A stretch of 36,976 bases of DNA, from assembly GCA_900299005.1 (NCBI GenBank), contig OMID01000097.1:1-36976 (forward strand), in the 5' to 3' direction. Shown piece by piece: positions 1 through 36,976 of the stretch. Source of the stretch: Oxalobacteraceae bacterium. GTDB taxonomy: Bacteria > Pseudomonadota > Gammaproteobacteria > Burkholderiales > Burkholderiaceae_D. Both the position numbers and the translations under genes were made by a program. The notes under the pieces were generated by a model. That model had not been told where the DNA came from and did no database searches. It saw only the letters and a program-made list of their open reading frames with translations. How positions within the stretch are numbered: position 1 is the stretch's first letter; the number at the start of each line of letters is the position of its first letter.

Positions 1-27
1 AAAAAAGGGAGCTTTGCTCCCTTTTTT
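1..27 (-). terminator. Rho-independent terminator of sucCD
   Basis: A perfect 12-base inverted repeat with a 3-base loop: A6-GGGAGC, TTT, GCTCCC-T6. It lies four bases beyond the sucD stop. Because it has an A tract on one side and a T tract on the other it can work in both directions, so it may also end a gene to the left of the window. Confidence 0.9.
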
Positions 28-31
28 AACA

Positions 32-913
32 TCACAACATCGCTTTTAGTAATTTCCCCATCTCCGAAGGGTTGCGCGTCACCTTGATGCCGCAGGCATC
101 CATGATTTCCAGCTTGGCCTGCGCGGTATCAGCGCCACCAGAGATGAGTGCTCCTGCATGACCCATGCGCTTGCCAGGGGGCGCAGTTACACCGGCAATG
201 AAGCCGACGACAGGTTTCTTCATGTTGTCCCTGATCCAGTAAGCAGCATTAGCCTCATCCGGACCACCAATTTCTCCGATCATGATCACCGCATCAGTAT
301 CAGGATCGTCGTTGAACATCTTCATGATATCGATGTGCTTTAAGCCGTTGATCGGGTCGCCACCAATACCCACGGCAGATGACTGGCCAAGACCCAGCGC
401 AGTTAGCTGACCAACCGCCTCATAGGTCAGCGTGCCGGAACGAGACACCACGCCAATGCGGCCTTTTTTGTGGATATGACCCGGCATGATGCCAATCTTG
501 ATCTCGTCGGGCGTGATCAGGCCAGGGCAGTTCGGCCCGAGCAGGAGGGTTTTGCTGCCCGCTTTTTTCATTTTGTCTTTCAGAGCGAGCATGTCACGCA
601 CGGGAATACCTTCAGTGATGCAAATGGTCAGATCAAGTTCAGCCTCTACCGCTTCCCAGATCGCATCTGCGGCACCGGCCGGAGGAACGTAAATGACTGA
701 AACCGTTGCGCCAGTTGCCTTTTTGGCTTCCCTGACGTTGGCATAGATGGGAATGCCCTCGAAATCCTCACCGGCTTTCTTGGGATTGACGCCGGCAACA
801 AAGCAGTGTTTGCCGTTCGCGTAGTCGCGGCACATGCGCGTATGGAATTGCCCGGTCTTGCCGGTAATACCCTGGGTGATGACCTTGGTGTCTTGGTTGA
901 TCAGAATGGACAT
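32..913 (-). CDS. sucD: Succinyl-CoA synthetase (ADP-forming) subunit alpha
   Basis: Alpha subunit of succinate-CoA ligase, the TCA-cycle enzyme that converts succinyl-CoA to succinate with formation of ATP or GTP. The 293-residue length fits the family. The N-terminal CoA-binding Rossmann domain starts with GITGKTGQFH (residues 15-24). The phosphorylated active-site histidine is H252 in the GHAGA motif, and LLGPNCPG is at 124-131. The frame is open further upstream to 1039, but that stretch lies inside sucC and the conserved protein starts at MSILINQDTK, so the ATG at 911-913 is chosen. It follows sucC by 16 bases and is surely cotranscribed with it. A strong hairpin terminator follows directly. 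Confidence 0.97.
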   Translation of the reverse strand: MSILINQDTKVITQGITGKTGQFHTRMCRDYANGKHCFVAGVNPKKAGEDFEGIPIYANVREAKKATGATVSVIYVPPAGAADAIWEAVEAELDLTICITEGIPVRDMLALKDKMKKAGSKTLLLGPNCPGLITPDEIKIGIMPGHIHKKGRIGVVSRSGTLTYEAVGQLTALGLGQSSAVGIGGDPINGLKHIDIMKMFNDDPDTDAVIMIGEIGGPDEANAAYWIRDNMKKPVVGFIAGVTAPPGKRMGHAGALISGGADTAQAKLEIMDACGIKVTRNPSEMGKLLKAML

Positions 914-929
914 GTGTGTTCCTTGGCGA

Positions 930-2096
930 TTATTTTCCGTTGGCAGCAGCGACGACTTTTTGTGCAGCCTCTTCCATGGTGTCAGCAGAAATGATGGGCA
1001 ATCCGGAGTCAGCAAGCATTTTCTTGCTAATGTCTTCATTGGTGCCCTTCATGCGCACGACCAGCGGCACTTTGAGCGATACGGCACGCGAAGCCGTGAT
1101 GACCCCTTCAGCGATGACGTCACAGCGCATGATGCCCCCAAAAATATTCACTAGGATGGCCTGAAGATGGGGATTCTTCAGCATGATCTTGAAGGCTTCG
1201 GTCACCTTTTCCGCCGTGGCGCCGCCACCCACATCGAGAAAATTGGCCGGTTCTCCATTAAACAGTTTGATGGTATCCATGGTCGCCATCGCCAGACCGG
1301 CACCATTGACGAGGCAGCCGATATTGCCATCGAGTGAGATATACGCGAGATCGAATTGGGAGGCTTCAACTTCTGCCGGATCCTCTTCATCAAGATCTCT
1401 GTAGGCCATGATCTCGGGATGACGATACAGGGCGTTGGAATCAAAATTGAATTTGGCATCCAGGGCAATGACCTTGCCATCGCCAGTGAGGATCAGCGGA
1501 TTGATCTCGGCCAATGACGCATCCGTATCCCAATACGCTTTGTAGAGTCCTTGAAGCAGCGTCCGTGCTGCAGGAAGGGAAGCCGTGGGTACGCCAATCT
1601 TGCTGGCGATCTCATCAGCCTCGCTGTCTTTCAGTCCGGTTGCAGGATCAATCTCGATTTTATGGATCAGTTCAGGATGCTTCTCGGCGACCTCCTCGAT
1701 GTCCATTCCACCCTCGGACGAAGCCATCAGCACGACGCGTTGTGAAATTCGGTCGGTCACCATCGAGACGTAGAGTTCTTTCTGGATGTCCGCGCCTTCC
1801 TCGATCAGCAGCCGGCGTACTTTCTGGCCCTCGGGGCCCGTCTGATGCGTGATGAGCTGCATGCCAAGGATCTGATTTGCATACTCGCGTACTTGTTCGA
1901 CGGACTTGGCGACCTTGACGCCTCCGCCCTTGCCACGACCACCGGCATGAATCTGGGCCTTGACGACCCAGACAGGTCCTCCCAGCGTGTCGGCAGCTTT
2001 GACGGCCTCATCGACGCTCATGCACGGTATGCCACGTGGTACCGTGACGCCGTATTTTTTCAGGATTTCTTTTCCCTGGTATTCATGGATTTTCAT
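930..2096 (-). CDS. sucC: Succinyl-CoA synthetase subunit beta
   Basis: Beta subunit of succinate-CoA ligase; it forms the ATP-grasp half that binds the nucleotide and pairs with SucD. The protein has 388 residues, the usual length. It starts with [12 protein letters not shown], as in most homologues. The ATP-grasp glycine-rich stretch GGRGKGG is at residues 52-58, and the C-terminal ligase domain holds [10 protein letters not shown]. An upstream neighbour, the DUF2889 gene, ends 86 bases before the start codon on the same strand, so sucCD may have its own promoter in that gap or share transcripts from the recA side. Nothing is unusual in the sequence. Confidence 0.97.
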
Positions 2097-2182
2097 GCGG
2101 ACTGTCCTCTGTTCACAATAGGTAGGAATGATCGGTGGTTGTCAAATGCGTGGTTGTGCACATTACGGGAGAAGGGCTTCAT

Positions 2183-2749
2183 TCAAGTTTTTGGGGTAAG
2201 GAACCAGCGCGGGTAGTATTTTTCTACAGCGGTTCCATCGCGTCGCAATGCATGGCAGCGATCGATCTGGAATGGCGGATGAGCGCCGTCGTCCTCGGTC
2301 GCACCGTCGCGCGTTGGCAGCACATCCCCGGCAAAAGCCTGTATCGCGGCAGTCGGCAGCACGCCAGCTAGCTCGGTCAGATGGGTACAGCCCTCGGTGC
2401 CGGACAAACGGCTTTTCAATTCGCGACGGAAGCTGCGTAACAAATTCAGGCCGATCAGCTTCTTGTAGGCAGGTCCGATCGTGTTGCAATAGCCCGGATA
2501 GGGCACGGCATCCGATACCGCCTCGGCATCGACGATATTCAGATGGGTGTCTATCGTAATCCTCAACCACAAGTCATGAATCGGCGAACCGGCTGGTCTG
2601 GCCCCGGAGGCAAGATCGGCAACACGGGTTTTTGTGTCGGTGATGTGGGTGTCGATATCCCACAAACCATCTTCGCGCTGAAAGGCCTGTACCTCGATGC
2701 TGCGGGTATGGCTCAGGGCACGGGGCGATGTGGGAACTGACAAAGGCAT
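2183..2749 (-). CDS. DUF2889 domain-containing protein
   Basis: A 188-residue soluble protein that I recognise as DUF2889 from its overall pattern. It opens with a short basic stretch (SPRALSHTRSIEVQAF), followed by a strand-rich part with LWDIDTHITDTK and HDLWLRITID (about residues 28-68). Then come CNTIGPAYKKLIG (88-100) and a region with GCTHLTELAG. The conserved C, H and E residues are suggestive of a metal or active site, but no function is established that I know of. No signal peptide or membrane segment is seen. It lies between recX and sucC, a place where DUF2889 genes are often found in betaproteobacteria. The start is the ATG at 2747-2749. Confidence 0.8.
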   Translation of the reverse strand: MPLSVPTSPRALSHTRSIEVQAFQREDGLWDIDTHITDTKTRVADLASGARPAGSPIHDLWLRITIDTHLNIVDAEAVSDAVPYPGYCNTIGPAYKKLIGLNLLRSFRRELKSRLSGTEGCTHLTELAGVLPTAAIQAFAGDVLPTRDGATEDDGAHPPFQIDRCHALRRDGTAVEKYYPRWFLTPKT

Positions 2750-3184
2750 GGGTGAGGCGCTGAATAATTCTATGTTTTATAGCGAGCCAGCGCACCGGTG
2801 CGACACATGAACCAGCCAACCCGGGCCGCTCCTTGGTCTGCGACCGCACAGAATGCAAACTTAGAACCTATCTCGTCAGGTCGCTGGCGGCGTTGCCACT
2901 ACCTTGCCGTACGTCGGTACCGTCTGCGGCATTCTCGCCTTGCCATCCCCTTAACGGGATATATTCTTAGTTGGATGGCGCTTCCATCAACTGTTTGGTG
3001 CGCCAGTCGGTCTGTAGCGCGGATCTGCCGAGCTGCAGCTGGTCACTGCTTTTATGGCGAGTGCCGCTTCTGCAGCGCTGCAAAGCGTTCGCAGTGTAGC
3101 ACAGCGCTACCCCTGCTCCTACACGGGCACCGTCGCAAGCAAACAAAATCAGCCCAACACACGGGAGGCATCCATATGGGGTTC
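2750..3184. other. Intergenic region without a recognisable gene
   Basis: 435 bases between the recX stop and the DUF2889 start. Frames are open on both strands, but their translations look like non-coding sequence, rich in Arg, Ser, Cys and Trp, and match no family I know. Small hairpins occur, such as GATGG-CGCTT-CCATC near 2974 and GTAGC/GCTAC near 3097-3111. Part of it (about 2860-3000) could be a decayed mobile-element remnant, but I cannot show this. Confidence 0.4.
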
Positions 3185-3646
3185 TTAATCCTGTTCGCCT
3201 ACACGAGCGGCACGTTTCATCGTTGACTGTATTGCGGCGTGAGAAAAACCGCGTTGTTGAAGAAAACGCATTTGCTTTACCCGGGACTCGGGCGAGTGCG
3301 ACGCGCTGCCGAATTTCTTTTGCCATACCTGCCAAGCACGCTCTTCCTCGCCTTCAATCAGAGCCGTACGCACAGACGATACCGTAGCGTCGTCAAGACC
3401 ATGACTCTGCAACTCAGAGAGGATACGGGAACTGCCAAATCGGGAGACTCGGCGGTTGACCAAGGAGTCAGCAAAACGCGATTCAGAGAGAAATTTCTGC
3501 GCTTCAAGCCAGTCAAGCAGCGCATCAAGGTCATCATCTTCACCCGCATGGGGGGCGAGTTTGCGCCCGAGTTCGAGACGACTGTGCTCGCGCGCCGCCA
3601 GATAACGCAGCGCGCGAGCCTTCAGGCTGGGTTTGGGAGCGGGCAT
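3185..3646 (-). CDS. recX: Recombination regulatory protein RecX
   Basis: RecX binds RecA filaments and restrains their extension and RecA's recombinase and coprotease activities. The 153-residue protein is all alpha-helical in character, with the family's three-helix repeats: [19 protein letters not shown] (residues 12-30), [15 protein letters not shown] with RFG-S-RIL-EL, and the C-terminal [18 protein letters not shown]. The start ATG is nine bases after the recA stop, the classical recA-recX layout in which RecX is made by read-through of the SOS-induced recA transcript. Length and composition are normal. Confidence 0.93.
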
Positions 3647-3655
3647 GAGCCCGGA

Positions 3656-4768
3656 TTACTCTTCCTTCAGCTCGGCGGTCGCGCGCGACTTCCTCGGCAC
3701 TGGCACCTCAGCTTCTGCGGCGGGTGTTGCCGGAGCCGCTGCAGACACTGGTGGAAGCTGAGGCACACCCAGATGAGCGCGTACCTTGTTCTCGATTTCG
3801 CGTGCCAGCTCCGGGCGCTCTTTCAGATAAGTACGCGCATTATCCTTGCCCTGCCCGATGCGCTCGCCGTTGTAGCTGTACCAAGCACCCGACTTCTCAA
3901 CGATCTTGGCCTCGACGCCGAGGTCGATAATTTCTCCCTCACGAGACACGCCCTCTCCATAAAGAATGTCGAAATGGGCTTCCTTGAACGGAGGTGCGAC
4001 CTTGTTCTTGACGACCTTGATCTTGGTTTCGTTACCGATGACTTCGTCTGCCGACTTGATCGAGCCGGTACGGCGAATATCCATCCGAACCGATGCATAA
4101 AACTTGAGCGCATTGCCGCCTGTGGTGGTCTCGGGGTTGCCGAACATGACACCGATCTTCATCCGGATCTGATTAATGAAGATCACCATCGTGTTGGTGC
4201 GGTTGATTGAGCCCGTCAGCTTGCGCAATGCCTGAGACATCAGTCGGGCCTGCAGACCGGGCAGCGAATCACCCATATCGCCCTCGATCTCGGCGCGCGG
4301 CGTCAGCGCGGCAACGGAGTCGATCACAATTAGGTCGACAGCACCCGAACGTACCAGCGCATCGGTAATTTCCAAGGCCTGCTCGCCGGTATCGGGCTGA
4401 GAAATCAGCAGATCGTGCAGATTGACCCCCAGCTTTTGCGCGTACACTGTGTCGAGCGCGTGTTCGGCATCGATAAACGCGCAGGTACCACCCAGCTTCT
4501 GCATCTCGGCAATGACTTGCAGAGTCATTGTGGTCTTGCCCGAGGACTCGGGGCCATAGATCTCGATCACCCGACCGCGTGGCAGCCCCCCCACCCCAAG
4601 CGCCACGTCCAGACCCAGCGATCCGGTAGACACTACTTGGACTTCCTCGGCGACCGCGCCATCTGCCATGCGCATCACCGAGCCTTTGCCGAACTGCTTC
4701 TCAATTTGCGCCAGCGCTGCTGAGAGCGCCTTGCCTTTTTCAGAATTTGCCAGTTTTTTGTCGTCCAT
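3656..4768 (-). CDS. recA: Recombinase RecA
   Basis: Strand-exchange ATPase of homologous recombination and the coprotease that triggers LexA self-cleavage. It has 370 residues. Walker A is GPESSGKT at residues 72-79. Further hallmarks are FIDAEHALD, the Walker B region [10 protein letters not shown], the L1/L2 DNA-binding loops ([18 protein letters not shown] and [30 protein letters not shown], here given in part) and a C-terminal tail rich in Ala, Pro and charged residues. The start [15 protein letters not shown] is conserved. It is the first gene of recA-recX, under a LexA box about 70 bases upstream. Confidence 0.98.
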
Positions 4769-4835
4769 GGATTTCTCTCGGTGCGGTGGGAGGGAGAGTC
4801 AGGCCGTTTGGTGTTTGCAGTCTGACCGTGAGCAG

Positions 4836-4865
4836 TACTGTATAAAAAAACAGTGGATGACGCAA
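4836..4865 (-). promoter_or_regulatory. recA promoter with LexA (SOS) box
   Basis: Positions 4838-4853 read CTGT-N8-ACAG, flanked by TA and TG, which matches the LexA consensus of proteobacteria. On the minus strand a -35 element TTGCGT (4860-4865) and a -10 element TACAGT (4837-4842) are separated by 17 bases, so LexA would sit directly over the core promoter. The start codon of recA is at 4768. Seen directly in sequence; function inferred from the known SOS control of recA. Confidence 0.85.
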
Positions 4866-5062
4866 GTGGATTTTTACGATCGCCCATTAATGTTTAGAAA
4901 ACTTTTACGATAATCCCTTGGAAAATGCTTGGTTGCTGGCAATCTTCAAACCCAATAGACTAGATAAAACGCGGCACAAGCCGCACCTTGGCAAGCCTCT
5001 GCGTTTTGGCTTGGCTCTGCTTTGCGCAAGCGCCCGACCCACCCCGACAACCCAAGAGACGC

Positions 5063-5770
5063 ATGCGTATCCTGCTTGCCGAAGATGACAGTGTGCTGGC
5101 CGACGGTCTGACACGATCGCTGCGCCAGTCCGGCTACGTGACCGACTGCGTGGGTGATGGACTGGCCGCGGACAGTGCGCTCTCGACTCAGGATTTCGAC
5201 CTGCTGATCCTGGACCTTGACCTGCCCAAGCTCTCGGGTCTGGAGGTCCTGCGTCGGCTGCGTTCCCGCGACTCGCGGGTGCCGGTGCTGATACTGACCG
5301 CCGGTGACTCGGTGGATCAGCGGGTGAGGGGGCTCGATCTCGGCGCCGACGATTTCATGGCGAAACCTTTCGCATTGTCCGAGCTTGAAGCCCGGGTGCG
5401 GGCACTGACCCGTCGCGGCGCGGGAGGCGGACCGACCGTCATCAAGCACGGCCCGCTGAGCTTCGATCAGGTCGGCCGCATCGCCTACATGAATGACCAC
5501 ATGATCGATCTGTCGGCACGTGAACTGGGTCTTCTGGAGGTGCTGCTCAAGCGCAGCGGCCGGCTGGTCTCCAAGGAACAGCTGGTTGATCACCTGTGCG
5601 AATGGGGGGAAGAGGTCAGCAACAATGCGATCGAAGTGTATGTGCACCGGCTCCGCAAAAAAATAGAAAACGCTGGTGTGCGAATCGCCACTGTCCGCGG
5701 ACTAGGCTATTGCCTCGAGAAATTCGCACCGTCCGCAGCCGCAGAGACCGGCCCCTCAGGCAACGCCTGA
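5063..5770 (+). CDS. OmpR/PhoB-family response regulator (TctD/QseB-like)
   Basis: DNA-binding response regulator of 235 residues. The N-terminal receiver has the acidic pair E7-D8-D9, phospho-acceptor D51 in LLILDLDLP, T79 and K101 (FMAKPF). The C-terminal winged helix (about 130-225) contains LSARELGLLEVLLKR and the recognition region NNAIEVYVHRLRKKI. The frame is open from 4988, but homology starts at MRILLAEDDS, so the ATG at 5063 is chosen. The gene is ten bases ahead of a TctE-like kinase, its obvious partner, and is followed by a sodium:solute symporter, so it probably controls uptake of an organic acid. The subgroup is inferred, not proven. Confidence 0.93.
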   Translation: MRILLAEDDSVLADGLTRSLRQSGYVTDCVGDGLAADSALSTQDFDLLILDLDLPKLSGLEVLRRLRSRDSRVPVLILTAGDSVDQRVRGLDLGADDFMAKPFALSELEARVRALTRRGAGGGPTVIKHGPLSFDQVGRIAYMNDHMIDLSARELGLLEVLLKRSGRLVSKEQLVDHLCEWGEEVSNNAIEVYVHRLRKKIENAGVRIATVRGLGYCLEKFAPSAAAETGPSGNA

Positions 5771-5780
5771 GCGCTGAGGC

Positions 5781-7268
5781 GTGATGAGCAGCCACCCGGC
5801 CCACGCTCGTGCGGGCGACACCCATCCACCTGAGCAGCGCAGCCAGCGCTCCCTGTTTGGAGACATTCTCGACTGGATGCTGATGCCACTGCTGCTGCTG
5901 TGGCCGATCAGCATTGGCATTACTTATGTCGCTGCGACGTCGATTGCCAACGAAGCATTCGACCGTTCTCTTGAAGACCGGGTAACCGTACTGGCGCAGC
6001 AAGTCAGGGAAAACAATGGCGTCTTGGGTGTGGACCTGCCATTGTCGGCGCGAGATATCCTGCGCGCAGACGATATCGATACTGTGTACTTTCAGATTAC
6101 CGGGCCTCGACGAGAGCTGGTGACCGGCGACGCTGACCTGCCCGCGCCGTCAGAAGATGAGTTACCTATACCCTGGTCGGCCATGATCCGCGACGCACAG
6201 CTGCGCAATACGCCAGTGCGGGTCGCCTACCTGTATGTCAATCTTCAGCCGCTGCGCAGCCCGAACGCGAGCGATGGCACTCATCGCCTTGCACTCGTGC
6301 AGGTGGCTGAAACACTGGAAAAGCGCCGCGTACTGGCGAACCAGATCATCAAGGGCGTCATCCTGCCGGAATTCGTCATCCTGCCCGTGGCACTCGCTTT
6401 GCTGTGGTTCGCACTGACACGAGGATTATCACCACTGACCGCCCTGCAGGAACGCATACGCTCACGCCGCCCAGATGATCTGTCACCGATTGACTCCACT
6501 GGCGTGCCTGAAGAAATTTCGCCACTGGTACGTTCACTCAATGACATGCTGACCCGGCTATCTCACAGCATACAGTTACAAAAGCGTTTCATCGCCGATG
6601 CCGCACACCAGATGAAGACGCCGTTGGCCGGCATGCGTATGCAGTCGGAACTGGCGATGCGGCAGTCAGACAGGCAAGAGATACAACGCTCACTGGAACA
6701 ACTTTCCAAAAGCTCGGAGTCGGCCGCGCGCATGATCAATCAGCTACTGGCACTGGCACGGGCAGAGAACCGCACAGCACAATCGATACCCTTCGGTAGC
6801 GTGGATATCACACTATTGGCGCGCGATACCGTACAAGAGTGGGTGCAGACAGCGATAGCACGGCGCATCGATCTGGGCTTTGAAGCAGACGATAGCGTGC
6901 CCCTCGTGCGGGGCAATTCCACTATGCTGCGCGAAATGCTCAATAACCTGATCGACAATGCACTGCGCTATTCAAAGCAGGAAGGTCATGTGACCATTCG
7001 GGTGCGCGCCAACGCGCCGGGTTCGCGACAGGCCGGTGCTGTCCTCGAAGTCGAGGATGACGGCCCCGGCATACCCACTGCCGAACACGCTCACGTTTTC
7101 GATCGCTTTTATCGCATACTGGGCACCGACACTGAGGGTAGCGGGCTTGGGCTAGCGATCGTCAAAGAGATCGTCACGCACCACTCGGCCGAGATCATCA
7201 TCGATGACCGTCAGCGCGACCAAGGCTGCCTGTTCAGGATCAGTTTCCCGCTGTCGAGCGCTCACTGA
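5781..7268 (+). CDS. Sensor histidine kinase, TctE-like
   Basis: Membrane sensor kinase of 495 residues. A transmembrane helix (about residues 33-52) is followed by a periplasmic sensor region (about 53-188) of the 2CSK_N type, including RSLEDRVTVLAQQVRE and ALVQVAETLEKR. A second helix is at about 194-212. A HAMP segment (SPLTALQERIRSR) leads to the HisKA box IADAAHQMKTPL with phospho-acceptor H276. The HATPase part shows NNLIDNALRYS, EVEDDGPGIP and GSGLGLAIVKEI. The frame begins with GTG at 5781 directly followed by ATG at 5784; either may be the start. It forms an operon with the regulator before it; the DUF4212 gene starts 13 bases after it. Confidence 0.93.
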   Translation: MMSSHPAHARAGDTHPPEQRSQRSLFGDILDWMLMPLLLLWPISIGITYVAATSIANEAFDRSLEDRVTVLAQQVRENNGVLGVDLPLSARDILRADDIDTVYFQITGPRRELVTGDADLPAPSEDELPIPWSAMIRDAQLRNTPVRVAYLYVNLQPLRSPNASDGTHRLALVQVAETLEKRRVLANQIIKGVILPEFVILPVALALLWFALTRGLSPLTALQERIRSRRPDDLSPIDSTGVPEEISPLVRSLNDMLTRLSHSIQLQKRFIADAAHQMKTPLAGMRMQSELAMRQSDRQEIQRSLEQLSKSSESAARMINQLLALARAENRTAQSIPFGSVDITLLARDTVQEWVQTAIARRIDLGFEADDSVPLVRGNSTMLREMLNNLIDNALRYSKQEGHVTIRVRANAPGSRQAGAVLEVEDDGPGIPTAEHAHVFDRFYRILGTDTEGSGLGLAIVKEIVTHHSAEIIIDDRQRDQGCLFRISFPLSSAH

Positions 7269-7281
7269 AAGGCGCCTCCTC

Positions 7282-7587
7282 GTGACGATATCGCCCGACA
7301 ATCAGCCACCATTGAACTCAGGCCCGCAGCGCTATTGGTCACGTGTGAGAACGCTCACCATGGCGTTGCTCGGCGTGTGGTTTGCAGTCAACCTTGGCGT
7401 GATTTTTTTCGCGCGCGAGCTGGCCAGCCTCACGCTGGTCGGTTGGCCGATACCTTTCTATATGGCGGCGCAGGGCACGACACTGATCTACCTCCTGATC
7501 GTGGGCGGCTATGCCTATGCGGTCAATCGTCTGGAGCAGGAGGCCGGCACCATCGAGGACAGAGAAGACGGGCATGACATCGAGTGA
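7282..7587 (+). CDS. DUF4212 protein, small subunit of sodium:solute symporter
   Basis: A 101-residue membrane protein of the DUF4212 family, which accompanies VC_2705-type solute:sodium symporters. Two transmembrane helices are plain, at about residues 28-48 (LLGVWFAVNLGVIFF) and 60-82 (PFYMAAQGTTLIYLLIVGGYAY), then an acidic tail EDREDGHDIE. A GTG start at 7282 is chosen: AAAGG precedes it by about nine bases and it lies 13 bases after the kinase stop. The longer frame from 7204 would overlap the kinase. The 3' end overlaps the large symporter gene by 14 bases, so the two are translationally coupled. Confidence 0.9.
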   Translation: MTISPDNQPPLNSGPQRYWSRVRTLTMALLGVWFAVNLGVIFFARELASLTLVGWPIPFYMAAQGTTLIYLLIVGGYAYAVNRLEQEAGTIEDREDGHDIE

Positions 7588-9610
7588 TTTCGCCCGCCAG
7601 CTCAGCCGCTACTTCAGCCTGTACACCGTGGGCCTGGGGCTGCTGCTGCTATCGCTTGCGATACTTGAGCATGAGGGCTTCCCTCGCTTCTGGCTAGGCT
7701 ATTTGTTCCTGTTCACTTCCATCGTGGTCTATGCGGCCATTGGCGTGTCCAGTCGCACCTCCGACATCAGCGAATATTATGTTGCCGGACGTCGCGTACC
7801 GGCACTATTTAATGGCATGGCCACTGCCGCCGACTGGATATCGACGGCAAGCTTCATCGGACTTGCCGGTGGCTTGTATCTTCAGGGCTTCGACGGACTC
7901 GCCTACATCATGGGCTGGACTGGTGGATATTGTCTGGTGGCTCTGCTGATCGCGCCGTATCTGCGCAAGTTCGGCGGCTACACCGTGCCAGAGTATCTGG
8001 CCGCACGTTTTCGAAGAGATGGCAATGGCAACGCTGTGCGACTACTGGCGGTCGCGGCGACGCTGATCATTTCATTTACCTATGTCGTCGCGCAGATCTA
8101 CGGCGTCGGCCTGATCACATCACGCTTTACAGGCATTGATTTTTCAGTCGGTATCTTCCTGGGGCTGGCAAGCATTCTGGTGTGTTCCTTCCTGGGTGGC
8201 ATGCGAGCAATCACCTGGACGCAGATTGCGCAGTACATCATCATCATCGTCGCGTTCATGATCCCCGTGGCCTGGCTGTCTGTGAAGCAGACCGGCGTGC
8301 CTGTGCCGCAGGTAGCCTATGGTTCTGCCGTCGCCAAGCTCACTGCGCAGGAATACATTCTTGCCGACGATGGCAGCGAGCGCGAAGTACGCGAGCTCTA
8401 TCGCAAGCGGGCAGAGCAATATCGTTCAAGAATCGCAAGACTGCCCCAGTCGTGGGACGAAGGCCGAACCGAGGCACGCCGCCGTTTGCAGGAACTTCAG
8501 ACAAGCAATGCCTCGCTCATCGATATCAAGGCGGCGCGGCGCGCGCTGGCGGACTACCCGAAGAGTCCTGAAGAAGCCAAGCGGCTGTGGGAGCAGGAAG
8601 TCAACAACCATATGCTGCGCTCGCGTCCGCTGCAGTCGCATACTCAACCCTTTCCGGGCGATGATGCGCAAAGCTCTGACATCAAGCGAAACAACTTCAT
8701 TGCGCTGATGTTCTGCCTGATGATAGGAACAGCCGCCATGCCGCATGTGCTGATGCGCTCTTACACCACCACCTCGGTGTCCGAGGCTAGACGATCCGTG
8801 TTCTGGACGCTGTTCTTCATCACGCTGCTCTACACTGCGCTGCCGGCCATGGCCGTGCTGATCAAGTTCGAGATCTACAGCAATCTCGTCGGCATCGACT
8901 ATTCGCACTTGCCGGGCTGGGTCAATTACTGGGCCAACATCGACAAGGTCAAGCCCATGATCAGCATTACCGATATCAACATGGATGGTTTAGTACAGCT
9001 GGCAGAGATTACGATTGACGGCGACATGATCGCATTGGCCGCGCCCGAGATTGCCGGGCTGCCGTATGTTATCTCCGCCCTGATTGCCGCTGGTGCGCTG
9101 GCTGCTGCGCTCTCCACCGCCGACGGGCTGTTGCTGACCATCTCCAGCGCACTCTCGCATGACACCTACTACCGAATGGTCAATCCCTCGGCTTCCAGTC
9201 AGCGGCAAGTAACGATTTCGAAATTGCTACTACTGGTGGTAGCACTGCTAGCCGCGTACACCGCGTCTTTTCGCTCCGGAGATATTTTGTCGCTGGTGAG
9301 CACCGCGTTTTCGCTGGCAGCATCGACGCTGTTCCCTGCACTGGTTTTGGGCATTTTCTGGAAACGCGCGAACCAGCAGGGGGCAATCACCGGCATGCTG
9401 ACCGGGTTTTTCGTTTGTCTCATCTATTTGGTGCAGACCAGTCCCACATTCGGCGGTAGCAGCAGCCAGCAATGGTTCCACATGGCGCCGGCTTGCGCCG
9501 GAATTTTCGGCGTGCCGGCAGCGTTTGCCGCAATGATCGTCGTCTCATTGCTCACGGCCCCGCCGACAGCGAAAGAAAATGCGCTGGTAGACCGGCTTCG
9601 GAGCCCCTGA
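7574..9610 (+). CDS. Sodium:solute symporter, VC_2705 subfamily
   Basis: SSF-family cation symporter of 678 residues, with about 13 hydrophobic helices. Family motifs include ISEYYVAGRRVPALFNGMA (residues 65-83, given in part) and PEYLAARF (139-146). A large hydrophilic loop of about 130 residues (roughly 240-372) separates two membrane blocks; it is rich in Arg, Glu and Ala and probably helical, and is typical of this subfamily. The relation to ActP acetate permeases and the TctDE-like regulators suggest a short organic acid as substrate, but this is inference. The ATG at 7574 is chosen because homology begins at MTSSDFARQLSRYFSLYT. Confidence 0.92.
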   Translation: MTSSDFARQLSRYFSLYTVGLGLLLLSLAILEHEGFPRFWLGYLFLFTSIVVYAAIGVSSRTSDISEYYVAGRRVPALFNGMATAADWISTASFIGLAGGLYLQGFDGLAYIMGWTGGYCLVALLIAPYLRKFGGYTVPEYLAARFRRDGNGNAVRLLAVAATLIISFTYVVAQIYGVGLITSRFTGIDFSVGIFLGLASILVCSFLGGMRAITWTQIAQYIIIIVAFMIPVAWLSVKQTGVPVPQVAYGSAVAKLTAQEYILADDGSEREVRELYRKRAEQYRSRIARLPQSWDEGRTEARRRLQELQTSNASLIDIKAARRALADYPKSPEEAKRLWEQEVNNHMLRSRPLQSHTQPFPGDDAQSSDIKRNNFIALMFCLMIGTAAMPHVLMRSYTTTSVSEARRSVFWTLFFITLLYTALPAMAVLIKFEIYSNLVGIDYSHLPGWVNYWANIDKVKPMISITDINMDGLVQLAEITIDGDMIALAAPEIAGLPYVISALIAAGALAAALSTADGLLLTISSALSHDTYYRMVNPSASSQRQVTISKLLLLVVALLAAYTASFRSGDILSLVSTAFSLAASTLFPALVLGIFWKRANQQGAITGMLTGFFVCLIYLVQTSPTFGGSSSQQWFHMAPACAGIFGVPAAFAAMIVVSLLTAPPTAKENALVDRLRSP

Positions 9611-9692
9611 AGCCCGGAGGATTTTTTGCTGGCATGTTTCTTGATTGACGAGATGGAAAACAGAGCATCTCGATCAACAGGATTGCGCGGCA

Positions 9693-11108
9693 ATGGCCAG
9701 CTTTTTTAATGAAATGTATTCGGAGGGCGGCGCAGAAGTTCGTGCCCATTACCGCGAATTCGAGCGCTGGCTATCAGAGCAGCCGGCCGATATCGTGGCC
9801 AGAAAACGGGTCGAAGCCGACCTCATCTTTCGCCGCGTGGGCATTACCTTTGCGGTGTATGGCAGCGATGCCGGCACCGAGCGACTGATTCCGTTTGATA
9901 TCGTCCCGCGCATCATCCCCCCGGGCGAATGGTCGCATCTGCAGCAGGGCCTGAAACAGCGCGTGCAGGCGCTGAACCTGTTCATCCATGACATTTATCA
10001 CGAGCAGAACATCGTCAAGGCTGGCGTCATACCTGCCGAACAGATTCTTAGCAATGCGCAATATCGTCCGGAAATGCGAAGCGTATCGGTCGCATCGAAT
10101 GTCTACGCGCATATCGCCGGTGTCGACATCGTGCGCGCCGGCGCGGGTGAGTTCTATGTGCTCGAAGATAATCTGCGCGTCCCTTCGGGCGTGTCCTACA
10201 TGCTGGAAGACCGGAAGATGATGATGCGACTCTTCCCGGATCTGTTTGCGCGCCACAAGATCGCGCCGGTCGCGCACTACCCTGACCTTTTGCTGGACAT
10301 GCTGCGCTCGGTGGCGCCGGGTGGCGTTGATGATCCGACGATCGTCGTGATGACACCGGGCATGTACAACTCAGCCTATTTCGAGCACGCTTTCCTCGCA
10401 CAACAAATGGGCATCGAGCTCGTCGAAGGACAAGATTTGTTCGTGATGGACGATCAGATCTTCATGCGGACAACGCGTGGGCCGCGACGCGTGGATGTGA
10501 TCTACCGCCGTATTGATGACGATTTTCTTGATCCTCTGGCCTTCCGAGCGGACTCATCACTGGGCGTACCCGGACTGCTATCAGTCTACCGAGCCGGCCG
10601 TGTCACGCTGGCCAATGCAATCGGTACCGGGGTCGCAGACGATAAATCGATCTACCCGTATGTACCGGACATGATCCGCTTCTATTTATCGGAAGAGCCG
10701 ATCCTCAATAACGTGCCCACCTACCAATGCCGCAAGAAAGAAGACCTGCAGTACACGCTGGATCATCTGCCAGAACTGGTGGTCAAGGAAGTGCACGGTG
10801 CCGGAGGCTACGGCATGCTGGTTGGTCCGGCATCCACGCAGGCAGAGATAGAAGCATTCCGTCAGCGCGTGATTGCCAAACCAGAAGGCTATATCGCCCA
10901 GCCGACGCTAGCCCTGTCGGCTTGCCCGACATTCGTCGAATCAGGGATTGCACCACGCCATATCGATTTACGTCCTTTTGTTTTATCGGGGAAGACTGTC
11001 AGCATGGTGCCCGGCGGTCTGACGCGCGTGGCGCTCAAAGAAGGATCGCTGGTCGTCAATTCATCGCAAGGCGGCGGCACCAAAGACACCTGGGTTCTGG
11101 AGAAATGA
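9693..11108 (+). CDS. Circularly permuted type 2 ATP-grasp protein
   Basis: Predicted peptide ligase of the circularly permuted ATP-grasp family (COG2308, formerly DUF404/DUF407). With the ATG at 9693 it has 471 residues. Typical motifs in order are FDIVPRIIPPGEW, LFIHDIYHEQNI, EFYVLEDNLRVPSGVSYMLE, VVMTPGMYNSAYFEHAFLA, VDVIYRRIDDDFLDP, GTGVADDKSIYPYVPDMI and LVVKEVHGAGGYGMLVGP. A TTG at 9645 in the same frame would add 16 residues; homologues usually begin near MASFFNEM. It is the first of three genes with alpha-E and Anbu, a set proposed from comparative genomics (Iyer and co-workers) to make and remove a peptide tag. The substrate is unknown. Confidence 0.9.
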   Translation: MASFFNEMYSEGGAEVRAHYREFERWLSEQPADIVARKRVEADLIFRRVGITFAVYGSDAGTERLIPFDIVPRIIPPGEWSHLQQGLKQRVQALNLFIHDIYHEQNIVKAGVIPAEQILSNAQYRPEMRSVSVASNVYAHIAGVDIVRAGAGEFYVLEDNLRVPSGVSYMLEDRKMMMRLFPDLFARHKIAPVAHYPDLLLDMLRSVAPGGVDDPTIVVMTPGMYNSAYFEHAFLAQQMGIELVEGQDLFVMDDQIFMRTTRGPRRVDVIYRRIDDDFLDPLAFRADSSLGVPGLLSVYRAGRVTLANAIGTGVADDKSIYPYVPDMIRFYLSEEPILNNVPTYQCRKKEDLQYTLDHLPELVVKEVHGAGGYGMLVGPASTQAEIEAFRQRVIAKPEGYIAQPTLALSACPTFVESGIAPRHIDLRPFVLSGKTVSMVPGGLTRVALKEGSLVVNSSQGGGTKDTWVLEK

Positions 11109-11157
11109 CATGCTTAAACTCGCTGGATATCACACCACCGACGTGGGAGGTCGCGGG

Positions 11158-12102
11158 ATGCTGAGTCGCACTGCCGATCATCTATTCTGGATGGCGCGCT
11201 ACACCGAGCGCGCCGAAAACACTGCCCGCATGCTGGACGTGAACATGCAAACACAATTGCTGCCACAGTCTGCCGAATCTGCCGAGCAAAGCTGGCGTGC
11301 CGTGCTCGGCATCTCCGAGCTGCAACCGACGTTCGATGCAAAGTATGGTCTGCTATCGCGCAAAGATGTTCTTCATTTCATGGTGCGTGATCCGGACAAT
11401 CCTTCCTCCATTGCCTCTTGCCTGAAACAAGCGCGTGAAAACGCGCGGGCAGTTCGTGGCACGCTGACAACCGAGGTGTGGGAGACGCAGAACACGACCT
11501 GGCTCGATATGAATGCGCAACTCGATGAGGGCATTCTCGAGCGTGATCCGAGTGAGTTTTTTGAATGGGTCAAGCACCGATCTCATCTGTCACGCGGCGT
11601 CACGATCGGCACGATGCTCAAGGATGAGGCGTTCTATTTCATCCGCCTTGGCACTTTCCTGGAACGGGCCGACAACACGGCGCGACTGCTGGACATCAAG
11701 TTCCATGGCGTCGATCGCGAGCTGCTCTCAGCCACTGACCTGGATTTTTACCACTGGGCGGCGGTACTGCGCTCGGTATCTGCCTTCGAGACTTACCGCA
11801 AAGCGTACCGCGATGTGATCACGCCGGAGCGCGTCGCCGAGCTGCTGATACTACGCGGCGATATGCCACGCTCGCTGATTGCCTGCATGAGTGAGGTCGT
11901 GAATAATCTTGCAGAAGTGCGCAACGATATATCAAGCGATACCGAGCGCTTCGCCGGGCGCCTGCACGCAGACCTTAAATTCAACAGCATGGAGGATATT
12001 TTGAAGCGTGGACTGCACGATTACCTGACCGACTTCCTTGAACAAGTCTACGAGCTGGGCAATCGGGTCAGTCGTGATTTTCTGCTGCCCTTGGCAGCCT
12101 GA
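11158..12102 (+). CDS. Alpha-E domain-containing protein (DUF403)
   Basis: A 314-residue, almost fully alpha-helical protein of the alpha-E family (COG2307). The signature start MLSRTADHLFWMARYTERAENTARML is plain (given in part here: TADHLFWMARYTERAEN). A second copy-like motif, FIRLGTFLERADNTARLLD, follows near residue 165. The frame is open from 11110, but a good ribosome site (GGGAGG, seven bases before) precedes the ATG at 11158, and homologues start there. It lies between the ATP-grasp gene and the Anbu gene, 14 bases from the latter. Its biochemical role is not established; association with peptide ligases is known from gene neighbourhood only. Confidence 0.9.
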   Translation: MLSRTADHLFWMARYTERAENTARMLDVNMQTQLLPQSAESAEQSWRAVLGISELQPTFDAKYGLLSRKDVLHFMVRDPDNPSSIASCLKQARENARAVRGTLTTEVWETQNTTWLDMNAQLDEGILERDPSEFFEWVKHRSHLSRGVTIGTMLKDEAFYFIRLGTFLERADNTARLLDIKFHGVDRELLSATDLDFYHWAAVLRSVSAFETYRKAYRDVITPERVAELLILRGDMPRSLIACMSEVVNNLAEVRNDISSDTERFAGRLHADLKFNSMEDILKRGLHDYLTDFLEQVYELGNRVSRDFLLPLAA

Positions 12103-12116
12103 GCTCGCTGCATATC

Positions 12117-12995
12117 ATGACGTACTGTGTAGCGATGCGACTGAATGCGGGGCTGGTGCTGCTCTCGGATTCGCGTACGAATGCGGGTGTTGACCATATC
12201 GGCACGTTCCGCAAAATGAGCGTCTTCGATCATCCGGGCGACCGGATCATGGTGCTCATGACTGCTGGCAACCTCGCGATCTCGCAATCCATACGGCAAA
12301 TGGTCAGCGAATATTTGTCACCCGAGGGCACCAGCATATGGACGGCCTCATCCATGTATGAGGCAGCACAGATCGTCGGTGATTCCATACGGGCGGTGCA
12401 TCTGAGGGATGCTAAATCCCTGGAAGAGTTCGGCATCGACTTTAATGTCAGCCTGATTTTCGGTGGCCAGATCCGGGGCGAGCGCTGCAGATTGTTCCAA
12501 ATGTACTCGGCTGGTAATTTCATCGAATCGCATGATGAAAATCCCTACTTTCAGATTGGTGAAGCGAAATACGGCAAGCCAATCATCGACCGAGTGATCA
12601 CCCCATCAACGCCGCTGGACGAAGCTGCCAAATGCGCGCTGATCTCGATGGATTCGACCTTGCGCTCGAACATCTCGGTTGGATTCCCACTGGACCTGAT
12701 AGTGTACGAGCAGGACTCACTAGCGGTCAGCCGTTTCGCGAGCATTGACGAAAACAATGCGTATTTCCAAATGATTCGGACTACCTGGGGCAGGCAGCTG
12801 AGATCCGTTTTCGAGGGAATCCACAATCCTGTGTGGAATGCCGCCCCGGAGATGACTGCCAATGTACTGTCGAGCCAGGGCAACCTGATTCAGCCGGTGC
12901 GCATTCTTCCTCCCGCCAGTATGACGCGTGGCCCATCGCCAGCAACACCCATACAGACATTGGCAGAGAATGATCCGCGAAGGGCACAATACTAG
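12117..12995 (+). CDS. Anbu, proteasome-type protease (COG3484)
   Basis: Member of the Anbu ('ancestral beta subunit') family of Ntn hydrolases, relatives of HslV and proteasome beta subunits. The 292-residue protein begins MTYCVAM; removal of Met would expose the nucleophile Thr1. The other catalytic residues are visible: Asp17 in LLSDSRTNAG and Lys32 in GTFRKM (mature numbering). The body contains IMVLMTAGNLAISQS and NVSLIFGGQIRGERC. It closes the three-gene set with the ATP-grasp and alpha-E genes. The transglutaminase-like protease gene often seen with these is absent here. A repeat begins immediately after its stop codon. Confidence 0.92.
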   Translation: MTYCVAMRLNAGLVLLSDSRTNAGVDHIGTFRKMSVFDHPGDRIMVLMTAGNLAISQSIRQMVSEYLSPEGTSIWTASSMYEAAQIVGDSIRAVHLRDAKSLEEFGIDFNVSLIFGGQIRGERCRLFQMYSAGNFIESHDENPYFQIGEAKYGKPIIDRVITPSTPLDEAAKCALISMDSTLRSNISVGFPLDLIVYEQDSLAVSRFASIDENNAYFQMIRTTWGRQLRSVFEGIHNPVWNAAPEMTANVLSSQGNLIQPVRILPPASMTRGPSPATPIQTLAENDPRRAQY

Positions 12996-13055
12996 GAGGC
13001 GCTATCAAAATGAGCGCCGCGAAGCAGCGCGGTCGCTGGCAAGGCGGGGACGCCG
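12996..13055 (+). repeat. Copy of a dispersed repeat (related to 22603-22662)
   Basis: Sixty bases starting right behind the Anbu stop, beginning GAGGCGCTATCAAAATG. They match 22603-22662 at 55 of 60 positions by eye. In both places the sequence supplies a GAGG and then an ATG that opens a frame MSAAKQR-G/D-RWQGGDA. No clear right-hand inverted terminus is seen here; TTTGACACTA at 13088-13097 may be a decayed one. GGGGACGC-cggtca-GCGTCTCC (13047-13068) can form a hairpin that might end Anbu transcription. Confidence 0.75.
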
Positions 13056-13226
13056 GTCAGCGTCTCCCTGCGCCTGTTGTGTTTGACACTACCCTATTGA
13101 CGTGCCAAGTCGCGCGTGGGGTGCCGGCTGATGTTCTTGAATTTGTTTGCTTCCCGGCGCAAGCGTGGGCCCGAACCGAGGCCATCACCTCCGACGGTGA
13201 CTTCTGCCGCCCTGCATTGAACCGGC

Positions 13227-14270
13227 TCAGATCACCCGGGTCTGCGCCTCATCACCCCGACGCTCGCGAATCTCGCCAATGCGATAAACCGTCTCGCCCA
13301 GACGAGTCAGTTCCGCCTGCGCCAGATCAGCGACACTCGCGGCCACGATCACTGCCATGCCGATACCGCAATTGAAGACACGATGCATCTCTGCATCTTC
13401 AACGCCGCCTTGCTGCTGTAGCCACTGGAACAAAGGAGGCAGCGGCCACGCATCGCTATGCAGCTCGGCTGTCAGCGTCGGCTGGAGGACACGGGGGATA
13501 TTCTCGACCAATCCGCCGCCTGTGATGTGGACCATGCCATGAACATCGATCTTTTCCATCAGCGCGAGTAGTGGCTTGACATAGATTCGCGTTGGTGCGA
13601 GCAGGGTATCAGCCAGTGAGCGACCATGAAAATCGCTGTTGAGATCAGGTTTGGCCACCTCGAGGATCTTGCGCACCAGCGAATAGCCGTTGGAGTGCGC
13701 GCCAGAAGAAGCGAGGCCCAGCACGACATCTCCCGGACTGATTTTTTTCCCATCAATGATCCTGGATTTTTCCACGGCTCCCACAGCAAAACCGGCGAGG
13801 TCATATTCACCGTCCGGATACATGCTGGGCATTTCAGCAGTTTCACCACCAATCAACGCACAACCTGCCTGCTCGCAGCCAGCCGCAATACCCTTGATAA
13901 CATCCGTCGCAGTCGACACCTCAAGACGGCCGCAGGCGAAGTAATCAAGGAAGAACAGAGGCTCGGCTCCCTGCACCAGAATATCGTTCACACTCATCGC
14001 CACCAGATCGATGCCGACAGTGTCATGACGATTCAGGTGAAAGGCCAGTTTGAGCTTGGTACCCACGCCATCCGTGCCGGAGACCAGCACGGGTTCTTTG
14101 TACTTCTTGCTCACTTCAAACAAGGCGCCGAAACCTCCTATGCCTGCGAGCACACCCTCGCGCATAGTTCGTCTGGCAAAAGGCTTGATCGCTTCAACCA
14201 GCGCATCACCCGCATCAATATCGACACCGGCGTCGCGGTAGGAAAGAGAAACCTTGGAATTCGAGGACAT
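13227..14270 (-). CDS. purM: Phosphoribosylformylglycinamidine cyclo-ligase
   Basis: AIR synthetase of purine biosynthesis: it closes FGAM to 5-aminoimidazole ribotide with ATP. The 347-residue protein has the expected start [19 protein letters not shown] (residues 7-25), then [57 protein letters not shown] and, in the C-terminal domain, [15 protein letters not shown]. It is convergent with the Anbu gene and divergent from the AI-2E-type permease, with 160 bases between the two starts that must hold both promoters. Nothing is unusual. Confidence 0.97.
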
Positions 14271-14430
14271 GTCGGGAAATCGCGGAGGAGACGGTAGAAT
14301 GCGCGCTTGCCCCTATGACAAGGCGCCCTTCAAGAACGGAAGACAAACCGCTGTTCGCGCTGGTGCGCCACAGGCAGTCGTTCAGGTCAATCGTTTAGGC
14401 CGCTATTTTACCAAAACACCTTACTCGCCC

Positions 14431-15498
14431 ATGGCCTCTGCCCCTCTACCGGAATTCCGGCAAATAGTGCCCTGGCTGGCCGTAGGCGGACTGGTCTACC
14501 TGCTGCTGGTACCGCTGGGGCCGGTGCTGACGCCGTTCGTGGCCGCAGCGATCATTGGTTACATGCTCAATCCTGGGGTCGACTGGCTTGCGGCGCGCGG
14601 CGTGCCTCGCGCGCTGGCGGTAGTGGTGGCGCTGGTATCGCTGGCACTGGCCATCACTGCCATCGTGCTGGTGTTGCTGCCGGTCCTGGCGTCGCAAATA
14701 CCGGTTCTGCAAGAAAGATTCCCGATGCTGCTGGACGCATTTGACCGCGCTGTACGACCTGCGTTAACACAGATCGGCCTCGCGGTACATCTCGACAGCG
14801 CAGGTATGAAAACCTTGCTGGCGCAAAAACTGGCGGGTACCGAGGGCTTGGGCACCAGCCTGCTGAACGGCGTTCGCGCCGGTGGCAGCGCTGTGCTTGG
14901 CTTGGCCGCTACGCTGCTTCTGGTTCCTGTCGTGCTGTTCTATCTGCTGCTCGATTGGTACCAGATAGTCGCCCGGCTAGCCGAATTTGTACCGCGCCGT
15001 TGGATAGCTCTAGTAAGCGACATGACGCGAGAGGCCGACAGCATGCTCGCGCAGTACCTGCGTGGCCAGTTACTAGTCATGCTGCTGCTGGCAACCTATT
15101 ATTCGACAGCGCTGGCAATCGCTGGCTTCGAAGTCGCTCTGCCCGTGGGCATGATCACTGGCCTGCTGGCATTCATTCCTTACCTGGGTTTCGGTCTGGG
15201 ACTAACCTTGGCACTGGTGTCGGCTGTTCTCTTCTTCGACAGCTGGAATGGGCTCCTCGCTGTGGCTGTGGTCTATGGACTTGGTCAAGTCATCGAAAGC
15301 TTTTATCTCACGCCGCGACTCGTCGGTGAACGCATTGGACTGCATCCGCTGACGGTGATCTTCGCGCTTTTATCGTTTGGTCAGTTATTTGGCTTCGTGG
15401 GCATACTGCTCGCACTTCCTGCCTCAGCTATACTCTTGGTTATTCTTGGCCGGATGCGCCAACACTATCTGACAAGCCGTTTCTACAATCAATCATGA
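14431..15498 (+). CDS. AI-2E family transporter (PerM/YhhQ-like permease)
   Basis: Integral membrane protein of 355 residues in the AI-2 exporter/PerM family (PF01594). Hydrophobic helices pair near the N terminus (about residues 12-50 and 66-90), then a soluble part (about 90-145) carrying LQERFPMLLDAF. A cluster of helices follows (about 150-175, 210-235, 240-300, 310-345) with GLLAFIPYLGFGLGLTLALV and the typical FYLTPRLVGERIGLHPL. The frame is open from 14254 but the conserved protein starts at the ATG at 14431. The transported substrate is not known; the AI-2 name is historical. It overlaps hda by four bases (ATGA). Confidence 0.9.
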   Translation: MASAPLPEFRQIVPWLAVGGLVYLLLVPLGPVLTPFVAAAIIGYMLNPGVDWLAARGVPRALAVVVALVSLALAITAIVLVLLPVLASQIPVLQERFPMLLDAFDRAVRPALTQIGLAVHLDSAGMKTLLAQKLAGTEGLGTSLLNGVRAGGSAVLGLAATLLLVPVVLFYLLLDWYQIVARLAEFVPRRWIALVSDMTREADSMLAQYLRGQLLVMLLLATYYSTALAIAGFEVALPVGMITGLLAFIPYLGFGLGLTLALVSAVLFFDSWNGLLAVAVVYGLGQVIESFYLTPRLVGERIGLHPLTVIFALLSFGQLFGFVGILLALPASAILLVILGRMRQHYLTSRFYNQS

Positions 15499-16181
15499 GG
15501 CAGTTGCTGCTCGATTGGGGCGCAGCCCGGCCGCAAACCCTGGATAATTTTGTCGAAGGCAGGAATGCCGAGTTGCTGTCCCTGCTACGTCTCATTGCAG
15601 AGCGCAAGGCAAGTTCGCTGGACCAGCGATTCGTGACACTTTGGGGTCATGCCGGCGCGGGAAAGTCACATCTTTTGCAGGCGCTTGCCACCACGCCAGG
15701 CGCTCTGCTGCTGACGAATCAGAGTGCTTCACGCGATTTCCTCTGGTCGGCCGACAGGCCGCTCTATCTGCTCGACGACGTCGACGAGCTTGCACCACAC
15801 CGGCAGCAGGCGGCTTTTGCCCTGTTCAATCAGGTTCGGGACGCCGGCGGAGTCATGGTGGTCGCTACCCGCAAACCGCCAGCCCAGCTGTCACTCCGCG
15901 AAGACTTGCGCACCCGCCTTGCCTGGGGTCTGGTATATCCGGTGCATGGTCTGTCAGACGAAGAAAAAATCGATGCGCTGTCGAAATCAGCACGAGCGCG
16001 CGGATTATCACTCTCGCCAGGCGTGTTACCCTACTTGCTGACGCATTTTCGGCGCGATATGCAATCGTTATCGGCCATGCTGGATGCTCTGGATCGCTAT
16101 TCGCTGGAGACTCAGCGTCCTATCACGATGCCGTTGTTGCGCGAGCTGCTGCAGCTAGGCGACACCAATACCCTCCCATGA
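15495..16181 (+). CDS. hda: DnaA regulatory inactivator Hda
   Basis: AAA+ protein related to DnaA domain III. With the DNA-loaded sliding clamp it stimulates hydrolysis of DnaA-bound ATP after initiation of replication (RIDA). It has 228 residues. The N-terminal QLLLDW (residues 3-8) fits the clamp-binding hexapeptide. Walker A is GHAGAGKS (51-58) and Walker B is YLLDDVDEL (91-99). As in Hda generally, there is no DnaA-like DNA-binding domain IV. It overlaps the permease gene before it and the HAD gene after it by four bases each, so the three are translationally coupled. Confidence 0.93.
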   Translation: MRQLLLDWGAARPQTLDNFVEGRNAELLSLLRLIAERKASSLDQRFVTLWGHAGAGKSHLLQALATTPGALLLTNQSASRDFLWSADRPLYLLDDVDELAPHRQQAAFALFNQVRDAGGVMVVATRKPPAQLSLREDLRTRLAWGLVYPVHGLSDEEKIDALSKSARARGLSLSPGVLPYLLTHFRRDMQSLSAMLDALDRYSLETQRPITMPLLRELLQLGDTNTLP

Positions 16182-16849
16182 ACCTGGCCTTATTTGATCT
16201 CGACAATACCCTGCTCCCGCTCGATTCCGACTATGAGTGGGGCCAGTTTCTGGTGCGCGCCGGCGCAGTGGACCCCCAAGCGTTTGCTGCCCGAAATGCC
16301 GAGTTCTATTCGCAGTACCAGAATGGCACGCTGAATCCGATTGAATATCTCGAGTTTGCGCTTGGTACCCTGTCGCGCTTTTCACGCCCCCAGCTCGATG
16401 CCTGGCATGCCGAATTCATGGAGGACATCATCGTCCCGGCGATACGTCCCGCTGCCCGCGCACTCATCGCAAAGCATCAGGACGCCGACGAGATGATTGC
16501 CATCATTACGGCCACCAACCGTTTTGTGACCGAGCCTATCTCGATTGCGCTCGGTGTCGCACATCTGATCGCTGCGGAGCCTGAAGTGGCCGACGACGGA
16601 TCCATCACGGGCCGTCTTGTTGGCACACCCCCCTTCGGTCCGGGTAAGGTGAGCAATACGCAGGCGTGGCTGGCGTCACTGGGAAAGTCACTTTCTGATT
16701 TCGGCCGCAGCACGTTTTATAGCGATTCACAAAACGACATCCCTCTGCTCTCCGCTGTTACCCATCCTGTCGCCACCAATCCGAACGCCCATCTCGCCGC
16801 CCATGCAATGGCCCATGGCTGGCCCATACTGCAGCTGTTCGATGATTAA
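16178..16849 (+). CDS. HAD-superfamily hydrolase, subfamily IB (SerB-like)
   Basis: Probable phosphatase of 223 residues. Motif I is FDLDNTLLP with nucleophile D7 and acid/base D9. Motif II is the Thr in IITATNRFV, and motif III/IV is the K of GPGKVSN with YSDSQNDIPLL. A helical cap lies between about residues 18 and 95. This is the IB subfamily, which includes phosphoserine phosphatase-like enzymes and some histidinol-phosphatases; the actual substrate cannot be read from sequence. The frame is open far upstream inside hda, but the ATG at 16178 overlaps the hda stop (ATGA) and gives the conserved start. It overlaps pcnB by eight bases. Confidence 0.9.
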   Translation: MNLALFDLDNTLLPLDSDYEWGQFLVRAGAVDPQAFAARNAEFYSQYQNGTLNPIEYLEFALGTLSRFSRPQLDAWHAEFMEDIIVPAIRPAARALIAKHQDADEMIAIITATNRFVTEPISIALGVAHLIAAEPEVADDGSITGRLVGTPPFGPGKVSNTQAWLASLGKSLSDFGRSTFYSDSQNDIPLLSAVTHPVATNPNAHLAAHAMAHGWPILQLFDD

Positions 16850-18197
16850 AAAACTGATTCGTCGTATTCTCGGCGTCGGTTCTGATGCCAGCACCACGAC
16901 CCAGGCCAAGCGCTTCGGTCCGGAAGCGCATGGCATCAATCCGGACGATGTTTCGCCCAACGCCGTGCGTGTCACTCAGGCCCTGCAAAAGGCGGGCTAC
17001 AAGGCCTTCATCGTTGGCGGTGCAGTGCGTGACCTCGTGCTGGGCTTAAAGCCCAAGGACTTCGATGTTGCCACCGATGCGACACCTGAAGAAGTCAAAC
17101 GTCTGTTCCGCCGTGCCTTCATCATCGGCCGTCGCTTTCAGATCGTGCATGTGATGTTCGGTCAGGAGCTCATCGAAGTTACCACTTTTCGCGGCAGCTC
17201 AACGGATGATGCGCCCAAGGATGCGCACGGCCGAGTGCTGCGCGACAACACCTTCGGCGAGCAGCATGAAGATGCAGCCCGCCGCGATTTCACGATCAAT
17301 GCGATGTACTACGATCCTTCGCAGCAAGTCGTGCTCGATTACCACGGTGGCATGAAGGATATTCGTGCGCGCATGCTGCGCATTATTGGCACGCCCGAGG
17401 CGCGTTATCGCGAAGACCCGGTGCGACTGCTGCGCGTGGTGCGCTTCGCTGCCAAACTCGAATTCAAGATCGCGCCGGCGACCCGTGCGCCAATGGCGGT
17501 AATGGCACCGCTGATCAATAATGTTCCTGCAGCCCGCGTGTTTGACGAAATGCTGAAGTTGCTGATGAGCGGCCACGCGATGGCTTGTCTGCAGAGGCTG
17601 CGCAAGGAAGGGCTCCATCACGGACTGTTGCCCTTGCTCGATGTTGTCCTTGAACAGCCGCTGGGAGAAAAATTCGTCACCCTGGCCCTAGCCAATACCG
17701 ATGAGCGGGTGCGCCAGGGAAAACCGGTGTCGCCCGGCTTCCTGTTTGCCGCGCTCCTCTGGCATCAGGTACTGGAGAGATGGGAAGCTTACCGCGCCGC
17801 AGGGGAGTTTCCCATCCCCTCGTTACACTTGGCGGCGGATGATGTGCTCGATGGACAAACGGAGAAGCTGGCATTACAGCGGCGCATCGCAACCGACATG
17901 CGCGACATCTGGGCGATGCAGCCGCGTTTCGAGCGCCGTATTGGTAAATCGCCCTATAAATTGCTCGAACACCCCCGCATGCGCGCCGGCTACGACTTCC
18001 TGCTGCTGCGCTGCGCCTCCGGCGAAATCGAATCGGAGATCGGTCAGTGGTGGACAGATTTCATTGATGCCGATGGCCAAGAGCGCGAAGCGCTGCTCCA
18101 GCGCAAACCTGCACAAGAGACCGCCGCTGCGCCGAAAAAGCGCCGCCGCCGCGGGGGACGCGGCCGCAACCAGACTCGGTCCGAAAGCGCAGACTGA
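16842..18197 (+). CDS. pcnB: Poly(A) polymerase I
   Basis: Class II nucleotidyltransferase that adds 3' poly(A) tails to RNA and so promotes decay. It has 451 residues. The catalytic domain shows IVGGAVRDLVLG (residues 57-68) and the metal-binding pair D73/D75 in KDFDVATD, then FRRAFIIGRRFQIVHV. The RNA/ATP-binding part has EDPVRLLRVVRFAAKL. The C terminus is strongly basic (KKRRRRGGRGRNQ), as in PcnB and unlike CCA-adding enzymes, which favours the poly(A) polymerase assignment. The ATG at 16842 lies inside the end of the HAD gene. The stop shares one base with the folK start. Confidence 0.94.
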   Translation: MIKKLIRRILGVGSDASTTTQAKRFGPEAHGINPDDVSPNAVRVTQALQKAGYKAFIVGGAVRDLVLGLKPKDFDVATDATPEEVKRLFRRAFIIGRRFQIVHVMFGQELIEVTTFRGSSTDDAPKDAHGRVLRDNTFGEQHEDAARRDFTINAMYYDPSQQVVLDYHGGMKDIRARMLRIIGTPEARYREDPVRLLRVVRFAAKLEFKIAPATRAPMAVMAPLINNVPAARVFDEMLKLLMSGHAMACLQRLRKEGLHHGLLPLLDVVLEQPLGEKFVTLALANTDERVRQGKPVSPGFLFAALLWHQVLERWEAYRAAGEFPIPSLHLAADDVLDGQTEKLALQRRIATDMRDIWAMQPRFERRIGKSPYKLLEHPRMRAGYDFLLLRCASGEIESEIGQWWTDFIDADGQEREALLQRKPAQETAAAPKKRRRRGGRGRNQTRSESAD

Positions 18198-18685
18198 TGG
18201 CGGGCACGGCGTATGTGGGCGTCGGTGCCAATCTGGGTAACCCCTTGGAGAGCGTGCGCGCAGCAATTGCCGCCATGAAAAGCCTTCCCCTAACCCGGCT
18301 CTTGGCCAGCTCCTCGCTCTATCGCAGTGCACCGGTAAAGGCCAGCGGCGACGATTTTATCAATGCCGTCGTGCGACTGGATACCGCGTTGACTGCGCCG
18401 ACACTGCTGCGGCACTTGCAGCAAATCGAGCTGGATTTTGGACGGGAGAGACCTTTTCGGAATGCGCCGCGCACGCTTGATCTTGATCTGCTGATCTACG
18501 ATCAGCAGCAGACAAACACGCCAAGCCTCGAACTGCCCCATCCCCGCATGATCGACCGCGCTTTTGTGCTACTACCACTACTGGAGATATCACCGAACGT
18601 GCACATTCCCGGCAAAGGTGCCGCACAAGACTACCTCAACTCTGTCGTGGGGCAATCCATCGAACGGCTAAATCTGCCCGTCTGA
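18197..18685 (+). CDS. folK: 2-amino-4-hydroxy-6-hydroxymethyldihydropteridine pyrophosphokinase
   Basis: HPPK of folate biosynthesis; it transfers pyrophosphate from ATP to 6-hydroxymethyl-7,8-dihydropterin. The 162-residue protein has the start AYVGVGANLGNP (residues 5-16), SSSLYRSAPV, the conserved FGRERPFRNAPRTLDLDLLIYD, whose D95 and D97 would bind magnesium, and LELPHPRMIDRAFVLLPLLEI. The ATG overlaps the pcnB TGA by one base, giving tight coupling. Nothing is unusual. Confidence 0.96.
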   Translation: MAGTAYVGVGANLGNPLESVRAAIAAMKSLPLTRLLASSSLYRSAPVKASGDDFINAVVRLDTALTAPTLLRHLQQIELDFGRERPFRNAPRTLDLDLLIYDQQQTNTPSLELPHPRMIDRAFVLLPLLEISPNVHIPGKGAAQDYLNSVVGQSIERLNLPV

Positions 18686-18703
18686 CACGAGTGCCCAAAC
18701 ACG

Positions 18704-19402
18704 ATGCCCTCGCCTGAACACCGGTTGATAGAGCATGGCATTGACGTATCATCTCCGCTTATGAATGTCGAAAAATACCGCTACATTGTCGTCGAAGGCC
18801 CGATCGGTGTCGGCAAGACTAGTCTTGCGCGCCGCATTGCCGCAGAGACTGGCGCCCAAGCACTGCTTGAACAGCCCGAGGAAAACCCGTTTCTCGAGCG
18901 CTTTTACCGAGATGCCGCGCGCTACGCGCTGCCGACCCAGATGTTCTTTCTGTTCCAGCGTATGAATCAGCTTCGCGATCTGGCGCAGACCGATCTGTTT
19001 TCTGCGCCAGTTATCTCTGACTTCCTCATCGATAAAGACCCGATCTTTGCCACGCTGACCCTGGCCGATGATGAACTGAACCTGTATCGGCAAATGTTCG
19101 ATCACTTCAGCCCTGCCGCACCACGCCCCGACCTGGTGGTTTATCTGCAGGCGGCGCCTGCCACTCTGGCTGAGCGCATCAAGCGACGTGGCATGCCATC
19201 CGAGTCCGGCATCTCGGACACTTATCTTGAGCGTCTGTGCGAAAGCTACAGTCGTTTTTTCCACCACTACGACACCACAGCGCTGCTTATCGTGAATGCA
19301 GAAAAATTCAACCCCATCGAGCGCAGCGAAGATTTTGACCTTTTGATGAAGCGTATTGCCGGAATGCGCGGCAAGCGCGAATTTTTTAGCCGCGGAGACT
19401 GA
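18704..19402 (+). CDS. Deoxynucleoside kinase family protein
   Basis: P-loop kinase of the deoxyadenosine/deoxyguanosine kinase family, 232 residues. Walker A is GPIGVGKT (residues 32-39). Further motifs are [37 protein letters not shown] (the DRS-like region) and [20 protein letters not shown]. It presumably phosphorylates deoxynucleosides for salvage. Conserved sequence begins at [10 protein letters not shown], so the second ATG at 18761 (213 residues) is a good alternative; neither start has a strong ribosome site. A gene of this type between folK and panB is common in betaproteobacteria, but why it travels with vitamin genes is unclear. Confidence 0.9.
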
Positions 19403-19407
19403 ACACG

Positions 19408-20253
19408 ATGACGACCGATACCGGGAAAAATGATAACCACAGCGCGACCGCTGCGCCCACCCGAAAAAAACGCACGACATCACTGCTGGCTGGCATGCGC
19501 GAACAGAACGACAAAATCACGATGCTCACCTGCTACGATGCCAGCTTCGCCAGCCTCATGGATGAGGCCGGCATCGATATCATCCTAGTCGGCGATTCTC
19601 TGGGCATGGTGGTGCAGGGACATGGGACAACGTTGCCGGTGAGCGTAGACGATATTGCGTATCACACGGCCTGTGTGGCGCGAGGCGTGCGCACGACGAT
19701 GGTGTTGGCCGACCTGCCCTTTGCCTCCTACTTGACGCCGGAGCAGGCAATGACGAACGCTGCACGACTGATGCGCGCAGGTGCCGAAATGGTAAAACTC
19801 GAGGGAGGCCGCTGGCTGGCACCCACGGTGCAGCTTCTCACAGAGCGAGGCATACCCGTGTGTGCTCACCTGGGACTGACGCCTCAATCGGTACATCAGC
19901 TGGGTGGATTCCGAGTGCAGGGAAAAACGAGCGCAGCGGCCGACAGCCTGCTTGCCGATGCGCGAGCCTTGCAGGAGGCCGGGGCTTCCCTGCTCGTGCT
20001 CGAGGCGATTCCGGCCGCGCTGGGGACTGCGGTCACCAGCGCTTTGCGCATACCCACCATAGGCATAGGCGCCGGTGCTGAATGCTCGGGTCAGGTACTG
20101 GTGATGCATGACATGCTCGGCGTGTTCCCAGGACATCGGCCGAAATTCGTCCGAGATTTCATGGAGGGCCACACCCGTGTTGCCGATGCCTTCAGCGCTT
20201 ATGTGCAGGCGGTGAAATCACACCAGTTCCCCGGCCCGGAACATTGCTTCTGA
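19408..20253 (+). CDS. panB: 3-methyl-2-oxobutanoate hydroxymethyltransferase
   Basis: Ketopantoate hydroxymethyltransferase, first committed step of pantothenate and CoA synthesis; it transfers a hydroxymethyl group from 5,10-methylene-tetrahydrofolate to 2-oxoisovalerate. It has 281 residues. The TIM-barrel motifs are [20 protein letters not shown] (about 38-57), [12 protein letters not shown] (61-72), DLPF at 102-105 and KLEGG (130-134). [21 protein letters not shown] follows near the C terminus. A 20-residue polar, basic N-terminal extension precedes the core. It starts five bases after the kinase gene and is the last gene of this run. Its folate-dependent reaction links it loosely to folK. 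Confidence 0.96.
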
Positions 20254-20264
20254 AGGTTTTGCCT

Positions 20265-20936
20265 TCAAGCCTCGCGGTCGTAGCGCGCCAGACTAGCCGC
20301 CACTTGCACTGGCAATGACCCCACCTCGCTAACCGCCAGCCCGAGATCGCGCACTAGACCATCCTCGAGGCTGTACACCCAGGCGTGCACGGTCAAGTCC
20401 TGTCCACGTTCCCATGCGTCCTGCACGATAGTTGTCTGACAAACATTGATCACTTGTTCGATCACATTTAATTCGCACAAACGATCTCTGCGCTCCTGCA
20501 CAGGCAGACTATCGGGAAAGTAATACCAGTGCTTCAAATGAACGTCTTGCACATGTCGTAACCAGTTATCAGCCAGACCGACACGCCGCTTATCCATCGC
20601 AGCCTGCACACCCGAGCACCCATAGTGGCCGCAGACGATCACATGCTTCACCCCGAGCACATCAATCGCAAACTGCAGTACTGACAAACTGTTGAGATCG
20701 GTATGCACCACCACGTTCGCGACATTCCTGTGCACGAAGAGCTCACCGGGCTCCAGACCCACGATCGTATTCGCCGGTACACGACTATCAGAGCAGCCTA
20801 TCCATAAAAATTCAGGCGACTGCTGGGAGACCAGTTTCTCAAAATACGCTGGGTCGCGAGCCAACATCGACGCCGCCCACTCTTTATTGTTGGCCACTAG
20901 TTGGCGCAAAGCCTTGTCAATTTTTTTTTCTCTCAT
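20265..20936 (-). CDS. can: Beta-class carbonic anhydrase
   Basis: Zinc enzyme that interconverts CO2 and bicarbonate in the cytoplasm. With the ATG at 20936 it has 223 residues. The zinc ligands are C48, D50 (CSDSR, with R52), H104 and C107 (HYGCSG). The start of the beta-CA fold is seen as FLWIGCSDSRVP, and the next block is ELFVHRNVANVV. A TTG five codons upstream is possible but the ATG gives the conserved MREKKIDKAL. It is convergent with panB, with only 11 bases between stops; a small GAAGG/CCTTC hairpin spans that junction. The gene symbol rests on similarity to E. coli Can. Confidence 0.93.
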   Translation of the reverse strand: MREKKIDKALRQLVANNKEWAASMLARDPAYFEKLVSQQSPEFLWIGCSDSRVPANTIVGLEPGELFVHRNVANVVVHTDLNSLSVLQFAIDVLGVKHVIVCGHYGCSGVQAAMDKRRVGLADNWLRHVQDVHLKHWYYFPDSLPVQERRDRLCELNVIEQVINVCQTTIVQDAWERGQDLTVHAWVYSLEDGLVRDLGLAVSEVGSLPVQVAASLARYDREA

Positions 20937-21508
20937 TCCAAACCCCGGCAATCACTGGGCGCATTTTACCAATAACAATTCAATTAAATGCGAAATCAAT
21001 GTTAGTAAAAATTCCCAAGTCACTAATACTTTTTTTAAATAAAAGCTAGTCTCCTAGACTCTGTTGAGCTTGATAGTCAATGATTAAAGACAAAATCACG
21101 CCTTGGCGATTCGTGACTGCCTCAAGCTGGGCAGTCACTAGCCACCATGCGATATGACCTTTCAAGCAAAGAAACAAGCCTATGCAACGTGAGGTTGACT
21201 TTCCTGCTATCTCGTAAGCTTGGAGGTAAGGCAACCGAACTGTTGAGAATGCCGACACTGCGGCTCTTGCGGATGCAGGGCGGCGTATGGCCGTAGTCAA
21301 GGACCGCCTAACGAGACAGGTTCTTCGTTTATTAACCTATTTATCCGACTGCCTGGAAGTACTGACTCAACAAAGCAGAACATTGCTTTGGAAAAGCAAT
21401 GGCGCTGATGATGATGTTTTTTGCTCTTGTATCGCCCCGGCGCACGGGGTCGCCAGACCTGACGCATCCGGTCGGCACCTCCAGAAGTCGATTGCAAAGG
21501 AGAATCCC
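20937..21508. promoter_or_regulatory. Long AT-rich leader between can and rpfF, with hairpins
   Basis: About 570 bases between divergent can and rpfF. The first 120 bases are very AT-rich and likely hold both promoters. A perfect 9-base inverted repeat GTGACTGCC/GGCAGTCAC lies at 21113-21121 and 21130-21138. A second perfect one, CATTGCTTT-GGA-AAAGCAATG, lies at 21381-21401, about 110 bases before the rpfF start. An open frame on the minus strand (21046-21300, 84 codons) resembles no known protein and has no clear ribosome site, so I do not call it a gene. The hairpins could be operators, attenuators or remnants. Confidence 0.4.
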
Positions 21509-22462
21509 ATGCTAGACGTCGCTACCAACGTAATCAATAAAACCAACAGATCAGAATTTTATTCGCCTCCACGGCGGCAATATCAGCAGATTACACAAGA
21601 ATACGATCCGTCGCTCAAAGCGCTCTGGACCTACATGACCCCTGTCAGCATTCCTTGTTTCAATCAGAATCTGGTCGAGGAAATTCATCACAGCTTTCAT
21701 GTGCTTGACGAGAAAAAAGGCCATTTCCAAAAAGAGGACAATTGGTATCCAGTGAACTACAGCGTGATTGCCTCCCGACACCCTAAGGTATTTAATCTTG
21801 GAGGTGATCTCGCCTTGTTCATTAGTCTTATCCGCGAGAAAAACAAAGCAGCCCTAATGCACTACGCACGCCTTTGCGTCGAAGCGCTCTATGTCCGACT
21901 GATCAATTTCAATTCGACAGTAATCACGATATCCGTGGTTCAGGGGGATGCCTTGGGGGGTGGATTTGAATTTGCGCTGTCAAGCAATATCATCATTGCT
22001 GAACAAGGGACACGGCTGGGCTTCCCAGAAATTCTTTTTAGTATGTTTCCTGGCATGGGCGCCTACAGTTTCCTGTTGCGCAAAGTAGGGATGCGTATTA
22101 CTGAAGATTTGATCACCAGCGGGAATACCTACAAAGCTGAAGATTTGTACAAGTTGGGCGTTATTGATTTTGTTGCGCCCACTGGCGAGGGGAAAAATCT
22201 TGCGAATGATTTAATGCGGAAGCAAGAAAGACAGGCTGCCGCCTTAAAAAATATCTATCAGTGTCGCCAGCTCGTCAATCCGATTACCCATGCCGAACTT
22301 CATCAGGTCATTACCCTGTGGGTCGACGCTGCCATGATGATCAGTGAAAAAGATCTGACGACGATGCGCAGGTTATTGAATTCGCAAAGGTATCAACAAG
22401 ACATACCGTCTTCACCCAAATCGGTGGAGAGATCACATGCCTCGGATTTGGTTGCGGCTTAG
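21509..22462 (+). CDS. rpfF: RpfF-type DSF synthase (crotonase family)
   Basis: Crotonase-fold enzyme that fits RpfF, which makes cis-2-unsaturated fatty acid signals (DSF) from acyl-ACP by dehydration and thioester cleavage. The protein has 317 residues. The oxyanion-hole region is QGDALGGGFEFALSSNIIIA. The two glutamates E154 (GGGFE) and E174 (GFPE) are 20 residues apart, exactly as the catalytic E141 and E161 of Xanthomonas RpfF. PEILFSMFPGMGAYSFL follows, also typical. AAAGGAG precedes the ATG at 21509; the longer frame from 21287 is not conserved. It is some 28 residues longer than Xanthomonas RpfF, partly at the N terminus. A kinase of RpfC type lies nearby on the other strand. Confidence 0.88.
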   Translation: MLDVATNVINKTNRSEFYSPPRRQYQQITQEYDPSLKALWTYMTPVSIPCFNQNLVEEIHHSFHVLDEKKGHFQKEDNWYPVNYSVIASRHPKVFNLGGDLALFISLIREKNKAALMHYARLCVEALYVRLINFNSTVITISVVQGDALGGGFEFALSSNIIIAEQGTRLGFPEILFSMFPGMGAYSFLLRKVGMRITEDLITSGNTYKAEDLYKLGVIDFVAPTGEGKNLANDLMRKQERQAAALKNIYQCRQLVNPITHAELHQVITLWVDAAMMISEKDLTTMRRLLNSQRYQQDIPSSPKSVERSHASDLVAA

Positions 22463-22472
22463 GATAAATCAG

Positions 22473-22495
22473 GGGTGCTCACAACGTGAGCACCC
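22473..22495 (+). terminator. Strong hairpin after rpfF
   Basis: A perfect 10-base stem GGGTGCTCAC/GTGAGCACCC with loop AAC starts ten bases after the rpfF stop. No T tract follows, so it may be a Rho-type end or an RNA-stabilising structure, not a classical intrinsic terminator. A further small hairpin ACGTATC-AAA-GATACGT is at 22558-22574. Confidence 0.6.
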
Positions 22496-22602
22496 TCCAT
22501 TGGTTCGGTCGCACCTGCGATCTCATCAGAAGTCCGCCCAGAAATACAGTCTGGGATACGTATCAAAGATACGTTCAGGGCTATGTTCGAAGATTCATTT
22601 AA

Positions 22603-22727
22603 GAGGTTCTATCAACATGAGCGCCGCGAAGCAGCGCGATCGCTGGCAGGGCGGGGACGCCGAAGACAGTACAGAGGTTCGTCAAGGCGCCCCAACGCAG
22701 CCAGTGGCATTTTGATAGAGCCTCTAA
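22603..22727. mobile_element. Small MITE-like element with terminal inverted repeats
   Basis: About 125 bases between rpfF and the next gene. The left end GAGGTTCTATCAACATG (22603-22619) and the right end (22708-22724, reverse complement GAGGCTCTATCAAAATG) pair at 15 of 17 positions. A 12-base direct repeat AGATTCATTTAA flanks it at 22591-22602 and 22728-22739, as a target-site duplication would. The left 60 bases recur at 12996-13055 with five mismatches. The element is GC-rich inside AT-rich surroundings. No transposase is present, so it would need one supplied elsewhere. Mobility is inference. Confidence 0.6.
22617..22715 (+). CDS. Possible 32-residue ORF inside the repeat element
   Basis: The ATG in the left terminal repeat opens a frame of 32 codons whose TGA stop lies in the right terminal repeat, so the whole ORF sits within the element. 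It begins MSAAKQRDRWQGGDA and is hydrophilic. AAGAGG lies about ten bases before the ATG. The related copy at 13010 has the same frame start with one amino-acid change (D to G) and one silent change, but then diverges. It may be a real peptide, the truncated start of a longer protein, or chance; I do not recognise it. Confidence 0.25.
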   Translation: MSAAKQRDRWQGGDAEDSTEVRQGAPTQPVAF

Positions 22728-22755
22728 AGATTCATTTAAAAATTCATTGATAAAT

Positions 22756-22793
22756 CCATTTTTAGAAGTAGCCTGGGCTATCTCTAAAAATGG
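22756..22793 (-). terminator. Hairpin terminator of the diiron-oxidase-like gene
   Basis: Inverted repeat CCATTTTTAGA (22756-22766) and TCTAAAAATGG (22783-22793), continued inwards by TAGCC/GGCTA around a two-base loop. It lies 13 bases beyond the stop of the minus-strand gene at 22807. The stem ends in A/T-rich arms, and the structure is nearly symmetric, so it may serve both converging genes. Confidence 0.65.
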
Positions 22794-22806
22794 AATAATT
22801 TACAGA

Positions 22807-23508
22807 TTAGGCCGCCACAAATTGATCATTCATTTGTTTTGCATCGCAGATGGGTTGCTCAACACCTTTTTTCTTGAAACCAATGATGTTTTTGAATAAA
22901 TAGAAATTCGTGGAAATACTATTTAGCAGGATTAAATGCTGTGTCTGATCGAGCATCAGAAAAAGATGGTTTAATTTCTCGGTATGGTCTTCATCGAGCT
23001 TGGCATGAGAATCCAGAAAATTGAAACCCTGATCCACTTTTCTTCCCATGGACGCAGAAACTGATTGAGCAATACGGCCCCCATACACAAAAGCCAGAGT
23101 CTCCAGTACATAAATCATGCCGAGCACATGGACGGGATTGGTTGAGGCGTAATGATAGTTATAAGCCAACATCGCTTGCACGGGCGATTCAGGCGTTCGC
23201 GAGGGGACGCCAGAAACATCGACATCGAACGCACGAAGGTCATTCAAGACGAGATGCTCATGATCACGCTCCTCAAAGATATGATCATATAAATAGCGTC
23301 TGATGATGTCATAGCGGTCGGCACACCAGCCCGCTGCACAGGCCATCATGGGACAGAAGTTCGAGACCACAGGATACAGCTTCAACAAAAAGCCGATGTA
23401 CTGGTCCTTACTCAAAGAACCAGAAAGCATCGCCTGCATTTGAGGCAAGGCATCTATTTCTTCACAAGACTGCCGAATAAGTTCATCTAATTTATCTGAA
23501 AAATTCAT
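22807..23508 (-). CDS. Heme-oxygenase-like diiron oxidase candidate (iron-containing redox enzyme family)
   Basis: A 233-residue all-helical protein of the heme-oxygenase-like/TenA/PqqC fold (PF14518-like). The six-ligand pattern of heme-oxygenase-like diiron oxidases is visible: E80-x2-H83 (EERDH), E136 (YVLETLAF), and H168-x3-D172-x2-H175 (SHAKLDEDH). Known members such as UndA (fatty-acid decarboxylase) and SznF or BesC use this set to bind two irons and activate O2. No signal peptide is present. A strong GGGAGTAGGGA precedes the ATG. It lies between rpfF (convergent) and rpfC (same strand), so a role in making, modifying or removing a fatty-acid signal is an attractive guess. The substrate cannot be read from sequence; a TenA-like or PqqC-like role is less likely. 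Confidence 0.75.
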   Translation of the reverse strand: MNFSDKLDELIRQSCEEIDALPQMQAMLSGSLSKDQYIGFLLKLYPVVSNFCPMMACAAGWCADRYDIIRRYLYDHIFEERDHEHLVLNDLRAFDVDVSGVPSRTPESPVQAMLAYNYHYASTNPVHVLGMIYVLETLAFVYGGRIAQSVSASMGRKVDQGFNFLDSHAKLDEDHTEKLNHLFLMLDQTQHLILLNSISTNFYLFKNIIGFKKKGVEQPICDAKQMNDQFVAA

Positions 23509-23957
23509 TCCCTACTCCCTGTGTTTAAATCAAAAAATTGATGATGACTGTCTCACGATCCTACAATGCCGAGATACGGCAAAATACTGCCAACGTATCT
23601 GAAGGCCTAGAGACAGACAATTGGTACGTGACACTTTGAAGCAATCCAACTTGTCTCAAAACTTTTTCGTTACAGGCCTGAAAAATGATAGGGTGAGCTT
23701 ACGGTTTTTCAAAAATCCCATAATTTTTCATAATATTGATCACCACTGAGTGATTTTTCTAAGGAAGTATTGATGAATTAAACATCGCATAATTTCTCCT
23801 TTGGGGAATAGCTGCAAGCCTTTGATGTAGCAGGCTACTACGTCGCGCAGCAATGCTGGCTCGTCAGCCCATGGGAGGGGTTTTCAGCATCTTCCCAAAG
23901 CCAACAGGGCGTCGTATTAGTCACTCAAGCAGCAGAACATTTTTTCTGCAATTCATC
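23509..23957. other. Intergenic region upstream of the diiron-oxidase-like gene
   Basis: 449 bases, AT-rich for the most part, between the stop of the sensor kinase and the start of the oxidase-like gene, both on the minus strand. The length suggests that the oxidase gene has its own promoter. A short palindrome GTAGC-AG-GCTAC lies near 23827-23838. No open frame of note, no clear terminator behind the kinase and no recognised operator is seen. Confidence 0.4.
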
Positions 23958-26501
23958 TCAGGATCGCTTTAGCAGAGATGTTAAAGATCGCTGCTGACGC
24001 AGTTGTCGATATTCCTCCAGCTCTTCACAAAGTCGCATAAATATCTTCCTCAGTTGTTGCATGATTTCTGCCGGATAAACTTCAGTGATTGAGATATCCA
24101 GCTTTTCGAGCCGTCTGCAAGCGTTTTTCATGGCAACCGCACCAATGCTCAGCGCCGACCCTTTGAGTGCATGGACAACTTCTCTAAACACATCCATGTC
24201 CTGCGCCAACATCGATTGCTCCAGCGCGTCAAGCATCCGGCGATTCTCCGTGATGAACTCAACGATTAACTCATCCAGAAAATAGAGGTCACTGCTCATT
24301 TGCTCAATGCCGGCCAGGGCTTGCGGGTTAAGAATGGCCTCACCATCCAACAGGAGCACAGGTCGACGTAAAGGAATCACTGTGCGACTCTCTGAACGTG
24401 GAAACATTTGTCGAAAGCGGCCTATCAGGCGGTCGAGCGTGTTGAGGAATAAATCAACTTGTATGGGTTTAGGCAAAAACTCATCGGCCCCGGCATCAAT
24501 GCTCTCTTGGCGAGCCTCCGTCGTTACATTCGCGGAAAACATGATGATGGGCACTCTTCCAGATTGCCCATGCATCAATCGACATAATCTGGCAACATCA
24601 GGGCCCGCGACTACCGGCATATTCATATCGAGAACGATTGCATCGAAAATCCGTTTGTCCACGATATCAAGAGCTTCCTCACCATCCTTGGCCAAGGTGC
24701 AGCGATGACCCGCTCGCTCCAGTATCTTCTGCAGGACTTTGCGGTTAGTGGGATTGTCTTCGGCCACGAGAATTTCGTAACCTGATAATTCGGTGTTCGG
24801 AATCGCCGGTGAAGCGTCCGGCAAGGGGGAGTCCGCAAGCTCTGCGCTGCTGGCATTAGCCTTGCTTCGATTAAGATCATTTATGTGAGCATGCAGAAGA
24901 TTTTCCAGAAATTCTTTTATAACGGGCAGGGATAGTACCGAGTAGAGTCCGGCCACATCCATCAGGGAATCGAGGTCGTTATGGGTCTGTTCATCCTCGC
25001 TTAAAAGGACGATAGTGACCTTCCCCTGAGGCGACGCCTTTCGCAGGGAATCGGTATCCCGGCGGATCATGCTCGCGTACGCCAGAGCAGACTGCGATTC
25101 CTGACGTGTCACGCCAAGAAAAACCAGACGTATCGGATGCCCGGTCAGCAGGGCTTGCTCAAGCAGTGCAACGGCCTCAGTGCTTGTGTGAGCAAGCGCA
25201 GGCGCTTTACTGCCGAGATGTGCCAAAGAGTCGAGCAGGTTTTCATACGTACCGCCGGGTGCGACGACCAAAGGTCTGACCACCTCAAAAGAATCAAAGA
25301 TATGGAGAACTGATTGCTCCGAACGACAGAACTCCAGCTCGAACCAGAAGGTACTTCCCTCACCCTGCGTGCTCTCAAATCCTATGCTGCCATGCATGAG
25401 TTCGACAAGCTGCTTACAGATGGTGGTTCCCAGACCTGTTCCACCAAACCGCCTTGCTGTCGATTCATCCGCTTGTGTGAAGCTGTCAAAAATTTTGGCT
25501 TTTGCGATCTCAGAGATTCCAATACCCGTATCCTTAATTAGGAAACGCAAGCGAACCGCCGATCCTGATTCGCCCGTTTTCTTTACTCGCAGAGATATCC
25601 TGCCTTGCTCTGTAAATTTGACCGCATTACCCAGCAGATTGACAAGTATTTGACGCAAATGATGGGGATCACCCTCAATCCAATAGGGTACATTTTCAGC
25701 GATGCTATGGTGTAGTTCAATTTGAAAAGGATCGATTTGGTAGGAAAAGATGTCCTGTATCCCTTGTATCAACTGATACAAGTCGAAAGACACATTTTCG
25801 ACGCACATTTTTCCTGCTTCAATTTTCGAGAAATCGAGCACATCTTCAATCTGTGACAACATCACCTTCGAGGTATTCGTCATGGAATTGATTATGTCTC
25901 TCTGTTCTCTATCTAGGGGTGTGCTTTTCAATAGATCGACCATACCGATGATGGCATTGAGTGGGGTGCGCAGCTCATGACTGACCGAGCAGATAAACGT
26001 GCGCTTTGCCTGATTTGCCTCCTCTGCACGATCTAACGCATTTCGCAAGCGATTTACAAAAGTGTTGAAATAAAGCGTAATCAGCAAGGTGCCAAGCCAC
26101 AAACCGAGCGACAATCCTAACTCTTCATACCAGTAGGGCAGCATGAAAATCACGAAGCCAAAACTCAGCAGTGACGTTCCTAGCGTGATGAATAAATATT
26201 TGGTGCCAAACCGAAATCCATAGCCGATGATGATCCACTGGTACAAAAAAAACAGTGGCGCCGCCTTGCTTTCGGCAATGATGAACAAGTAGGTCAGGGT
26301 TCCTACATCGAGAATGATCGCAGTAACACGACGTGATGGTTTTTCGCCTGGCCAGATCAGAACCCAAATCGTCAGCGCGGTGGCGATTACGACAAATCCG
26401 AGCAACACGCATACCGGATCAAGATGAAAGCCCAGTGTGTCGAAATTCCCCGGAAAGACAGCTCTTGAGAAATAGATCAACAAAGCCATGCCGATCAACA
26501 C
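23958..26501 (-). CDS. rpfC: RpfC-type hybrid sensor histidine kinase (N terminus frame-disrupted)
   Basis: DSF sensor of RpfC type, 847 residues from the GTG at 26501. Five or six membrane helices (residues 1-146) form the input domain. HisKA has H175 in SVSHELRTP; HATPase shows N292 (NLLGNAVKF), DTGIGI (324-329) and GGTGLGT. Residues 405-540 look like a receiver that lost its aspartate. A true receiver follows (576-690, EDN at 581-583, D625, K678), then an HPt domain with H777 (VVHALKGSA). The reading frame continues before the GTG as RLNAIVDLLIGKRDSELEQ, which resembles the RpfC N terminus, but has no start codon; an ATG at 26596 would join it if an A8 tract (26576-26583) had one more base. 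Xanthomonas RpfC has 726 residues. Confidence 0.85.
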   Translation of the reverse strand: MLIGMALLIYFSRAVFPGNFDTLGFHLDPVCVLLGFVVIATALTIWVLIWPGEKPSRRVTAIILDVGTLTYLFIIAESKAAPLFFLYQWIIIGYGFRFGTKYLFITLGTSLLSFGFVIFMLPYWYEELGLSLGLWLGTLLITLYFNTFVNRLRNALDRAEEANQAKRTFICSVSHELRTPLNAIIGMVDLLKSTPLDREQRDIINSMTNTSKVMLSQIEDVLDFSKIEAGKMCVENVSFDLYQLIQGIQDIFSYQIDPFQIELHHSIAENVPYWIEGDPHHLRQILVNLLGNAVKFTEQGRISLRVKKTGESGSAVRLRFLIKDTGIGISEIAKAKIFDSFTQADESTARRFGGTGLGTTICKQLVELMHGSIGFESTQGEGSTFWFELEFCRSEQSVLHIFDSFEVVRPLVVAPGGTYENLLDSLAHLGSKAPALAHTSTEAVALLEQALLTGHPIRLVFLGVTRQESQSALAYASMIRRDTDSLRKASPQGKVTIVLLSEDEQTHNDLDSLMDVAGLYSVLSLPVIKEFLENLLHAHINDLNRSKANASSAELADSPLPDASPAIPNTELSGYEILVAEDNPTNRKVLQKILERAGHRCTLAKDGEEALDIVDKRIFDAIVLDMNMPVVAGPDVARLCRLMHGQSGRVPIIMFSANVTTEARQESIDAGADEFLPKPIQVDLFLNTLDRLIGRFRQMFPRSESRTVIPLRRPVLLLDGEAILNPQALAGIEQMSSDLYFLDELIVEFITENRRMLDALEQSMLAQDMDVFREVVHALKGSALSIGAVAMKNACRRLEKLDISITEVYPAEIMQQLRKIFMRLCEELEEYRQLRQQRSLTSLLKRS

Positions 26502-26596
26502 CCGAATACTTGCCTGTTCGAGCTCGCTGTCGCGCTTACCAATCAGTAAATCGACAATGGCGTTGAGTCTGTGCCAAAAAAAATGAAGGGTCGCAT
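26502..26596 (-). pseudogene. rpfC: Out-of-frame 5' end of rpfC (A8 tract)
   Basis: Reading upstream of the GTG at 26501 in the same frame gives RLNAIVDLLIGKRDSELEQ and on to WHR and FF, with a stop further up but no ATG, GTG or TTG. The ATG at 26594-26596 starts MRPFIFF in the neighbouring frame and meets this sequence at the run of eight A (T on the coding strand) at 26576-26583. One extra base gives a continuous protein of about 879 residues. It may be a sequencing error, a true mutation or a phase-variable tract. Confidence 0.6.
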
Positions 26597-26773
26597 GCTT
26601 TTCTGGTTGATGGTTTTTCGTGAATCACGGAGGTGTCCATGTAGACATGTACGAAATTTGAACCAGAAAACTTATCCTTGACGACCTCTTTATCAAAGCA
26701 TCACGCAAATTTCACAATTCATTATGAGAAAAATGTTTGCGAATTGAACCGGCGCACGAATGTGCGTTTATCG
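26597..26773. promoter_or_regulatory. rpfC upstream region with inverted repeats
   Basis: AT-rich stretch between the probable rpfC start and the dnaJ terminator. It holds three inverted repeats: CATGT-AG-ACATG (26638-26649), TTTCACA-N8-TGAGAAA (26710-26731, one mismatch) and CGCAC-GAAT-GTGCG (26753-26766). The second resembles a dyad operator of CRP/FNR-like spacing but does not match the CRP/Clp consensus. No promoter is clear enough to name. Confidence 0.3.
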
Positions 26774-26798
26774 AAAAAAAGCCCGCACTAATGCGGGC
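26774..26798 (-). terminator. Rho-independent terminator of the grpE-dnaK-dnaJ run
   Basis: On the minus strand a 7-base stem GCCCGCA/TGCGGGC with a four-base loop is followed by seven T. It lies about 150 bases beyond the dnaJ stop. Confidence 0.9.
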
Positions 26799-26948
26799 AT
26801 GTCTTGCGAGATAATTATTGAAATTCTAAAAATTGAACATCGCAACAAGGTAGGATTGCTGACCAGGCGGGGATGTCGCACAGATTACCGGTGTATGGCA
26901 AGACGCTCTCAGCAACACCGGAGGCTGTGGTGAAGCGCCTCTTGTGTG
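26799..26948 (-). other. dnaJ 3' untranslated region with possible RNA structure
   Basis: 150 bases between the dnaJ stop and the terminator, without a plausible gene. Read on the minus strand, GAGGC/GCCTC and GGTGT/ACACC can pair to give two hairpins ahead of the terminator. It may be a 3' UTR or a terminator-linked small RNA; there is no family I can match. Confidence 0.3.
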
Positions 26949-28076
26949 TTACTCAAAAAATTCCTTGACCTTGTCCATCCACGATTTACTCTGCGGACTA
27001 TGCTTGGCGCCACCGGCCTGAGTGAGTTGTTCAAATTCTCGTAATAGATCTTTCTGTTTATCTGTCAGCTTAACCGGTGTTTCGACCAATACATGGCAGA
27101 ACAGATCGCCGGGGAAACCCGACCGCACACCCTTGATGCCTTTGCCTCGCAGGCGGAATGTTTTTCCCGTCTGAGTACCTTCAGGCACGGTGAATGACAC
27201 CTTACCCGACAAGGTAGGCACTTCGATCTCACCTCCCAAGGCTGCCTTGGCAAACGAGATGGGCATTTCGCAGTGAAGGTCGTCGCCATCCCGCTGGAAG
27301 ACAGCGTGCTGCTTGATGTGAATTTCCACGTACAGATCGCCGGGTGGACCGCCATTCATGCCCGGCTCGCCGTTGCCGGTAGAACGTATCCGCATACCAT
27401 CGTCGATACCGGCAGGTATTTTGACTTCCAGAGTCTTATTACGCTTCACGCGACCAGAACCCGAGCAGCTCGTGCAGGGATCTGGTATCACCTTGCCCGT
27501 GCCATGGCACTTCGGGCAGGTCTGCTGGATGCTGAAAAACCCCTGCTGCATTCTGACCTGGCCATGCCCACCGCACGTGCCACACGCGGTCGGAGAAGTC
27601 CCGGGCTTTGCCCCCGATCCATGGCAGGTTTCGCATTCACTCCATGACGGTACGCGTATCGTCGTCTCAAAACCATGGGCTGCCTGCTCGAGTGAAATGT
27701 CGAGGTTGTAGCGTAAGTCTGCGCCGCGGTACACCTGGGGTCCGCCACGGGCCCGGCCACCACCACCAAAAATATCACCGAAGATATCGCCAAAGGCATC
27801 TGAAAAACCACCGGCACCAAAGCCACCTGCGCCCCCGCCTCCCATGTTGGCATCGACGCCCGCATGACCAAACCGGTCATAAGCCTCGCGCTTCTGGGTG
27901 TCAGAGAGCATCTCGTAGGCTTCCTTGGCCTCCTTGAATTTTTCTTCGGCGCCCTTGCTGTCAGGATTGCGATCAGGATGGTATTTCATCGCAAGCTTGC
28001 GATATGCCTTCTTGATCTCCTCCTCGGACGCATTTTTTGCCACGCCGAGTATTTCGTAAAAATCGCGTTTAGCCAT
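26949..28076 (-). CDS. dnaJ: Chaperone protein DnaJ
   Basis: Hsp40 co-chaperone that delivers substrates to DnaK and stimulates its ATPase. The 375-residue protein is of full type I. The J domain holds HPD at residues 33-35. A Gly/Phe-rich linker follows (about 77-110, [18 protein letters not shown]). Four CxxCxGxG zinc motifs come next ([32 protein letters not shown]), and then the substrate-binding beta domains. The ATG at 28076 gives [12 protein letters not shown], the conserved start; the frame is open six codons further. It lies 94 bases after dnaK, without an obvious sigma-32 promoter of its own, so it is probably read from the dnaK transcript. Confidence 0.97.
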
Positions 28077-28170
28077 CTTCAAGTATCCAAGCAAAAAACC
28101 GGGCAGGAGGCAAGGTCGCGCTCCGGCCCGGCGACGTCAGCACGGCCAAGCCGCGCGACGGGGGGAGAAA

Positions 28171-30129
28171 TTATTTGTCTTTTACTTCCTTGAAGTCGGC
28201 ATCGACAACATCGTCCTCTGCGGGCTTGGCGCCGCTCTGGGCGCCGGTGCCGGCACCCGCCGCTCCAGCGGCGCCTGCCGCACCTGCCGCACCTGCCTGC
28301 TGCGCCTGCATGTCGGCATACATTTTTTCGCCGAGCTTCTGCGCTGCATCAGATAGCGCAGCCACCTTGGTATCGATAGCGGCCTTATCGCTGCCTTTCA
28401 GTGCTTCTTCCAGTTCTTTGATCGCAGCCTCGATCTTTTCTTTCTCGCCAGCGTCGAGCTTCTCGCCGTGCTCTCCCAGCGCCTTACGCGTGGAATGCAC
28501 CAGCGCATCGCCCTGATTGTGCGCTTCGGCGAGCTCTTTGAGGCGCTTGTCTTCCTCGGCATTGGCCTCGGCATCGCGCACCATACGCTGTATCTCTTCT
28601 TCGTTCAGTCCGGAGTTGGCCTTAATCGTGATCTTGTTTTCTTTACCGGTCGCCTTGTCTTTCGCGCCCACATGCAAGATGCCATTGGCGTCGATGTCGA
28701 AGGTCACCTCGATTTGGGGCGTGCCACGCGCTGACGGTGGAATACCTTCCAGATTGAACTCGCCCAAGCTCTTGTTGCCGGATGCCATTTCACGCTCACC
28801 CTGATAGACCTTGATCGTCACTGCCGGCTGGTTATCTTCGGCAGTCGAGAACACCTGACTAAACTTGGTCGGGATGGTGGTGTTCTTCTTGATCATCTTG
28901 GTCATTACGCCGCCCAGGGTTTCGATACCGAGCGACAGCGGCGTGACATCCAGCAGCAACAGGTCTTTGCGGTCACCCGAGAGTACGGATCCCTGGATCG
29001 CAGCACCAACTGCCACGGCTTCATCAGGGTTGACGTCCTTGCGCGGCTCTTTGCCAAAAAATTCCTTCACCTTCTCCTGAACCTTGGGCATGCGGGTCAT
29101 GCCACCAACGAGAATGATGTCGTCAATGTCAGATACCTTCACACCGGCATCCTGAATGGCAATGCGGCAGGGTTCGATGGTCTTTGATATGAGTTCTTCG
29201 ACCAGTGCTTCGAGTTTGGCGCGCGTGATCTTGAGGTTCAGGTGCATGGGCGCACCATTGGCCATCGCGATGTAAGGCTCATTGATCTCGGTTTGTTGCG
29301 ACGAGGACAGCTCGATCTTGGCGCGCTCTGCTGAGGCCTTGATTCGCTGCAGCGCTATCGGATCTTTCGCCAGATCGACACCATTGATTTTCTTGAACTC
29401 GTCGATGATGTGATCAATCAGACGCTGGTCGAAATCCTCCCCGCCCAGAAACGTATCGCCATTAGTGGATAAGACTTCGAACTGCATCTCGCCGTCAACA
29501 TCCGCGATCTCGATGATCGAGACATCGAATGTACCGCCACCCAGATCATAGACTGCGATCTTGCGATCACCTTTGCCCGTCTTGTCGAGACCAAAGGCCA
29601 GTGCAGCGGCCGTCGGCTCGTTGATGATGCGCTTGACATCCAGCCCGGCAATGCGCCCCGCATCTTTGGTAGCCTGACGCTGTGAATCGTTGAAGTACGC
29701 CGGGACCGTGATCACTGCTTCGGTGACTTCTTCGCCAAGATAATCCTCGGCAGTTTTTTTCATCTTGCGTAGCACTTCGGCAGATATTTGTGGCGGCGCG
29801 AGTTTCTTGCCGCGTGCCTCGACCCACGCATCGCCGTTCTCTGCCTTGGTGATCTCATAAGGCATCAGACCGATGTCTTTCTGTACTTCTTTCTCTTCGT
29901 ATTTGCGACCGATCAGTCGCTTGACGGCAAATAATGTGTTCTTGGGATTGGTGACTGCCTGACGCTTGGCCGGAGCGCCGACGAGAATCTCACCATCTTC
30001 CTGGTAGGCGATGATCGAGGGCGTGGTGCGCGCACCCTCGGAATTTTCGATAACCTTGGGCTGGCCGCCCTCCATGATGGAGACGCAGGAATTGGTCGTT
30101 CCCAGGTCAATGCCGATAATCTTTCCCAT
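28171..30129 (-). CDS. dnaK: Chaperone protein DnaK (Hsp70)
   Basis: ATP-dependent Hsp70 chaperone, 652 residues. The start [16 protein letters not shown] is diagnostic. Further signatures are [46 protein letters not shown] and [13 protein letters not shown]. The substrate-binding domain has [15 protein letters not shown]. After the helical lid comes a Gly/Ala run (GAAGAAGAAGAAG) and the conserved acidic end [15 protein letters not shown]. It lies 136 bases after grpE, and a sigma-32 promoter is found in that gap (30196-30223), so it can be transcribed both with and without grpE. Confidence 0.98.
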
Positions 30130-30195
30130 GATGATTTCCCTTCAAAAACTGTAATTAGTCCAAATCGGGCGACGCTTGGTGTTCTGTTGGTTCTG

Positions 30196-30223
30196 ATATG
30201 TGGCGCCACGCCGGGGTTTCAAG
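30196..30223 (-). promoter_or_regulatory. Heat-shock (sigma-32) promoter of dnaK
   Basis: On the minus strand a -35 element CTTGAAA (30217-30223) and a -10 element CCACATAT (30196-30203) are separated by 13 bases. This is close to the sigma-32 consensus CTTGAAA, 11-16 bases, CCCCATnT. It lies about 65 bases before the dnaK start codon. Confidence 0.75.
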
Positions 30224-30265
30224 CGGATCTTTCTGCGCGAGCTGCCGGGTCGTTCTCGGCGGGAC

Positions 30266-30856
30266 TCACTGAGAGACAGTCACTAGCGCAGGCCGCAACA
30301 GGCGGTCGGCAATCATGTAACCCTTCTGCAGCACCGTCACGATGGTGTTTGCCTCCTGATCCGCTGCCACCATCGAAATAGCCTGATGCTTCATGGGATC
30401 GAGCTTCTCCCCAGGCTGAGGGTTCACCTCGATGAGGCGGTTTTTCTCGAAGGCAGCGGATAGCTGCTTCAAGGTCATGTCCACACCTTCTCGTAAGGAT
30501 TCAAGCGAGGGGGTCTCGATCTTCAGCGCGATCTCGAGACTGTCCTTGGCGGGAAGCAAAGCCTCGGCAAACCCTTCGACAGCAAACTTGTGGGCCTTGG
30601 CGATATCTTCCTGGGCGCGGCGGCGCACGTTTTCCATCTCGGCCTTGGCGCGCAGAAAGGCATCCTGCATCTCGTTGGCTCTGGCCTCAGCCTCGGCAAG
30701 ACGCTGGGCGAGATCGGGCTCGGCGCCTCTCGCCTGGGCTTCTGGCGGTTCTGCGGGGGTCACCTGCGCTGCTTCGGGCGCATCGATCTCCTGCGGCGAA
30801 GGCTGGGGGTTAGGCTGAGAATTCGGCTTGGAACTCGGCTGCTCGCCCTGATTCAT
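30266..30856 (-). CDS. grpE: Nucleotide exchange factor GrpE
   Basis: Nucleotide exchange factor of DnaK. The protein has 196 residues. A polar, Pro/Gln/Glu-rich N-terminal tail (about 1-45) leads into a long coiled coil ([32 protein letters not shown], given in part as [20 protein letters not shown]). The C-terminal beta domain holds [19 protein letters not shown] and [18 protein letters not shown]. The frame is open far upstream, but GGAGATTTTATG marks the ATG at 30856 and the upstream part holds the promoter. It is the first gene of grpE-dnaK-dnaJ. Confidence 0.96.
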
Positions 30857-30900
30857 AAAATCTCCAACAAATTCAATGGCTTGAAATAACACTGGGAGGG

Positions 30901-30928
30901 ATATGGGGATCAGCGTGGGCTTTTCAAG
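30901..30928 (-). promoter_or_regulatory. Heat-shock (sigma-32) promoter of grpE
   Basis: On the minus strand CTTGAAA (30922-30928) and CCCCATAT (30901-30908) are separated by 13 bases, an almost perfect sigma-32 promoter. It lies about 45 bases before the grpE start codon and directly behind the hemH terminator. No CIRCE (TTAGCACTC-N9-GAGTGCTAA) is seen nearby, so control here is by sigma-32 and probably not by HrcA. Confidence 0.88.
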
Positions 30929-30949
30929 CGCCGGTATCCTGATCCCTTG

Positions 30950-30974
30950 AAAAAAATCGGGGTCCAGGGACCCC
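30950..30974 (-). terminator. Rho-independent terminator of hemH
   Basis: On the minus strand a perfect 7-base stem GGGGTCC/GGACCCC with a two-base loop is followed by GA and seven T. It lies about 160 bases beyond the hemH stop and just ahead of the grpE promoter, so it separates the two units. Confidence 0.85.
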
Positions 30975-31136
30975 AAAGACTCGGATAAGGGATGGCACCA
31001 AGCAGGTGCTGACCTGGCAAAAACGCGAGCTTTCGTCAATCAAAACGGGCGAATCTGCTCTTGTCGTGATTTGATGGACTCTTGCGTCGCACAGCTGTGC
31101 TGAGCAGAGGTGGTGAAAGCGGGTTTTTCAGCGTCC

Positions 31137-32243
31137 CTAGTCTGCTGCCCCGAGCTCCAGTGCTCTTTGGCGCCCAACCAGCGCATCAGCCTGACGGTGT
31201 TGCCGACCATTGAGTTCCCCGCCCGTTGGCCAGCCCCCCGTGTGTTTTTCGACCAGATCGGCCATGGCCTCTATCCACTGCGGAAGCTCGTTCAGGCAGG
31301 GGATGTAGTGAAACTCTTTGCCGCCAGCATGCAAAAAATCTTCTTTTGCCTCCATCGCAATTTCTTCCAGAGTTTCCAGGCAGTCGCTCACAAAGCCTGG
31401 ACACATCACGTCAACGCGCGCAAGGCCTTGCTGTCCCAGCGCCTGAAGTGTCGGCGCCGTGTAAGGTTGAAGCCACTCTGCTTTGCCAAAGCGGGACTGG
31501 AAGGTGACCAGATATTCCTCTTTCGAGAGCCCCAGCGCCTCACTCAGCAGGCGCGCCGTCTTGTAGCATTCGCAGTGATAGGGATCGCCCAGCAGCAGCG
31601 TGCGCTTGGGAACACCGTGGAAACTCATCACCAGCTTGTCGGGCCGTCCGTACTGCTCCCAGTGCGCACGGACTGTCGCAGCGAGCGCCTGGATATATCC
31701 GCTCTCATCGTGATAATGCTTGATGAGTCTGAGCTCAGGCGCATTCCGCACCCGCGTGTAATGGGAAAACACCGTATCGAAAATTGATGCGGTGGTCGTT
31801 CCCGAGTACTGCGGATAGGCAGGCAGCACTAAGATGCGATCGCAGCCTTCGGCCTTGAGACGCTCAAGGACATCAGGCAGCGCAGGATTGCCGTACCTCA
31901 TGGCGACCGCCACATGCACATCCCGGCCTCGCGCACTCAACAGCGATTGCAGCAAAGCCGCCTGTCGCTCGGTATGCACTTTCAGGGGAGAGCCGTGCTC
32001 GGTCCAGATGGAGGCATATTTCTCGGCCGACTGGCGAGAACGGAAAGGCAGGATGATGCCGTTGAGGATGATCCACCAGATCAGCCTGGGAATTTCGACG
32101 ACACGTGGGTCCGAGAGAAATTGCTTGAGATAGACCTTCACCGCTGCCGGGGTGGGCGCATCAGGCGTGCCAAGGTTGGCTAGCACAACCGCTGTCCGGC
32201 TAACATTTCCATGGCGATGCGAAGGTTCAGGGTTGAAGCCCAT
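31137..32243 (-). CDS. hemH: Ferrochelatase
   Basis: Final enzyme of haem synthesis; it inserts ferrous iron into protoporphyrin IX. It has 368 residues. Motifs in order are [32 protein letters not shown] (in part: [19 protein letters not shown]), [16 protein letters not shown], the active-site histidine block [21 protein letters not shown] and [15 protein letters not shown], followed by [15 protein letters not shown] with the conserved catalytic glutamate. The C-terminal tail ([18 protein letters not shown]) is variable. Its start is 69 bases after recN. The region between hemH and grpE holds a terminator and a heat-shock promoter. Confidence 0.97.
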
Positions 32244-32312
32244 CGAAGACTGCCTTTCTGTCCGATCTTGAGGTGGTGAGCGGCCGCTGCCGGGCGCGCT
32301 GCGCGCAATGCA

Positions 32313-33971
32313 TCAGGAAGCCAGCAGTTCCCTCGCGTGCTTGCGGGTAGTCGCCGTGATTTCCAGGCCGCCGAGCATACGCGCAATTTCCTCAACGCGC
32401 TCGGCGAGGGGCAAAGCGAGGATGTGCGACACGGTGCGGCCATTGGCCATGGTGCCTTTGCTGACCTGAAAATGCTGGGCAGCCTGACTCGCCACCTGAG
32501 GAAGATGAGTCACGCAGAGCACCTGCCTGTCCTGCCCCAGACGCCGAAGCAGGCGACCGACCACCTCGGCCACACCGCCGCCGATGCCACTGTCGACTTC
32601 ATCGAAAATCAGCGTCGGTGTCGACGTCGCACTCGAAGCGATCACCGAGATGGCAAGAGCGATGCGTGCCAATTCGCCACCCGATGCCACTTTGGCCAGG
32701 GGCCGCGGTGTGGTGCCCGCATGACCCGCCACCAGAAACTCGACCTGTTCCAGACCATGGGCCGCAGGATCGGCAGGGTGTAATGCGATATCAAACCGGC
32801 CGCCGGACATGGACAAGTCCTGCATTGCAGCGGTGACGGCCGATGAGAGCGACTTTGCCGCTTTGGCCCGTGCCTTCGATAGTGCCTGTGCAAGTGATTG
32901 ATAGGCCTGCGCCCGTTTTTCTTCCTGCGCACGTAACGCATCGAGATCGCTGGCGTCGGCCAGTTGCGCGAGCCGCTCAGAGAGGCTCTCGAATTCGGAT
33001 GGCAGATCATCCGGGGCGACATGAAACCTGCGGGACGCCGAATGAATGGCCTCCAGCCTTGCCTCGACAGTACGCAACCGCTCGGGATCGAGCTCGATTC
33101 TTCCCAGATAATCATTGAGCGCGTATACGGCTTCCTGAAGCTGGATGCGCGCCGGTTCGAGGGCCTCAAGCACCGGCCTGAGCTTGTCATCGATGTCGAT
33201 CAGCTTGTTTAACTTCAGGACTAACGATGTCAGCTGCGAGAGGATCGGACTGGATTCGGATTCGGAGAGTACCTCGATGGCCTGACGGGCGCCTTCGATG
33301 AGGCTGGCCGCATGGGACAGCCTACTGTGCTCGTTGCTGATCTCAGCCCATTCGCCCGCACGCACTGCGAGTTTTTCCAGTTCGCCGACTTGCCACTCCA
33401 AGCGCTCGCGTTCGAGCAGCACATTCCTGGCATCGCGCTCGAATGCTTCCCGCTGCCTGGCCAGTGCACGCCAGCTTTTATAGGCCGAAGCAACGGCTTT
33501 CGCGTCTTCCTGCAAACCGGCATGCGCATCCAGCAGCATGCGTTGCGCATCTGCCTTCATCAGGGACTGGTGCGCATGCTGGCCGTGGATATCCACCAGC
33601 ATCTCGCCAACGTCGCGCAACTGCGTGATCGTGGCAGTCACGCCGTTGATAAAGGCTTTCGAGCGACCGCTGTTATCGATCACCCGACGCAGCAGCAGTT
33701 GTCCGTTCTCGCTGGGGAATTCATGCGTGTCGAGCCACTGCAGTAGCGCACTACTAAATTGACCAGCGAACTCGGCGGCAATATCCGCGCGTGCGGCACC
33801 TTCACGCACGACACTCGCATCACCGCGACCGCCCAACGCCAGCGTCAGTGCATCGATCAATATGGATTTGCCCGCACCGGTTTCGCCGGTGAAGACCGTG
33901 AAGCCTGCCGCAAGATCGAGCTCGATCGCATCGACGATCACGAAATCACGAATGACGAGGGTTCGAAGCAT
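32313..33971 (-). CDS. recN: DNA repair protein RecN
   Basis: SMC-like ATPase of double-strand break repair. The protein has 552 residues. Walker A is GETGAGKS (residues 29-36), a central coiled coil spans about 150-370, and the C-terminal half holds the ABC signature ASGGELARIALAIS and Walker B LIFDEVDSGIGG, then THLPQVASQA. The ATG at 33971 (MLRTLVIRDFVI) is the conserved start; the frame is open seven codons further. No LexA box is seen in the 47 bases after nadK, unlike in E. coli, so SOS control, if any, would act from further upstream. Confidence 0.97.
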   Translation of the reverse strand: MLRTLVIRDFVIVDAIELDLAAGFTVFTGETGAGKSILIDALTLALGGRGDASVVREGAARADIAAEFAGQFSSALLQWLDTHEFPSENGQLLLRRVIDNSGRSKAFINGVTATITQLRDVGEMLVDIHGQHAHQSLMKADAQRMLLDAHAGLQEDAKAVASAYKSWRALARQREAFERDARNVLLERERLEWQVGELEKLAVRAGEWAEISNEHSRLSHAASLIEGARQAIEVLSESESSPILSQLTSLVLKLNKLIDIDDKLRPVLEALEPARIQLQEAVYALNDYLGRIELDPERLRTVEARLEAIHSASRRFHVAPDDLPSEFESLSERLAQLADASDLDALRAQEEKRAQAYQSLAQALSKARAKAAKSLSSAVTAAMQDLSMSGGRFDIALHPADPAAHGLEQVEFLVAGHAGTTPRPLAKVASGGELARIALAISVIASSATSTPTLIFDEVDSGIGGGVAEVVGRLLRRLGQDRQVLCVTHLPQVASQAAQHFQVSKGTMANGRTVSHILALPLAERVEEIARMLGGLEITATTRKHARELLAS

Positions 33972-34018
33972 GAGTAGAGTCGGACCAGACAATAGCGGGA
34001 GTGGTTCCGAAGAAGCCC

Positions 34019-34933
34019 CTATTTTAGCTGGCCGAGCACCGAGGGATATTCGTTCCAGTGAAGCTTCTCGCGCAGCGTGTGGTAGTAGCTCCAGCCTTCC
34101 GGATGTAGGAAATGCACCGAATGCTCGGACCGACGCACAATGACCCTATCGTGGTGCTGGAGGCTGGTGAGCGACTGCATGTCAAAGTTGACGCTGCAAT
34201 CGCGCCCGCTGGCCAACTCGATTTGGATCTCGCAGCTATCGGAGAGCACAATCGGACGGTTGGACAAGGCATGCGGCGCTATGGGGACCAGCACAATGCC
34301 CCCCAGCCCAGGATGCAAGATCGGCCCGCCGGCGGACAAAGCATAGGCGGTCGATCCGGTTGGTGTGGAGATGATCAGGCCGTCGGATCGCTGGTTGTAC
34401 ATGAAATGACCGTCGACCATCACGCAAAGTTCAACCATGCCAGCGCCGGCACCTCGCGCGACCACCACATCATTGAACGCTACTGCGCGAAATATTTCCT
34501 GCCCGTCGCGCTCAACGATACCCTCAAGCAGCGAGCGCGATTCGGAGACGAGTTGTCCGTCAAGCACGTCGCTCAGCGTGGGAAGCATGCGCTCGAGCGG
34601 GATATCGGTCATGAACCCCAGGCGGCCCTGGTTCACGCCAATCAGTGGCACGTTAAATGGCGCCAACTGCCGGGCAATGCCCAACATGGTGCCGTCACCA
34701 CCGAGGACGATAGCGACATCGGCGCTGGCACCAATCTCGGCTGTGGTCATCGCAGCGACATGCGGGATGCCGAGCTCTTGCGCCGTGACCGTATCGGCCA
34801 GCAGCTGGTGACCACGCTTTTCAAGAAATGCTGCTAGCTCGAGCAACGCCGTGCCCGCACCGGCATCACCGTGCTTGCCGATGATGGCGACAGTATGAAA
34901 GCGCTTGCCGGGGGAATGCGATGCTCGGGCCAT
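34019..34933 (-). CDS. nadK: NAD kinase
   Basis: ATP-dependent kinase that makes NADP from NAD. It has 304 residues. GGDGT is at residues 78-82 ([14 protein letters not shown]); then [29 protein letters not shown], and [22 protein letters not shown] follow, all family hallmarks. The start [20 protein letters not shown] leaves 13 polar residues before the fold. It is divergent from the HAD gene, with only some 20-50 bases between starts, and is upstream of recN by 47 bases, so the two are probably one operon. Confidence 0.96.
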
Positions 34934-34952
34934 GCGGCAAATTAGACCATAA

Positions 34953-35720
34953 TTGCCCGATCCAACAAAACTTCAGTCGTTGACGGTGGCCCCAGAAGAT
35001 AGCTCGATTGATGCAGCAACACCCCTCGCTGCCATTCTTTTTGATCTGGACGATACGCTGTGGCCGATCGCGCCCGTCATCGCTCGGGCAGAACATCGGC
35101 TGTTCGACTGGATACAAGCGCATGCCGCGCCCGTCGCTGAACGTTACAGCATCGAGGCCCTACGCGCGCGAAGATCTAAGCTGATGCAGGATCATCCCCC
35201 GCTGCGTGCGGATCTGGTGGCTCTCCGGCACCTATGCCTCTCCGAGGCCTTCGCTGCCTGCGGCGTCGAACTAACGAAGGTCGACGAAGCCATGACAGTT
35301 TTCACCAGTGCGCGAAATCAGGTGACCTGTTTTGCTGAGGTCAGCGACTGCCTTCCCCGGTTGTCCCAACGCATACGCATCGGGTCGCTAACCAATGGGG
35401 CGGCTAATCTTGACCAGATCGGACTTGCCGGGCATTTCGAGGTAAATATCGCAGCGCATCAGCTGGGTGCAGTCAAACCTGATCCGGCAATCTTCCTTCA
35501 CGCCTGCGACGCGCTCAGACTCCGGCCCGAACAGGTGGCTTATGTCGGAGACGACCTCAGGCTGGATGTCGAGGGCGCGCAAAAAGCCGGGCTGACCGGA
35601 CTCTGGATGAACCGCACGGGCCGGCCGATACCCGCCGAACTGGCACACATCCGTCCTGACCACAGTCTGCAGTCGCTGCACGATCTCCTGGACTGGCTGG
35701 ACGGCCGCAGCCCGCCTTAG
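34953..35720 (+). CDS. HAD family hydrolase (YjjG/YigB-like)
   Basis: Probable phosphatase of the haloacid dehalogenase superfamily, 255 residues if read from the TTG at 34953. Motif I is LFDLDDTLW, motif II the Ser in [10 protein letters not shown], motif III the Lys in [13 protein letters not shown], motif [18 protein letters not shown] helical cap (about residues 48-120) places it in subfamily IA, near pyrimidine or FMN phosphatases. The start is uncertain: no ATG exists before motif I; TTG at 34980 and GTG at 34986 are alternatives. It reads away from nadK and towards hrcA. Confidence 0.88.
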
Positions 35721-35774
35721 CCGCTGCCCGTGAATCGGCTGGCGCACCGGCATCAGCCTCGCTAGAATAGGATC

Positions 35775-36788
35775 ATGCAACTCGATATTCGCGCACAAAC
35801 GCTGTTAAAAGCCCTGGTCGAGCGCTACATTGCCGATGGTCAGCCTGTGGGATCGCGCGCACTGGCAAAAATCTCGGGCCTGGAGCTATCCCCCGCCGCC
35901 ATCCGCAACATCATGTCGGATCTGGAGGAACTCGGACTCGTCGCGAGCCCGCACACCTCGGCCGGGCGGATACCCACGCCGCGCGGCTACCGGCTCTTCG
36001 TTGACAGTCTGCTCACGGTACAAGTCATCGACGAAAGCACGGTTGAATCCCGACTCCAGGCGAGTGCCTCCCCACAGAAAATCATCGCCAGTGCAGCGCA
36101 AGTGCTCTCGTCGCTGTCGCAATTCGCAGGCGTCGTACTAGCGCCTCGTCGCGAGACCGCATTCCAGCAGATTGAATTCGTTCGGCTCTCTGCCAAGCGC
36201 ATTCTAGTGGTGATCGTTGCACCGACGGGTGATGTGCAAAACCGACTCCTCTTGACGGAAACCGATTACACCCCCGGACAGCTGACGGAAGCCGCCAACT
36301 ATATCAACCAGCATTACGCGGGACTCTCGTTTGACCAAGTCAAAATCAAGCTGAACGAAGAACTTAAACAGCTCAGAAACGACATGATGCAGCTGATGCA
36401 GGCCGCCGTCGCCGCAGGCAGCGATGCAATGACCGAAGACAGCGACGATGTCGTGATTTCGGGGGAACGCAACCTGCTCTCCGTCACCGACCTGTCGTCA
36501 AATATGAGCTCGCTGCGCAAGCTATTCGATATCTTTGAACAAAAAACCAGCCTCGCCCTGCTCCTTGACAGCTCAAGCAAAGCCAGTGGCGTGCAGATCT
36601 TCATCGGTGGCGAATCGCAGCTGGTGCCGCTGGAAGAAATGAGCGTGGTGACCGCACCCTACGAAACGAATGGACGTATTGTCGGCACGCTGGGCGTGAT
36701 TGGACCGACCCGAATGGCCTACGAGCGCGTGATTCCCATCGTGGACATTACCGCCCGCCTGCTCTCCAACGCGCTGTCACATTCCTGA
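35775..36788 (+). CDS. hrcA: Heat-inducible transcription repressor HrcA
   Basis: Repressor that binds CIRCE operators, usually ahead of groESL or dnaK genes, and is itself kept active by GroEL. It has 337 residues. The winged helix at the N terminus reads [23 protein letters not shown] (in part: [16 protein letters not shown]), [18 protein letters not shown] and [23 protein letters not shown]-like domain follows, ending in [26 protein letters not shown] lies just before the ATG. It is 54 bases after the HAD gene. No CIRCE element is visible in the window, so its target is probably groESL elsewhere. Confidence 0.96.
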
Positions 36789-36842
36789 GCATCTGGCGCC
36801 TCCCGGCAGGAGGGTGGTAACCGCGCGACCTCACCAAAAAAA

Positions 36843-36943
36843 CGTCATCCCGGCGCACGCCGGGATCCATCGTTGTGGGCTGCGGGCTTTTCTACGAGGC
36901 CGGAAGTCTTTGTGCATGGATCCCGGCTTTCGCCGGGATGACG
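36843..36943. repeat. Large inverted repeat behind hrcA
   Basis: Two 28-base arms, 36843-36870 and 36916-36943, are reverse complements but for the central four or five bases. Each arm is itself a hairpin of the type CATCCCGGC-n-GCCGGGAT. About 45 bases lie between. This resembles the dispersed non-coding repeats found many times in proteobacterial chromosomes. It may also act as a transcription end for hrcA, though no T tract follows. Confidence 0.85.
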
Positions 36944-36976
36944 GTGCGGAGAGCGTGGGGCTCTCTGGTTGAGGGC

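What the first reader, a model, noticed from the sequence alone, without database searches (positions are those of the whole stretch)
21509..26596. DSF-type signalling island: RpfF synthase, a diiron-oxidase-like enzyme and an RpfC-type sensor
Seen: an RpfF-like crotonase with both catalytic glutamates, an RpfC-like hybrid kinase with HPt domain, and between them a gene of the heme-oxygenase-like diiron family. The stretch is visibly more AT-rich than its flanks and lies between can/panB and dnaJ. Known: in Xanthomonas the core is rpfB-rpfF-rpfC-rpfG without such an oxidase. Inference: the oxidase may tailor, oxidise or degrade the fatty-acid signal, giving a DSF variant, or respond to it. RpfG and RpfB are missing here, so the output arm must lie elsewhere or be another regulator.
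Basis: partly seen in the sequence, partly recalled or inferred. Interest (0 to 1): 0.8.

Follow-up and report, generated by a model that had tools for sequence, protein, structure and literature searches.

The report
Oxygenase built into DSF signalling locus
Next to the genes that make and sense a fatty-acid cell-to-cell signal, this bacterium and many of its relatives carry a gene for a two-metal oxygenase that rarely strays from those genes, so it probably changes, destroys or uses what the signal-making enzyme releases.

Summary
In detail: rpfF (21509-22462 +), a PF14518 heme-oxygenase-like dimetal oxygenase (HDO, 22807-23508 -) and an rpfC-type hybrid kinase (23958 to beyond 26588, -) lie between can/panB and dnaJ/dnaK. 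In the genus sample 14 of 21 genomes have this HDO, each beside rpfF and rpfC. In the family sample 21 of 392 have it at high score, all within 500 bases of rpfF. Over all samples, 26 of 27 high-scoring HDOs sit beside rpfF, in three arrangements. The 26 form one clade (SH-aLRT 99, quick tree), apart from a commoner HDO class in a T_hemolysin/AMP-ligase/SDR operon. All six 3-His/3-carboxylate positions are invariant; dN/dS is 0.04-0.23. Against a simple story, seven related loci keep rpfF-rpfC without the HDO. The AT-richness is old, not a fresh island. The genome has no HD-GYP RpfG; relatives have RpfG or a REC-EAL regulator next to rpfC. Best reading: the HDO oxidises medium-chain fatty acids released by RpfF (the signal, or saturated by-products as UndA does). 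Substrate and reaction are inferred. The searches made found no paper linking an HDO to rpf genes.

The parts
21509..22462 (+). rpfF-type crotonase (PRK08788 family), presumed DSF-type signal synthase
   Evidence: alignment to RpfF 3M6M with both glutamates kept
22807..23508 (-). heme-oxygenase-like dimetal oxygenase (HDO) of the rpf-linked subfamily; ligand positions E80, H83, E136, H168, D172, H175
   Evidence: PF14518; invariant ligands; alignment to UndA, CADD and 3DDE; one copy in the genome
23958..26588 (-). rpfC-like hybrid sensor kinase (hydrophobic input region, HisKA, HATPase, REC, HPt); the N-terminal start is uncertain
26514..26537 (-). putative DSF sensor motif KRDSELEQ ahead of the first hydrophobic stretch
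   Evidence: compared with Xcc RpfC residues 15-22 in PMC5391125 (passages)
26576..26596 (-). T8 run and upstream ATG (26594-26596) out of frame by one with rpfC
22473..22495 (.). terminator-like hairpin just after rpfF (pattern match on the minus strand)
   Evidence: consensus match only
22750..22799 (.). 24-nt-arm inverted repeat between the 3' ends of rpfF and HDO, a possible terminator
   Evidence: not among the terminator-like sites

Best explanation
This is a DSF-type quorum-sensing locus, shared with other Burkholderiales-level relatives, with an added O2-activating dimetal oxygenase. RpfF releases free medium-chain fatty acids: cis-2-enoic signal plus saturated C10-C12 acids from its thioesterase activity. 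The HDO, usually co-directional with rpfC, oxidises one of these free acids. This could (a) remove or alter the signal, standing in for the turnover role that the acyl-CoA ligase RpfB has in Xanthomonas, or (b) turn the saturated by-product into an alkene-like product, as UndA does. Either would make signalling depend on oxygen and iron. RpfC senses the free acid and passes phosphate to RpfG (REC-HD-GYP), to a REC-EAL protein, or in this species to an unidentified regulator. Shown here: gene linkage, clade, ligand conservation, purifying selection. Inferred: substrate, reaction, effect on signalling, phosphate route.
For: Genus: 14 of 21 genomes have the HDO, 16 of 21 have RpfF over cut-off, and each of the 14 has it beside rpfF with rpfC on the other side (for 13, for the window). 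Family sample: 21 of 392 genomes have an HDO at >=230 bits, 48 of 392 have RpfF, all 21 HDOs lie within 500 bases of RpfF; hypergeometric p 7e-22, or 2e-8 with the own genus left out (genomes are related, so these overstate). Three arrangements keep the genes together. The 26 rpf-linked HDOs form one clade, SH-aLRT 99. Six ligand positions are invariant in 26 of 26. dN/dS is 0.04-0.23 in 7 close pairs. Several subgroups recur in the HDO and RpfF trees, by eye. From papers: Xcc RpfF, as thioesterase, works best on C10:0- and C12:0-ACP and releases free acids (PMC4542539, passages); UndA, an HDO, turns mid-chain fatty acids into 1-alkenes (PMC13108848, passages). The 34 columns invariant in 21 rows hold no Arg or Lys, whereas the other HDO class has two Arg columns at 92% or more; this fits an apolar substrate.
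Against: The HDO is absent from seven loci with rpfF and rpfC inside the same RpfF clade, so signalling can do without it. Similarity to UndA itself is weak (E 2e-4). UndA removes a beta hydrogen (recalled), which a cis-2-enoic acid lacks at an sp3 carbon. One HDO of the strong class is not near rpf genes (G897). HDOs act on amino acids as well as fatty acids. In this window 449 bases separate HDO and rpfC, so co-transcription here is not shown. No structure of usable confidence was obtained.
Confidence: 0.5

Rival explanations
1. The HDO makes a separate small molecule (for example from an amino acid) and is kept in the locus as a quorum-regulated output gene, co-transcribed with rpfC but not touching the signal.
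For: Characterised HDOs act on fatty or amino acids (PMC13108848 section 4). The HDO is downstream of rpfC and often nearly contiguous with it. It can be missing while rpfF-rpfC stay.
Against: No further gene was seen to recur with it in the neighbourhoods (by size and order, not tested systematically). In G648 it stands upstream of rpfF rather than downstream of rpfC. Its invariant columns show no Arg or Lys (what this says about the substrate is inference).
Confidence: 0.25
2. The HDO is a protective, iron- or oxygen-handling protein, like Acinetobacter DtpC, which tunes RpfC or RpfF under oxidative stress without a dedicated fatty-acid substrate.
For: DtpC is a predicted HDO whose ligand residues are needed for desiccation tolerance (PMC13232832, passages).
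Against: DtpC is in an operon with katE, not with signalling genes. I saw nothing in the locus that ties it to oxidative stress.
Confidence: 0.1
3. A passenger gene: the HDO lies in the locus by history alone and has no role tied to DSF.
For: Several lineages lack it.
Against: Linkage survives rearrangement in three arrangements, 26 of 27 placements, purifying selection.
Confidence: 0.05
4. An AT-rich island gained recently by this strain as a unit.
For: GC 0.44-0.49 against 0.56-0.57 in the flanks.
Against: Lower GC than the flank in 10 of 10 loci measured, window included, with or without the HDO; shared site in the genus. The 16 plasmid records matched hold only parts of the can gene or a short kinase piece.
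Confidence: 0.03

Closest known systems
rpf/DSF system of Xanthomonas (rpfB-rpfF-rpfC-rpfG)
   Same: RpfF-type crotonase with both glutamates, RpfC-type hybrid kinase with D, S, E, Q sensor residues; rpfF and rpfC convergent (for Xanthomonas recalled; seen in many loci)
   Different: an HDO gene stands between rpfF and rpfC; no rpfB in the locus; no HD-GYP match in this genome
UndA, fatty-acid decarboxylating HDO
   Same: HDO superfamily; ExxH, E and HxxxDxxH ligand positions align; a plausible medium-chain acyl substrate
   Different: weak sequence similarity (E 2e-4); activity untested; gene context of UndA not examined
3DDE, TENA/THI-4-like protein with heme-oxygenase fold
   Same: best solved relative by profile (E 1e-22), same ligand pattern
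   Different: named in the PDB as a domain of unknown function
HDO class in the T_hemolysin / AMP-ligase / HDO / SDR operon
   Same: nearest paralogue class, same six ligands
   Different: different operon (all four parts in 13 of 15 loci checked), separate clade, 16 diagnostic columns
Acinetobacter DtpC
   Same: predicted HDO with a role outside a classical biosynthetic cluster
   Different: operon with katE; desiccation role

Membership tests
DSF synthase RpfF | crotonase of the PRK08788 (NF006452) family | tested here: met
   328.5 bits, cut-off 177
DSF synthase RpfF | both active-site glutamates | tested here: met
   aligned with 3M6M; their roles are recalled
DSF synthase RpfF | NCBIfam RpfF equivalog NF053515 cut-off | tested here: not met
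   216.8 bits, cut-off 550. Not filed as that equivalog, only as an RpfF-type PRK08788 crotonase
DSF synthase RpfF | makes cis-2-enoic acids from 3-hydroxyacyl-ACP | not testable with these tools
   needs enzyme assay
RpfC | HisKA, HATPase, REC, HPt in order | tested here: met
   phospho-acceptor motifs located
RpfC | short N-terminal sensor with R15, D17, S18, E19, Q22 | tested here: inconclusive
   KRDSELEQ keeps D, S, E, Q and has K for R15 (residues from PMC5391125), but the coding start that would include it is uncertain
RpfC | five transmembrane helices | tested here: inconclusive
   hydropathy peaks in about five to six places
HDO superfamily | Haem_oxygenas_2 profile over cut-off | tested here: met
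   41 bits, cut-off 28.9
HDO superfamily | 3-His/3-carboxylate ligand set | tested here: met
   E80, H83, E136, H168, D172, H175 invariant in 26 of 26 rpf-linked and 62 of 62 distinct other rows
HDO superfamily | seven-helix heme-oxygenase fold | tested here: inconclusive
   AlphaFold2 on two sequences gave mean pLDDT 36
HDO superfamily | binds two metals and activates O2 | not testable with these tools
   needs purified protein
UndA | decarboxylates mid-chain fatty acids to 1-alkenes | not testable with these tools
   not filed as UndA
canonical rpf system with RpfG | REC-HD-GYP RpfG | tested here: not met
   no PF13487 match in this genome; present beside rpfC in L166, L168, L169

The most novel reading that the evidence does not exclude
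Some Burkholderiales use an oxygen-dependent dimetal enzyme as a lasting part of DSF quorum sensing, making an oxidised, so far undescribed DSF-family signal or switching the signal off in an O2-gated way; the rpf-linked HDOs are a new functional subfamily.
Probability: 0.35. Interest if true: 0.8.

Novelty: new variant of a known kind. Interest (0 to 1): 0.6.

Why it matters
DSF signals are known to be made by RpfF and removed by RpfB-type ligases. A conserved oxygenase inside the locus would add an oxidative step to a well-studied quorum-sensing system and could give new signal structures or an oxygen gate on signalling. It also gives one of the many functionally unassigned HDO groups a short, testable list of candidate substrates.

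Tried and rejected
Recent-island reading: rejected on synteny and shared low GC. Burkholderia-style output beside this rpfF: not at this locus. Other RpfFs of the family (L279, L282, L283, L287, L290, L291, L293) have a neighbour that matches the REC-EAL query (that these neighbours are RpfR is recalled, not tested), and those seven RpfFs lie on a separate, long branch. RpfG elsewhere: no HD-GYP match in the genome; the five EAL proteins are GGDEF-EAL and none showed a receiver domain in the stretches scanned, three of which start at the locus edge. Sensor-motif shift tied to the HDO: the motif varies with and without the HDO; my pattern found no motif in many alphaproteobacterial rows, so no test was made. 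AlphaFold2 on window + L002 failed (pLDDT 36); no fold search was run. Viral contigs: no HDO relative. Plasmids: no trio. Rfam: no match in the window at gathering score. In one search one protein of L271 was given in a wrong frame; that row is not used. The greedy ORF picker hid true genes behind antisense ORFs in several loci (L267, L269, L270, L288 among them); tblastn corrected this. Gene models of relatives are stop-to-stop ORFs, so distances between genes are approximate.

Not done: of the 27 family-sample genomes with RpfF but no strong HDO, wider neighbourhoods were fetched for 18; L292 (G042) was left out of the tree because its rpfF was not picked up in my first listing; 9 were not fetched widely. 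G010's rpfF lies at a contig edge with no rpfC match on the fetched stretch, so its lack of an HDO is uninformative. The genomes held are a sample, and the samples overlap.
Full report
What is there. The window (G000:C97; genome of 2.92 Mb, 122 contigs, 99.9% complete) holds rpfF at 21509-22462 (+), a 233-residue PF14518 protein at 22807-23508 (-) and an rpfC-type hybrid kinase from 23958 to beyond 26588 (-), between panB/can and dnaJ/dnaK. RpfF passes the PRK08788 model (328.5 bits, cut-off 177) but is far under the NCBIfam RpfF equivalog cut-off (216.8 against 550), so I call it RpfF-type. Its two glutamates align with those of solved RpfF 3M6M (roles recalled). The kinase has HisKA, HATPase_c, REC and HPt and, ahead of the first hydrophobic stretch, KRDSELEQ. 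In Xanthomonas RpfC, R15, D17, S18, E19 and Q22 are reported as essential for detecting DSF (PMC5391125, passages read); D, S, E and Q are kept here. The nearest relative, L002 (an Oxalobacteraceae MAG), has an ATG in frame with the same motif.

The oxygenase travels with rpf genes. In the genus sample 14 of 21 genomes have the HDO and 16 of 21 have RpfF over the PRK08788 cut-off. Each of the 14 HDOs lies next to rpfF, with rpfC on the other side (for 13, for the window). Three of these genomes (G002, G012, G014) also have a second, distant HDO (29-31% identity) elsewhere. Of the two RpfF genomes without the HDO, G019 has a plain rpfC-rpfF pair at the same site, and G010's rpfF sits at a contig edge and says nothing. 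G009 has shortened rpfF and rpfC and no HDO. In the family sample 61 of 392 genomes match the HDO profile, but only 21 score 230 bits or more; the next is at 150. RpfF over cut-off is in 48 of 392, which include all 21, with match-to-match gaps of 115 to 471 bases. The hypergeometric p is 7e-22, or 2e-8 without the own genus; relatedness makes both too small. The order sample (399 genomes) adds five strong HDOs: G454, G491, G654 and G761 beside rpfF, and G648 beside a divergent rpfF. The class sample (369) adds G897, with no rpf gene matched in the 15 kb fetched. The phylum sample (374) adds none. So 26 of 27 strong HDOs sit beside rpfF. Scores are clearly split: 218 bits and up for this class, 173 and down for the rest. 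The samples overlap, and those above the genus are draws from larger groups.

Arrangement. In the genus loci fetched widely, the order is dnaK-dnaJ-rpfC-HDO, then rpfF on the other strand, then can-panB where the contig reaches that far. In three genomes of another genus rpfC, HDO and rpfF run the same way, with no dnaJ, can or panB match in the 15-16 kb fetched (L163-L165). In G648 the HDO stands upstream of rpfF on its strand and rpfC faces them (L270). Upstream of rpfC there is a REC-HD-GYP regulator in L166, L168 and L169 or a REC-EAL regulator in L163 and L165; L266 and L267 have an RpfG match there too; L164 has neither, its upstream gene being beta-lactamase-like. This genome has no HD-GYP match, and 19 of 21 genus genomes have none. 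It has 5 EAL and 6 GGDEF matches, all five EAL proteins being GGDEF-EAL. The output arm is therefore open.

Family history. A quick tree of 122 RpfF rows puts 33 rows of the same order (L002 by its name) in one starred group; 25 have the HDO and 8 do not. The eight are G019, G010, G043, G084 and four rows of one genus. G010 is uninformative; the other seven have rpfF and rpfC and no HDO match in the locus. G043 has an HDO of the other class on another contig. The label needs 7 changes on the tree against a shuffled mean of 23.8. One gain with several losses fits, but the tree cannot tell gain from loss. L270 is a long branch and its place is unsure. A quick tree of 96 HDO rows (88 distinct) puts all 26 rpf-linked rows in one clade (SH-aLRT 99), apart from 70 others. 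Of 15 loci of the weaker classes that I fetched widely and checked, 13 have all four parts T_hemolysin - AMP ligase - HDO - SDR; L174 and L175, the weakest, do not. Absence of the HDO in L003-L081 rests on ORFs in those loci only, and some of those contigs are short.

The enzyme. E80, H83, E136, H168, D172 and H175 are invariant in 26 of 26 rpf-linked rows and in 62 of 62 distinct others. The same positions align with UndA, CADD (with small insertions) and 3DDE, and match the 3-His/3-carboxylate set described for HDOs (PMC13108848, passages and section 4). Sixteen columns set the rpf class apart. Among the 34 columns invariant in the 21-row alignment there is no Arg or Lys; the other class has Arg at two columns in 92% or more. 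No NCBIfam family was listed for the window protein at E 0.001, and none reaches its cut-off for the L163 and L168 relatives. dN/dS is 0.04 to 0.23 in seven close pairs, against 0.04 to 0.08 for rpfF in the same pairs. AlphaFold2 on two sequences failed (pLDDT 36).

Mechanism. Xcc RpfF has thioesterase and dehydratase activity, with C10:0- and C12:0-ACP as the best thioesterase substrates, and RpfB is said to counteract the thioesterase (PMC4542539, passages). UndA turns mid-chain fatty acids into 1-alkenes (PMC13108848). Free C10-C12 acids from RpfF are thus obvious candidate substrates for an HDO kept beside it. I commit to oxidation of an RpfF product, at 0.5. I put turnover or tailoring of the cis-2-enoic signal slightly ahead of an UndA-like use of the saturated acid. 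Loci with rpfF-rpfC and no HDO argue that RpfC can sense the unmodified acid, which favours turnover or a side product over an obligatory tailoring step.

Literature. Searches of the held library found no paper with RpfF, RpfC and heme oxygenase-like, none with diffusible signal factor and iron-containing redox enzyme, and five with RpfF and heme oxygenase (listing only; judged by titles and abstract starts to be about other things). A search for at least two of diffusible signal factor, UndA, undecene and diiron gave 64 papers, of which 10 were listed; none of the ten holds 'diffusible signal factor'. The HDO review has no occurrence of 'quorum' or 'Rpf' in its main text. Ten papers on DSF turnover (16 found) were seen as a listing only. 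Papers outside this library were not searched, so the novelty claim is limited to it.

Noticed in passing
window 26576-26596: A T8 run (minus strand) puts the upstream ATG of rpfC one base out of frame with the sensor stretch; a frameshift or assembly error. In G007 (L134) rpfC is also split over two ORFs.
   Followed up: partly
L130 4953-6880 (G009): Shortened rpfF and rpfC overlap tail to tail and no HDO matches in the genome: a decayed locus.
   Followed up: no
L136, L137, L170-L173, L176, L272-L277: An operon of thermostable-hemolysin-like protein, AMP ligase, HDO and SDR in 13 of 15 loci checked; a search for a paper with at least three of four part names found none.
   Followed up: partly
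L163 3712-5007; L165 4134-5366: A REC-EAL response regulator stands where RpfG (REC-HD-GYP) stands in related loci, so the c-di-GMP output enzyme seems to have been swapped.
   Followed up: partly
window 22598-22727: A long imperfect hairpin with ends like AGAGGTTCTATCAA / TTGATAGAGCCTCT between rpfF and the HDO; possibly a small mobile or repeat element.
   Followed up: no
L294 1435-3564 (own genome C58): A GGDEF-EAL protein with a heme-NO-binding-associated (HNOBA) match.
   Followed up: no
L271 7049-7831 (G897): The one strong-class HDO with no rpf gene matched nearby; a ferrochelatase match lies in a long neighbouring ORF.
   Followed up: partly
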